DNA of 51,136 nt from Candidatus Roseilinea mizusawaensis (GTDB taxonomy: Bacteria > Chloroflexota > Anaerolineae > J036 > Brachytrichaceae): positions 1-51,136 of the forward strand of contig JAEANN010000033.1 in NCBI GenBank assembly GCA_016841965.1, given 5' to 3'. Shown here piece by piece: positions 1 through 51,136 of this stretch; the first letter of the stretch is position 1, and each line of letters begins with the position of its first letter. A model generated the notes under the pieces. That model saw only the letters and a list, made by a program, of their open reading frames with translations, was not told where the DNA came from and did not search any database. Made by a program: the position numbers and the translations under genes.

Positions 1-1
1 T

Positions 2-103
2 CGGGGCTGGGAACGGCGGCATGCTGCGGCCATGCTCGCCGCCTTGTGTGAGCTGCACAGCAATCGGCTAGACGCCGCAATCCGTCAGTGCCGCCGGCGG
101 TGA
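2..103 (+). CDS. Partial C-terminal end of an unidentified protein
   Basis: A plus-strand frame is open from the left edge of the window and ends at a TGA at 101-103, giving about 33 residues. The tail is rich in Ala, Arg and Leu and looks helical, ending in a basic cluster (CRRR). There is too little sequence to assign a family. It could equally be a chance open frame in GC-rich DNA; the sequence to the left of the window would decide. Confidence 0.35.
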   Translation, partial: RGWERRHAAAMLAALCELHSNRLDAAIRQCRRR

Positions 104-311
104 CTGTCACAAATCTGCGCTACACCCCATCGCCCGCTTGTTGTGCATGAGTCAAACGCGGCACTCTGTTTGCCTATTGTGAACGATGCCTGCTGAGCAG
201 CAGACAATTGCTCAATCGCCTGCCGGCGCGCCGCGCGCATACACAACGATGAAACGTCCTGCGCGCCGACCGAAGACAATCAGAAGCGTCAGACGCGAGC
301 GAGGGCAGGCG

Positions 312-317
312 TACAAT
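312..317 (+). promoter_or_regulatory. Candidate -10 element upstream of nagB
   Basis: TACAAT lies 19 bases before the nagB ATG. No good -35 hexamer is visible at the usual distance. There is no Shine-Dalgarno sequence before the ATG, so any 5' leader would be about a dozen bases. Otherwise I see no gene in 104-336. Confidence 0.35.
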
Positions 318-336
318 AGATTCTAACGGACGATCT

Positions 337-1116
337 ATGACAACCATTTACCAGCGCATCGATCAGTTGCCGGTCGAGATTTATCCGACGAATGCCGCAC
401 TGGGCCTGGCTGCCGCCTTGGCTGCCGTCGCCACGATCCAGGCGGCCATCCACGACAAAGGGCACGCCAACGTGATCCTAGCCACCGGCAACTCGCAACT
501 CAGCCTGTTCGCCGGCCTTAGCGCCGCAAGCGGCGTGGACTGGTCGCGCGTGCGCGTCTTCCACATGGACGAGTACGTGGGCATCACCGACCAGCACCCG
601 GCCAGCTTCCCGCGCTTTCTGCGCGAGAAGATTCTGGGCCGCTTCAACCCTGGCGCGTTCTATGCGATCGACGGCGTGGCGCCATCGCTGGAGCAGGAGT
701 GCGCCCGCTACGCCGAGTTGTTGCGCCAGCACCCGGCCGACCTGTGTTGCCTGGGCTACGGCGAAAACGGCCACATCGCCTTCAACGACCCGCCCTTCGC
801 CGAGTTCAACGACCCGCTGTGGGTAAAAGTGGTGCGCCTGGCAGAGGCAAGTCGCCGACAACAGGTTGGCGAAGGCCATTTTCCTACCCTGGCCGATGTG
901 CCCGCACATGCCATCACATTGACCATCCCGGCCCTGCTGGCGGCGAAGCGGCTGCTGTGCATCGTGCCCGAACGGCGCAAAGCAGCGGCGGTCAAGATGG
1001 CATTGACCGGCCCGATCAGCGAAGACTGCCCCGGCTCGATTCTGCGCACCGTGCCGCACGCCACGCTCTATCTGGACGCCGATTCGGCGTCGTTGTTGCC
1101 ACTCGCATCCGCGTAG
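337..1116 (+). CDS. nagB: Glucosamine-6-phosphate deaminase-like protein (NagB/SIS-type isomerase family)
   Basis: This 259-residue protein belongs to the glucosamine-6-phosphate isomerase/6-phosphogluconolactonase fold. NagB converts glucosamine 6-phosphate to fructose 6-phosphate and ammonia in the cytoplasm. Visible motifs are the phosphate loop region at about residues 50-58 (GNSQLSLF), MDEY at 77-80 and GENGHIAFND at 142-151. In E. coli NagB the equivalent of the last motif is GNDGHIAFNE, so the position of catalytic Asp141 is Asn here and Glu148 is Asp. As I recall, this ENGHIAFND form recurs in a NagB-like subgroup, so the exact substrate is less certain than the fold. The neighbouring nagA on the opposite strand supports amino-sugar use. 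The start is the ATG at 337; there is no clear ribosome binding site. The last 49 bases overlap the 3' end of nagA. Confidence 0.85.
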   Translation: MTTIYQRIDQLPVEIYPTNAALGLAAALAAVATIQAAIHDKGHANVILATGNSQLSLFAGLSAASGVDWSRVRVFHMDEYVGITDQHPASFPRFLREKILGRFNPGAFYAIDGVAPSLEQECARYAELLRQHPADLCCLGYGENGHIAFNDPPFAEFNDPLWVKVVRLAEASRRQQVGEGHFPTLADVPAHAITLTIPALLAAKRLLCIVPERRKAAAVKMALTGPISEDCPGSILRTVPHATLYLDADSASLLPLASA

Positions 1117-2237
1117 ACCACCGCGCCATCGACGATCGTCGCCAGGATGGTTGCCCGGCGCGCGCGCTCATCCCACTTGAAAAGCGTGTGTGTGCGCCGG
1201 CCACTGGGCGCTTCGCCCTGAAGCAGCCTGGCCGGATTGAGCGATGCCATCTGCGCGGCCTGGGCGAGGGTGCAGCCGGCCAGCCGCACAGCGTTCTCCA
1301 CGCAATCTTTGAGCGAGCTGGTCGAGCCGGCCAGATAGGGTGTGCCAAACACCGACAGTCGGCCATTGGGCTGCAACTCGACCTTGCCGCCAATCGCATT
1401 CTCGTACACGCCGGGCGGCATGCGCGCCAGCGCCACAGCATCGCTGACCAGAATTGTGCGTGCGGCGCCTTTTGCGCGCGCAATCACTTTCATCACGCTG
1501 GCCGGCAAATGATGCCCGTCAAAAATTGCGCTGGCCCATAAGCGATCCTCGGCCAATTGATCCCAGATCATGTTAGGGTGTCTGGGCAGCATGGCCGGCG
1601 CGCCGTTGCCCAGATGGGTGGAGAGAGTTGCGCCGGCATCGACTGCCGCCGCAATCTCATCGGTTGTCGCCAGGGTATGCGCCAATCCGACCACGATGCC
1701 GGCCTGCGTCAGCCGGCGGATGAACGGGACCGCTCCCGGCGTTTCCGGCGCGAGCGACACCAGTCGGATGCGCCCCCCGGCGGCTTCCTGCCAGCGCGCA
1801 AACTCATCCCAGTCCGCTGGGCGGACGTGCTCGCGCGGGTGCGCGCCGCGCGCCCCATCCAGCGGCGAGATGTATGGCCCTTCCAGGTGAATGCCGGCCA
1901 CCGAGGCTGCAATGTGGGCGTCCTCCTCGCAGGCCAGCGCCACCGCCCGCGCGCAGCGCGTGATGTGCTCGAACGACTGGGTCACAATGGTGGGGCAGCA
2001 ACGCGCCACACCTTCTTGCCACAGCCGGCGCACCATGCCCGCTACCGTTGCCGGTTCGACATCCGCCGCGTTAATGTCGTAGCCGGCGAAGCCGTTGACT
2101 TGCAGATCGAACCAGCCGGGACTGAGGAACAGGCCGGGCGCGGGGGTGTCGCCGCCGGGCCAGAGGTGAGCGCCACCCGCTGTGATGTCGAGCCCAGCCG
2201 GAGTTTGAGTGAGCAGGTCAAAGGCGGCTATTTTCAT
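1068..2237 (-). CDS. nagA: N-acetylglucosamine-6-phosphate deacetylase
   Basis: This 389-residue amidohydrolase removes the acetyl group from N-acetylglucosamine 6-phosphate, giving the substrate of NagB. The N-terminal metal motif reads DLQVNG (residues 44-49), the Gln-x-Asn variant seen in E. coli NagA instead of His-x-His. It is followed by HLEGPYIS at 117-124 (metal-binding Glu). Further metal and substrate His residues are at about 187, 208 and 242-243, and the catalytic Asp is at 266 (VSDAV). Length matches the family. The gene faces nagB, and the two coding regions overlap tail to tail by 49 bases. A TATAGT hexamer about 24 bases upstream of the ATG on the minus strand is a possible -10. 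Confidence 0.93.
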   Translation of the reverse strand: MKIAAFDLLTQTPAGLDITAGGAHLWPGGDTPAPGLFLSPGWFDLQVNGFAGYDINAADVEPATVAGMVRRLWQEGVARCCPTIVTQSFEHITRCARAVALACEEDAHIAASVAGIHLEGPYISPLDGARGAHPREHVRPADWDEFARWQEAAGGRIRLVSLAPETPGAVPFIRRLTQAGIVVGLAHTLATTDEIAAAVDAGATLSTHLGNGAPAMLPRHPNMIWDQLAEDRLWASAIFDGHHLPASVMKVIARAKGAARTILVSDAVALARMPPGVYENAIGGKVELQPNGRLSVFGTPYLAGSTSSLKDCVENAVRLAGCTLAQAAQMASLNPARLLQGEAPSGRRTHTLFKWDERARRATILATIVDGAVVYADASGNNDAESASR

Positions 2238-2351
2238 CGCCTATCACGCAGGTGTTTGCCAACTATACTTTCACCAAGACGCACCTGGTCGAAATCGCGC
2301 CATGCGCATGGAGGCCGGGTGAAATGCTGAGAGGCGGCCCAAGGGCTTGCC

Positions 2352-3611
2352 CTACGGAAGCCACGGCGGCAGCCGGTCGATGTTGAGATGCCGCGCGCCA
2401 TCCAGCGGCAGCGCCGCCGGCCCCACGGGCGGGAACTCATCGGCTCGCACCGGCAAACCATCTGGCTGTGGGCGTCCATTGATCTGATTGTCGATTACGC
2501 CTATTCCCGCACAGGCCGCGTCGATCAACAGCGCGCGGCTGTCGGGGGCCGGCTGGAACACGTTGCCGGCGATCAGAATGTCGCGCAGGCCGGCCGGAAT
2601 ATGAATCTCGGCCGCCAAAGCCGGGGGGTTGATGCGCTGCGCGTTGCCGGCAAAGGTGTTGCCCTCGATGCGCGTGCGATCCCCGCCATGCGCGATGGGC
2701 GGGCGAAACTCAAGGCCATGCCCGCCATTGGCAGCGATGGTATTGTTGCGGATGCAGTGGTCGGTGTCGCGTTCACCAATCGAGATGCCGGCCCCGCCAT
2801 TGCGCTCCAGCCGGTTATCCTCGCAGATCGAGTGCGTCGTGCGCAGGCAGTAGAACACGCCGCACGCGCCGTTGTCATGGACATGATTGCGCTGCAAGAG
2901 GTAGCGCACCGAGCCGCTGCCGGGATGAATACCGCCGCCGGCATTGTGATGAGCGCGACATCCGCGCACGATCACATCCGCGCATTGCTGAAAGCTGATC
3001 GCGTCGCCGTTGAAGTGGCGCACCTCTACGTTCTCCAGCCGCGCCCGGCGCGCCATCAACAGGAAGACACCCCCACCCCGGCAGCCGTTCAGCGTGTGTG
3101 TCTCTTCAGGGTTGCCGTCAATGGTGATGTTCTCCAGCGCCACATTTTCAACGCCGACTGCATCGACGATGGGGAAGATGGTGGTCACGCGCCCGCGTTT
3201 GGCCGGCCAGTAGTCGTGGTTGAGCATGCGGTCGATGAAGAACAGATCACCCTTGCGCTCAACAATGGTGGCTACTGTGTCGTAGAAGCCCATCGAGTCG
3301 TCGTCGGTGATGTGCACACCCATGCCGACTTGTAGCCGATCCGGCTCGGTGACGGTGAACTCGTAGTGACCGTAGCCAAGATAGTCCAGCAACGGCACAG
3401 TGACGCTGGGTTCCTTGAACAGCACAGTGCCCGGCTCGCCAATGAGGCTCACGCCGCTGCGCAAATGCAGGGCGTCGCGCATACGATAGACGCCGGCCGG
3501 CGCCTCGACGACGCCGCCGCCGGCCGCGGCAACGTCATCGATGGCGCGCTGAAGCACCTGGTGGGTGAAGCCCGCGTAAGGGCCGGTGCCGGCCTTGATC
3601 ACGCAAGTCAT
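2352..3611 (-). CDS. Right-handed parallel beta-helix protein (pectate-lyase-like fold)
   Basis: This is a 419-residue protein. The first 50 residues resemble the pectate lyase 3/PL-type opening (QRAIDDVAAAGGG, then VVEAPAGVY). Residues about 140-380 carry repeated short strands with N-x-I/V patterns (ALENITIDGN, CEDNRLERNGGAG, IRNNTIAANGG), the mark of PbH1 beta-helix repeats. Such folds usually bind or cleave polysaccharides, but no catalytic residues can be assigned. There is no signal peptide, which is odd for a polysaccharide lyase. The start is the ATG at 3611, because the Fur-family gene upstream ends in TGA at 3610-3608 and shares an ATGA overlap. A longer frame to 3779 exists but would lie inside the regulator gene. 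The overlap suggests translational coupling and co-regulation. Confidence 0.8.
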   Translation of the reverse strand: MTCVIKAGTGPYAGFTHQVLQRAIDDVAAAGGGVVEAPAGVYRMRDALHLRSGVSLIGEPGTVLFKEPSVTVPLLDYLGYGHYEFTVTEPDRLQVGMGVHITDDDSMGFYDTVATIVERKGDLFFIDRMLNHDYWPAKRGRVTTIFPIVDAVGVENVALENITIDGNPEETHTLNGCRGGGVFLLMARRARLENVEVRHFNGDAISFQQCADVIVRGCRAHHNAGGGIHPGSGSVRYLLQRNHVHDNGACGVFYCLRTTHSICEDNRLERNGGAGISIGERDTDHCIRNNTIAANGGHGLEFRPPIAHGGDRTRIEGNTFAGNAQRINPPALAAEIHIPAGLRDILIAGNVFQPAPDSRALLIDAACAGIGVIDNQINGRPQPDGLPVRADEFPPVGPAALPLDGARHLNIDRLPPWLP

Positions 3612-4078
3612 TCGTGCGTCATTCCCGCCCTGGCCGTTGTGTGGCTCTTTGCGCGACACTCCCGGCACAGACCAAAGATTGCCAGATGATCGATGCGCGG
3701 CTCGAAGTCGTAATTGCGGCGCAGGGTTCTGCGCAACACATCCAACACACGATCGTCCAGTTCGCTGATCGATCCGCATGACAGACAGACCAGATGATGA
3801 TGGCGATGATCGTCGATGACTTGATAGACGATCGCTTCGCCGCCCAGATCAGTCTGGGAGATCAGCCCGACCTGCTTCAGCCATTGCAGCACGCGATAGA
3901 TGGTGGCGGTGTCCATCACTTCGCCGGCCTGCTGCAACACGCGCTGCACGTCGTTCACAGTCAAATGGTCACCGCTGCGGATAAGCACTTCGAGCACTTT
4001 GCGGCGCGGATAGGTCAGGCGCTCGCCTTTGCCGCGCAGCCGCGTCAGCGTCTCATGAAAGGTGTCTGCTTCTTGCAT
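3608..4078 (-). CDS. Fur-family metalloregulator (Fur/Zur/PerR type)
   Basis: This 156-residue protein has the Fur winged-helix domain (residues about 10-85, with TATIYRVLQWL as the recognition-helix region). A C-terminal dimerisation and metal domain follows. Metal ligands are visible: the His cluster HRHHH at 91-95 and two CxxC pairs, C98/C101 and C138/C141, that form the structural zinc site. Sequence alone does not separate Fur, Zur and PerR. The zinc-type COG0523 genes at 20.4-22.8 kb have a Fur-family-like palindrome, which makes Zur an attractive but unproven reading. The 3' end overlaps the beta-helix gene by four bases. Confidence 0.88.
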   Translation of the reverse strand: MQEADTFHETLTRLRGKGERLTYPRRKVLEVLIRSGDHLTVNDVQRVLQQAGEVMDTATIYRVLQWLKQVGLISQTDLGGEAIVYQVIDDHRHHHLVCLSCGSISELDDRVLDVLRRTLRRNYDFEPRIDHLAIFGLCRECRAKSHTTARAGMTHE

Positions 4079-4502
4079 CGCGGGCTGTGTATCATCTCCT
4101 GCGCAGAGATTCTAGCACTGACCGGAGGCCGGGCGCTGATGATGTGGTTGCATATAAAATCATGCTTGTTTTCACGTCAGTTGGCTTATTCAAGCTGCCT
4201 GATGCCGGCTACCAGATGGATTGCCCGGCCATACATGCAGCCGTGCGGCTGGCAGCCGGCTCATCGGCATGCAATAGCCCAGCCCATCGCCTGGTTTGAT
4301 CGCATACTGGCGCTTGACGGGAAGTATAATGATCCAAGCCTTACTTCTCAAGTTAAATTCTGGCTGCTATGAAGTTTTGCGAACTTTGACAGCGGAGGTG
4401 ATGTCTATCGAGAAAGCATCTACCGACAATAAGGTCTTGATTGCAGATTTGGACGCTAAAATTCATCGAACACCTTAACACAAAGTAAAGAGGAGTACCA
4501 GG
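4079..4502. other. 424-base intergenic region with the operon leader
   Basis: This spacer separates the divergent Fur-family gene and the ABC operon. A perfect TATAAT is at 4325-4330 with no convincing -35. If used, it gives a leader of about 165 bases before the binding-protein gene. From about 4320 the DNA is clearly more AT-rich than its surroundings. A small inverted repeat, AAGTT-5-AACTT, lies at 4372-4386. The binding-protein gene has a good ribosome binding site (AGGAG at 4491-4495). I recognise no riboswitch family here. Confidence 0.5.
4401..4478 (+). CDS. Possible 25-codon leader ORF
   Basis: An ATG at 4401 directly follows GCGGAGGTG, a strong match to the complement of the 16S rRNA tail. 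The frame runs 25 codons to a TAA at 4476-4478, 24 bases before the binding-protein gene. The predicted peptide is hydrophilic and matches nothing I know. The spacing from GGAGG to ATG is only two bases, which is too short for efficient use, so it may be chance. Confidence 0.22.
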   Translation: MSIEKASTDNKVLIADLDAKIHRTP

Positions 4503-5579
4503 ATGTCTCAGTTTAATCGTTCGATTAATCAGCGCTTGTCTCGTCGTCAAGTTCTCAAAGCTGCAGGACTAATTGGCTTAGGCGGCGCGCTGGCCGCGTG
4601 CGCGCCGGCTGCACAGCCGGCTCAAACCGGTGCTCAGCCAACTGCAGCGCCGCAGCAAGCCGGCGGCGATGCCAAGGGCGCCTACGCCACAGTGGTCAAG
4701 ATCGCCGGTATCAACTGGTTTAATCGTATGGAAGAAGGCGTCAAGGAATGGGGTCAGCAGAATGGCGTGACGGCATTCCTCACCGGCCCAGAGAAAGCTG
4801 ACGCTGCGTTGCAAATCCCAATCATCGAGAACCTGATTGCGCAGAAGGTTGCCGCGCTGTGTGTGGTGCCCATGGATCCAGATGTGCTGGACCCCGTGCT
4901 GAAGAAAGCCATGGACGCCGGCATCGCCGTGATCACGCATGAAGCGTCCAACCAGAAGAGCATGCACTGGGATATCGAGGCATTCGACAACACCGCCTAT
5001 GGCGCGCACCTGATGGACTTCATCGCTGCGCAAACCGGCGGCGAGGGCGAGTACGCCGTGTTTGTCGGCAGCCTGGGTTCGAAGACCCACAACGAGTGGG
5101 TGGATGGCGGCATTGCCCGCCAGCAAGAGAAGTACCCCAACATGAAGCTGGTTGCTGACAAGCAGGAGACCAAAGACGATTCGCAGATCGCCTATCAAAA
5201 GATGAAGGAGCTGCTCAAGGCGTATCCCAACCTGCGCGCGGTGCAGACCAGCGCCTCGACCGACGCAGCCGGCGTGGGTCAAGCCATCGAAGAAGCCGGC
5301 CTGGTTGGCAAGATCGTCGTAGCCGGCACGTCGCTGCCTTCAATCAGCGGCAAGTTCATCGAGAGCGGCGCGGTGCAAATGATCAGCTTCTGGGATCCCA
5401 AGTTGGCCGGCATCGCCATGAACAAGCTGGCCATGATGCACATCAAAGGCGAGAAGATCGGCGACGGCATGGATCTCGGTATCGAAGGCTACAACAAGTT
5501 GATCGCCAAGGGCAACGTGCTATACGGCGCAGCCTGGGTGGACGTGACCAAGGATAATCTCGGTCAGTACAACTTCTGA
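4503..5579 (+). CDS. Sugar/polyol ABC transporter substrate-binding lipoprotein (RhaS/LsrB-like)
   Basis: This 358-residue protein starts with a basic [10 protein letters not shown] stretch resembling a Tat signal. A lipobox (LAAC, lipidated Cys at about 33) and a low-complexity Ala/Gln/Pro tether to about residue 58 follow. The rest is a type I periplasmic binding fold of the Peripla_BP_4 class. The pattern [19 protein letters not shown] resembles rhamnose- and autoinducer-2-binding relatives. It would sit on the outside of the membrane and deliver ligand to the permeases at 7230 and 8254. Ribosome binding site AGGAG is at 4491-4495. It is the first gene of the operon and is followed by a strong hairpin, as is common for binding proteins made in excess. 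The ligand is not known; the downstream kinases suggest a C4-C5 ketose or polyol. Confidence 0.88.
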
Positions 5580-5613
5580 AGTCGGCGACGCTCTTGACAC
5601 AACTATGCATGCT

Positions 5614-5639
5614 ATGGGGCAGGCGCGCGCCTGCCCCAT
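5614..5639 (+). terminator. Intra-operon hairpin after the binding-protein gene
   Basis: A perfect 26-base palindrome can form a GC-rich stem (ATGGGGCAGGCG and its complement) 34 bases after the binding-protein stop and 15 bases before the ATPase start. There is no U-tract. It may act as an mRNA-stabilising or partial termination element that keeps binding-protein levels above those of the transporter. Confidence 0.55.
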
Positions 5640-5654
5640 TTCCACGCGCTCTCC

Positions 5655-7184
5655 ATGGCCGACGCATTCTTGAGCCTCAGTCACATCAGCAAATCTTACG
5701 CCGGCGTCCAGGCGCTTGACGACGTCAGTCTGATCGTCAAGCCGGCTGAAATCCATTGCCTGGTCGGCGAGAACGGATCGGGTAAGTCCACCCTCATCAA
5801 GATCATAGCCGGCGTGGTGTCCCCCGATGAAGGCCAGATCGTGATCAACGGCAAGCCTTTCCCCAGGCTTGCTCCTATGGATGCCATTCGCGAAGGCATC
5901 CAGGTGATCTATCAAGACTTCTCGTTATTCCCGAATCTGACAGTTGCCGAAAACATTGCCTTGAACTATGAGCTGTCGCGCAATACGCGCATCGTGCGTT
6001 GGGGAGAGGTGCGCCGGCTGGCGCAGGCCGCGCTGGACAAAATTGGCGTGCGCCTGCCGTTGGATGCTGAAGTCGAATCCATCCCGGTAGCGGATAAACA
6101 ACTGGTTGCCATTGCCCGCGCTCTGGTGCAGAACGCCCGTCTGATCATCATGGATGAAGCGACGACAGCGCTGACTGAAAAGGAAATCCGCGCGCTCTTC
6201 GGCGTCATTCGCAATGTGCAACGGGATGGCGTGGCCGTTTTGTTCGTCAGTCACAAACTCAACGAAGTGCTGGAGATCGCCGACAAGGCAATGATCATCC
6301 GCAACGGCAAAGTAGTGGTCGATGCGGACGCCGCCGCCCTTGACCGCAACAAGCTGGTGTATTACATGACTGGCCGGCGCATCGATGAAGCCGATTATGA
6401 TTACGTACCCCAGTCTAAGCAGCCCCTGCTCGAAGTCAGTCATCTCAGTTCGCCGGGCAACTTTGAAGATATCAGCTTTAGCTTGTATCCCGGCGAGATT
6501 GTCGGCGTGACTGGCCTGCTGGGCAGTGGGCGCACTGAACTGGCGCTGTCGTTATTCGGCGTGCTGCCGGCTATGCGTGGCGAAGTTCGCATTGATGGTC
6601 AGTTGGTTCGCATCCGCGACATTCAGAGCGCCATTCGGCACGGCATTGGTTACGTGCCTGAAGATCGCCTGACAGAGGGGTTGTTCCTCGATCAGTCAAT
6701 TAACCGCAACATTGTCATTCGCACGATCGACACTCTCAGGCAAGCTGGCGGTCTGTTGTCGCCCGCCCGGCTCGAGGCACACGCCCGCGAATGGATCAAC
6801 AATCTCTCGATCAAGACCAGCAATCCGGAATTGCCGGTGAAGAGCCTGTCGGGCGGAAATCAGCAGCGTGTGGTGCTGGCCAAATGGCTGGCCAGCAAAC
6901 CGCGCATTCTGATTCTGAACGGGCCAACGGTGGGCGTTGATGTCGGCTCAAAGACAGAATTGCACGAGATCATCAAGAGCTTGGCCGGTGAGGGGATCGG
7001 CATTTTGGTTATCTCGGACGATATCCCCGAACTGTTGCACCTGTGCAACCGGATTCTGCTCATGCGGCGCGGACGTCTGGCCGGCATGTTTGAACGCGCC
7101 GTGCTAGACGAAAACAAGCTGACTACCCTGCTGACCGAATCAACAACGATAGGGTCTGCTGTGCCTTCTCCTCAGGTTCAATAG
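5655..7184 (+). CDS. Sugar ABC transporter ATP-binding protein, double ATPase (RbsA/RhaT type)
   Basis: This 509-residue protein contains two ABC domains in one chain. The first has Walker [10 protein letters not shown] at 38-46 and a degenerate signature. The second has a degenerate Walker A ([10 protein letters not shown]) and a full signature, SGGNQQRV. This asymmetry is typical of RbsA/MglA/RhaT-type ATPases. It energises import through the two permeases downstream on the cytoplasmic face. The start is the ATG at 5655; no strong ribosome binding site is seen. It lies 75 bases after the binding protein, across a hairpin. Confidence 0.93.
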
Positions 7185-7229
7185 ATTCAATTTGTAGGTT
7201 CAATCTCTTTAGTCCACTAAATCCTGACT

Positions 7230-8246
7230 ATGCTCAAAAAGCTGTTCTCCAGGCAGGAAACCCTGGTAGGCATCACACTCGTCGCTTTGTGCTTGCTGAT
7301 TGGCACAATCAACCCGGTTTTCTGGACGCCTGGCAACTGGTTTGATCTGGCGCGCAGCGCTACAGTCACCGGAATCTTTGCGATCGGCGTGCTGATTGTG
7401 CTGGTGTCGGGGGGCATCGATGTGTCTTTCACTGCGATTGCTGTGTTCTCGATGTACACAACCACGGTCATCATGAACCAGATTGGGTTTCAAGGTGGCA
7501 TGGTGGCGTTTTTTGCGCTGTCGGCTGCGATCGGTGCGCTGCTTGGCTTGATCAACGCTTTCTTCATTGCCCGTTTTCGGCTGCCCACGCTGATTGTGAC
7601 GCTGGGCACACAAAGCCTTTTTCGCGGTTTTTTGTTATTTGTGATCGGCAGCAAGATCATCCGTGATTTGCCGCCGGGTATGGCGCAGTATTCGGGCGCT
7701 TTTCTGTTCACTGTGACAGATGCGCGCGGCATCACAGTTGGCCTGCATTCCGCCGTGCTTTTCCTGGTGGGGGTGGCGATCATTGCACAACTCTTGTTGC
7801 GCCACACCATGCTGGGCCGCAGCATCTATGCACTGGGCGGCTCGCGCGAGGCGGCAGAGCGCGCCGGCTTCAATCTTGTGCGCACCCAGGTGTTCATTTA
7901 CGCTTTTGTGGGTGTGCTGGCCGGCATCGCCGGCATGATTTACGGCGGGCTGAATCGCCAAGCCAACGCCCAAGACATCGTCGGCCAGGAACTGGACGTG
8001 ATCGCCGCCACCGTGCTGGGCGGGGCCTCTATCGCCGGAGGACGCGGCAGTGTGGTCGGCACATTGCTGGGCGTGTTGCTGGTCACGGTGATGAGCAACA
8101 GCCTGATTCTGGTGGGCATTCCCTCTATCTGGCAGCGCGTGGTGATCGGCGCCATCATCCTGATTGGGACGGCGGTGCCGGCCATTCGTGCGCTGCACAC
8201 CGCCCGCCGCGCCAATGTGGACATCGAACCTGTTCCTGCGGAGTAA
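7230..8246 (+). CDS. Sugar ABC transporter permease (RbsC/RhaP type)
   Basis: This 338-residue, strongly hydrophobic protein has about eight to ten predicted membrane segments. It carries the BPD_transp_2 family pattern: VSGGIDVSFTAI near residue 55 and, near residue 265, the conserved loop AATVLGGASIAGGRGSVVG that contacts the ATPase. It pairs with the second permease directly downstream (7-base gap) to form a heterodimeric channel. The C-terminus is short and charged. Confidence 0.92.
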   Translation: MLKKLFSRQETLVGITLVALCLLIGTINPVFWTPGNWFDLARSATVTGIFAIGVLIVLVSGGIDVSFTAIAVFSMYTTTVIMNQIGFQGGMVAFFALSAAIGALLGLINAFFIARFRLPTLIVTLGTQSLFRGFLLFVIGSKIIRDLPPGMAQYSGAFLFTVTDARGITVGLHSAVLFLVGVAIIAQLLLRHTMLGRSIYALGGSREAAERAGFNLVRTQVFIYAFVGVLAGIAGMIYGGLNRQANAQDIVGQELDVIAATVLGGASIAGGRGSVVGTLLGVLLVTVMSNSLILVGIPSIWQRVVIGAIILIGTAVPAIRALHTARRANVDIEPVPAE

Positions 8247-8253
8247 GAGTGAT

Positions 8254-9306
8254 ATGAGCGTGCGCAACGCAACATATAAGCCCTGGGCATGGACGCAATC
8301 CCTGTTCGCCGACGGCAACATTCTGCGCCTCTTCATTGCTTGTGTGGCCATCTTTGTGGGGATGAGCATCCTCAAACCAGATGTGTTTCCCACTGCGGAG
8401 AACTTCCTGTCAATGGGCAGCCAGTTCCCCGAGATCGGGATTCTGGCTATGGCCATCATGATCACCATGTTGACGGGTGGGATTGATCTGTCGGTAGTGA
8501 GCATCGCCAATCTATCTGGCGTGCTGGCTGCGCTGGTCATTCGCGCGCTGATCCCGGCCGATGCAGAAGCCGGCCAGGTCATGATGGGCCTGGCAGCGGC
8601 AATTACCGCAGCGTTCCTCAGCGGCGCGCTGGCCGGCTTGATCAATGGCGCGCTGGTCGCCTATGTCAATTTGACGCCTATTCTGGCCACGCTTGGCACC
8701 ATGACCCTTTACACCGGTCTGACGGTGGCCATGACGCGCGGCAATGCTGTCTTCGCCGAAAACCGCCTGGTCTTTATTGGCAACACTAATGTGCTGGGCT
8801 TCATCCCCATTCCTCTGATCATCTTTGCCGTCGTGGTGGCCCTGTTCGCCCTGTTGCTGAACCGCACGCCGTTCGGCGTCAAGGTGTATATGATCGGCAG
8901 CAATATCAACGCCGCGCGCTTCTCCGGCATCAATGTGCGGCGTGTCCTGTTGACTACGTACATCATCAGCGGCTTGTTGGCTGCCGTGGTTGCCGTGATC
9001 TTTCTGGGCCGCAACAATTCAGCCAAGTGGGACTTTGCGCCTTCCTATGTGTTGCAGGCGATCGTGGTCGCTGTGTTGGCCGGCGTTAATCCCAGCGGTG
9101 GATCAGGCCGCGTGCTTGGCATCGTGCTGGCCATTCTCGCCTTGCAATTTGTGTCCACCGGCATGAACATGCTGCTATTCACGATCAGTGGTGGGCAGTT
9201 CTTCAAGGAATTCGCCTGGGGCGCTTTGTTGCTCACCATCATGGTGGCCAACCATCTCAGCGAACAACGGCGATCCAAATCAGCTCGTCGGCCAAAAGCG
9301 GAGTAA
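8254..9306 (+). CDS. Sugar ABC transporter permease, second subunit (RbsC/RhaQ type)
   Basis: This 350-residue member of the same permease family has the paired motif LTGGIDLSVVSIANLSG in the first third and VLAGVNPSGGSGRVLG near residue 275. The start at ATG 8254 is chosen because a longer frame from 8164 overlaps the previous permease and adds a non-membrane tail unlike the family. It is the fourth gene of the operon. The five-base gap to the kinase gene implies co-translation. Confidence 0.9.
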   Translation: MSVRNATYKPWAWTQSLFADGNILRLFIACVAIFVGMSILKPDVFPTAENFLSMGSQFPEIGILAMAIMITMLTGGIDLSVVSIANLSGVLAALVIRALIPADAEAGQVMMGLAAAITAAFLSGALAGLINGALVAYVNLTPILATLGTMTLYTGLTVAMTRGNAVFAENRLVFIGNTNVLGFIPIPLIIFAVVVALFALLLNRTPFGVKVYMIGSNINAARFSGINVRRVLLTTYIISGLLAAVVAVIFLGRNNSAKWDFAPSYVLQAIVVAVLAGVNPSGGSGRVLGIVLAILALQFVSTGMNMLLFTISGGQFFKEFAWGALLLTIMVANHLSEQRRSKSARRPKAE

Positions 9307-9311
9307 ATATC

Positions 9312-10871
9312 ATGACGCAGGCACCTCCTTATTTGATGGGGGTGGACTTCGGCACCGAGAGCGTGCGCGTTGGCCTGTTCACCTCCGATGGCGCGCCAGT
9401 GATTCTGTGCGCCGAGTCCTATCCCCTCCATCATCCTCAACCTGGCTGGGCCGAACAGCTCCCCGATACCTGGTGGGCTGCCTTTGTCAAAGCTGCGCGG
9501 CGGGCAATTCAGGAAAGCGCCATTGACCCGCGCAATGTGGCTGCCATCGGCGCAGATTGCACCAGTTGCACAGTAGTCTTTATGGACGAACAGTTCCGCC
9601 CGTTGCGGCCGGCCATCATCTGGATGGACGTGCGCGCCGCCGAGCAGGCCGGCCGCATCGCTCAAAGCGGCCATCCCATGTTGCGCTACAACGGCTTTGG
9701 CAACGTCTCTGCCGAGTGGATGCCGTGCAAAGCGTTATGGGTCAAAGAAAACGAGCCGCATGTCTATCAACGCGCCGCCCATATCGGCGAGTTTATTGAC
9801 TGGCTGACCCATCGCTTGACTGGTCAGTGGACTGCCAGCATCAATAACGCCAGCATTCGCTGGTACTATGACCGCCACGAAGGCGGATGGTCGCCTTCGT
9901 TCTACGAGACGATCGGCTTGGCCGATTTGATTGAACGCTTCCCGCAGCGCGTGCTAGACATGGGCCAGGTGGCCGGCGCGCTGCTGCCCGGGCCGGCTGC
10001 CGAGCTGGGACTGCCGGCCGGCATCCCGGTGGCCCAAGGCGGCGCAGACGCCTATGTTGCCATGTTTGGACTCAACGTGGTCTCACCGGGCAAACTGGCC
10101 TTCATCACCGGCTCCTCTCACCTGATGCTCGGTCAGACCGACCGCCCGTTACACGCGCAAGGCATCTTCGGCGCGTTTACCGACGCACTGCTGCCCGGCC
10201 AGTACACCCTCGAAGGTGGGCAGGTCTCGACCGGCTCGGTCGTTAAGTGGTTTAAGGATCATTTTTGTGAGGCCGAGGCGGCGCTTGCCCGCGCGCGCGG
10301 CGTAGACACATACACCGTGCTCAACGAGATGGCCGCGCAAATCCCGCTCGGCTCAGAGGGCCTGATCGTGCTCGACTACTTTCAGGGCAACCGCACACCC
10401 TATGTCGATTCGCTGGCGCGCGGCATCGTCTGGGGCCTATCACTCAAGCATACCACCGGCCATCTCTTTCGCGCGATTTTGGAAGGCATTGCTTATGGCT
10501 CCGAGCACATCTTCCGCACTTTTCGCCAGCACGGCTACAACGTACAAGAGATTGTTGCCGCCGGCGGCCCCACACGCAGCCGGCTGTGGATGCAGATTCA
10601 CGCCGATGTCAGCGGTGTCCCCATCATCCTGACACAGTCACCCGACGCGCCGGCGCTCGGGTCGGCTATTTTGGCCGCGGTCGCAGCCGGCCTGTATCCT
10701 GATCCATCGACGGCAGCCGGCCAGATGGTGCGCGTCGCCGCGCGCATCGAGCCGGACACGCAGCGACACGCCGCGTATCAGTTCTACGTTGACCAGTACA
10801 TCGCCACTTATCCACGCCTAAAGGAACTGATGCATGCCATGGCTCTGCATCAGGCCAGGCGGACCGATTGA
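9312..10871 (+). CDS. FGGY-family carbohydrate kinase
   Basis: This 519-residue protein has the two actin-like ATPase domains of FGGY kinases. Residues 9-18 read GVDFGTESVR (phosphate 1). Later come the substrate-domain HPQPGWAEQ segment (about 39-47) and GGPTRSRLWMQIHADVSGVP, the C-terminal family signature. The family phosphorylates sugars or polyols such as ribulose, xylulose, glycerol, erythritol or apulose with ATP. The exact substrate cannot be read from sequence. Its place after a transporter implies action on the freshly imported compound. The stop overlaps a TTG that could start the next gene, but the ATG at 10931 is preferred there. Confidence 0.9.
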   Translation: MTQAPPYLMGVDFGTESVRVGLFTSDGAPVILCAESYPLHHPQPGWAEQLPDTWWAAFVKAARRAIQESAIDPRNVAAIGADCTSCTVVFMDEQFRPLRPAIIWMDVRAAEQAGRIAQSGHPMLRYNGFGNVSAEWMPCKALWVKENEPHVYQRAAHIGEFIDWLTHRLTGQWTASINNASIRWYYDRHEGGWSPSFYETIGLADLIERFPQRVLDMGQVAGALLPGPAAELGLPAGIPVAQGGADAYVAMFGLNVVSPGKLAFITGSSHLMLGQTDRPLHAQGIFGAFTDALLPGQYTLEGGQVSTGSVVKWFKDHFCEAEAALARARGVDTYTVLNEMAAQIPLGSEGLIVLDYFQGNRTPYVDSLARGIVWGLSLKHTTGHLFRAILEGIAYGSEHIFRTFRQHGYNVQEIVAAGGPTRSRLWMQIHADVSGVPIILTQSPDAPALGSAILAAVAAGLYPDPSTAAGQMVRVAARIEPDTQRHAAYQFYVDQYIATYPRLKELMHAMALHQARRTD

Positions 10872-10930
10872 TCGATAGCAACCAGCACAGACACAAGAAC
10901 ATCGGACGTCTGGCGTTCTCAAAACAAACT

Positions 10931-11929
10931 ATGAATCACGATTTTGCTGCTCAGGCCTTGCGTCACATGACCCGCATTCGCCTGTTTGAAGAACGCACCC
11001 TCGAAGTCCTCATGCAGGGCAAGCTCGCCAGCACCATGTGTCATGTCAGCATTGGCCAAGAAGCCGTGGCCGCCGGCGTGTGTATGGCCATGCAGCCACA
11101 AGACTATCTCACCAGCACACATCGCGGACATGGTCACCTGATCGCCCGCGGCGGAGATCTTGCACGCATGATGGCCGAGCTAATGGGCAAGGCAACCGGC
11201 TATTGCAAAGGCCGCGGTGGTTCAATGCACATCACCGATATGGCTCTGGGTCACCTGGGCGCCAATGGCATTGTGGGTGGACACATCGGCATTGCAGTGG
11301 GCGCCGGCCTCTGGTCCAGCCTGTCGCAGAATCGCGCCGTAACCATGTGCCTGTTTGGCGACGGCGCAGTGACCGAAGGCGTCTTTCATGAGGCCATGAA
11401 TATGGCAGCCGTGTTCCGTTTGCCAGTGGTCTTTGTCTGCGAAAACAACCAGTACGCCATGTCGCTGCCGTGGTCAAAGTCCACGCCGGCCGTCGATTTC
11501 AAGACCCGCGCCGCTGCCTATGCTCTGCCCGGCGTGGACGTGGATGGCCAGGATGTAGCAGCCGTCTACCAGGCCGCCTGCGCAGCAGCCGATCGCGCCC
11601 GGCGTGGCGATGGCCCAACGCTCATCGGCGCACACACCTACCGTTTTTTCGGCCACTCGCGCGGCGATCCTTCTGCCTATCGAGACCCCGAAGAGGAAAA
11701 GCGCTGGCGCGCCCGCGATCCCCTCCCGCTGTTCAAAGCCCGCGCATTGGCCGAGGGGTGGCTGGATGAGGACGCCATTGTGCGCATCGAGACAGAGGCG
11801 CGCCAGGCCATTGACGCAGCCGTCGCGGCTGCCGAAGCCGCTCCGCCGGCTGCAGACAGCGTCGCGTTTGAAGATGTATACGCGCCCTCTGGCGCACAGC
11901 AGTTGATAGACAAGGCAGTCTCAGCATGA
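10931..11929 (+). CDS. Thiamine-diphosphate-dependent dehydrogenase E1 component, alpha subunit
   Basis: This 332-residue protein is of the pyruvate/acetoin dehydrogenase E1 alpha type. It has HRGHGHLIARG at about 65-75, KGRGGSMHI at 93-101 and the thiamine diphosphate motif from GDG (143-145) to ENN (171-173). The ATG at 10931 places the start about ten residues before the conserved RIRLFEE segment, as in relatives. A TTG at 10868 would add 21 unrelated residues. The stop overlaps the start of the beta subunit (ATGA). It would form an alpha2-beta2 enzyme that decarboxylates a 2-oxoacid, or cleaves an acyloin such as acetoin, and passes the acyl group to lipoamide. The operon context suggests a non-standard substrate. 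Confidence 0.9.
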   Translation: MNHDFAAQALRHMTRIRLFEERTLEVLMQGKLASTMCHVSIGQEAVAAGVCMAMQPQDYLTSTHRGHGHLIARGGDLARMMAELMGKATGYCKGRGGSMHITDMALGHLGANGIVGGHIGIAVGAGLWSSLSQNRAVTMCLFGDGAVTEGVFHEAMNMAAVFRLPVVFVCENNQYAMSLPWSKSTPAVDFKTRAAAYALPGVDVDGQDVAAVYQAACAAADRARRGDGPTLIGAHTYRFFGHSRGDPSAYRDPEEEKRWRARDPLPLFKARALAEGWLDEDAIVRIETEARQAIDAAVAAAEAAPPAADSVAFEDVYAPSGAQQLIDKAVSA

Positions 11930-12924
11930 CCACATTAATGTTTCGAGATGCGCTGCGCCAGGCATTGCGCGAGGAAATGCAACGCGACCCGCGGGTGTTT
12001 GTGCTGGGCGAAGATATCGGACGCTACGGCGGCGCATACGCCGTCACAAAAGGCTTGCTCGAAGAGTTTGGCCCCCGCCGCGTCATCGACACCCCCATGT
12101 CCGAGGGGACGATTGTGGGCGCCGCAGTCGGCGCAGCCATGGTAGGCGGCCGGCCGGTTGCCGAGATCATGTACGTGGACTTCATGGCCTACGCCATGGA
12201 TCAACTGGTCAATCAGGCGGCCAAGATTCACTACATGTTCGGCGGCCAGATCAACGTGCCAATGGTGCTGCGCACCCAGCAGGGCACTGGGCGCGGCGCC
12301 GGCGCGCAACATAGCCAGAGCCTGGAGGCTTGGTTCACTCACGTCCCGGGCCTAAAAGTGATTGCCCCGGCCATTCCCGCCGACGCCAAAGGGCTGCTCA
12401 AGTCTGCCATCCGCGACGGCAATCCAATTGTCTTTCTTGAACACAAAGGACTCTATGCCCTGAAGGGTGAAGTCCCCGATGAGGAATACCTGACTCCAAT
12501 TGGCGTGGCACGTGTGGCGCGCGCCGGCGACGACCTCACGCTAATCAGTTACTCGCGCGGCGTGCACGTTGCGCTCGAAGCCGCCGATGAACTGGCCCGC
12601 GCCGGCATTCAGGCCGAGGTGCTCGACTTGCGCACGCTCAAACCGCTGGACATAGACGCGCTGATTGCTTCTGTGCGCCGCACCCGTCGTGTCGTTATCG
12701 TTCATGAAGCAACGTTGACCGGCGGCCTCGGTGCTGAAATTGCTGCCCGTCTGTCCGAGGCTCTCTTTGGGCGTCTGCTCGCCCCAGTGCAGCGTGTGGC
12801 TGCGTTCGATGTGCCGTTGCCGGCCAACTCGCGCCTGGAAAAGTTGATCGTCCCCGATGCTGCGCGCGTGGTGCAAGCTGCGCGAGCCGTCCTAAACTTT
12901 TCTCCTCAGGAGACAATCTCATGA
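11926..12924 (+). CDS. Thiamine-diphosphate-dependent dehydrogenase E1 component, beta subunit
   Basis: This 332-residue protein is the partner of the alpha subunit. It has the transketolase central and C-terminal domains. LGEDIGRYGGAY is near residue 26, the family TP/MSEGTIVG segment is near 60-67, and SRGVHVALEAADEL lies in the C-terminal domain. It overlaps the alpha gene by four bases and the lipoyl gene by four bases, so all three are probably translated together in fixed ratio. Confidence 0.92.
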   Translation: MTTLMFRDALRQALREEMQRDPRVFVLGEDIGRYGGAYAVTKGLLEEFGPRRVIDTPMSEGTIVGAAVGAAMVGGRPVAEIMYVDFMAYAMDQLVNQAAKIHYMFGGQINVPMVLRTQQGTGRGAGAQHSQSLEAWFTHVPGLKVIAPAIPADAKGLLKSAIRDGNPIVFLEHKGLYALKGEVPDEEYLTPIGVARVARAGDDLTLISYSRGVHVALEAADELARAGIQAEVLDLRTLKPLDIDALIASVRRTRRVVIVHEATLTGGLGAEIAARLSEALFGRLLAPVQRVAAFDVPLPANSRLEKLIVPDAARVVQAARAVLNFSPQETIS

Positions 12925-13175
12925 GCGAAGCACAACTCACTCCCATCGTCATGCCGCCGCTGGGCGATAGCGCCGACGAAATGCGCATTGTGCGCTGGCT
13001 GAAAGCCGAGGGCGATCAGGTGCACAAAGGCGACCCCCTTTTCGAGGTCGAAACCGACAAGACCACCCTGCAAGTAGAAGCCTATGCCGCCGGTACGCTT
13101 GCAGAAATTCGCGTTGGCGACGACCAGATCGCCCGCGTCGGCGACACTGTGGGCTGGATCGAAACACAGGCGTGA
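12921..13175 (+). CDS. Stand-alone lipoyl-domain protein (E2 lipoyl domain only)
   Basis: This 84-residue protein is a single biotin/lipoyl domain. The lipoylated Lys is residue 47 in ETDKTT. The rest matches the flattened beta-barrel of E2 N-termini (MPPLGDSADEMRIVRWL, then EGDQVHKGD). There is no linker, no peripheral-subunit-binding domain and no acyltransferase domain: the stop falls directly after the lipoyl domain. The next stretch (13176-13280) contains no remnant of these domains that I can recognise, so this looks like a true short protein rather than a truncation. It starts in an ATGA overlap with E1 beta. Confidence 0.9.
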   Translation: MSEAQLTPIVMPPLGDSADEMRIVRWLKAEGDQVHKGDPLFEVETDKTTLQVEAYAAGTLAEIRVGDDQIARVGDTVGWIETQA

Positions 13176-13280
13176 ACAACGGCTGTCCACCTGAAACACG
13201 TCCGATTCGCTCAGACAAGATAGCTCATACTCGCACTCATACTTGTGCCTATACTCGTATCCATCAAGGAGCAGAACATC

Positions 13281-14168
13281 ATGGACAAGATCGCTTTCCT
13301 CGGATTGGGAATCATGGGGCGTGGCATGGTTGATAACCTGCTCAAGGCCGGCTATGCTTTGACCGTGTGGAATCGCACCGCGCGCAAGTGCGCTCCCTTC
13401 ATCAAGCGCGGCGCAACTCCGGCAGCTACGCCGGCAGAGGCCGTTCAGGACGCTGATGTGATCCTCTACTGTCTGGCCGACGATGCGGCTGTCGAGGCAG
13501 TCGTTTTTGGGCCGCAGGGCATTTTGGAGGGCGTGCGTCCGGGTCAGATCGCCGTCAACATGACCACGCAGTTGCCGGCGCTCAGTCTGCGCGAAGCCGC
13601 CGCCTACAAAGCCAAAGGGGTTCATTTCTTGGACGCGCCGGTGTTTGGCAGCAAGAATGAAGCAGCCCATGCCGGCTTGTGGATTGTGGCCGGCGGCGAG
13701 CGACGCATCTTTCAGCGTGTCAAGCCAATCTTGGAGAAGCTGAGCGCCACCACGCACTATATGGGCGGTCACGGCAAGGGCGCCTCGATGAAGCTGGTGG
13801 GCAATCTCATCGTGGCGTCTCAATTGCATGCGCTGGGCGAAGCGATGATTCTGGCCGCCAAGGCCGGCCTGAACCCGCGCGATGTGTTGGACGTGCTGCA
13901 CGTCACCGACTTCAAGTCGCCCATCTTCGACGGCGTGGGCGCAATGCTCGTCGAGCGCAACTTTGAGACGCACTTTGCGCTGAAGCTGATGCTCAAAGAC
14001 GCTAACCTCATCGCCCGATTTGCCGAACAGTTACGTGCGCCGACGCCGGCTTCGGCGGTTATTCGTGAGACCATCAAAACAGCAGTCAATCAAGGCTGGG
14101 GCGAAGAAAACGCCTCGGCCCTCATCAAGGCGCTGGAGATGCAGGCCGGCGTTGAAGTCAAAGCCTGA
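13281..14168 (+). CDS. NAD(P)-dependent beta-hydroxyacid dehydrogenase (HIBADH/GLYR-like)
   Basis: This 295-residue protein has an N-terminal Rossmann fold (FLGLGIMG at about 5-12). The family substrate segment reads [17 protein letters not shown], close to the glyoxylate/succinic semialdehyde reductase branch. The catalytic Lys is in [11 protein letters not shown] at about 161-171. The start at ATG 13281 has a good ribosome binding site (AAGGAG at 13266-13271); a longer frame from 13245 would include that site. Members oxidise or reduce short 3-hydroxyacids or semialdehydes. In this operon it could act on a C3-C4 intermediate. Confidence 0.85.
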
Positions 14169-14236
14169 AAAGTTCCAGCATCACTTTTGTCTGTGCCGCC
14201 CGGCAGGCGGCTGACGCAAACACCGCAAGGAGTGCG

Positions 14237-15232
14237 ATGAAGAAAATTTTGAACAACCCCAAAGATTTCGTCCCCGAGATGCTCGATGGTTTGCTCAAGG
14301 CGCATCCCGATCAGTTGACGCATGCCGCCGGCGATGTGCATTGCATCGTGCGCGCCGACGCCCCGGTTCAGAACAAAGTGGCGCTGGCCACCGGCGGCGG
14401 CTCAGGCCACTTGCCCGTCTTCCTGGGCTATGTCGGCAGAGGGATGCTGGATGGCTGCGCGGTTGGAGATGTCTTTCAATCGCCCAGCGCCGATCAAATG
14501 CTGGAAGTCACGCGCCGTATTCATGGCGGGCGCGGTGTGTTGTATATCTATGGCAACTACGGCGGCGATATCATGAACTTCGACATGGCAGCTGAAATGG
14601 CGGCCATGGAAGATATCGAGGTGCGCACCGTGCTGGTGAAAGATGATGTGGTGTCCAACGCCGACCCGGAGAAGCGGCGCGGGGTGGCCGGCATGGTGTT
14701 CGCCTTCAAGTGTGCCGGCGCCAAGGCTGACCTGGGCGGATCATTGGACGAAGTGGAAGCCGTCGCGCGTAAGGCGCTGGCCAACACACGCACCATGGGC
14801 GTGGCGTTGACGCCCTGCATCGTGCCGCAAGTGGGCCGGCCCACCTTCAACCTTGGCGAGAACGAGATGGAAATGGGTATGGGCATCCACGGTGAACCGG
14901 GGGTCAGCCGCGAGTCGTTGAAGACAGCCGACGAAATTGCCGCCCGCATGTTGGCCGCAGTGCGCAGCGAAGTGCCGCTGGCCACCGGTGATCGCGTCGC
15001 TGTCATGGTCAACGGTCTGGGCGCCACGCCGCCTGAAGAGCTGTACATCGTTTATCGCAAAGTCCACGATGTCTTGGCTGCTGATGGCGTGCGTGTGCAC
15101 CGCGCCTATGTGGGCGAATATGCCACCAGCATGGAGATGGCTGGCTGCTCGCTCACTGTGATGAAGGTGGACGACGAACTGGCCGCGCTGCTCGATCATC
15201 CGGCCAGAACTCCCTTCTTCAGCCAGGCCTAA
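14237..15232 (+). CDS. Dihydroxyacetone kinase-like, DhaK-type substrate-binding subunit
   Basis: This 331-residue protein binds ketoses as a covalent hemiaminal on His. The key His is residue 218 in GIHGEPG. The substrate loop GGGSGHLP (53-60) and NYGGD (107-111) are also present. It pairs with the DhaL-type subunit downstream. The family includes true dihydroxyacetone kinases and erythrulose or other ketose kinases, so substrate is open. The start is the ATG at 14237 after AAGGAG (14226-14231). Confidence 0.9.
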   Translation: MKKILNNPKDFVPEMLDGLLKAHPDQLTHAAGDVHCIVRADAPVQNKVALATGGGSGHLPVFLGYVGRGMLDGCAVGDVFQSPSADQMLEVTRRIHGGRGVLYIYGNYGGDIMNFDMAAEMAAMEDIEVRTVLVKDDVVSNADPEKRRGVAGMVFAFKCAGAKADLGGSLDEVEAVARKALANTRTMGVALTPCIVPQVGRPTFNLGENEMEMGMGIHGEPGVSRESLKTADEIAARMLAAVRSEVPLATGDRVAVMVNGLGATPPEELYIVYRKVHDVLAADGVRVHRAYVGEYATSMEMAGCSLTVMKVDDELAALLDHPARTPFFSQA

Positions 15233-15266
15233 ATCCGCCCGTCGCACAAGGAGACGACAAAACGCC

Positions 15267-15899
15267 ATGATTTCATCTGCCCAAATTCTGCAAGCCATGC
15301 AGCGCGTTGGCCAAAAACTGGTGGCGCTCAAAGACGAGCTGAATCGCCTGGATGCCGCCATGGGTGACGGCGATCTTGGACTGAGCATGAGCAAGGGCGG
15401 CGAGGCGCTCCTGGCGCTGATCCACAACACGCCGTTGCGCGAAGGCGAAGACATCGGCAAGTACCTGGCGGCAGCCGGCGCTGCCTTTAATCGCGCTGCC
15501 CCCAGCACCATGGGCACGTTGCTGGCTACCGCCTTGATGCGTATGGGCAAAGAGGCCAAAGGCGCTACCATCCTTGATCTGCCCATGTTGAGCCGCATGG
15601 TCACCGCTGCCGACCAGGGCATCCAGGAACGCGGCAAAGCCAAACCCGGCGACAAAACAATTGTTGACGCCTTGCATCCGGCTGCCGAAGCATTTGCGAC
15701 GGCGCTTGCGAACGGCGCCCCCCTATCACAAGCCGGCGCAGCAATGTTGGCCGCAGCCGAACACGGTCGCGATGCCGCCATCGGCTTGCGCAGCAACATC
15801 GGGCGCGCCAGTTGGGTGGGTGAGCGCACCATCAATCAGCTAGACCCCGGCACCGTTCTGTGCGTTGAAATTCTCAAGACACTGGTTCATCCCGAATAA
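15267..15899 (+). CDS. Dihydroxyacetone kinase-like, DhaL-type nucleotide-binding subunit
   Basis: This 210-residue all-helical subunit has MGDGDLG at about 32-38, where Asp residues hold Mg-nucleotide, and PGDKTIVDAL at 127-136. The loop APSTMGTLL (about 78-86) differs from the GGTSG form in classic DhaL. No PTS-type DhaM is encoded nearby, so phosphate probably comes from ATP rather than phosphoenolpyruvate. It is the last gene of the operon and is followed by a strong hairpin at 15927. Confidence 0.88.
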   Translation: MISSAQILQAMQRVGQKLVALKDELNRLDAAMGDGDLGLSMSKGGEALLALIHNTPLREGEDIGKYLAAAGAAFNRAAPSTMGTLLATALMRMGKEAKGATILDLPMLSRMVTAADQGIQERGKAKPGDKTIVDALHPAAEAFATALANGAPLSQAGAAMLAAAEHGRDAAIGLRSNIGRASWVGERTINQLDPGTVLCVEILKTLVHPE

Positions 15900-15926
15900 G
15901 CCCACTGTGCGGGGACAGTGACACCC

Positions 15927-15964
15927 GAAGCCGGCGCAAAGTGGATATGCTTTGCGCCGGCTTC
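15927..15964 (+). terminator. Hairpin at the end of the catabolic operon
   Basis: A perfect 15-base stem (GAAGCCGGCGCAAAG and its complement) closes an 8-base loop, 27 bases after the DhaL stop. It lacks a run of T, so it may be a weak or Rho-aided terminator, or a 3' stability element. The rest of 15900-16080 shows no gene. Confidence 0.6.
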
Positions 15965-16080
15965 GTTGTGCGTCAGGCGCGGCCTATTCTGACTGCGTCT
16001 GGCGTATATCAAAAACAAAGCATTGGCATCCGTCAAGCGTTGCGGCAAACGGATCACCCAGCCTGTTCCCGCTCACAAAC

Positions 16081-18570
16081 TCACGGCTTCAAGATCAGCA
16101 CGCCGTCGGCCTGTTGCTGGGCGTCCTCGCGTTGCCAGATCAGCGGGTGGTATGCGCCATTCAACCACAACGGAATCATGTCGTCGTAGTGCGGATGAAA
16201 GCTGTGTCCGCTTTGACCGGTGGTGTGGATGGCCACCGATCGACGCAGGTCGGCCAGATCAACGACCAACCGCACCGAGGGGCCGGACAAAACAGCGAAA
16301 GACTCACTCCGCCCGCCGGTGTTGTTGACCGCCGCCGACGCGCCATCGACCGGGTACGGGCCGCGATTGAAAAGCGTCTCGATCGGCGCAATGCCGCTGC
16401 GGCCCAGGGTCTGATTCGGGAAGGTGACGGTATGGGCGTTGCCCCATTGCCACTGGTCGGGCCGGTCGCCATACCGCGCGCGCAGGCGCGCGCCGGCCTC
16501 TTGTAGCGCGCGCGTCAGAATCTGCTCGCGTGTTTCCCGCTGCGGGGTATTCACATCGTCCCACCAGGGCGCCGCCGGGTCTGCCAGCGCATTGCGCACG
16601 GCCAGGCGCGTTTCAGTCAACACGCCGACGACTTCGCCGGCCAATCTTTCGCCCACCTCGTCATCGAAGAGGGCATGCGCGAGCTGCGTCCAAAACGTCT
16701 CGAAGATCAGCGCGCCGGATGAGTCGCGCCGCGAGACGCGATCCCATTCGCGCAACCGGCGCAGCAGATCGGCGGCTTGTGGATCGTCTGGCGTGAACCC
16801 ATCCAGCAACGGCAAAATGTCGTCGGCGAATAGAGAGCGGGCATCGTTTTGAATGCGCTGCATGTCTTCAAGGGACAAGGCCGGCTTTTCCTTCAGGAGC
16901 TGCGCAATACGCCGGGCGCGAAAGCCGCGATCCCAATCGCTGCCCAACAGGTAAGCGTAACGTTGCGGGTCGATCACAGCGTTGTTGGCGGTGACAATGA
17001 CACCCTCTGGCGGGTTAAAGGCAAAGGGCAATTCGTCAAAGGGGATTTCGCCAATCCATTCGTATTCGCCCGTCCAACCGGGGGCCGGCATGCGCCCGTC
17101 GCCGGCGGCGCGAATCGGAATGCGCCCTGGCATCTGGTAGCCGATGTTGCCATCCACGTCGGCGTATACGAAGTTCTGTGAAGGCGCGTCCCAGAAGCGC
17201 AACGCCTCGCGGAACTCTTGCCAGCCGGTTGCCCGGTTGATGCGCAGCACGCTGGCCAGGATCGAACCGGGCTGCAGAGCGGTCCAGCGCAAGGCCATAG
17301 GCGGCTCGTCTTTCAGCACGTCCATCACATCGTTGAGAATCGGCCCATGGCGCGTGACCCGCACCCGCAAGACCACCGGCTCCGACTGGCCGGCCACTGT
17401 GATGCGCTCTTCGATGATCTGGGCCGGCTCGAAGCGTCCCTGGAATTCAAACTCGTCGGGGTTGTTGGGGTTGGGGCGCTCGATGAACAGGTCTTGCACG
17501 TCCGGGCCGACATTCGTCACGCCCCATGCAATGCGCCCATTGTGGCCGATGATGACGCCGGGCACGCCGGCAAACGACACGCCCACCACATCATAGGGGC
17601 ACTGCTCGCTCAGCGTGCGACAGTGCAGGCCAACCTGATACCAGATCGAAGGCATCTGAATGCCCAGATGTGGGTCATTGGCAAGCAGCGGCTTGCCGGT
17701 GACCGAACGTGCGCCAGAGACGACCCAGTTGTTGCTGCCGATATCGCTATCTTTGCGCAAGCCGATTGTTTCGGCGGCGCGCCGGGTTGCCTGTAGCAAA
17801 GCCAGCGCGCTGTCTGTGGAAAGCGTCAGGTCGGCCGTCCAAGCCGGAAGCGGCGCGCTGCCCGTCAGCGCGCTGCCCGTCAGCGCGCTGACGATAAAGG
17901 GGGCGTCGGCGGGATAAGGCGGTATGATCGCATCCACCAGCGCCGACCCGCCGCGTTGCATCAGCGCCATGCGCGCCAGTTCAACCTCCATGTTGCCGCC
18001 CAGGTTATAGGCCATTGCTTTGCCCCAGGTTAGCGAGTTGGCCGGCGTCCAGGGTTCGGGCTGCCAGCGCCGGCCGATCAAGCCCAGCACCCGAAATTCC
18101 AACCCCAGTCGGTCGGCATGGTTCAAGGCATAGGCATTCACGCCGGCCGCATAGCGTTCCAGCGTCTGGCGCAACTCTGCGTCAAGTTGATCAACTTCTT
18201 GTGCGACGGTGCGATGCCAGCCCAGTGTGCGAATGAAGCGATCTTGCGACAATGCGCCGGCGCCGAACAGATCGGCCAGCCGGCCCTGGCCAATGCGCCG
18301 CCAGAACTCCATCTGAAAGAAACGATCCTGGGCATGCACAAAGCCCTGCGCAAAAAACAAGTCTTCGGGCGTGTCGGCGTAAATGTGGGGCACCCCAAAG
18401 CGATCGCGGATAATCTCGACGCTGCCGGTCAGGCCATTGACCCGCAGCTCCCCGGCGACTTGAGGAAAAGGCTGACGCACCCACACCACTCCGGCGCCCG
18501 CGACTACGACGACTAGGACAACAACCAGGCTCACCACAACCAACACTGTGCGACGGATGATCTTGCTCAT
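16081..18570 (-). CDS. Penicillin acylase family (Ntn-hydrolase) protein, membrane-anchored
   Basis: This 829-residue protein has an N-terminal hydrophobic segment (about 8-30) acting as a signal or anchor. An A-chain region follows (RDRFGVPHIYADTPED, FFAQGFVHAQDRFFQME). The autocatalytic junction and nucleophile lie in DIGSNNWVVSG, with Ser279 as the new N-terminal nucleophile and Asn280 conserved. HLGIQMPSIWY follows. Family members hydrolyse amides: beta-lactam side chains, N-acyl-homoserine lactones or other acylated amines. The natural substrate is unknown here. The start is the ATG at 18570; a longer upstream frame has no family similarity. A TACTAT hexamer 10 bases upstream on the minus strand may be the -10. 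Confidence 0.88.
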   Translation of the reverse strand: MSKIIRRTVLVVVSLVVVLVVVVAGAGVVWVRQPFPQVAGELRVNGLTGSVEIIRDRFGVPHIYADTPEDLFFAQGFVHAQDRFFQMEFWRRIGQGRLADLFGAGALSQDRFIRTLGWHRTVAQEVDQLDAELRQTLERYAAGVNAYALNHADRLGLEFRVLGLIGRRWQPEPWTPANSLTWGKAMAYNLGGNMEVELARMALMQRGGSALVDAIIPPYPADAPFIVSALTGSALTGSAPLPAWTADLTLSTDSALALLQATRRAAETIGLRKDSDIGSNNWVVSGARSVTGKPLLANDPHLGIQMPSIWYQVGLHCRTLSEQCPYDVVGVSFAGVPGVIIGHNGRIAWGVTNVGPDVQDLFIERPNPNNPDEFEFQGRFEPAQIIEERITVAGQSEPVVLRVRVTRHGPILNDVMDVLKDEPPMALRWTALQPGSILASVLRINRATGWQEFREALRFWDAPSQNFVYADVDGNIGYQMPGRIPIRAAGDGRMPAPGWTGEYEWIGEIPFDELPFAFNPPEGVIVTANNAVIDPQRYAYLLGSDWDRGFRARRIAQLLKEKPALSLEDMQRIQNDARSLFADDILPLLDGFTPDDPQAADLLRRLREWDRVSRRDSSGALIFETFWTQLAHALFDDEVGERLAGEVVGVLTETRLAVRNALADPAAPWWDDVNTPQRETREQILTRALQEAGARLRARYGDRPDQWQWGNAHTVTFPNQTLGRSGIAPIETLFNRGPYPVDGASAAVNNTGGRSESFAVLSGPSVRLVVDLADLRRSVAIHTTGQSGHSFHPHYDDMIPLWLNGAYHPLIWQREDAQQQADGVLILKP
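17853..17891. repeat. In-frame 15-base tandem repeat inside the acylase gene
   Basis: The unit GCGCGCTGCCCGTCA occurs twice exactly (17853-17867, 17868-17882) and then in part. It encodes SALTGSALTGS on the minus strand at about residues 228-238, just before the nucleophile region. It is an in-frame slippage expansion that should leave the protein intact. Confidence 0.8.
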
Positions 18571-18657
18571 AGGACTGAAAATAGTAACAGGTGCGGCAGA
18601 TTTTTTCAGCCTGGGGCGCGCGCACGACTCGCGCGCTATTTCAACACCGCAAGACAT

Positions 18658-18688
18658 AGCGAAGCCGGCTGGTGGGGCCGGCTTCGCT
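18658..18688. terminator. Hairpin between the methyltransferase and acylase genes
   Basis: A perfect 12-base stem (AGCGAAGCCGGC and its complement) closes a 7-base loop. It lies after the minus-strand methyltransferase stop at 18723 and before the acylase start. There is no T-run on either strand. The GAAGCCGGC core is shared with the hairpin at 15927. Confidence 0.5.
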
Positions 18689-18722
18689 GTAGGCGACGCA
18701 CGTGTCGCCGGGAAACCTGTCG

Positions 18723-19868
18723 CTATGCCCCCGTGTGACGCCGCCACAGGTGAAATGTCGTGTAGTGACGCGCCGGCGCAATAGGGCGCACGGGGGTGTG
18801 TGCCGCCAGCCGGCCGGCGCGCTGAAGCAGATGCCGCACAGCCGACGATACCTGGCCGGCCAACTGGAATGATTGCCGTGCGGCGCGCTCGTTCAACAAC
18901 CCCAGCCCACACGTGGCTGTGAACAACGACCGCTCGGCCAGGTCTGCCACATTTTCAAAGCGCATGGCCGATTCCAGCCAGCGCGAGAGCAGCGTCAGGG
19001 CGTGGTGCTGGCTCAGATCAGGCGCAGTCGGGATCAGGCCAAAAGCCACCATCCCGCCTTGCCTGATGAACTGTTGCATATCCGCGTCGGCCATGAAATC
19101 TTCCAGACCTTGATGCGCATCAAACGAGATCAGGTCGGGTCGCGCACGCCAGACCAGCCCTGTGGGCAGGCGGGCGCAGCAGTGCAGGCCGGCCACTGCG
19201 CCGGCAGCGCGAATCATGGTCAACGATTCCTTCAACACCGGCAAGACATGATGCGCCAACGGCCCCGGATGTGTCGCTGCCAGAGACAAGCAGGGTTCAT
19301 CGAGCATGAGGATAACCGGCTTGCCCCAACGTTGCAGCCGCTCGATCTGCCACAACGCCAGACGGGTGACGCGCCAGGCCAGCGCGCGAAAGATATCCAG
19401 GGCGAGCGCGAGGTCGGGGCCGCGCGCGTCAAGCAAAGGCCGGCCCGCCATGTACATTTGCGTCGCCAGCGTAATAGGGCCGACGATCTGGCCTTTCAGG
19501 GCGCGCGCATCGCGGAACGCCCCGCCTGCCAGCGCGCGCTCGAAGGCAAAGAAGCCGGCGGCGCAGTCGGCGTCCAGTTCGGCCGGCGCATCGTCACAGC
19601 GATGCGCCAAGCGATGGATCAAATCCGCGCGCAACTCATAGCCGGGCAGCCGGCCGCGCGCTTGCAGCGCATCCTCAAACGCCGTCAGCGCCTGGAAGAT
19701 CACAGTCTCGGCCGGGGCGCGTTGTGGTAATTGCGGCCAGAATGGGATGTGCGGGCTGTGCTCGGCGACAAATGCAACAGCTTGTTCGGGGTCACTCATG
19801 GGCAGGCTGCCGATGCCGGTAAAGTTGCCCTGAGGCAGAAAGCGACTCGCTTGGCCTATCTCAGACAT
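18723..19868 (-). CDS. MetE/UROD-superfamily methyltransferase, candidate core methionine synthase
   Basis: This 381-residue protein matches only the C-terminal catalytic half of cobalamin-independent methionine synthase. It has GSLP at 20-23, a DEP motif in LMLDEPCLS at about 189-197, the zinc pair His229-x-Cys231 in LHCC, FGLIPT near 276, and a third zinc ligand Cys320 in ATCGLG. The zinc-thiolate set fits methyl transfer to homocysteine. The folate-binding N-terminal half of MetE is missing, as in the folate-independent core families called MesA-MesD. A cobalamin riboswitch, terminator and consensus promoter lie upstream, so it is probably repressed when B12 is plentiful. Ribosome binding site AGGAG is about 8 bases before the ATG at 19868. 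The methyl donor is unknown; uroporphyrinogen-decarboxylase-like roles are less likely given the zinc ligands. Confidence 0.8.
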   Translation of the reverse strand: MSEIGQASRFLPQGNFTGIGSLPMSDPEQAVAFVAEHSPHIPFWPQLPQRAPAETVIFQALTAFEDALQARGRLPGYELRADLIHRLAHRCDDAPAELDADCAAGFFAFERALAGGAFRDARALKGQIVGPITLATQMYMAGRPLLDARGPDLALALDIFRALAWRVTRLALWQIERLQRWGKPVILMLDEPCLSLAATHPGPLAHHVLPVLKESLTMIRAAGAVAGLHCCARLPTGLVWRARPDLISFDAHQGLEDFMADADMQQFIRQGGMVAFGLIPTAPDLSQHHALTLLSRWLESAMRFENVADLAERSLFTATCGLGLLNERAARQSFQLAGQVSSAVRHLLQRAGRLAAHTPVRPIAPARHYTTFHLWRRHTGA

Positions 19869-19919
19869 ATCATCGCTCCTATCAATCAGTTCTCATCTGA
19901 AAGCGCAGCATGCGCAAAC

Positions 19920-19953
19920 AAAAAATGCCCGACCTTCGGGTGAAGATCGGGCA
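19920..19953 (-). terminator. Intrinsic terminator controlled by the cobalamin riboswitch
   Basis: On the minus strand a 12-bp stem (TGCCCGATCTTC pairing with GAAGGTCGGGCA, one T-G pair) closes an ACCC loop and is followed by six T. It lies about 50 bases upstream of the methyltransferase ATG and downstream of the riboswitch. This is the expected position for a transcriptional off-switch. Confidence 0.9.
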
Positions 19954-20103
19954 GGAACGGGCTTTGCTTTGGCGCGGGATGGGCAACCTGCGCAGCGCCG
20001 GCTGGGCTGTGTGTCAGTCGGCGCGCGCTGCTTGCCGGAATCAAAGTTACGGCGCGCAGATCATATCTCACCTCCCTGCTCACGAGAAGGTTTGAACTGT
20101 GTC

Positions 20104-20237
20104 GTCAAGGCTGGCGTCCTGGCTCTTGCGCATTGCGCAATCACAGTTGCGGCACAGCGCCGGACTTTCACCGGCTTCCACCTTTAAGCCCTTGCATCCG
20201 GGCAGCCCTCGAACGAGGGCATGCGGGACGCCTTGAC
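20104..20237 (-). promoter_or_regulatory. Cobalamin riboswitch
   Basis: Read on the minus strand, the segment contains the conserved core: GGAAGCCGGTGAAAGTCCGG, then CGCTGTGCCGCAACTGT, then GCCAGGA further on. These match the cobalamin aptamer (B12 box and its flanks). The ends pair as GTCAAGG (20237-20231) with CCTTGAC (20110-20104), forming P1. A peripheral hairpin, CCCTCGTTCGAGGG, lies in the 5' part. The RNA leads into the terminator at 19953-19920 and the methyltransferase gene, so ligand binding should stop transcription. Confidence 0.93.
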
Positions 20238-20259
20238 CAGTATTCGATTGTCAAGCAGG

Positions 20260-20287
20260 ATTATAGAGTTGGCGCGCGCGGTGTCAA
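20260..20287 (-). promoter_or_regulatory. Consensus sigma-70 type promoter for the riboswitch transcript
   Basis: On the minus strand a perfect TTGACA (20287-20282) is followed, after 16 bases, by a perfect TATAAT (20265-20260). Transcription would start near 20253, about 15 bases before the P1 helix of the riboswitch. It is one of two promoters in the window with a recognisable -35 and a perfect -10. Confidence 0.88.
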
Positions 20288-20378
20288 GTAAATTTTTGCA
20301 TCTGTAAAAGCGCGTCTCGGCCACTCCGCGCAGCGCTGGCCGTCAGATGATAAAATCGGGGTCGTGTTTTGGTTCAAT

Positions 20379-20405
20379 TGTTATTGAGAAAAATTCTCAA
20401 TAACA
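20379..20405. promoter_or_regulatory. 27-bp perfect palindrome, candidate Fur/Zur-family operator
   Basis: The arms TGTTATTGAGAA and TTCTCAATAACA flank a central AAA with no mismatch over 12 bp each. Its AT-rich make-up stands out from the surrounding DNA. The core TTGAGAA-3-TTCTCAA resembles Fur-family boxes. It lies 27 bases before the ATG of the first COG0523 gene, and such genes are often Zur targets. A possible extended -10 (TGATAAAAT) lies just upstream at 20348-20356, so a bound repressor would block the early transcribed region. Confidence 0.75.
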
Positions 20406-20431
20406 GCGGCGCATGTGGAGGCTTGGAGCAA

Positions 20432-21514
20432 ATGGGCAAAAAGGTGTCAGTCACCGTCATCTCTGGATTCTTGGGGGCGGGCAAGACCACGCTGCTCAAT
20501 CACATCCTGCGCGCCGACCATGGCTTGCGCATGGCTGTGCTGGTGAACGACTTTGGCGCAATCAACATTGACGCGCAACTGGTGGCCGAGGCGCAAGGGG
20601 AAGAAGAAATCATCAACTTGGCGAATGGCTGCATCTGTTGTTCCATCCGCGGAGATTTGCTGGCCGCTGTGGCGCGCTTAATCACTCGTCAGCCAGCGCC
20701 ACAGCACATCATGGTTGAAACCAGTGGCGTTTCAGATCCGCTCGCCGTGGCGCGCACATTCCTCTTGCCTCAGTTCAACGCTTTCTTCGAACTGGATGCG
20801 ATTCTGGTGGTTGTCGACGCCGAACAGGTTTTCTCGCTGCGCGAGGATCAAATGGCGCTGGCCACCGAACAGCTCAGCGTGGCCGATCTGGTTATTGTGA
20901 ACAAAATCGACCTGGTTACAGAGACACAGCGTCACAAGATTCACGAGTGGGTGCGCGATGTTGCGCCGGCCGCTCGGATTTTGGACGTTTCTTTTGGCCG
21001 GGCGCCCCTGGAATTCATTCTGGGGGTTGGGAACTACTCGTCAGACAAGCTGGCCAGATTGAGCCAAAGCCGCAAGCGGCACGAGGTGCACACTCACGAA
21101 GCCGGCGCGCCGCATGATCACGTCCACGAAGCCGGCGCGTCGCACGATCACACCCTGGTGTTCAGCTCTTATCACTACACCAGCGATGAGCCAATGCTCT
21201 ATGAGCTGCTCTGCGCCGCATTCGATGATCTGCCAGAGACCATCTATCGCGCCAAGGGCATTTTGTGGCTGGCAGAAGCGCCGGAAAGACGGGCGCTCGT
21301 CCATCTGGTGGGCAGCCGTGTTTCCATGCTGATGGAAAAGCCGTGGGGAAAAAGCCGGCCGACTTCGCAGATGGTCTTTATTGGCGCGCAGGGTGGTGTG
21401 GATGCAGACACTTTGTGCGCGCTGTTCGATGGCTGTCGCGTCAGCCGCGCACTCGCGCAACATCCTGACCCGGTGCAACAAATTCACACTTGGATTCGTG
21501 GAGACAGATTGTGA
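20432..21514 (+). CDS. COG0523 GTP-dependent metallochaperone (CobW/ZNG1-like)
   Basis: This 360-residue G3E-family GTPase has Walker [10 protein letters not shown] at 12-20, the metal motif GCICC at 66-70, an ETSG/DPL switch region and the guanine motif NKID. A C-terminal CobW domain follows. Between the domains lies a His-rich stretch built from a duplicated ten-residue unit ([10 protein letters not shown] then [10 protein letters not shown]), likely to bind zinc or another metal. These proteins deliver metal to client proteins at the cost of GTP. The ATG at 20432 is chosen because the longer frame from 20369 runs through the operator palindrome. Ribosome binding site is GGAGG at 20416-20420. 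The second COG0523 gene follows after 34 bases. Confidence 0.9.
21095..21154. repeat. 30-base in-frame duplication encoding the His-rich linker
   Basis: Two copies of a 30-base unit (21095-21124 and 21125-21154), differing at a few positions, encode HEAGA-P/S-HDH-V/T. The duplication doubles the number of potential metal-binding His in the linker of the first COG0523 protein. Confidence 0.85.
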
Positions 21515-21548
21515 CCAAGACAGAACAATACAAAAAAGGAGAATTGCC

Positions 21549-22769
21549 ATGAAATCTGGCGTGTCTTCATCTGACAAAAGACTTCCGGTGACTGTGCTTT
21601 CAGGCTTTTTGGGCGCGGGCAAAACTACGCTGCTCAATCATGTGCTGAACAACCGACAAGGCCTCAGAGTTGCTGTGATCGTCAACGACTTAAGCGATGT
21701 GAACATTGATGCGGCGTTGGTGCGAGACGGCGGCGCCCAACTGAGTCGCACAGACGAACGGTTGGTGGAGATGAGCAACGGGTGCATCTGCTGCACCTTG
21801 CGCGAGGACTTGCTTGTTGAGGTCTCCAGGCTGGCCAGAGAAAATCGCTTTGACTATCTGCTGATTGAATCCATCGGTGTCTCGGAACCTCTGCCGGTCG
21901 CGGAGACCTTTCCATTCGATCTGCAGGACGAACAAGGTCGCTCATTTTCTCTCTCTGATATTGCCCGACTCGTCACCATGGTGACGGTCATCGATGCCTT
22001 CAACTTTGAAAGAGAGTACGCACAAGCGCAGGAGCTTAAAGAGCGCAATCTAGCCGTTGGGGAAGAGGACGAACGCACCATTGCGGACTTGCTGATCGAC
22101 CAGATCGAATTCGCCGATGTCATTGTGGTCAACAAGGCCGACTTGGTCGAGCGCCCCGCGCTCGATCGTCTGAAGGCGATTTTGCGCCATTTAAATCCGG
22201 AGGCGCGCATCATCGAATCTGTGTACGGCAACGTTGATCTGCGTGAGGTGCTGAACACCGGCCTGTTCAGCCTGGAAAAGGCGGCCCGCGCGCCGGGATG
22301 GCTGAAGGAAATGCGCGGAGAGCACATCCCCGAAACGCAGGAGTACGGCATCAGCAGTTTTGTGTATCGCGCCCGGCGCCCCTTCCACCCACAGCGATTG
22401 CATGAATTGGTCAACAGTGCCTGGCACAACGTGCTGCGCTCAAAGGGATTCTTCTGGCTGGCTTCGCGCATGGACATGGCCGGCCTGTGGTCGCAGGCCG
22501 GTGGCCTGCTGCGCATCGAGCGGGCCGGCCGTTGGTGGGCGGCTGTGCCGCGAGAACAATGGCCGGACTCGCCGGAGCTGCACAATTACGTCTTCTCTGA
22601 GTGGCAAGAACCTTACGGTGATCGGCGTCAGGAAATCGTGTTCATCGGCGCTGGCATGAAACAGGATGTGATCTGCGAAGCCCTGGACACGTGTCTGATG
22701 ACCGACAGCGAGATGGCCGCCGGAGACTCCGTATGGCGTACGCTGCCCGATCCATTCCCCGAATGGTAG
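21549..22769 (+). CDS. COG0523 GTP-dependent zinc metallochaperone, ZigA/YciC-like
   Basis: This 406-residue member is of the longer COG0523 branch typified by ZigA and YciC/ZagA. It has Walker [10 protein letters not shown] at about 18-26, [11 protein letters not shown], the metal motif [20 protein letters not shown], guanine motif NKAD, and a full C-terminal domain ([16 protein letters not shown]). Known members are induced by zinc starvation and supply zinc to client enzymes. The start at ATG 21549 has a strong ribosome binding site (AAGGAG ending at 21541). It shares the promoter and palindrome upstream of the first COG0523 gene. The two proteins are clearly paralogous but diverged, so this is not a recent duplication. 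Confidence 0.92.
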
Positions 22770-22926
22770 AACGCTGTTTGCCAATCTTCTGAACCGCGTC
22801 CGGCTCCAAAGATGATTACATTCGGTTGCTTCTTTGTGGTATACAGTTATGCGCTCGTGTGCGGATCAGCAAAATCGATACCCTGAGCGCGAGAATGCCG
22901 GAGACATGCGACGGATGGAGAAGGCA

Positions 22927-25077
22927 ATGCTGAAAAGAAGGCTAATCGTGATCGTGCTTGGCCTGGCCCTGGGTGCCGGCGCTGCTTTGATCCTGCGGAT
23001 AGTGCCATCTCCCGCGCGTCCGCAGGTGGATGTGGTTGTGTACGACGACGCGCTGGGCACCGGGTGGAGCAACTGGTCGTGGAACACAAACGCCAACTTT
23101 GGCAACACATCGCCGGTGCGCAGCGGGACCAATTCAATCGCGGTAGATTACACACAAGGCTGGGCCGGCTTGTCGCTGCATACGGCCACGCCGCTTCAAA
23201 CCAGCCTGTACCCCACGCTCACCTTCTGGGTGCATGGCGGCAGCGGATCGGCCAAGCAGTTGCGCGTGTTTGTCCAGGAGACGGATGGCGGCTCGGCCAG
23301 CGCAACTTACGACATCACCGCGACCGTTGGCGCGTGGACGCCGATCACCATCACCATGGCCCAACTGGGTAGCCCCGGCCAGATCGCGCGCATCAACCTG
23401 ATGGACCGCACAGGCGGCGATCAGGCGGTGTTCTATGTAGATGACATTCGCCTGCTGCAGGGCGCGCCCCCGCCTCCGCCGCCCGGCTTCACGGCGACCA
23501 TTGGCATTCAGGCGGCTGGGGTGGTCACGCCCTTTCATCCCGCCTTGCTGGGCAGCAACCTGCCGGCCTGGCTGGGGCCGTCAAAATTCAGCGACGCGAC
23601 GTTTCGCGCCCGCACCACCGCGTCGGGGCTGACATTGTTGCGCCTGCCGGGCGGGAGCTGGAGCAACGCCTATGGCTGGTTGAGCTGCGAGAAGGGCAGC
23701 AATCAGCCTGGCGCATCCCCGTGCTATTGGACATGGGCGGCGCGCCCTACCGATTTCATCAACTTCCTCAAAGCCACCGGCATGCAGGGGATGTGGGTGG
23801 TCAACCCCAACGCCACCTCGAAGGAAGCAGCGGCAGCGGTGGCCTTCTTCAACGGCTACATCACCGATACGCGCGTGATCGGGGTGGACATCAAGGGGAC
23901 GAACTGGTACACCGTCGGACATTGGGCGCTGCTGCGCGCGGCCGGCGGCAATCCACAGCCGCTGGGCATCAAGCTCTGGGAGTTTGGCAACGAGGTGTAT
24001 GCCAGCAAGTCCAGCACTGCCACACCCAGCAGCAGTGGCCTGTGCCAGAGCTGGGCCTGGGAGGACACCTGGACGTGCGATGGATTTGAATACGTGAACG
24101 GCGTGGGCAGCGGGGCTGGCCGGCACGAAGGCTACCTTGAGTTTCGCCAGGCTATGCAGGCGGTGGATCCGACCATCACCTTGGCGGCGGTCGGTTACGA
24201 ATATCCAGGAACGCCGAGCGATGGCCAGGCGCAACAGCAAACCTATGCCGGCTGGGGCAGCCGGGTGATTTCGGCAGCCGGCGCGGCGCTGGACATGTAC
24301 GCCATTCACCCGTACCCGTTCTTCACGCCGCCCACGCTGCAAGACGCCCTGGGCAATCCGCAAACGCACTGGCCCGGCATCATCAGTGGCTTGCGCAGTG
24401 CTTTCAATGCGTATGCCGGCGGCCGGCAGGCGCCGATTGCGGTCACCGAGTTCAACCTGTTCTCGGTGTCAGATCAAGACACCGGCCAGTTGATGACCCG
24501 GGCCGTCAACATGTTGTTTTTGGCCGATTCGATCGGGATGGCAGCCCGTGAAGGGGTGCGCCTGTTCGCACAGTGGGATTTGGCAAACGGCCGCGCGAGC
24601 AGCGGCACCGAATATGGCCTGATGCACGAGGACAACGGCTACTATCGCGCCCCGCAGTACTACGTGTATCCCTTGTGGGCGCGGTTCGGCAGCCAGATGC
24701 TCCCGGTGACCTCCACCGCCGATCCGGCGACTCAACTCAGCGTATATGCCGGGCGGGTGAACAGCGTCACGCTATCGCTGATGGCAATCAACAAAACTGC
24801 CATGCCGATCACGGCCACGATCATTGTGACCGGCTTTGGCCCACTGGTTGGCGGGGCAGCCCACGAGGTCAAGGCGACATCACTGAATGCGCAGAGCGTG
24901 ATGTATAACGGCAGCGCGAATCCATCGGATGCGCTGAGCGAACCGCCGGCTTCATTCACCGCTGCCGGCGCCGGCGTCACACGCACACTGGCGCCTTATA
25001 GCGTCACGTTATTCTGGTTGCAACAGGCGCCCCCGAATGTGCTCCCACGCGTCTATGCGCCGCTGATGAGGCGCTAG
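22927..25077 (+). CDS. Secreted clan GH-A glycoside hydrolase with N-terminal carbohydrate-binding-like domain
   Basis: This 716-residue protein has an N-terminal MLKRR plus hydrophobic segment (signal peptide or anchor). A jelly-roll-like domain (about 34-178) resembles carbohydrate-binding modules, and a PPPPPP linker (about 181-186) precedes the catalytic domain. Catalytic residues are Glu356 in WEFGNEVY (acid/base) and Glu508 in VTEFN (nucleophile). The pattern is that of GH51/GH39-like arabinofuranosidase or xylosidase relatives; the family cannot be fixed by eye. The protein ends in PRVYAPLMRR, a short tail resembling others in secreted Chloroflexota proteins. The start at ATG 22927 has GGAG six bases upstream; in-frame ATGs at 22906 and 22915 are possible. 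Confidence 0.82.
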   Translation: MLKRRLIVIVLGLALGAGAALILRIVPSPARPQVDVVVYDDALGTGWSNWSWNTNANFGNTSPVRSGTNSIAVDYTQGWAGLSLHTATPLQTSLYPTLTFWVHGGSGSAKQLRVFVQETDGGSASATYDITATVGAWTPITITMAQLGSPGQIARINLMDRTGGDQAVFYVDDIRLLQGAPPPPPPGFTATIGIQAAGVVTPFHPALLGSNLPAWLGPSKFSDATFRARTTASGLTLLRLPGGSWSNAYGWLSCEKGSNQPGASPCYWTWAARPTDFINFLKATGMQGMWVVNPNATSKEAAAAVAFFNGYITDTRVIGVDIKGTNWYTVGHWALLRAAGGNPQPLGIKLWEFGNEVYASKSSTATPSSSGLCQSWAWEDTWTCDGFEYVNGVGSGAGRHEGYLEFRQAMQAVDPTITLAAVGYEYPGTPSDGQAQQQTYAGWGSRVISAAGAALDMYAIHPYPFFTPPTLQDALGNPQTHWPGIISGLRSAFNAYAGGRQAPIAVTEFNLFSVSDQDTGQLMTRAVNMLFLADSIGMAAREGVRLFAQWDLANGRASSGTEYGLMHEDNGYYRAPQYYVYPLWARFGSQMLPVTSTADPATQLSVYAGRVNSVTLSLMAINKTAMPITATIIVTGFGPLVGGAAHEVKATSLNAQSVMYNGSANPSDALSEPPASFTAAGAGVTRTLAPYSVTLFWLQQAPPNVLPRVYAPLMRR

Positions 25078-25082
25078 AGCTT

Positions 25083-25108
25083 TTACAGCGCGCTCTTACA
25101 GCGCGCTC
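25083..25108. repeat. 13-base tandem duplication at the end of the GtrA-like gene
   Basis: TTACAGCGCGCTC occurs twice in tandem (25083-25095, 25096-25108). The second copy holds the minus-strand stop codon of the GtrA-like gene, so the duplication places a spare copy of the gene end downstream. Confidence 0.75.
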
Positions 25109-25716
25109 TCGACCTGATTTTCAGTCTCCTTTGGGCTGGCTGCGCTTGCACCCGGTGACCATTTGACGTGCCGGAAAGTGACAAAGCGGTTGACGAAAAA
25201 GTTCCACATCATCACGACAATCGCGGCGATGGCTTTGGTCAAATTCAAGCCAATCACATGATTACTGAACAACGCTTCGATTGGCTGCTCGAACAGGAAC
25301 AGAATCAACTCGTTGATGCCCAGCCCGACGGCGTTGACCGTCAGAAAAGTGGGGAAATGCCGCCAAAATGAGGCGCGCGATTCGGGATACACCCACAAAA
25401 TGTTCCAGACGAAGTTGTTGGTAGCGGCCAGCACAAACGCAACTGCAATCGCTATCGCGGACTGCACGCCGAAGCCATACACCAGGATATTGAGCATTGC
25501 ATAGTCGACGACCAACCCTGATATGCCAACGATGGCGAATTTGACGAAGCGCTTGACTTCGTATTTGTTGCGCCGCGCGATCGCATACAGCCTATTGCGC
25601 GACGCAGCGTCTGGATCATGGAAGAAAAGGAAGACGACCAGGGAGACGATTGCGCCCCAGACCCACTCTCGCATCGCCTTGAAACGAACCCTGAAGGCGG
25701 CAAAGCCAGATTGCAT
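25096..25716 (-). CDS. GtrA-like membrane protein
   Basis: This 206-residue protein has four strongly hydrophobic segments in its last two thirds and the family pattern FVKFAIVGISGLVVDYAMLNIL. The C-terminal NFFVNRFVTFRH is typical of GtrA (PF04138) proteins. These help move lipid-linked sugars across the membrane or modify cell-surface glycans. A first hydrophobic helix (about residues 18-35) and a basic loop precede the GtrA part. The frame extends to 25890, but that extension overlaps the S9 peptidase gene, so ATG 25716 (or 25674) is preferred. It ends 18 bases from the convergent glycoside hydrolase gene. Confidence 0.82.
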   Translation of the reverse strand: MQSGFAAFRVRFKAMREWVWGAIVSLVVFLFFHDPDAASRNRLYAIARRNKYEVKRFVKFAIVGISGLVVDYAMLNILVYGFGVQSAIAIAVAFVLAATNNFVWNILWVYPESRASFWRHFPTFLTVNAVGLGINELILFLFEQPIEALFSNHVIGLNLTKAIAAIVVMMWNFFVNRFVTFRHVKWSPGASAASPKETENQVESAL

Positions 25717-25816
25717 ATCCACCACAAGTAATCGATCAGAAAAGACACCGGTGACGCGGGGCAATGTGTTCTGTATTGTGCATTGCGCTGAGTAAACGGC
25801 TGGCGCGCTGCGCGCT

Positions 25817-27877
25817 TCACGCCTGTGTGTCACTGCCCGCGCCGGCATATCGCTCGAACCATTCGACGATGCGTCGCAACCGCTCGACACGATGTTTTGG
25901 CTCGCCGCTGCGCGACAACTCGTGTCCCTCGCGCGGCCAGCGCACTAGCTCGACCGGCTTCTTGAGGTACTTCAGCGCCTGAAACAACTGCTCGGCCTGC
26001 TCGATCGGTACGCGGAAGTCCAGCTCGCTATGTTCCAGCAGCAGTGGCGTCTGCATGTGAGGCGCATAGGCCAGTGGGGATTGGCGCCACAGAAATTCCA
26101 CATCGTCAAACGGCGTCGCGTCGAAGTGCCAGTCGGTAAAGTAGGCGATATCGCATGTGCCGCGCATTGAGATTAGGTTGTACACGCCGCGCTGGGCGAC
26201 GGCAGCGGCGAAGCGGTTATCGTGGCCGATGATCCAGGCTGTCATATATCCGCCGTAGCTGCCGCCGGTCACAACCAGGCGCTGCGGGTCGGCGACACCT
26301 TTGGCCAGCAACGCATCAACGCCTTTTAAGATGTCGCGCATAGGGCCATCGCCCCAGTCGCGGTGGTTACCCGACAGAAACGCCTCGCCATAGCCATCTG
26401 CGCCGCGCGGATTGCAGAAGAACACCAGGTAGCCGCGCTGGGCCAGCAGTTGCCACTCGTGCCACATGCTGCGGGTGCTGGCCGACCACATCGCAGCCGG
26501 CCCGCCGTGAATCTCGACGGCCAGCGGCCACGGCCGCGAGGCGTCGTAGCCGGGTGGCGTGATCAGCCAGCCCTGAATCTCGTAGCCCTCCGACTCGTAG
26601 CGCATTTCCTCGGTTGGACACACCTCGTGCTCGGCCAGGAACGTTGCGTTTGGTTGATACAACAGGCGCACCGTCCCATCGGCCTCGCGCAAATACAGCG
26701 CAGAGGGGTCGGTGGGCGTGCTGGCAGCGTAAACGATGCGCCCATCGGCTGTCACATCGAAGGCGGTAATCTCTTGCGTGGCGTCGGTCAACGGTTCGAT
26801 CTCGCCATTGGCAATGCGGACGCGATAGAGGTTCACTGCGCCGTCGGCGATGAGGGTGAAATAGACGAAGGCGCTGTCTTTGCTCCATTTCCACTGGCCG
26901 ATGCTGCGGTCTAGGCCGGCAGTCAGATCGCGGATGTCGCCGCCGCCGGCCGGCATGAGCGCCAGCGTCGTGTTGCGATACAGCGACCGATCTTCATTCA
27001 CGCGCGCAAAGACCACCCACTGCCCATCTGGCGACACATCGGGCGCAAATGCGGTGTGGCCGGCACCAGTGAGACGAGCGACCTCCCTGTCCGTATCGCC
27101 GGGGGCCACTGACAATCGGGCAATGTCGGTATAGAACTCGAGCACGCCGCTTTCGGGGTCGCGGCTGACGGCGGTATAGAGCGCCTGACCGTCGGGCGAC
27201 CATTTCGGCTGTTCAAAGTTCAGGTCGCCATCGGTCAGCCGGCGCGGTTTGGTTTTCACCGGCTCGCCAAAGTCAGCCGGCGCTACGGCCAGATAAATGT
27301 GCAACCAGCGGTCGCGCATGTACTCCGTGCCGGTGCGGTACGGGTAATGGCGCAGCACGTAGGGATCAAAGCGTTGCGCTTCCTCATGCTCGCGCTGCTC
27401 TTTCTCTCGCTTGACTTCCCAGGCGTCTTTGGCCGGCGCGTCGTCCGATTCGAGCTGCGCCGCTTGCGCGTCTTCTTTAGCCCGTTCGTCGGCGCGCGAT
27501 AGGGCTGTGAAGGCTATCTGGCTGCCGTCGGGCGACCACTCGAACGCGCGGATGCCGTTGGGATGGGAAGCAATCGCATGTGCTTCACCCCCGTCAACTG
27601 GCATGGTATACAGTTTAGATTCGCCGTCGCGGCCGGAGATGAACCCCAGCCGCGCGCCGTCGGCAGTCCAGCGCGGGGCGGTGTCCTTTTGGCCGCTGGT
27701 GAAGGGCCGGGCCGGCGCGTCCGATCCCGTGTCTTTGATCCAAATATTGCGGATGTACTTGTTGCCGGCGCGATCGATATGTTGACGCACGAAGGCGACT
27801 CGGCTGCCATCCGGCGACACGCGAACATCTTCTACGGTGATGAGGTCGTAGAGGCTCTCTTCAGTGATGGGTTTCAT
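25817..27877 (-). CDS. S9 family prolyl oligopeptidase/acylaminoacyl-peptidase-like protein
   Basis: This 686-residue protein has an N-terminal beta-propeller (WD40-like PD40 repeats such as VSPDGSRVAFVR, WSPDGSQIAF, VSPDGQWVVFAR) and a C-terminal alpha/beta-hydrolase domain. The catalytic triad is visible: Ser540 in GGSYGGYM, Asp620 in EHSELDFRVP and His652 in REGHEL. The enzyme cleaves short peptides or N-acylated amino acids. No signal peptide is seen from the chosen ATG at 27877. It lies 16 bases after the zinc-ribbon gene and is probably co-transcribed with it. Confidence 0.92.
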   Translation of the reverse strand: MKPITEESLYDLITVEDVRVSPDGSRVAFVRQHIDRAGNKYIRNIWIKDTGSDAPARPFTSGQKDTAPRWTADGARLGFISGRDGESKLYTMPVDGGEAHAIASHPNGIRAFEWSPDGSQIAFTALSRADERAKEDAQAAQLESDDAPAKDAWEVKREKEQREHEEAQRFDPYVLRHYPYRTGTEYMRDRWLHIYLAVAPADFGEPVKTKPRRLTDGDLNFEQPKWSPDGQALYTAVSRDPESGVLEFYTDIARLSVAPGDTDREVARLTGAGHTAFAPDVSPDGQWVVFARVNEDRSLYRNTTLALMPAGGGDIRDLTAGLDRSIGQWKWSKDSAFVYFTLIADGAVNLYRVRIANGEIEPLTDATQEITAFDVTADGRIVYAASTPTDPSALYLREADGTVRLLYQPNATFLAEHEVCPTEEMRYESEGYEIQGWLITPPGYDASRPWPLAVEIHGGPAAMWSASTRSMWHEWQLLAQRGYLVFFCNPRGADGYGEAFLSGNHRDWGDGPMRDILKGVDALLAKGVADPQRLVVTGGSYGGYMTAWIIGHDNRFAAAVAQRGVYNLISMRGTCDIAYFTDWHFDATPFDDVEFLWRQSPLAYAPHMQTPLLLEHSELDFRVPIEQAEQLFQALKYLKKPVELVRWPREGHELSRSGEPKHRVERLRRIVEWFERYAGAGSDTQA

Positions 27878-27893
27878 GATCGAGGGGTCTATA

Positions 27894-28136
27894 TCAGTGG
27901 CTGCACCCCTTGCAGCCACCACAACCGCCGCTGCAACTGCATGACTTGCCGCTGGCCGGCGTAGAAAGGTCGCCGGTCGATGCGCCGCCTCGATTGTGCG
28001 CAAAGGAAGAGATTTTCTTCCTGGCTTTATGGCTGTGGCAGGCCGGGCATTCCACGGTCACGACCGTGTTGCCACTGCGCACGAGTTTCTCGAACTTGTT
28101 GCCGCACCTGGTGCATTCAAACTCGAAGATAGGCAT
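27894..28136 (-). CDS. FmdB-family small zinc-ribbon protein
   Basis: This 80-residue protein starts MPIFEFECTRCGNKFE, the signature of the FmdB/CxxC regulatory family, with a zinc ribbon formed by CTRC (8-11) and CPAC (30-33). The C-terminus is unusual in its density of Cys and Gly (CSCSGGCGGCKGC), which may bind a further metal. The function is not known; the type member was proposed to regulate an amide-transport operon. Ribosome binding site AAGGAG is just before the ATG at 28136. It is the first gene of a minus-strand pair with the S9 peptidase. Confidence 0.85.
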   Translation of the reverse strand: MPIFEFECTRCGNKFEKLVRSGNTVVTVECPACHSHKARKKISSFAHNRGGASTGDLSTPASGKSCSCSGGCGGCKGCSH

Positions 28137-28417
28137 AGTGGCTCCTTCCTCAAAACCTCAAAATCTGGCCAAGTGTACAGCAGGTTGGGGCGATGCGATA
28201 TTGGCGTATGCCAAAGCACACGCACCACTTGACTTCAAGGCAGCGCTGGAACCACAACAGATTGACCTGTGCCGAAATACGCTGCGCCGCGCCCAACGCG
28301 GTAAAATTGCACTTCCCTTTTGGGGAGTGGTATGTCGTCGATGCCTCCAATTGCGCCGCGCCGCGCATGGCGTTTCAATCATCACCCGGATGGTTAGTAC
28401 AGTGAAGGAATTGAGGT

Positions 28418-29284
28418 ATGTCAGCATTTGATTACGTCAGAGCCGGATCCATTGAAGAAGCCGTTGCGCTGTTAGGCGACCCGCAGTGGGTCAGCCAGCC
28501 GCTGGCCGGCGGCACGGATGTCATGGTGCAAGCCCGCCACGGACCGGTTCATTTTCAACGCCTGGTTGATGTCAGCCGCATCCCAGAGATGAAAGTCATC
28601 GCCCGACATGGGGATGAGATCTACATCGGCGCGGCGGTGACCTACACCGAAATCATGGAGAGCCGGCTGTTACAGGAGACGGCGACCTGCCTGGTCGAAG
28701 CCGCGCGGCTGGTGGGCGGGCCGGCCATTGCCAACGCCGGCACGCTGGGCGGCAATGTCGGCAACGCTGCCGCCTGCGCCGACGGCACCCCGCCGTTGGT
28801 GTGCCTGGACGCCGTTGCGCATGTGCGCAATCTGGCCGGCCAACATGCTGTTCCGGTCGCTGAGTTGATCACCGGCCCCCATCAAACCGCCCTTCAGCGC
28901 GGCGACTTGATCACTCATTTCACATTCCCCGTTGCGCCTGCCGGCGCGCGTTCGGTCTTTCTTAAACTGGGTCGGCGCAACGCCCAGGCCATCTCACGGC
29001 TGAGCGTGGCTGCCGCCGGCGCGCTGGGTGGCAATGGCCGCATCACGTTTGCCCGCTTGGCGCCCGGCTCGGCCTTGTCGCGTCTGCGCCGCTTCACCGA
29101 GGTCGAGACCATGCTAATCGGCGAGGAACCCCACCAGGCGCTGTTTGAAGCCGCCGGCGCACAAGCCAGCCATGTCATGGAGCTGGCGACTGGCCGGCGC
29201 TGGTCCACCGAATATAAGGAAATCGCTCTGCATGGGCTGGTTGCGCGCGCGCTGCGCGCCATATTTTTGAACCCGGAGAACTGA
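28418..29284 (+). CDS. Molybdenum hydroxylase (xanthine dehydrogenase family), FAD-binding subunit
   Basis: This 288-residue protein is the CoxM/XdhB-type medium subunit. It holds FAD through AGGTDV at 30-35 and TLGGNV at 109-114. It passes electrons from the iron-sulfur subunit to the acceptor. The following genes encode the 2Fe-2S and molybdenum subunits, in the medium-small-large order also used in aerobic CO dehydrogenase operons. The start at ATG 28418 is preceded by a weak AAGGA about ten bases upstream. Confidence 0.92.
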   Translation: MSAFDYVRAGSIEEAVALLGDPQWVSQPLAGGTDVMVQARHGPVHFQRLVDVSRIPEMKVIARHGDEIYIGAAVTYTEIMESRLLQETATCLVEAARLVGGPAIANAGTLGGNVGNAAACADGTPPLVCLDAVAHVRNLAGQHAVPVAELITGPHQTALQRGDLITHFTFPVAPAGARSVFLKLGRRNAQAISRLSVAAAGALGGNGRITFARLAPGSALSRLRRFTEVETMLIGEEPHQALFEAAGAQASHVMELATGRRWSTEYKEIALHGLVARALRAIFLNPEN

Positions 29285-29288
29285 AACG

Positions 29289-29759
29289 ATGTGGATCGAA
29301 ATGACATTGAACGGCAAACCGGTCGCCGTCGAAGCCCCGCCCGACATCAGCCTGCTTGATCTATTGCGCGATTACCTCAACCTGACTGGCACGAAAGAAG
29401 GCTGTGCAGTTGGCGAGTGCGGCGCGTGCGCTGTCATCATGGACGGCCGGCTGGTTAACAGTTGCATGGTGCTGGCCCCCCAGGCGCATGGCAGCGAAGT
29501 GATCACCATTGAAGGTGTTCACGGCCCGGACGGCGGCCCAAATGACTTGCAGCAAAACTTTATCGAGTATGGCGCGGTGCAATGCGGCATCTGCATCCCC
29601 GGCATGATCATGGCCGGCGAAGCTCTGCTGATGCACAACCCCAACCCCAGCCGCCAAGAAATCCGCATGGGGCTGGCCGGCAACTTGTGCCGCTGCACCG
29701 GCTATCAACAAATTGTGGATGCAATTGAAGCAACGGCAAAAGGGAGGCAGAAGGGATGA
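29289..29759 (+). CDS. Molybdenum hydroxylase, 2Fe-2S subunit
   Basis: This 156-residue protein has the plant-type ferredoxin cluster ligands C39, C44, C47 and C59 and a C-terminal helical domain with the second cluster C99, C102, C134 and C136 (CRCTGY). The segment QCGICIPGMIM departs slightly from the common CG(F/Y)CTPG form. It carries electrons from the molybdenum site to FAD. It starts four bases after the FAD subunit and overlaps the large subunit by an ATGA. Confidence 0.94.
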   Translation: MWIEMTLNGKPVAVEAPPDISLLDLLRDYLNLTGTKEGCAVGECGACAVIMDGRLVNSCMVLAPQAHGSEVITIEGVHGPDGGPNDLQQNFIEYGAVQCGICIPGMIMAGEALLMHNPNPSRQEIRMGLAGNLCRCTGYQQIVDAIEATAKGRQKG

Positions 29760-32161
29760 GCCATTTCACACAACCGTTAGAGTACGTGGGGCGTCCCGCG
29801 CAGCGCGTGGATGCCCTGGACAAGGTGATGGGACGCGCCAAGTACATCGCCGATTACCGCGTGCCGGGCATGCTGCACGCGCGCTGCTTGCGCAGCACGC
29901 TGCCGCATGCGCGTATTGCGCGCCTCGACACGACGCCTGCCTTGCGCGTCCCCGGCGTGCGCGCCGTGATCACCAGCGACGATTTTGTGGATCACGGCCT
30001 GTATGGTTTTCCGGTCAAAGACAAGTACATGCTGGCTTACCAAAAGGTGCGCTATGTCGGCGAAGCGATTGCCACCGTTGCCGCCGACACGCCTCAAGCC
30101 GCGCTGGCCGGCGCGCAAGCTATCCTGTGCGAGCTAGAGCCGTTGCCTGCCTTGTTTGACGCCACACGCGCCCTCGATCCCGATGCGCCGCAGGTCGGCC
30201 CCGACCGCAAGAATGGCAACCGCGAACATCCCAACCTGAAGAGCGACCACATGCTGGTGTGCAAAGGCAACGCCGAAGCTGAACTGGCCGATTGTCCCAT
30301 CGTTCTCGACCGGCGCTATTTCACCGACTGGCAAGAGCATGCCTACATCGAACCCGAAGGCGTGCTGGCCATCCCAACGCCCGAAGGCGGCGTGGTGGTG
30401 TACGCGCCCAACCAAAGTCCGTTCATCAACCAAAACAATCTGGCGATGGTGCTGGGGCTGCCCATCAACCTGGTGCGCGTGATTCAACCCACCGTGGGCG
30501 GATCGTTCGGCGGCAAAGACGACATCATTTACGAAAGCTCGGCCCAGGCGGCGAAGCTGGCGCTGGTCACAGGCCGGCCGGTGCGCATGGTCTTCTCGCG
30601 CGAAGAAAGCCTGGTGGCCAGCTACAAGCGCGACGCCATGCACATGCACATCCGGCTTGGGGCCGATCGCGACGGCACCCTGCGCGCGTGTTGGTTTCGC
30701 GGCATCCTCGACTCTGGCGCATACGCCTCCGAAACCCCCTTCACGGCCTGGCGCGCCAGCATCCACGCGATGGGCGCATATCGCTACAACGCCTGTGATG
30801 TCGATGTGTACTGCGTGTACACCAACAACGGCTACGCCGGCGCATTCCGCGGCTTCGGCAACCCCGAAGTGTGCTTCGCCGTCGAGCAAACCGTGGATGA
30901 ATTGGCCGATATGCTGGGCATGGATCCAATCGACCTGCGCCTGAAGAACTGCCTGCGCTTGGGCGATGAAACCGCGCACGGCCAGAAGCTGGACGAATCA
31001 ATGGGACTGGTGGAGTGCATCAACACCGTGCGCCGGCTGAGTGACTGGGATCGCAAGCGGGCCGAGTACAGCCGCCAGACTTCAACCGAGAAGCGGCGCG
31101 GCATTGGCGTCGCCATCATGTATCACGGCATGTCGCTGGGAGCCGAGGGCGCCGACTACGCCGGCGCGACCATCAGCGTGTTGCCCGATTATTCGGTTGA
31201 TCTGACCTCTGGTCTGACCGACTACGGCACCGGCTCGCGCACCGTGTTCACGCTTATCGCCGCCGAAGAGCTGGGGGTGCGCCCTGATCGCATTCGCATC
31301 CAGCGCCCCGATACCAACACCGCCATCGAGTCCGGCCCGACAGTCGCCAGCCGCACCACCGTGCTGGGCGGCAATGCCATGCGCGCCGCCGCGCGCAACC
31401 TGCGCCAGACGCTCGACCTGGCCGCCGCCGATCTGCTGCGCTGTGATCCACAACAATTGATTCGCGTCGGCGAGTCTTACGTCGGCCCGGATGAAGAAGC
31501 TGTGGCATGGGAAAAGATCGTTGATCACGCGCGCGAGATGGGCCTGATTCTGTCCGCGCATGGCAAATGGGAAGCGCCAAAGATCGTGTGGGATCATCAC
31601 CACGGGCGCGGCACCCCGTACATGGCCTATGTGTATGGGGCGCAGGTAGCTGAAGTGGAAGTGGACCTGCGCACCGGCAACACCCAGGTGCTGCACCTGT
31701 GGGCCGTGCACGACATCGGCAAGGTCATTTTCCCGCAGGGCGCCTATGGCCAGCTCTATGGCGGCATCACACAGGGACTGGGCTATGCGCTGACCGAGCA
31801 GATCACCTATCGGGATGGCTATATCCAGGAGACGAACTTCGAGTCATATCTGATTCCCACTTCGGTCGATGTGCCGGAAATCACGGCGCAGTTTGTGGAA
31901 TCGTCATACTCGTATGGGCCGTATGGGGCCAAGAACATCGCCGAGCCATCGTTGGTGCCAACCGCGCCGGCGATTGCCAACGCAATTGCGCATGCCACCG
32001 GCCGGCGCGTGCGCGAGCTGCCGATGAACCTGGAGCGCGTACTGCTAGGACATGATTTGCAGCCGCCCGCATCGAGAGATGCGGCCATTCGCGGTGTATG
32101 GATGGAGACCCGCTCGATGCCGCAGACGCCTGCGCCGGCAGCGCCGCGCATCTATGCTTGA
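29756..32161 (+). CDS. Molybdenum hydroxylase, molybdopterin-binding catalytic subunit
   Basis: This 801-residue large subunit has GGSFGGKDD (248-256) and GAFRGFG (362-368), cofactor-contacting loops. The catalytic Glu is at about 730 in GAKNIAEPS. The AYRCSFR active-site loop of true CO dehydrogenase is absent, so it is not a form I CO dehydrogenase. Likely substrates are N-heterocycles, purines or aldehydes hydroxylated next to a ring nitrogen or carbonyl; none can be chosen. No cofactor-insertion gene (XdhC/CoxF type) is in the window. Its last ten bases overlap the convergent methyltransferase gene. Confidence 0.92.
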   Translation: MSHFTQPLEYVGRPAQRVDALDKVMGRAKYIADYRVPGMLHARCLRSTLPHARIARLDTTPALRVPGVRAVITSDDFVDHGLYGFPVKDKYMLAYQKVRYVGEAIATVAADTPQAALAGAQAILCELEPLPALFDATRALDPDAPQVGPDRKNGNREHPNLKSDHMLVCKGNAEAELADCPIVLDRRYFTDWQEHAYIEPEGVLAIPTPEGGVVVYAPNQSPFINQNNLAMVLGLPINLVRVIQPTVGGSFGGKDDIIYESSAQAAKLALVTGRPVRMVFSREESLVASYKRDAMHMHIRLGADRDGTLRACWFRGILDSGAYASETPFTAWRASIHAMGAYRYNACDVDVYCVYTNNGYAGAFRGFGNPEVCFAVEQTVDELADMLGMDPIDLRLKNCLRLGDETAHGQKLDESMGLVECINTVRRLSDWDRKRAEYSRQTSTEKRRGIGVAIMYHGMSLGAEGADYAGATISVLPDYSVDLTSGLTDYGTGSRTVFTLIAAEELGVRPDRIRIQRPDTNTAIESGPTVASRTTVLGGNAMRAAARNLRQTLDLAAADLLRCDPQQLIRVGESYVGPDEEAVAWEKIVDHAREMGLILSAHGKWEAPKIVWDHHHGRGTPYMAYVYGAQVAEVEVDLRTGNTQVLHLWAVHDIGKVIFPQGAYGQLYGGITQGLGYALTEQITYRDGYIQETNFESYLIPTSVDVPEITAQFVESSYSYGPYGAKNIAEPSLVPTAPAIANAIAHATGRRVRELPMNLERVLLGHDLQPPASRDAAIRGVWMETRSMPQTPAPAAPRIYA

Positions 32162-32958
32162 GGCGCGCGGCGCTGCCGCACAGCCTCGTAGATCAACAGC
32201 GCCGCCGCAATCGACACATTCAGCGAATTGACCCGGCCTGACATCGGGATGCGCGCCTGCAAGTCAGCCTGATCGAGCCACAGCCGGGTCAATCCCGTTT
32301 TCTCCGCGCCAACCACGATTGCCAGCGGGCCGTCCAGATGCAATTCGTCATAGTCCTGCATGGCAGCCGGCGTGGCAGCCACAACCGCAATCCCGCGCTG
32401 TTTGAGCCAGACGATGGTTTCATGGCTGCCGGCTTCGACCACCGGCACGCTGAACAACGCGCCTTTGCTCGAGCGCACCACATTCGGATTGCCGAGATCA
32501 GTGTTGGGGTCGCACGAAATGAGCGCATCGACGCCAGCGGCGTCGGCAGTGCGCAGCATAGCGCCCAGGTTGCCGGGCTTCTCGACCGCCTCTGCGACGA
32601 GCAGCAGGGGATTGGGACGCAGTATCAGATCGGCCAACCTGCGTCGCGGCAGCGGAAAAACCGCCAGCCAACCATCCGGCCCGTCACGATAAGCCACTCT
32701 CTCAAAGACGCGCGCGTTCAGTTCGATCAACGCAGCGCCGGCCTGCTGCGCTTGCGCCAACAGATGCGCCTGGGCCGGGTCGCGCATCAATGCTGGACAG
32801 TAATACAACGCAATTGGGCGCGCGCCACATTGCAAGGCCAACGCCAACTCGTCGTGGCCCTCGACGAGCATCTGGCCGGCCTGTTCGCGTTCGCGCCGGT
32901 CGCGCAGCGCCAGCAAATGCTTGACGCGCGGATTGTGAATGCTGGTGATCAGCGTCAT
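32152..32958 (-). CDS. TrmH/SpoU-family RNA 2'-O-methyltransferase
   Basis: This 268-residue protein has an N-terminal substrate-binding domain (HNPRVKHLLALRDRRER, then VEGHDEL) and the knotted SPOUT domain with three motifs: EKPGNLGAMLRTADAAG, VVGAEKTGL and IPMSGRVNSLNVSIAAALLIYE. These bind S-adenosylmethionine in the trefoil knot. The enzyme methylates a ribose in rRNA or tRNA; the site cannot be read from sequence. TATACT on the minus strand about 25 bases upstream of the ATG could be the -10. Confidence 0.93.
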   Translation of the reverse strand: MTLITSIHNPRVKHLLALRDRREREQAGQMLVEGHDELALALQCGARPIALYYCPALMRDPAQAHLLAQAQQAGAALIELNARVFERVAYRDGPDGWLAVFPLPRRRLADLILRPNPLLLVAEAVEKPGNLGAMLRTADAAGVDALISCDPNTDLGNPNVVRSSKGALFSVPVVEAGSHETIVWLKQRGIAVVAATPAAMQDYDELHLDGPLAIVVGAEKTGLTRLWLDQADLQARIPMSGRVNSLNVSIAAALLIYEAVRQRRAPQA

Positions 32959-33253
32959 CGTGCAACTGCTTAAGTCGAGCAGTATAGCCGTCAGGTATAA
33001 TCCGTTTGCATTTCGACGATTCGTCGCATTTTGATCCAGTTTAATTCAGTTTGGGCGCGATTTCTATTTGGGCGTTTGGTTTGGGCGTTTGGGTTGAGCA
33101 TGATTTGCCTTCAGAGGCCGTCGCACACTCATAGGGCAGTTTGATCGCTCTACCGGGGAATGAGGCTTGGTGCGCGGCGCTCTGGTCAGGGTTCCATCCT
33201 CGCAAACGTCATTGCCAAAGCGAATGTCAACGCGCCCGCTTACACCATACGTT
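32959..33253. other. Intergenic region with short TTTGGGCG repeats
   Basis: Between divergent genes. TATAAT at 32996-33001 on the plus strand is a possible -10. TTTGGGCGTTTGG occurs twice in tandem (33067-33079, 33080-33092), with a third partial copy (TTTGGGCG) at 33050-33057. There is no good ribosome binding site before the PHP gene, whose start is uncertain (GTG 33170, ATG 33224 and ATG 33254 are in frame). Confidence 0.5.
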
Positions 33254-35689
33254 ATGCCATCCAAAACTACCCGGACGCAGTCCGAGCAGACGCAGTCCAA
33301 CCCCAAATCGTCGGCGCGCAACAGCGATACAGCCGACTCACCTACCTCTCAAACCGCTAAACCAAATTCACGCTCCAGATCGCAAGCGGGTGCATCAAAG
33401 ACATCGAAAGAGACTGAAGCCGGCAAGCCGAAGTCAACAAGCCGCCGGCGCAAGGCCGAGCCGGCCGGCTTGGCTGCCGACACAGCGCCAGACTCAGCGC
33501 AAGGAACCTGGTATCGCATCGACCTGCACATGCACACGCCGGGATCGGCAGATTACGAGCAGGCCGGGGTGACGTATCTGGATATTTTGCAGCAGGCCGA
33601 GCGGCGCGGCCTGGACATCATCGCTTTCACCGACCACAACACTGTCAACGGTTATCGGCAAATGATGCGCGAGATTGCCGACCTGGAGCTGCTGGAACGG
33701 CTGAAGCGCATTCAGCCAGACGAACTGGGCCGGCTGCTCGAATATCGCCGGCTGCTGAAAAAGATTCTGGTGCTGCCCGGCTTCGAGTTCACCAGCACGT
33801 TCGGCTTTCACATTCTGGGCATCTTCCCGCCGGAGAAGCCGTTGCGCGATATCGAGTACCTGTTGTACGAGATGCACGTGCCGGGCGACGTGCTAGACAA
33901 GGGGCTAACCGAGGCCGGCGCAACCAGCGACGTGCTGACCGCCTATCGTTTGATCGACGAAGCCGGCGGCCTGGCCATCGCCGCGCACGCCAACTCGTCC
34001 AGCGGCGTGCTCATGCGCGGCGTGAATATCGGCGGCCAGACGCGCATCGCATTTACCCAGGACACTCACCTGGCTGCCGTGGAATTGACCGACTTGAACA
34101 AAGGCCGGCGCTCGATGGCGCACTGGTTGAGCGGGATCAAAGCCGAATACCCGCGCCGGATGCATCTGATCCAGAGCAGTGATGCGCACCGGCTGACTGT
34201 ATCCGCGGCCGATGCGCGCCGGCTGGGCGTGGGCGATCGCACCTCGGAAGTGCAGCTCCCAGAGCGCACCTTTGCTGCGCTGCGGGCGCTGTTCTTAAGC
34301 CAGGATTTTCATCGCGTGCGCCAGTCACGCGGGCCATTAAACCTGAGCATCGATCCTGTGCAAGATATCCGCGCGCAGGCAGCGAGCGCAACCCTGGCCT
34401 TCTATCCATCCCTGCCCCGGCGCAACACCAAACGCTTTGAGGAGATCGTGCGCGACGCGGCAGCCATGGCAAACGGCGAGGGCGGCGTGATCGTTATCGG
34501 CTGCGAAGCCGGGCTGGACAAGAAGCCAAAGGGCGTACCCGCAGCCGATGAAACGGCGCGCAAGCTGGCCGAAGCCCTGCGCGAACAGGTGAAGCCAGAA
34601 TTGCAGCCGGCCATCGTAGTGCAGCGCGTCGAAGAGGCGCCGATCATTCGTGTCAGCCTGTCGCGCAGCGACCATGCCCCCTTTGCTGTCAACGACCGCG
34701 AGTTCTATGTGCGCGACGGCGCGCAGACGCGCAACGCCACTCGCGATGAGATCATCGCAATCACCAAACGCTCGCTTGAGGCAGCAGCCCAGGCGCAGCG
34801 CCATCGAGATCGGAGCGCAAGCAGCCGAGGGCAAACAGCAGAGCAAACGCACACCCCGACCCAGCGCCCAGAGCACAGGCAACGCGCCGACCAGCGCCAG
34901 TCTCAATCCCATCAGACAGAGCAAGAGCGACCACGCCGAGATGGCGCGCAACAAGCCGCCGGCCAGCGCCGGCATACGCCACAGACGCAACAGAAGCCGG
35001 CGCAGCAACAGCGTGGCCAACCCGCGCAGCGGGCAGCTCAGCACTCGGCTGAATCACACAGTCAGCCACACTCCGAGCGGCAAGAGAGCCGCCTGCCTGC
35101 GCAGCAATCTGTTGATCTGGCACAGGCCGGCGCAAAACCAACCCCCTCCCTTGCTGCGCCGCCCCAGACAAGTCAGCCAGTCGTATCGACGAATGACGAC
35201 CAGGGAGCCGAAGCGCCAATCAGCACCTCAGCCCCTACAGCGCCAACAACGCCACCTCTCATCGAGGGGATGCCCCGATCAGGCGTGCAGATTGCCGCCG
35301 TCGAGGAACGCGAGGGCATCCGCTACTACACCGTGCGCGATCTGCGCAACAATAGCCTGGTGCGCAATGTGACGATCAAGAGCGCACGCGACCTGTGGCA
35401 TTACGCCATCGTGTCCTATAACACCAACACATATAAGATCGACGCCATCGCGTGGAAAGATAGCGTAGAAGGCCAGCAGCGCGCTGTGCTCAGCCGGGCA
35501 TTCCGCGCCGGCAAGATGCGCTATGACCTGGCGCTCAAAAGCCAGGACGGCACGCCGTATATCTTCTATGGCGTGGCCGAAGACGGAATGGACGCTACAT
35601 GGAAGCAGTTAATTGCCGAAGAGCAATCTGCCACGCTGCAACCGCCCGTGCAGAACGAGGCGCTACAGAGCAACGACACGCCTGCCTGA
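33254..35689 (+). CDS. PHP-domain phosphoesterase fused to an AlbA_2 (Schlafen-type) domain
   Basis: This protein has about 811 residues. A disordered, Ser/Thr/Lys-rich N-terminus (to about 80) is followed by a PHP domain (about 85-330) with metal motifs HMHTPGS (His92, His94), FTDHN (about 125-129), PGFEF, AAHAN and SSDAHR. Residues about 376-504 form an AlbA_2/Schlafen AAA_4-like domain (RRNTKRFEEIVRDAAAMANG, GGVIVIGCE, then FYVRDGAQTRNAT). A Gln/Arg/His-rich linker of about 160 residues and a C-terminal domain (about 676-791) with two tryptophans end the protein. PHP domains hydrolyse phosphoesters. AlbA_2 domains occur in nucleic-acid-linked and stress or defence proteins. The combined role is unknown. 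Confidence 0.82.
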   Translation: MPSKTTRTQSEQTQSNPKSSARNSDTADSPTSQTAKPNSRSRSQAGASKTSKETEAGKPKSTSRRRKAEPAGLAADTAPDSAQGTWYRIDLHMHTPGSADYEQAGVTYLDILQQAERRGLDIIAFTDHNTVNGYRQMMREIADLELLERLKRIQPDELGRLLEYRRLLKKILVLPGFEFTSTFGFHILGIFPPEKPLRDIEYLLYEMHVPGDVLDKGLTEAGATSDVLTAYRLIDEAGGLAIAAHANSSSGVLMRGVNIGGQTRIAFTQDTHLAAVELTDLNKGRRSMAHWLSGIKAEYPRRMHLIQSSDAHRLTVSAADARRLGVGDRTSEVQLPERTFAALRALFLSQDFHRVRQSRGPLNLSIDPVQDIRAQAASATLAFYPSLPRRNTKRFEEIVRDAAAMANGEGGVIVIGCEAGLDKKPKGVPAADETARKLAEALREQVKPELQPAIVVQRVEEAPIIRVSLSRSDHAPFAVNDREFYVRDGAQTRNATRDEIIAITKRSLEAAAQAQRHRDRSASSRGQTAEQTHTPTQRPEHRQRADQRQSQSHQTEQERPRRDGAQQAAGQRRHTPQTQQKPAQQQRGQPAQRAAQHSAESHSQPHSERQESRLPAQQSVDLAQAGAKPTPSLAAPPQTSQPVVSTNDDQGAEAPISTSAPTAPTTPPLIEGMPRSGVQIAAVEEREGIRYYTVRDLRNNSLVRNVTIKSARDLWHYAIVSYNTNTYKIDAIAWKDSVEGQQRAVLSRAFRAGKMRYDLALKSQDGTPYIFYGVAEDGMDATWKQLIAEEQSATLQPPVQNEALQSNDTPA

Positions 35690-35710
35690 CTTGACCGTTG
35701 CTGAACCGCT

Positions 35711-35746
35711 CAGAAACCCGGCTGCTGTCCAGATGCCGGGTTTCTG
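35711..35746. terminator. Hairpin between the PHP gene and the first dehydrogenase
   Basis: A perfect 12-base stem (CAGAAACCCGGC and its complement) closes a 12-base loop, 21 bases after the PHP stop. The 3' arm contains TTTCTG and is followed by TCAAAAT. It may end the PHP transcript. Confidence 0.55.
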
Positions 35747-35762
35747 TCAAAATCGGGCCATC

Positions 35763-36524
35763 ATGGAACTGAGCAATATGTTGAGCAACAAGATCGTTTT
35801 GGTCGTGGGCGGCGCTGCCGGCATCGGTCAAGCGACCGCCGAGCTGTGCGCCGCGCGCGGCGCGACGGTCATCGTGGCCGATTACAACGCGCAGGGCGGA
35901 GCAGCCGTCGCCGATGGCATTTGCGCGCGTGGACAGGCGGCGATTTTCATTCCGGTCAACGTGACCGATGAAGCATCGGTGTCGCGCTTGTACGAACAGA
36001 TCGGGTCGCGCTATGGCCGGCTCGATGCGCTGGTGCAGTGTGCCGGCGTGTTGAAGGGCGCCTTTGTGCCGGTCGCGGAATTTCCCCTTGATGTGTTTCG
36101 CAGTGTGGTCGAAGTGAATCTGATCGGCAGCTTTCTATGCAGCAAGCACGCAGTGCCGTTGATGAAAAAGAATGGTCGGGGCGTGATTGTGCTGGTGTCG
36201 TCGGGAGCAGCGCAGGGCGGCAGCTCGTCGGTGGCGTATGGCTCCAGCAAGGGCGGCGTGAGCAGCCTGGGCGTCACGCTGGCCGGCAAGCTCGCGCCAG
36301 ATGCCATCCGCGTCAATGTCGTCCACCCCGGCGAAATTCGCACTGCAATGAAACTGTCGGTCATTGCGGCCGAGGCTGCGTTGAAGGGACAGCCGGCCGA
36401 TGAAGCAATCTCTCAGGCCAGTGCCGGCCCGCGGCTTGGCGAGCCGGAAGGGATGGGCAAAATTCTTGCCTGGCTGGTGAGCGACGACGCTGACTATGTG
36501 CGTGGCTTCATTCACACGCGGTAG
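35763..36524 (+). CDS. Short-chain dehydrogenase/reductase (first of a tandem pair)
   Basis: This 253-residue classical SDR has the cofactor motif GGAAGIG at 16-22, NADP/NAD acidic position Asp near 40, active-site Ser147-148, and Tyr159-x-x-x-Lys163. It ends in YVRGFIHTR, slightly shorter than typical. Two in-frame ATGs (35763, 35778) are possible and neither has a clear ribosome binding site. A 150-base upstream extension of the frame crosses the hairpin and is not credible. It is a close paralogue of the next gene, sharing a 52-base identical block. The substrate is unknown. Confidence 0.87.
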   Translation: MELSNMLSNKIVLVVGGAAGIGQATAELCAARGATVIVADYNAQGGAAVADGICARGQAAIFIPVNVTDEASVSRLYEQIGSRYGRLDALVQCAGVLKGAFVPVAEFPLDVFRSVVEVNLIGSFLCSKHAVPLMKKNGRGVIVLVSSGAAQGGSSSVAYGSSKGGVSSLGVTLAGKLAPDAIRVNVVHPGEIRTAMKLSVIAAEAALKGQPADEAISQASAGPRLGEPEGMGKILAWLVSDDADYVRGFIHTR

Positions 36525-36579
36525 TTGTGGTTAACCATGAAGCAGCCCAACATACGCAGACAAGGAGGGTAGTCAAAAA

Positions 36580-37314
36580 ATGCACCTGAAGGACAAAGTG
36601 GTGTTGATCACCGGCGGAGCAGCCGGTATCGGACGTGCAGCCGCCGAGGTGTGCGCCGCGCGCGGCGCGCAGGTCATCGTGACAGACTTCAACGAGCAGC
36701 AAGGCGCAGCGGTGGCAGCGGCGATTGATGGCCTGTTTGCGCCGGCCAATGTCGCCGACGAAGCATCGGTCAAACAAGTGTTCGAGCAAATCGACGCGCG
36801 CTATGGCCGGCTTGACGCGCTGATTACCGCCGCCGGCGTTTTGAAGGGCGCCTATGTGCCGGTCGAGGAATTTCCCTTAGATGTGTTTCGCCAGGTTGTA
36901 GATGTGAACGTGATAGGGAGTTTTCTGTGCGCTAAACACGCCGTGCCCTTGATGAAGAAAGCCGGGCGCGGGGTAATCGTGCTGATTTCGTCGGTTGCCG
37001 CAACCAACGTCAGCTCGTCGGTGGCGTATGGCTCCAGCAAGGGCGGCGTGAGCAGCCTGGGCATCACGCTGGCCGGCAAGCTTGCCCCAGACAACATCCG
37101 CGTCAACGTCGTTCATCCCGGCGGGATCAAGACAAACATGAAGCTCTCCGTCATCGCGCGCGAGGCAGAGATGAAAGGCCAATCGGCTGAGCAAGCATGG
37201 GCCAGTGCGGCAGCCGGCGCCGAGCTGGGCGAGCCAGAAGGAGTCGGCCGCATTCTGGCTTGGCTGATCAGCGACGACGCCGACTATGTGCGCGGGTTCC
37301 TGTACACACGTTGA
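36580..37314 (+). CDS. Short-chain dehydrogenase/reductase (second of a tandem pair)
   Basis: This 244-residue classical SDR has TGGAAGIG at 11-18, active-site Ser near 137-138, and Tyr150-x-x-x-Lys154, ending in YVRGFLYTR. A strong ribosome binding site (AAGGAGG at 36560-36567) precedes the ATG. It differs from its neighbour mainly in the middle coenzyme region (residues 38-60) and the C-terminal loop that covers the substrate. The two may act on related substrates or as a heteromer. The E1 alpha gene follows after 119 bases. Confidence 0.9.
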   Translation: MHLKDKVVLITGGAAGIGRAAAEVCAARGAQVIVTDFNEQQGAAVAAAIDGLFAPANVADEASVKQVFEQIDARYGRLDALITAAGVLKGAYVPVEEFPLDVFRQVVDVNVIGSFLCAKHAVPLMKKAGRGVIVLISSVAATNVSSSVAYGSSKGGVSSLGITLAGKLAPDNIRVNVVHPGGIKTNMKLSVIAREAEMKGQSAEQAWASAAAGAELGEPEGVGRILAWLISDDADYVRGFLYTR

Positions 37315-37433
37315 TCCTCGTGGCTTGAATGAATCACAAAGACCCGAAGAACACGAAGAGGGTCAGGGCCAGCTATCCTTTGTTTCTTCGTGGTTCTGTT
37401 CTCATCGCAGAGATTTCGCGGATAATTTGACCC

Positions 37434-38471
37434 ATGTCACAACGACACAGTGATCAAACGGCAAACGACGCAAAAGCCGGCGCGCGCAAGCCCAAGACAT
37501 CACGCCCAAGCGACGCGCTCACCAAAGAACAACTGCTCGCCATGTACGAGCGGATGAAGCTCATTCGCGCGTTCGAGGAAGCGGTGGTGCAACTCTACAC
37601 CGCAGGCGAAGTACGCGGTTCGTTTCATCCTAGCATTGGCCAGGAAGCGACGGCAGTGGGCGGTTGTTTTGCCCTCGGGGCGGAAGATTACATGACCTGC
37701 ACCTATCGCGGCCACAACGCCTGCATTGCCAAAGGGATTGACGTGAATGCGGCAATGGCCGAGATGCTGGGAAAACGCACCGGCATCAGCAAAGGCAAGG
37801 GCGGCAGCATGCACTGGACTGATCCCTCGATCGGGCTGTTGGGTGAGAACGCCATCGTAGGGGCCGGCGTGCCAATCGCAGCCGGCGCGGCATTCACGGC
37901 CCAGCTCGACAACAACGGGCGGGTGGCGCTCACCTACTTTGGCGATGGGGCGATCAACCAGGGCATGTTTCTGGAAACCCTCAACATCGCCCAACTGTGG
38001 AAGCTGCCGCTCATTCTAGTGTGCGAGAACAATCTGTACGCCGAGATGACTCCCCTGGCCGACTCGAACCCGCACCGGTCGATCGCCGAGCGCGCCTGCG
38101 GTTTTGCCATGCGCGCGGTGACGGTGGATGGCAATGACGCGCTGGCGATGTACGACGCTGTGGCGGAAGCCCGCGCGCGCGCGCTGGCCGGCGAAGGGCC
38201 GACCTTCATCGAGGCGCTGACCTACCGGCATCTCGGTCACATGATCGGTGACCCAGAGACGTATCGCACCAAAGACGAAGTCGCCGAGTGGAAGAAGCGC
38301 GACCCGATTGTGCGCCTGCGCGAACATCTGGCCGGCCGGCACAGTGTGAGCGATGATGAATTTGCTGTGATTGATGCCCGCGTCGCCCAACATATTGCGG
38401 AGGCGGTCGCATTTGCCAAGCAATCGCCGGCCCCGGCGCCCGAAGAAGTGTGGGATGACGTGTGGGCGTAG
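37434..38471 (+). CDS. Second E1 alpha-like thiamine-diphosphate dehydrogenase subunit, no adjacent beta
   Basis: This 345-residue E1 alpha protein has a charged, Lys/Arg-rich N-terminal extension of about 28 residues. The thiamine diphosphate motif runs from GDG (170-172) to ENN (198-200). TYRGHNACIAKG and GKGGSMHW are conserved. Unlike the copy at 10931, no E1 beta, E2 or E3 gene is adjacent. GATAAT lies 7 bases before the ATG and there is no ribosome binding site, so the mRNA may be leaderless. It might pair with the beta subunit at 11926 or with one outside the window. Confidence 0.9.
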   Translation: MSQRHSDQTANDAKAGARKPKTSRPSDALTKEQLLAMYERMKLIRAFEEAVVQLYTAGEVRGSFHPSIGQEATAVGGCFALGAEDYMTCTYRGHNACIAKGIDVNAAMAEMLGKRTGISKGKGGSMHWTDPSIGLLGENAIVGAGVPIAAGAAFTAQLDNNGRVALTYFGDGAINQGMFLETLNIAQLWKLPLILVCENNLYAEMTPLADSNPHRSIAERACGFAMRAVTVDGNDALAMYDAVAEARARALAGEGPTFIEALTYRHLGHMIGDPETYRTKDEVAEWKKRDPIVRLREHLAGRHSVSDDEFAVIDARVAQHIAEAVAFAKQSPAPAPEEVWDDVWA

Positions 38472-38610
38472 ACGATTTGCCAGTGTTGATTGACGATTGA
38501 AGACTGATTGAGGCGCCGCTGCTGGCAGCGAACTGAATATAATAATCTCCCTTCGCGCGCAGCGGATGTCAGTGATCTTTGATCAGCGCGGAGACAGCGA
38601 GGATAGAGAC

Positions 38611-39360
38611 ATGTCAGGGCATAGCAAATGGGCAACCATCAAGCGCCAAAAGAGCGCAAACGACGCCAAGCGCGGGGCCATGTTCACCCGCCTGTTGCGC
38701 GAAATCACCGTGGCGGCAAGGGAAGGCGGCGGCGATATGGCGGCCAACTTCCGGTTGCGACTGGCAGTCGACAAAGCGCGCGCGGCAAACATGCCGAAAG
38801 ACAACATCGAGCGCGCCATCGCCCGCGCCACCGGCCAGGGCGGCGAGGGCGAAGCATTTGAAGAGCTGATGTATGAGGGCTATGGGCCGCACAAGGTGCC
38901 CATGATGATCAAGGTGCTCACCGACAATCGCAACCGCACAGTGGCCGAGATTCGCCGAGTGCTGGAGCGCGCCGGCGGCAGCCTGGGATCATCCGGCTCG
39001 GTAGCATGGCAATTCAATCGGCGCGGCTACATCGTCATCGAGCGCAACGACAAAATCAATCCTGACGAAGTGTTTGAAGTTGCCGTCGAGGCCGGCGCCG
39101 AGGATGTCGTCACAGGGGGCGATGTGATCGAGATTTACACCGACGTGGACAATTTCCGCGCCGTGCGCGAGGCCATCGCCAACAAAGGCTGGGAGATGAG
39201 CACCAGCGAGATCTCGATGATCCCGACCTCGCAGACCAGCCTCAGCCCAGAACACACGCGCCAGGTCATGCACGTCATTGAAACACTTGAAGAGATGGAT
39301 GACGTGCAGCAGGTCTACAGCAACCTGGAGATTACTGACGAGGCGCTCGAAGCCGCCTGA
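38611..39360 (+). CDS. yebC: YebC/PmpR-family protein (TACO1-like)
   Basis: This 249-residue protein starts MSGHSKWATIKRQKSANDAKRG, the unmistakable family N-terminus. Later it has GRGGSLGSSGSVAWQF-like and TDVDNFRAVREA segments. The family acts in translation (relief of ribosome pausing at proline runs) and has also been described as a transcription regulator. The ATG at 38611 fits the family start; 45 bases of upstream frame do not. TATAAT is at 38538-38543. It is followed by ruvC after six bases, a common pairing. Confidence 0.95.
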   Translation: MSGHSKWATIKRQKSANDAKRGAMFTRLLREITVAAREGGGDMAANFRLRLAVDKARAANMPKDNIERAIARATGQGGEGEAFEELMYEGYGPHKVPMMIKVLTDNRNRTVAEIRRVLERAGGSLGSSGSVAWQFNRRGYIVIERNDKINPDEVFEVAVEAGAEDVVTGGDVIEIYTDVDNFRAVREAIANKGWEMSTSEISMIPTSQTSLSPEHTRQVMHVIETLEEMDDVQQVYSNLEITDEALEAA

Positions 39361-39366
39361 TGTAGC

Positions 39367-39861
39367 GTGGTCGCGCTAGGGATCGATCCCGGCATTGCCA
39401 CAACCGGCTTTGGCGTTGTGCGCGAAGCCGACACCGGCGATCTGGTCGCGTTGGCCTACGGGACAATCGAAACTCCTAAAACAGATCCCTTGCCGCAACG
39501 GCTTCTGTCGCTTCGCCGGCAGTTGATGGCCCTCGTTGATCAATGGCGTCCGACCGCCTGCGCGGTCGAGGCGCTTTTTTTTGCGTCAAACGCCAAGACG
39601 GCCATGATTGTGGGCCAGGCGCGTGGCGTAGCGCTGATGACCTTGTGCGAAGCCGGATTGTCCATCGGCGAATACACCCCCTTGCAAGTCAAGCAGGCCA
39701 TCGCCGGCTATGGTCAAGCCGACAAGAAACAGATGCAGGCCATGGTCAGGCTGTTGCTTAATCTGGACACAATCCCGCGGCCCGACGACGCCGCTGATGC
39801 TTTGGCCGTCGCCATCACCCATATCCATGCCGCGCGGCACGCTGCGCTGGACCGCCCCTAA
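39367..39861 (+). CDS. ruvC: Holliday junction resolvase RuvC
   Basis: This 164-residue endonuclease cuts four-way DNA junctions. Acidic catalytic residues are Asp7 (LGIDPG), Glu68 (AVEALFF), and Asp141 with Asp144 near the end (RPDDAADALA). The start codon is GTG at 39367; no ATG fits the family N-terminus. It is six bases after yebC. Confidence 0.95.
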   Translation: MVALGIDPGIATTGFGVVREADTGDLVALAYGTIETPKTDPLPQRLLSLRRQLMALVDQWRPTACAVEALFFASNAKTAMIVGQARGVALMTLCEAGLSIGEYTPLQVKQAIAGYGQADKKQMQAMVRLLLNLDTIPRPDDAADALAVAITHIHAARHAALDRP

Positions 39862-39868
39862 CCGCATC

Positions 39869-39893
39869 TGAGTGGGTTCCCCGCGCCCACTCA
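39869..39893. terminator. Small hairpin after ruvC
   Basis: An 8-base perfect stem (TGAGTGGG and CCCACTCA) with a 9-base loop begins seven bases after the ruvC stop. There is no T-run. The rest of 39894-40050 shows no convincing gene; a 60-codon frame there lacks support. Confidence 0.35.
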
Positions 39894-40050
39894 CAAAAGG
39901 ATTAACATTAGACGCTTTGCTGGAGATTGCGCCGAGCTGGGCAAACGTGATCCCCGTGGCCGGCCCGGTAGTCGGCGCTTCGATCAAAGGTGTGATAGCA
40001 TTTCGGCGATCTGTGAGCAGTGATCTATTGCCTGCGACAGGAAATCAGCC

Positions 40051-40623
40051 ATGATTGCGCGTATTCGGGGCGTTGTTTTGTCGGTCACCCCCCCACATGC
40101 TGTCATCGACGCAGGCGGCGTCGGGTATCGTGTGACGTGTTCTCAAACAGCCCTCGACTTGCTGGAGATCGGTCGCGCCGCCGATGTGCACACTCATTTA
40201 GTCGTGCGTGAAGATGGCTGGCAATTGTTCGGGTTTGGCAGCGAAGAAGAGCTGGAGCTGTTTCAAACACTACTGGGGGTGTCGGGCATCGGGCCGCGCA
40301 CGGCGCTGTCGATTCTGTCCAAATTGGCGCCGGGCGCTTTGCGCGCGGCAATTGTCAATCAACAGGTCGAGGTCATCTCGCGTGTGCCGGGGGTGGGCAG
40401 GAAGACGGCAGAGAAAATCATCTTTGCACTGAAGGATAAACTGGGCGGGTCGGACGTCGCGCCGGCAGCGCGCATGAGCGCCACCGATACGGAAGCGCTC
40501 AGCGCGCTCACCTCCCTGGGCTATAGCATTGCCGAAGCGCAGGCGGCGCTGGCTTCCTTGTCGCGCAACGAGCCGATGGATCTAGAAGAGAAGATCCGCC
40601 GCGCATTGGCCTACTTTGGATGA
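40051..40623 (+). CDS. ruvA: Holliday junction branch migration protein RuvA
   Basis: This 190-residue protein has the N-terminal OB fold (MIARIRGVVLSVTPPHAVIDAGGVGY), two helix-hairpin-helix motifs (GVSGIGPRTAL at about 76-86 and RVPGVGRKTAE at about 111-121) and the C-terminal domain that contacts RuvB. It binds the four-way junction as a tetramer. RuvB is not in the window. Confidence 0.96.
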   Translation: MIARIRGVVLSVTPPHAVIDAGGVGYRVTCSQTALDLLEIGRAADVHTHLVVREDGWQLFGFGSEEELELFQTLLGVSGIGPRTALSILSKLAPGALRAAIVNQQVEVISRVPGVGRKTAEKIIFALKDKLGGSDVAPAARMSATDTEALSALTSLGYSIAEAQAALASLSRNEPMDLEEKIRRALAYFG

Positions 40624-40690
40624 CGCGGCCCGCAGGGGCCGGCCGCGCCGCGTCGGGCTGCGGCGCTACGCGGCGTTACAATGACGCTCG

Positions 40691-42292
40691 ATGTCATTGA
40701 CCGACTCCAACGCCGCGCCTGTAGTCGATACACCTCGATCCATCGCCCGCGCCGCAACTATCACCTCCATTGGCAGTTTGAGCAGTCGCATCGTGGGGCT
40801 GGCGCGCGAAATCGTCAAGTCGTACTTCTTCGGCAATGGGCCGGCTGCTAGCGCGTTTGAGCTGGCCTCTAATCTGCCCAGCCAGTTTTATGATCTACTG
40901 GCCGGCGGCATGATGAGTTCTGCGCTGGTGCCTACATTCTCTGGGTTGATCGAAAACGAGCGCGACCCGGCCAAAGTGGCAGAGTTTGGCCGCTTGCTGG
41001 GGGCGCTGCTGGGGCTGGCCGGCGCCGGGCTGACCGCGCTGGTTTTAGTGCTGTGGACGCTGGCCGGCCTGTATGCCGAACTGGTGGGCAGCGGGCCGGG
41101 CCAGAATCCATCCCTGGTCACATCGCTATTGCATATCACCATTCCGACCATCGCGTTTCTGAACATCAGCGGCATCCTGACGGCAGCTTTGTTTGCGCGG
41201 CGCAAGTTTGGCATCACGGCATTTACAGCAACGGCATTCAACCTGACGATGATCATCAGCGCAGTGCTGCTGGAGTCGCGCCTGGGTGTTGGCGCCCTGG
41301 CAGTGGGAATGCTGGCCGGCGGGGCGGTGCAAACAGCCATGCAACTGCCGGGATTGCGCGGTGTGCAGATCACATTGTCGCTGAACTGGCGGCACCCAGG
41401 GGTGGCGCAAGTGGTGCGGTTGTTTTTGCCGGTGGCCGGCGGGTTGGCGCTGGCGCAACTGGCGGTGCAGGTCAGCTATATCGTCGCCGGACAGATCAGC
41501 GCAGAGGGGCCAGCCACGATGCGTTACGCCGCGCAAATCATCCAGTTTCCGCTTGGCATGATCGCTGTGGCCGTATCGGCAGCCATCCTGCCGGCTTTAT
41601 CGGCGCAGGCCAATCAGCCCACAACCGATGAATTCAAGTCCACGCTGGCGCAAGGGCTGCGGCTGGTGTGCATGTTGATTGTGCCGGCGTCGGTGGGCGT
41701 GTTCGTGCTGGCCCGACCAATCGTGGCGGTGCTGTTCGAGCGCGGCGCATTTACCTCAGCGAGCACCCTGTACACTGCAGAGACCTTGCGCGCAGCAGCG
41801 CCGGGTTTGTTGTTCGCCGCCATCGACCAGCCGCTCATTTATGCGTTCTATGCCCGGCGCGACACGCGCACCCCCACCTTGATCGGCCTGGTCTCCACAG
41901 TGTCCTATCTGGCGCTGGTCGGCGTGCTGGCTGTGCTGGCGCAGAGTGGAGCGCGGCCATTCACCCTGGTCGATCTGGTGCTGGCCAACTCACTCAAGAC
42001 CGGCCTGGACGCCACGCTGATGGCCATCTTCTTGTTTCGCAAGATTGGCCGCCTAACCGGACATGGCGTTTTGCCGCTGGCGCTCAAAGTATGTCTGGCC
42101 TCGGGGTTGATGGGGCTTGTGACCTGGGCAGCTATGAGCGTGCTCGAAGCGGGCGTTGGAAGCAGCCGGTTCCTCGCCGATGTGATCGTGACCGTCGGCG
42201 CGTCGGCAGTGGGCGCGGCGATCTATTTCATCTGCGCGTGGGCGCTGCGCATGCGCGAATTGGCGACGCTGGGCGGATTGATCCGGCGTTAA
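40691..42292 (+). CDS. murJ: Lipid II flippase MurJ (MviN family)
   Basis: This 533-residue protein has about fourteen predicted membrane segments. The N-terminal pattern is SSRIVGLAREIVKSYFFG and DLLAGGMMSSALVPTFS. It flips the cell-wall precursor lipid II across the membrane. TACAAT at 40677-40682 is eight bases before the ATG and there is no ribosome binding site, so transcripts could be leaderless. The gene follows ruvA after 67 bases. Confidence 0.93.
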   Translation: MSLTDSNAAPVVDTPRSIARAATITSIGSLSSRIVGLAREIVKSYFFGNGPAASAFELASNLPSQFYDLLAGGMMSSALVPTFSGLIENERDPAKVAEFGRLLGALLGLAGAGLTALVLVLWTLAGLYAELVGSGPGQNPSLVTSLLHITIPTIAFLNISGILTAALFARRKFGITAFTATAFNLTMIISAVLLESRLGVGALAVGMLAGGAVQTAMQLPGLRGVQITLSLNWRHPGVAQVVRLFLPVAGGLALAQLAVQVSYIVAGQISAEGPATMRYAAQIIQFPLGMIAVAVSAAILPALSAQANQPTTDEFKSTLAQGLRLVCMLIVPASVGVFVLARPIVAVLFERGAFTSASTLYTAETLRAAAPGLLFAAIDQPLIYAFYARRDTRTPTLIGLVSTVSYLALVGVLAVLAQSGARPFTLVDLVLANSLKTGLDATLMAIFLFRKIGRLTGHGVLPLALKVCLASGLMGLVTWAAMSVLEAGVGSSRFLADVIVTVGASAVGAAIYFICAWALRMRELATLGGLIRR

Positions 42293-42338
42293 ACGTGGAG
42301 GGTAGAATACGGTCTGGTTTGGTGAGAGTCAAAATAAA

Positions 42339-43304
42339 ATGGCTACGATAATTCCTGCAAGCGACATCGCAGAGACAGTCCGCGTCGAGCACGCGCCGCC
42401 AATCGATCACCCTGCGCCCCAACGACGACCCGATTGGATCAAGGTGCGCGCACCTTCTGGCGAAACCTATCACGCCTTGAAGCGGTTGATGCGCAGCAAG
42501 GCCCTGCACACCATCTGCGAAGAGGCCAACTGCCCCAACATGGCCGAGTGTTGGGGCGGCGGCACGGCAACCTTTCTCATTCTCGGCGATGTGTGCACCC
42601 GCTCATGCGGGTTCTGCGACGTGAAGACCGGCATGCCCAACCCAATTGATTGGGCCGAGCCGTTGCGTGTGGCGGAAGCCGTGGTGTCCATGAATCTTCA
42701 ACACGTCGTCATTACATCGGTAAACCGCGACGAGCGGCCGGATGGCGGCGCGCCGATCTTTGCATTGTGCATCCGGCGCATCCATCAGGTGAAGCCGGAC
42801 TGCACCATCGAAGTGCTGATCCCTGACTTCAAAGGGTCGCTCAGCGCGCTGCAGATCGTCATGAACGAGCAACCAGATATCCTGAATCACAATGTGGAGA
42901 CGGTGCCTCGGCTGTTCAAGACAGTGCAACCGCAGGACAAATACGAGTGGGCGCTGACAACGCTGGCAAACGCCAAGCGACTTAAGCCGGATGGCGTTAC
43001 CAAGTCTGGCATCATGGTGGGTCTGGGTGAGACACCCGAAGAAGTGCTTGAAGTGATGCGCGACCTGCGCAGCGCAGAAGTCGATATTCTGACCCTGGGG
43101 CAGTACCTTCAACCGAGCAAACAGCATTTGCCCATTCAGCGATACTACACACCCGATGAATTTGTCGAGTTCCGCAAAGCAGGACTTGCGATGGGATTTA
43201 AATGGGTGGAGAGTGGGCCACTGGTGCGCAGTTCCTTCCGGGCCGACCGTCAGGCGCGAGCATTGTCGCCGCGCTGGAAAGAAATCCAGGCGCGGGCGCA
43301 GTAG
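42339..43304 (+). CDS. lipA: Lipoyl synthase LipA
   Basis: This 321-residue radical SAM enzyme inserts two sulfurs into octanoyl-carrier domains. Auxiliary cluster ligands are C60, C65 and C71 (CEEANCPNMAEC). The radical SAM cluster is C86, C90 and C93 (CTRSCGFC). The C-terminal RSSFRADRQ supplies the conserved Ser of the auxiliary cluster. It makes the lipoyl group needed by the protein at 12921. TAGAAT at 42302-42307 may be a -10. The last codons run into a 12-base tandem repeat that also covers the stop. Confidence 0.96.
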   Translation: MATIIPASDIAETVRVEHAPPIDHPAPQRRPDWIKVRAPSGETYHALKRLMRSKALHTICEEANCPNMAECWGGGTATFLILGDVCTRSCGFCDVKTGMPNPIDWAEPLRVAEAVVSMNLQHVVITSVNRDERPDGGAPIFALCIRRIHQVKPDCTIEVLIPDFKGSLSALQIVMNEQPDILNHNVETVPRLFKTVQPQDKYEWALTTLANAKRLKPDGVTKSGIMVGLGETPEEVLEVMRDLRSAEVDILTLGQYLQPSKQHLPIQRYYTPDEFVEFRKAGLAMGFKWVESGPLVRSSFRADRQARALSPRWKEIQARAQ

Positions 43305-43351
43305 CGAGCGCAGTAGCGGGCGCAATAGCGGGCGCAATAGCGGGCGCAGCT
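43292..43351. repeat. 12-base tandem repeat at the 3' end of lipA
   Basis: About five copies of GCGGGCGCAATA, with point variants (GCGGGCGCAGTA, GCGAGCGCAGTA), begin in the last codons of lipA and continue past its stop. The first unit contains the lipA stop and later units repeat an in-frame TAG, so expansion or loss would not change the protein. Confidence 0.85.
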
Positions 43352-43406
43352 TGCGTCATACCGCAGCAAGTGCGAATACCCACCCACGGTACACGGGAGG
43401 TTTGCT

Positions 43407-44558
43407 TTGAAGCCAGCTTTAACCCTGCCTCATCAAACAGCCGGCCGGCCGCGCAGAGCGCTTCGGCTTCCACTGGCGGCAGTGCTCACCGGCTTGCTCA
43501 TGCTCGATGCAGGCTACGTGCTGATGCAGAGCGCAGCGCCGGCCGAAAGCGAGACGCTTAGCCGAGCGGATTCCACTACACTGCAAGTCGCCCGGTCCCA
43601 TGCAGCGGTATCTTCGGCCTATAGCGCCCCGATTGTGCAGCCGGCCGGTCGTCCAACTGTTGCGCCGCCTATCGTGCCGACGGCTGTCGTTGCCGCGCGG
43701 CTGACCGACGCCGAGATTGCGCGCCTGATAGCCGAACCGACGCCAACTGTATGCGGATCGTTGAGCGGACGGCTGATCACAGAAACCCTGCCAAGTGCGG
43801 CGCTGGGAGTCAACCTGCCGGTGCACATCTACCTGCCGCCCTGCTACGATGGCGAACTGCATAGCTATCCAGTGATCTACCTTTTCCGGGGTACCGACGG
43901 CTATGGCAACTGGGTAAAAAACGGCTTGCCCGAAGCGGCGGACTTGCAGGTCGGGCTGGGTATGCTGCCCCCCTTTGTGGCGGTGATGCCGGCTACCGAT
44001 GAATCGTCGGCCAACGGCGGCAAATTTCGCTATTCCTCACAAGGCAAAGCCTCTTGGGAAGGCTTTGTGGTAAACGAGTTGTTGCCGGCCATTGAAAGCA
44101 AGTACAGTGTCTGGCAGACGCCGGCCGGGCGCGCCATTGGCGGCATCTCGCGCGGGGCTTATTGGTCTATCGAGATCGGTTTCCAACACCCCGACCTATT
44201 CGGCATCGTGGGTGGACATAGCCCGGCAATCACCGCTGATCTGCTGATCGGCGCGCCGCCCGGCTTCAGCATGTTGAGCCTGGCGCGTTCGGTCGAGGAA
44301 CTCAAGATGCTGCGTATTCACCTTGACGCGGGGAATCGGGACTGGGCGCAAAGCGGCGTGCGCGCGTTGTCGGCTGACCTAAGGGCGGCCGGCATTGTGC
44401 ACACCACCAGCACCGGCGAGGGGATGCACAGCGACGCATACTGGAAGTCGCGGATGACCGACTATCTTGCCTTCTACACCGCCACCTGGCCGCGCATCCC
44501 GCGCCCCAAGACGGCGACAGCCGGCGCCGGCCTTGTAGACCGGCGTGCGCGACCTTGA
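43407..44558 (+). CDS. Secreted esterase of the esterase D/feruloyl esterase class
   Basis: This 383-residue protein has an N-terminal hydrophobic segment (about 18-40), a Pro/Ala-rich tether (to about 95), then an alpha/beta-hydrolase domain. The nucleophile is Ser248 in GGISRGAYW; the likely acid is Asp307 or Asp312 and the base His341 in GMHSDAYW. The family cleaves ester bonds in polysaccharides, siderophores or trehalose esters. The start codon is TTG at 43407 with GGGAGG six bases upstream; no ATG is near. It ends one base before the ATG chosen for the next gene. Confidence 0.83.
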   Translation: MKPALTLPHQTAGRPRRALRLPLAAVLTGLLMLDAGYVLMQSAAPAESETLSRADSTTLQVARSHAAVSSAYSAPIVQPAGRPTVAPPIVPTAVVAARLTDAEIARLIAEPTPTVCGSLSGRLITETLPSAALGVNLPVHIYLPPCYDGELHSYPVIYLFRGTDGYGNWVKNGLPEAADLQVGLGMLPPFVAVMPATDESSANGGKFRYSSQGKASWEGFVVNELLPAIESKYSVWQTPAGRAIGGISRGAYWSIEIGFQHPDLFGIVGGHSPAITADLLIGAPPGFSMLSLARSVEELKMLRIHLDAGNRDWAQSGVRALSADLRAAGIVHTTSTGEGMHSDAYWKSRMTDYLAFYTATWPRIPRPKTATAGAGLVDRRARP

Positions 44559-44559
44559 C

Positions 44560-45561
44560 ATGCGCCGCTGGGTTTTCTGGATCGGCGTTGTTATCAGCGC
44601 TGCACTACTCGTTGTTGCGCTGGGCGGGCTGAATCTTGGCGAGGTCTGGCTTGATCTGCAACAAGCCAACCTGATCTGGCTGGTGCCGGGCGTGAGCGTG
44701 TACTTTGTGTCGGTGGCCGTTCGCGCGTGGCGCTGGGGATATTTGTTAAATCCGGCCCAGCACTTGTCCGTGCGACAACTGTATTCCGTGGTGGTGATCG
44801 GCTACATGGGCAATAACATCTATCCGGCCCGTATCGGCGAGTTGTTGCGGGCCTATGTGCTGCGCCGCCGGCATGACGTGCCGATGGCATTCAGCCTGTC
44901 CACAGTCTTTCTAGAGCGCATCGTCGATGGATTGGTGATGGCGGCTTTCGTGTTGATTGGTCTGCCGCGTGTGCCTAATCTGCCGGCGCAGGTGCTGAAT
45001 GTAGTTGCCCTGCTGACTGTACTGCTGGTGGCAGCGATTGGCGTGTTCTTCGGGCTGGCGCTGGCGCCGCGCGCCGCCGAAAGACTGGCCGGCGCCATGA
45101 TCAACATCCTGACGCCACGGCGTTTGCGCCCGCGGCTGATGATGTTTGTGTCGCGCTTCGTGCAGGGCGCTCAGGCCTTGCGCCGGCCCACAGACTTGCT
45201 GGCAATCCTGGTCAGCACAATCCTGATCTGGCTGATCGAAACGTTAAAGTATTGGTTTGTCATGCGCGCATTCGGGTTGGAGGTGCGTCTGGACTACATT
45301 GACTTGATGCTGGTCAACGGCGCCGCCAATCTGTTCACGGTCATCCCGGCAGCGCCGGGTTTCGTCGGCACGTTTGATCTGGCCGGCATCGGGACGCTGA
45401 CAGCCCTGGGCGTGGAGCGGGTGGCAGCCACCGCGTACACCTTGGTGCTGCACGCGGTGTTGTGGTTGCCGGTGACAGCGCTGGGAGCCTTCTTCATGCT
45501 GCGTGAAGGATTGCGCTGGGCCGACCTGCGCCAGGCAGAAGTGGCGGGCGCCAAGGGTTGA
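44560..45561 (+). CDS. UPF0104/LPG synthase-type transmembrane protein
   Basis: This 333-residue protein has about eight hydrophobic helices. The pattern MGNNIYPARIGELLRAYVL and the late APGFVGTFDLAGIGTL belong to the lysylphosphatidylglycerol synthase TM/UPF0104 family (PF03706). The soluble synthase domain is absent. The role is probably in lipid or glycan transport. The start is the ATG at 44560; a GTG at 44545 would overlap the esterase gene. Confidence 0.86.
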   Translation: MRRWVFWIGVVISAALLVVALGGLNLGEVWLDLQQANLIWLVPGVSVYFVSVAVRAWRWGYLLNPAQHLSVRQLYSVVVIGYMGNNIYPARIGELLRAYVLRRRHDVPMAFSLSTVFLERIVDGLVMAAFVLIGLPRVPNLPAQVLNVVALLTVLLVAAIGVFFGLALAPRAAERLAGAMINILTPRRLRPRLMMFVSRFVQGAQALRRPTDLLAILVSTILIWLIETLKYWFVMRAFGLEVRLDYIDLMLVNGAANLFTVIPAAPGFVGTFDLAGIGTLTALGVERVAATAYTLVLHAVLWLPVTALGAFFMLREGLRWADLRQAEVAGAKG

Positions 45562-45620
45562 GCAAGCCGCATGTCCGCTGGCGATGTCTGGAGTTTGCAT
45601 TCTGTCGTCTGTGTTCTGCG

Positions 45621-47015
45621 ATGAAGATTGCGATTGTTGGTGCGGGGGCTACCGGCTTGGCCGCTGCGCATGAGTTGCTGAAAGCCGGCCACGCGGTCAC
45701 GATTTTCGAGGCCGGCCAGAACCCCGGCGGCCTTGCGGCCGGCTTCAAAGCGCCGGGGTGGGACTGGTCGCTAGAAAAGTTCTATCATCACTGGTTCGCC
45801 TCCGATACGGACTTGCTGCGATTGGCCGACGAGATTGGCGTGCGTCATCGCGTCATCTACAACCGACCCACAACTGTGGTGTATTACGAGGGTCGTTTCT
45901 ATCCGCTCGACGGCGCACTCTCGACGGTGCTGCGCGGCGGGCAATGGGTAGACCGATTGCCGCTGTCGGGGTCAATTGCGCGCGGGCTGCTGGCGCTGCG
46001 CTATCCCGGCTTCAATCTCATCGATGTGATGCGCTATGGACTGGCAGGCGCCTATCTGGTACTGACCTCAAACTGGCGCCGGCTTGAAGAAGTCACGGCG
46101 CACGATTGGCTGTCGCGCTGGATGGGCCGGCGGGTGTACGGGCTGCTCTTCCAACCGTTGCTGTACGGCAAGTTCGCCGAGTATGCTGAGCAAGTCAACA
46201 TGGCCTGGATGTGGGCGCGCATCAAGGCGCGCACACCGATGCTGGGCACGTACATCGGCGGCTTTCAAGCTTTCTTCGATGATCTGGCCGCACACCTGCA
46301 ACAGCGCGGCGCGCGGCTCGTGTACGGCGCGCGCGTCGAATCCATCGAGGCAGAAAATAGCGCGGGCGAGTACCGCTTGACGGTGCGCTTGACTGCGCAA
46401 CACAACGACCAACCGTCGCCGGCCAATCCACAGTCATTTGACCGCGTGCTGGTGACGACATCGCCCCGCCTGATGGCAAAGCTGGCCCCACAATTGCCGG
46501 GCGATTACCTGGGCGCGCTCGGCCAGCTCAAGTCGCTGGGAGCCGTGGTGCTGATCGCGGCGCTCGATCGGCAATTGAGCCGCGCCGGTTACTACTGGCA
46601 CAATCTACCAAAAAGCGCCGGCTTTCCGTTTCTGGCCTTGTGCGAGCACACCAACTTTGTGCCGGCGCACCACTTCGGGGGGCAGCATCTGGTGTATTGT
46701 GGCGACTACCTGCCGGTAGACCATCCATACTTCTCGATGAGCGACGAAGCGTTGCGCGCCGCGTTTCTGCCGGCGTTGAAGCGCATCAATCCCGAATTCG
46801 ATGCGTCGTGGGTGCGACAAACGTGGGTGTTCAAAGAGCCATACGCGCAGCCGGTGCCGTTTGTCAATCACTCGCACAACATTCCGCCGGCCAAGACGCC
46901 CTTGCCCGGCCTCTTTTTCGCCAGCATGAGCCAGGTGTATCCGTGGGATCGGGGGACGAATTTCGCAATCAGGCTGGGGCGCGAGGTGGCTGCCGAGATG
47001 ACGGGGCCGGCGTGA
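45621..47015 (+). CDS. FAD-dependent amine oxidase/protoporphyrinogen oxidase-like protein
   Basis: This 464-residue flavoprotein has the dinucleotide fold IVGAGATGLAAAHELLKAGH at about 5-24 and the second FAD motif EAGQNPGGLA at about 30-39. The C-terminal FAD contact is FFASMSQVYPWDRGTNFAIRLG. The family includes protoporphyrinogen oxidase, phytoene desaturase-like HpnE and glycan-pathway enzymes; the exact reaction is not clear. The ATG at 45621 is six residues before the nucleotide motif. It follows the UPF0104 gene, which supports a lipid or surface-glycan role. Confidence 0.85.
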   Translation: MKIAIVGAGATGLAAAHELLKAGHAVTIFEAGQNPGGLAAGFKAPGWDWSLEKFYHHWFASDTDLLRLADEIGVRHRVIYNRPTTVVYYEGRFYPLDGALSTVLRGGQWVDRLPLSGSIARGLLALRYPGFNLIDVMRYGLAGAYLVLTSNWRRLEEVTAHDWLSRWMGRRVYGLLFQPLLYGKFAEYAEQVNMAWMWARIKARTPMLGTYIGGFQAFFDDLAAHLQQRGARLVYGARVESIEAENSAGEYRLTVRLTAQHNDQPSPANPQSFDRVLVTTSPRLMAKLAPQLPGDYLGALGQLKSLGAVVLIAALDRQLSRAGYYWHNLPKSAGFPFLALCEHTNFVPAHHFGGQHLVYCGDYLPVDHPYFSMSDEALRAAFLPALKRINPEFDASWVRQTWVFKEPYAQPVPFVNHSHNIPPAKTPLPGLFFASMSQVYPWDRGTNFAIRLGREVAAEMTGPA

Positions 47016-47053
47016 TTGACGCATGAACTATGCTATGATGCCCAGCGCAGGGC

Positions 47054-47968
47054 ATGATGTTTGTTAAATCTGCCACTTTTGTTTCAGGTTTGATATTTGC
47101 GTTATCTGTGATGGGGGCTTTTGCGCCACAGGCAGGGACAGCGCAAAGCCAGCCTGACCCGTCGCAGACACAGGTGTGGCAGACACAGGTGTGGCAGACA
47201 CAGGTATCGGCCGCGATCGACCAAACGTATCGGGTCTTCCTTCCCCGCGTGACCGGCGGCTTTACCTGTCCGGCCACCTCGACCAACACCTACGAGCTGA
47301 CCCAGTTTATCCCCCCGCCCTACAAAGATAACCGGCTGACCGACGAAAACGCGGATTTTCGCTTGTCGATCATCAGCTACACGCTGACCAATGCGCCACT
47401 CACGTTTGTGGATTACCCCGGCGGAGGACCCGGCCAGGACGGCCCACGCCTGCATGGCATCTTCGAGCCAAACCGGCTGGCTGCCTTTGTGCGCGCCTAT
47501 CAGGTGCATCACTGGAACTGGGATGAGAATGCTCCGCCGCCATACGGCGCCCGCGGCAGTGTCAACACCCAATGGCCGGTGAGTGCGCTGGATTTGCAAA
47601 GCGTTCCCGGCGAAAACATCCACATCCCCGAACGCACAGCCTCGATCACGCCGGCCGGCCACAAGGCTATGGTGCTCTATGCCGGCGCACGCGAGATCAC
47701 GCTGGCATATCTGGCGCAGGATCAGGTCGTCGTCAACGGCACCGGTTACGTGGTGCATCTGGCAGGATTCTGCGTGGATCCCAATCTGGTGGCGTTGTAC
47801 CACGCACAACTGGATTCGACCGGCCGGCGCGCCAGCGGCTACCTGCCGGCGCTGCCCAATAACAAGCCGATTGGCCGGGCGTTGACCGACTCCATTACTG
47901 TGGCCGTGCGCGATGCCGGCGCTTTTATGGATCCACGCGACCAAACGGATTGGTGGTATTTCCCCTAG
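47054..47968 (+). CDS. Secreted protein of unknown function
   Basis: This 304-residue protein begins with a signal peptide (hydrophobic to about residue 25, with AFAPQAGTAQ as a likely cleavage zone). A short repeat QTQVWQTQVWQTQV comes next, then YRVFLPRVTGG. The rest is a Pro/Tyr/Asp-rich domain with a histidine/tryptophan cluster (YQVHHWNWDENAPPPYG) and many aromatic residues, ending in TDWWYFP. I do not recognise the family. TGCTATGAT upstream (47031-47039) is a possible extended -10. Confidence 0.7.
   Translation: MMFVKSATFVSGLIFALSVMGAFAPQAGTAQSQPDPSQTQVWQTQVWQTQVSAAIDQTYRVFLPRVTGGFTCPATSTNTYELTQFIPPPYKDNRLTDENADFRLSIISYTLTNAPLTFVDYPGGGPGQDGPRLHGIFEPNRLAAFVRAYQVHHWNWDENAPPPYGARGSVNTQWPVSALDLQSVPGENIHIPERTASITPAGHKAMVLYAGAREITLAYLAQDQVVVNGTGYVVHLAGFCVDPNLVALYHAQLDSTGRRASGYLPALPNNKPIGRALTDSITVAVRDAGAFMDPRDQTDWWYFP
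47165..47206. repeat. 15-base in-frame tandem repeat in the secreted protein gene
   Basis: CAGACACAGGTGTGG occurs twice exactly (47165-47179, 47180-47194) and then in part, encoding repeated QTQVW. The unit keeps the frame, as do the repeats in the acylase and COG0523 genes. Confidence 0.85.
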
Positions 47969-48161
47969 CCATACCCGCTCAATCGCCCCGCCTGTCTTTA
48001 TACACATGCATACACGCATTGCCCATCCTATCCGCAGTCAGCGGGTGAATGGTGATAGGCACAGCCGGCATTTATAAAATTGCAAAAATTTTAAAACGTG
48101 ATTTTTTATTGATTTCTGCATCGAATGTGATGCGTTGGCTGTGAGTTGACAAAACGTATGG

Positions 48162-48189
48162 TTAAGATTTATCACAGCGCGCGTATAAT
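48162..48189 (+). promoter_or_regulatory. Promoter for the STAND ATPase gene
   Basis: TTAAGA (48162-48167) and a perfect TATAAT (48184-48189) are 16 bases apart. The ATG is at 48201, so transcription would start about 5 bases before or at the start codon. The region upstream (48060-48180) is AT-rich, unlike most of the window. A TTGACA also occurs at 48146-48151 but is too far from the -10. Confidence 0.65.
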
Positions 48190-48200
48190 GAAGTTGGGCG

Positions 48201-50843
48201 ATGTCTGGTCTGCTTTCTCCTCAGCTTGTGCGCGATGTGCTGCGCGTCTGGTCCAGCCCGCAGGCGTTGGCGCAGCATCCGCTGGCCCGCTCACACATGG
48301 TCGCCGCTGTGCAGGCCGAGCAAGGCTGCGATGCCGTGGCAGCGCTGCGCCATCTCATCGAACGCGCGATCGAGCTGGCCTGGCCGCACGACATGGGCGA
48401 ATGGCGTGCCCGCCGCAAGCGCATGTTGATTGAGGCGCATTACCTGCGCGGCGAACCCCTCAAGCAAGTCTCCGAGGCCCTCCACTTGAACGAGCGCAGC
48501 GCCCGGCGCGTGTTGGGCGAGGCGCTGGACGATTTGGCTGCCGCCATCAACCAACTGGAACAGCGCGCGCTTGAAGCGCCGGCCGCCCTGCGCGTCAACC
48601 TGGCGCCTTCGCTGGCTCAACATCCGTTGCTCATCGGGCGCGAGGCGCTGTTGTCCCAGATTGTGGATTGGCTCACCCAGCCTGCTCCGGTGGTCGCCCT
48701 ATGGGGCATGCCCGGCATCGGCAAGAGCGCGTTGTTGACCTACGCGGCCAATCATGCGCAGGTGATCCGGCAATTTCCCGACGGCGTGTTGTGGGCCGAC
48801 TTGGGGCCGGCGCAGGCCACGCCGGCCGAGCTATTGCGGAGCTGGAGCAGCGCGCTGGGCGCGAGCGTGTTCGACCTGGCGGCGCTCGGCGACGACGCGC
48901 GAATGCTCTCGGGGTGGGTGCAGCGCGCCTTGGCCGATCGACGCATGTTGATCGTGCTGAACGACGTGGGCGACATCGCGCAGGCGCGGGCGCTGCTGCT
49001 TGGCGGGCCGGCGTGTGGCTATCTCATCGCTGCACAGCGCGTCGAGGTCGCTGTAGCGCTCGCTCCGGTGCATCACGTTGCAGTGCCTTTGTTCTCCCCG
49101 GAACACGCGCGCGCGCTGTTGACCACGCTGGCCCCCGCGCTGGCCGAGGTGGAGGCCGAAGTGCTGGAGCCGATCTTGGAATGGTGCGGCGGGCTGCCCT
49201 TGGCGCTTGTGCTGGTGGGGCGTTACCTGGCGCGCGTGATGCATGCCCAACAACCCCGTCGCCTGCGCGCGGTGTTAGATCAGCTTCGCGACGCGCGCGG
49301 TCGCCAAACTTTATTTACCGGCGCAGAGGGCGCGCCCTTGGGTGAGTTGGGCCAAATCGTTCAGGCCCAGATCGCCCAGCTTGCTCCATCGCATGCGCGC
49401 GCGCTGTATAGCCTGGCGGCGCTGCCGCCGCGCCCGGCGGAATTCGACGAGACGACTGTGTTGGCCATGCTGGCCGGCGACGTGAAGGCGCTCGATGCGC
49501 TGGTGGACGCCGGCCTGCTGACCTGCGCCGGCGGGTGGTACAGCCTGCACCCGGTGGTGCGCGATGTGCTGTGCGCTGATGCACGCGCCGCCGAAGCGCG
49601 GCAGGTCGGCCAAGCGCGCCTGCTGGAGATCGCGCAGGCCGTGGCCGAGGGCAAGTCGCGCATCGCCGATTTTGCCCCGCATGAGCGCGCGTTGCTGTTG
49701 GCCGCCGTCAACACGGTGGTAGAGGAGGGCCACAGTGCGGTGGCGCGCGCCCTGGCCGTGCATGTCGCGCCCATTTTGGACGCTTGCGGCCGGCTGCACA
49801 TGGCCGACGCGCTGCTGACCTTGGGCGGATCGAGCGGCGCGCAGGATGCGGATGCAGTCCGGTTGAAAGCGTGTCATGCGCGCATTTTGGCGCGGCTGGG
49901 GCGGTTGGGTCTGGCCAAGGCGCAGGCCGAAGAGGCGTTGGCGCTGGCCGAGGTCAACGCGCCGGCGTCGCTCCCCTTGGCGCTGGCGGCCCAGGCTCAG
50001 GTCAGGCTGAGCAGCGGGGATGTGGCCGGCGCCTTGGAGGCGTGTGACCGTGGGCTGTCCCACGACCCGGATGCACCAGAGGTCAAGCTATCCCTGATAC
50101 GCCTGCGCGGTTACGCGCTGGTCAACCTGGGGCGCTACGGCGAGGGCGCCGACGTGCTGCGCCAGGCGCTGGAGCTTGCCCGGGCGCATGGGCTGCTGGA
50201 GGAACAAACGCGGCTGACGTACGCGCTGGCGGCTGCGGCGCGTCAACAGCGGCGTTACGATGAAGCCGAGATCTTGGCCGAGCAGTGTCTGCACCTGGCG
50301 CAGCAGGCCGAGATGAGCGAGCAGGAGGTCCTCGCCTTGACGCTGCTGGGCATTGTGGCGAACGAGCGCGGACAGCCGGCGCGCGCTGCGGCCTGCTTTG
50401 CCCAGGCAGAGCCGCCGGCGCGGCGGTTGGGGTTGCCTTATCTTTTGATCTCATTGCGACACGCGCAAGGGGTGTTGGCGATGCGGCAGCAAGACTGGTC
50501 GCGGGCGGAGGCCGCCTTGCGCCAGGCGCTGGCTCATAGTGTGACCGGGGGCTGGAGCGGGTTGGCGGGCAATGTCTCCATCGAGCTGGGGGAATGTCTG
50601 CTGGCGATGGGACGGCTGGCGGAAGCTGAAGCAGTGTGCCGAGAAGGGTTGGCGCGCGCCGAGGCGGGGGGCTACGCCGACTTCGCTGCGCTGCTGAAGT
50701 ATGTGTTGGCGCGAGCAGCTCATGCGCGGGGCGAGGGGGAAGCTGCGCGCCGGCTGGCGCAGGCGGCGCTGGCGCAGGTGCAACGCTCTGGGCACTATCG
50801 GGCCGGGGAGATTGCGGCCTGGGCGGCGGCGACGTTCGGGTGA
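48201..50843 (+). CDS. STAND (NB-ARC-like) ATPase with HTH-like N-terminus and TPR-like C-terminus
   Basis: This 880-residue protein has an N-terminal helical region with a helix-turn-helix-like segment (about 83-112, GEPLKQVSEALHLNERSARR). The NB-ARC NTPase follows, with Walker A GMPGIGKS at 169-176, a Walker B-like MLIVLNDV at 249-256 and GGLPLAL at 330-336. From about 510 to the end come repeated helical pairs with TPR-like spacing. In the usual STAND Walker B (LVLDDV) the first Asp binds Mg; here it is Asn. Such proteins act as switches in transcription control or in defence, where the repeats sense a ligand. No adjacent effector gene is visible. The start has no ribosome binding site. 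Confidence 0.88.
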   Translation: MSGLLSPQLVRDVLRVWSSPQALAQHPLARSHMVAAVQAEQGCDAVAALRHLIERAIELAWPHDMGEWRARRKRMLIEAHYLRGEPLKQVSEALHLNERSARRVLGEALDDLAAAINQLEQRALEAPAALRVNLAPSLAQHPLLIGREALLSQIVDWLTQPAPVVALWGMPGIGKSALLTYAANHAQVIRQFPDGVLWADLGPAQATPAELLRSWSSALGASVFDLAALGDDARMLSGWVQRALADRRMLIVLNDVGDIAQARALLLGGPACGYLIAAQRVEVAVALAPVHHVAVPLFSPEHARALLTTLAPALAEVEAEVLEPILEWCGGLPLALVLVGRYLARVMHAQQPRRLRAVLDQLRDARGRQTLFTGAEGAPLGELGQIVQAQIAQLAPSHARALYSLAALPPRPAEFDETTVLAMLAGDVKALDALVDAGLLTCAGGWYSLHPVVRDVLCADARAAEARQVGQARLLEIAQAVAEGKSRIADFAPHERALLLAAVNTVVEEGHSAVARALAVHVAPILDACGRLHMADALLTLGGSSGAQDADAVRLKACHARILARLGRLGLAKAQAEEALALAEVNAPASLPLALAAQAQVRLSSGDVAGALEACDRGLSHDPDAPEVKLSLIRLRGYALVNLGRYGEGADVLRQALELARAHGLLEEQTRLTYALAAAARQQRRYDEAEILAEQCLHLAQQAEMSEQEVLALTLLGIVANERGQPARAAACFAQAEPPARRLGLPYLLISLRHAQGVLAMRQQDWSRAEAALRQALAHSVTGGWSGLAGNVSIELGECLLAMGRLAEAEAVCREGLARAEAGGYADFAALLKYVLARAAHARGEGEAARRLAQAALAQVQRSGHYRAGEIAAWAAATFG

Positions 50844-51110
50844 ACGTGCGCCGCATTAGACCAAGACGTTATGTTGATCGCGCGGCCTGAATGAGCGCGC
50901 GCGCGGCGCCTGACTCGCCGGCAACGAAGGGGGATCGAATTGACGATGTCCGGTTTTGGCCCTGATTTTGTCCTATTTGTGACCTTGCGCTGCGACGCCT
51001 GGAGGCGCTAGAGTCGCCGCACGATGGCTGCTTGGGCGCGCCATCGGTCAAAGATGCGCAGCGGTTGCGCTGCTGAGAACAGACCAGATGTGCCGAAGGA
51101 GGTAAAAGTC
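50844..51110. other. Intergenic region, no supported gene
   Basis: This 267-base stretch between the STAND gene and the next start shows no coding signal I trust. A short minus-strand frame here (50869-51051) lacks a ribosome binding site and family features. Confidence 0.4.
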
Positions 51111-51136
51111 ATGCAAACGCGACAACGATTGGGTTT
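51111..51136 (+). CDS. Start of a gene cut by the window edge
   Basis: ATG at 51111 is preceded by a strong ribosome binding site (AAGGAGG at 51096-51102, spacing 8). The first residues read MQTRQRLG. The gene runs off the right edge and cannot be assigned. The basic start would fit a signal peptide. Confidence 0.65.

Follow-up and report, generated by a model that had tools for sequence, protein, structure and literature searches.

A zinc-intact MesB-like protein behind a cobalamin riboswitch with a five-codon leader ORF in Chloroflexota: a candidate B12-repressed backup methionine synthase

The accepted methyl source of core methionine synthases is a corrinoid protein or, for MesD, an oxygen-dependent partner. 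MesB is described by sequence similarity together with co-occurrence with CoFeSP, the corrinoid protein of the Wood-Ljungdahl pathway, and has zinc-less relatives in Chloroflexales (PMC7857596). For Chloroflexales that paper covers zinc-less MesB-like proteins alone, and the text searched makes no mention of a riboswitch. An E. coli metE mutant is not rescued by the MesB of Dehalococcoides mccartyi, whose one methyl donor is methylcobalamin (PMC7005905). Among the known targets of B12 riboswitches are B12 synthesis, B12 transport and B12-independent isozymes (PMC3766115).

The window analysed here is a stretch of 51,136 nucleotides from Candidatus Roseilinea mizusawaensis (contig JAEANN010000033.1). 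The locus of interest occupies positions 18723-20287 of its minus strand (Table 1). A preliminary description of this DNA had listed, in order, a promoter, an aptamer, a hairpin with six T, a ribosome binding site and a 381-residue ORF, and direct reading gives the same order. The covariance search that it proposed with the cobalamin family returned RF00174 on the minus strand, where the lack of such a match had been named as grounds for rejection. The aptamer itself thus stands, with its ends shifted by ∼13 nt, from 20104-20237 to the 20225-20090 given by the model. The description had also spoken of a B12 off-switch. A riboswitch with an OFF-type layout is present, but it is not a plain aptamer followed by a terminator: a conserved leader ORF lies inside, and neither this ORF nor the anti-Shine-Dalgarno hairpin ahead of it had been described. 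The genus-mate, a Thermoflexales MAG (SKYG113, locus L031; protein 66% identical), has the identical order of aptamer, terminator and gene, so the arrangement in the window is not a product of chance.

Table 1. Features of the locus on the minus strand of the window
Feature	Position	Strand	Details
Predicted sigma-70-type promoter	20260..20287	(-)	Read directly, consensus match; TTGACA 20287-20282, 16-nt spacer, TATAAT 20265-20260
Cobalamin riboswitch aptamer	20090..20225	(-)	RF00174, 46.7 bits (cut-off 31.5), E=1.2e-8; entire model matched
Regulatory hairpin CCTTCTCG-TGAG-CAGGGAGG	20071..20090	(-)	3' strand is the Shine-Dalgarno GGAGG of the leader ORF; local fold -5.5 kcal/mol
Leader ORF ATG ATC TGC GCG CCG TAA (MICAP-stop)	20047..20064	(-)	Five codons; start six nt past the hairpin
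Intrinsic terminator	19920..19953	(-)	12-bp hairpin 19953-19926 (one G-U pair), six T 19925-19920
Ribosome binding site AGGAG of MesB-like gene	19876..19880	(-)	
MesB-like core methionine-synthase-type protein	18723..19868	(-)	381 aa, ATG at 19868; zinc H229, C231, D250, C320; homocysteine S21, D190

An inverted repeat, TATTGAGAATTTTTCTCAATA, is found at 20380-20402 and looks like a Fur/Zur-type operator; two divergent CobW/COG0523 genes probably start ∼30 nt further on, at 20432. The second of these genes encodes a ZigA-type zinc chaperone, above the NCBIfam cut-off. A link between the MesB-like gene and the divergent CobW/ZigA-type genes was rejected, as L031 has no such neighbour.

The predicted leader ORF, conserved across the host family, is the firmest new element of the locus. 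The hairpin and the start codon occur together in 28 of 32 cobalamin leaders examined from the family, a set to which L191 was added. Exactly five codons are present in 25 of these 28 ORFs, compared with 3.2% when the downstream sequence is shuffled; the leaders are related, and the count is not one of independent trials. The consensus is M-I-(N/R)-A-P-stop, with proline written in all four of its codons and the stop in all three. Variability peaks at third codon positions, at twice the level of second positions, and synonymous changes occur throughout, a pattern that matches selection at the level of the peptide. A terminator-like hairpin follows in every leader (28/28), 30-107 nt after the ORF stop. 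The window terminator contains GAAGG, which is complementary to the anti-Shine-Dalgarno strand CCTTC; this motif is found in 15 of 26 leader terminators and, among 19 other terminator-like hairpins, only in that of the window. The proposed CCTTC-GAAGG contact would span 5-6 bp in the window and shows no covariation. A classical antiterminator, in which the leader pairs with the 5' arm of the terminator (GGTGAGAT with ATCTTCACC in the window), was discarded, the pairing not being conserved in L031. At L191, a hairpin of the same kind covers the start of the MesB-like gene itself, and the same Shine-Dalgarno serves a real gene; the switch there would simply hide the ribosome binding site of the gene. 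Six loci of Chloroflexia-type genomes (L048, L049, L110, L112, L090, L091) have a similar hairpin, often together with a short ORF whose first codons read M-x-x-A-P (L049, MARAP-stop; L048, MDHAP..), and the leader layout may be wider than one family.

The switch would work as follows. When B12 is plentiful, the aptamer would close the hairpin that hides the Shine-Dalgarno of the MICAP-stop ORF, leaving the leader untranslated; the terminator would form, and the cell would use B12-dependent MetH. When B12 is scarce, the hairpin would open and a ribosome would translate the leader, probably pausing at the Pro-stop and so holding the hairpin open. In the inferred antitermination step, the freed CCUUC strand would pair with the terminator GAAGG and RNA polymerase would read through. 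The enzyme would then bind homocysteine on zinc and methylate it, presumably to methionine, the donor probably being something other than a corrinoid.

Searches of Pfam and NCBIfam with the 381-aa protein matched no model, a PDB sequence search gave no convincing relative, and a 31-row profile returned weak unrelated matches alone. Because direct domain assignment failed, a fold model was needed. The AlphaFold2 model (pLDDT 91.3, pTM 0.90) is nearest to MesD (3RPD, Z 24.2) and then to MetE C-domains (Z 23-24), with uroporphyrinogen decarboxylases and a Methanosarcina methyltransferase scoring lower (Z ∼20). An identity as a uroporphyrinogen decarboxylase (URO-D), of which weak Pfam matches are seen in 4 of 31 relatives, is rejected on this ranking and on the zinc site. 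Homologues with shared motifs occur in Chloroflexota, Omnitrophota, Deltaproteobacteria and others. The MesB homologue of genome G048, which we take to be Dehalococcoides mccartyi 195, is 28% identical to the window protein (116 bits, BLASTP). In sequence comparison, the window protein has S-D-H-C-D-C at the six functional positions, identical to MesB; the equivalents in E. coli MetE are Ser433, Asp599, His641, Cys643, Glu665 and Cys726 (Price et al., PMC7857596). The homocysteine-binding Ser21 and Asp190 are retained. The zinc ligands His229, Cys231 and Cys320 named in the preliminary description are all in place, and the comparison adds the fourth, Asp250, which is Asp in MesB also and Glu in MetE. 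Its assignment of a MetE C-terminal-type barrel without a folate domain likewise holds, with a complete zinc site and the fold ranking given above: the 381 aa form one barrel, and the N-terminal folate-binding domain of MetE (PF08267) is absent. The grouping with zinc-less uroporphyrinogen decarboxylases that it had named as a counter-outcome did not occur. The predicted protein is clearly MesB-like, yet not MesB, and of a zinc-intact core methionine-synthase type.

In a maximum-likelihood tree (a quick search without bootstrap or archaeal MesA/MesC sequences), the window protein, L031 and nine other Chloroflexota proteins form one clade on a long stem (SH-aLRT 99), the others being 43-66% identical to the window protein. 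The clade is separate from the zinc-less Chloroflexia paralogues (support 100) and from MetE-type outgroups (support 100). The preliminary description had proposed a tree with MesA-MesD and MetE; the present one, of MesB-type and MetE-type sequences, puts the protein in a clade of its own within the MesB radiation, and in none of MesA-MesD as defined. Three positions that are near-constant in MesB are altered in the clade: the Thr of N-T-D-W after HCC, Trp276 (to Phe) and Pro318 (to Ala). These lie near the zinc site and hint at a changed donor side. The published membership threshold for MesB is at least ∼130 bits / 29% identity to the D. mccartyi protein (Price et al., PMC7857596). The window protein reaches 116 bits and 28%, as measured by BLASTP to the G048 homologue, whereas Price et al. 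used phmmer in the opposite direction. The HC-D-C zinc ligands and the Ser/Asp homocysteine site of MesB are present, and CoFeSP (AcsC/AcsD) is missing from the host genome. No description of this clade was found, and its member in the window would depart from MesB in two features, similarity and a CoFeSP host.

A further zinc-intact MesB-like group (L020, L022, L025) takes a weak sister position to the B12 clade (support 90). Its gene adjoins an NrdJ-like (B12-dependent ribonucleotide reductase) gene, and the single host tested, G319, has no CoFeSP. The zinc-less MesB-like paralogues lie near SAM riboswitches in seven loci of Chloroflexia-type genomes (L055, L059-L064). In the two loci that were read, the gene stands between an IF-2B-family, mtnA-like (methylthioribose-1-phosphate isomerase) gene and a PfkB-family kinase gene, which suggests a role in methionine salvage for these paralogues.

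The window genome (G000) is 99% complete. Its MetH scores above the TIGR02082 cut-off and has homocysteine, pterin, B12 and activation domains (truncated C-terminally in the scanned piece), and a MetF-type domain is fused to a homocysteine methyltransferase. The genome has no two-domain MetE; MetE split into two proteins was also rejected, no stand-alone folate N-domain scoring above cut-off. CoFeSP as methyl donor was rejected for G000 on a PF03599 search, which finds only the MetH pterin domain there and gives strong matches in G048, G361 and G392. CbiC, the sole marker used for corrin synthesis, was undetected in G000 and in G400. B12 is therefore probably scavenged or imported in G000, and G400 likewise probably imports it. 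MetH without two-domain MetE, CoFeSP or CbiC is what one would usually find where a B12 scavenger has a second, B12-independent enzyme. Contig C28 of G000 encodes a further MetE-like protein of one domain, with an HC/E/C zinc site; contig C57 has an MtgC-like corrinoid protein and, next to it, a homocysteine methyltransferase, and G400 has a similar MtgC-like protein. The one other cobalamin riboswitch of G000 (L117:964-4086, contig C48; leader MIRAP-stop) precedes genes for an SCO2321-family protein, an SCO2322-family protein and an ECF substrate component, and likely marks a B12 uptake locus. Across nine clade genomes tested, MetH-sized frames bearing a B12-binding domain are found in eight (not seen in G323), CoFeSP in none and two-domain MetE in G334 only. 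A search for MesX (PF08908) gave no match in 14 genomes, G000 included, and none in the control genomes either.

A cobalamin riboswitch lies upstream, on the same strand, of 8 of the 11 intact clade genes (window, L031, L191, G334, G198, G353, G166, G323); for G335, G341 and G686, the contigs end before the place where it would be expected. The gene is directly behind the riboswitch in the window, L031 and L191. The other arrangements are operons: riboswitch-metE-mesB-like in G334, where the metE stop overlaps the mesB-like start; riboswitch-methyltransferase-ECF-CobN/BchH-like-mesB-like in G166 (annotated) and G323 (same order); riboswitch-NifHD-NifK-mesB-like in G353; and riboswitch-(shortened NifH, NifK)-CbiX/ferredoxin-mesB-like in G198. 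These nitrogenase-like operons (L116:3556-7405 and L115:8488-9560) have a NifH-NifD fusion and a NifK/BchB-like gene just before the MesB-like gene, with the shortened NifH and NifK and the CbiX-like/ferredoxin protein in G198. The NifH part scores best to CfbC, and the operons are possibly a B12-repressed tetrapyrrole or reductase module. The arrangements in G353 and G198 also suggest that a nitrogenase-like or F430-like module may serve as donor. In G642 (L193:6992-8152), a truncated MesB-like frame precedes a MetE fragment; this B12-riboswitch region also contains a solute-binding ABC transporter and a CobB-like amidotransferase.

The best reading, to which we give roughly an even chance, is that the protein is a B12-repressed backup methionine synthase of a MesB-related clade, B12-independent and using a donor that is probably not a corrinoid. 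It is favoured because of the metE operon and the pattern of MetH without MetE. The earlier suggestion of an enzyme used when B12 is scarce thus became the best-supported one, for the OFF direction that we infer, and the suggestion of a tie to corrinoid supply survives only as a rival. Several points count against a backup synthase: the known chemistry of the MesB family needs B12, because the D. mccartyi enzyme uses only methylcobalamin; a second B12-independent synthase looks redundant in G334, where the gene coexists with MetE; the Chloroflexia relatives that keep company with CobN, ECF and nitrogenase-like genes fit a cofactor role; and G000 already has the single-domain MetE-like protein on C28 with its HC/E/C site. 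The CobN and ECF operons keep alive an unlikely alternative, corrinoid salvage, in which the methyl group of imported methylcobalamin would pass to homocysteine and leave cob(I)alamin ready for adenosylation, co-regulated with B12 uptake. In vitro, free methylcobalamin is a substrate of MesB (PMC7005905), relatives occur together with ECF transport and CobN-like genes in riboswitch-led operons, and G000 and G400, without CbiC, probably import B12. However, methionine synthesis is indicated by the metE operon of G334 and by the remnant of MetE next to the broken copy in G642, MetH could already demethylate methylcobalamin, and the residues near the zinc site that MesB conserves are changed.

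It is improbable that the enzyme is a synthase fed by a methyl-corrinoid protein other than CoFeSP, such as the MtgC-like protein of G000, and raised when B12 falls. The MesB-type active site would suit such a donor, and candidates are encoded in G000 and G400, but there would be little point in inducing a corrinoid-dependent enzyme at B12 shortage, the MtgC-like protein is adjoined by a homocysteine methyltransferase of its own, and in Roseiflexus-type genomes the only B12-binding-domain matches outside MetH are frames of ∼330-340 aa, not of the small MtgC size. Scarcely more credible is that the enzyme, rather than being a methionine synthase, methylates another thiol or a tetrapyrrole cofactor produced under B12 shortage. 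The position of the gene behind NifH/NifD/NifK-like and CbiX-like genes in G353 and G198 speaks for it, as does the related zinc-less group of the same phylum, now found behind SAM riboswitches in an operon with mtnA-like and PfkB-kinase genes; against it, the homocysteine-binding Ser/Asp and all four zinc ligands are the same as in MesB, and the window and L031 genes stand apart from such clusters. The leader could also be an ordinary aptamer-terminator device in which the ORF is untranslated and its codons are conserved as RNA structure. Part of the ORF does pair with downstream sequence in several predicted leader folds, but several traits make this quite doubtful: all four proline codons and all three stops are in use, third positions vary twice as much as second ones, the Shine-Dalgarno is spaced from the start, the length is fixed at five codons and L191 uses that Shine-Dalgarno for a real gene.

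A MesB relative seemingly made only at B12 shortage, in genomes without CoFeSP, breaks the corrinoid-donor pattern. The nearest characterised relatives take their methyl group from B12, and the clade gives a concrete system in which to seek a new methyl donor. The leader ORF adds a family-wide, readily tested example of a riboswitch that seemingly acts through a micro-ORF and a terminator. The wider proposal is possible, though we would lean against it as a whole: a fifth family of folate-domain-less methionine synthases, corrinoid-free and switched by a new cobalamin-riboswitch platform that gates an Ala-Pro-stop pentapeptide and a terminator.

MesB, or core-MetE, of D. mccartyi (PMC7005905, PMC7857596) is alike in its single catalytic barrel without a folate domain, its Ser/Asp pair and its HC-D-C zinc site; the window protein differs in its 28% identity, its separate clade, its changed equivalents of N-T-D-W, Trp276 and Pro318, a host with MetH and without CoFeSP, and a gene behind a B12 riboswitch. 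The zinc-less MesB-like proteins of Chloroflexales (PMC7857596) belong to the same phylum and the same MesB radiation, but have no zinc ligands and fall in another clade. MetE under B12 riboswitches shares the regulatory logic of a B12-repressed partner of MetH, whereas the window protein has no N-terminal folate domain and is distant in sequence. MesD (3RPD, Z 24.2) is the closest solved fold and a core enzyme that does not need B12; it requires MesX and oxygen, and the MesX search gave no match in G000, nor in the control genomes. The closest precedent found for the leader is two uORF-bearing B12 riboswitches of M. tuberculosis, at metE and ppe2 (PMC11260477), where a translated short ORF also affects the downstream gene; the leaders described here differ in a fixed five-codon ORF ending in Ala-Pro-stop and followed by an intrinsic terminator throughout the family.
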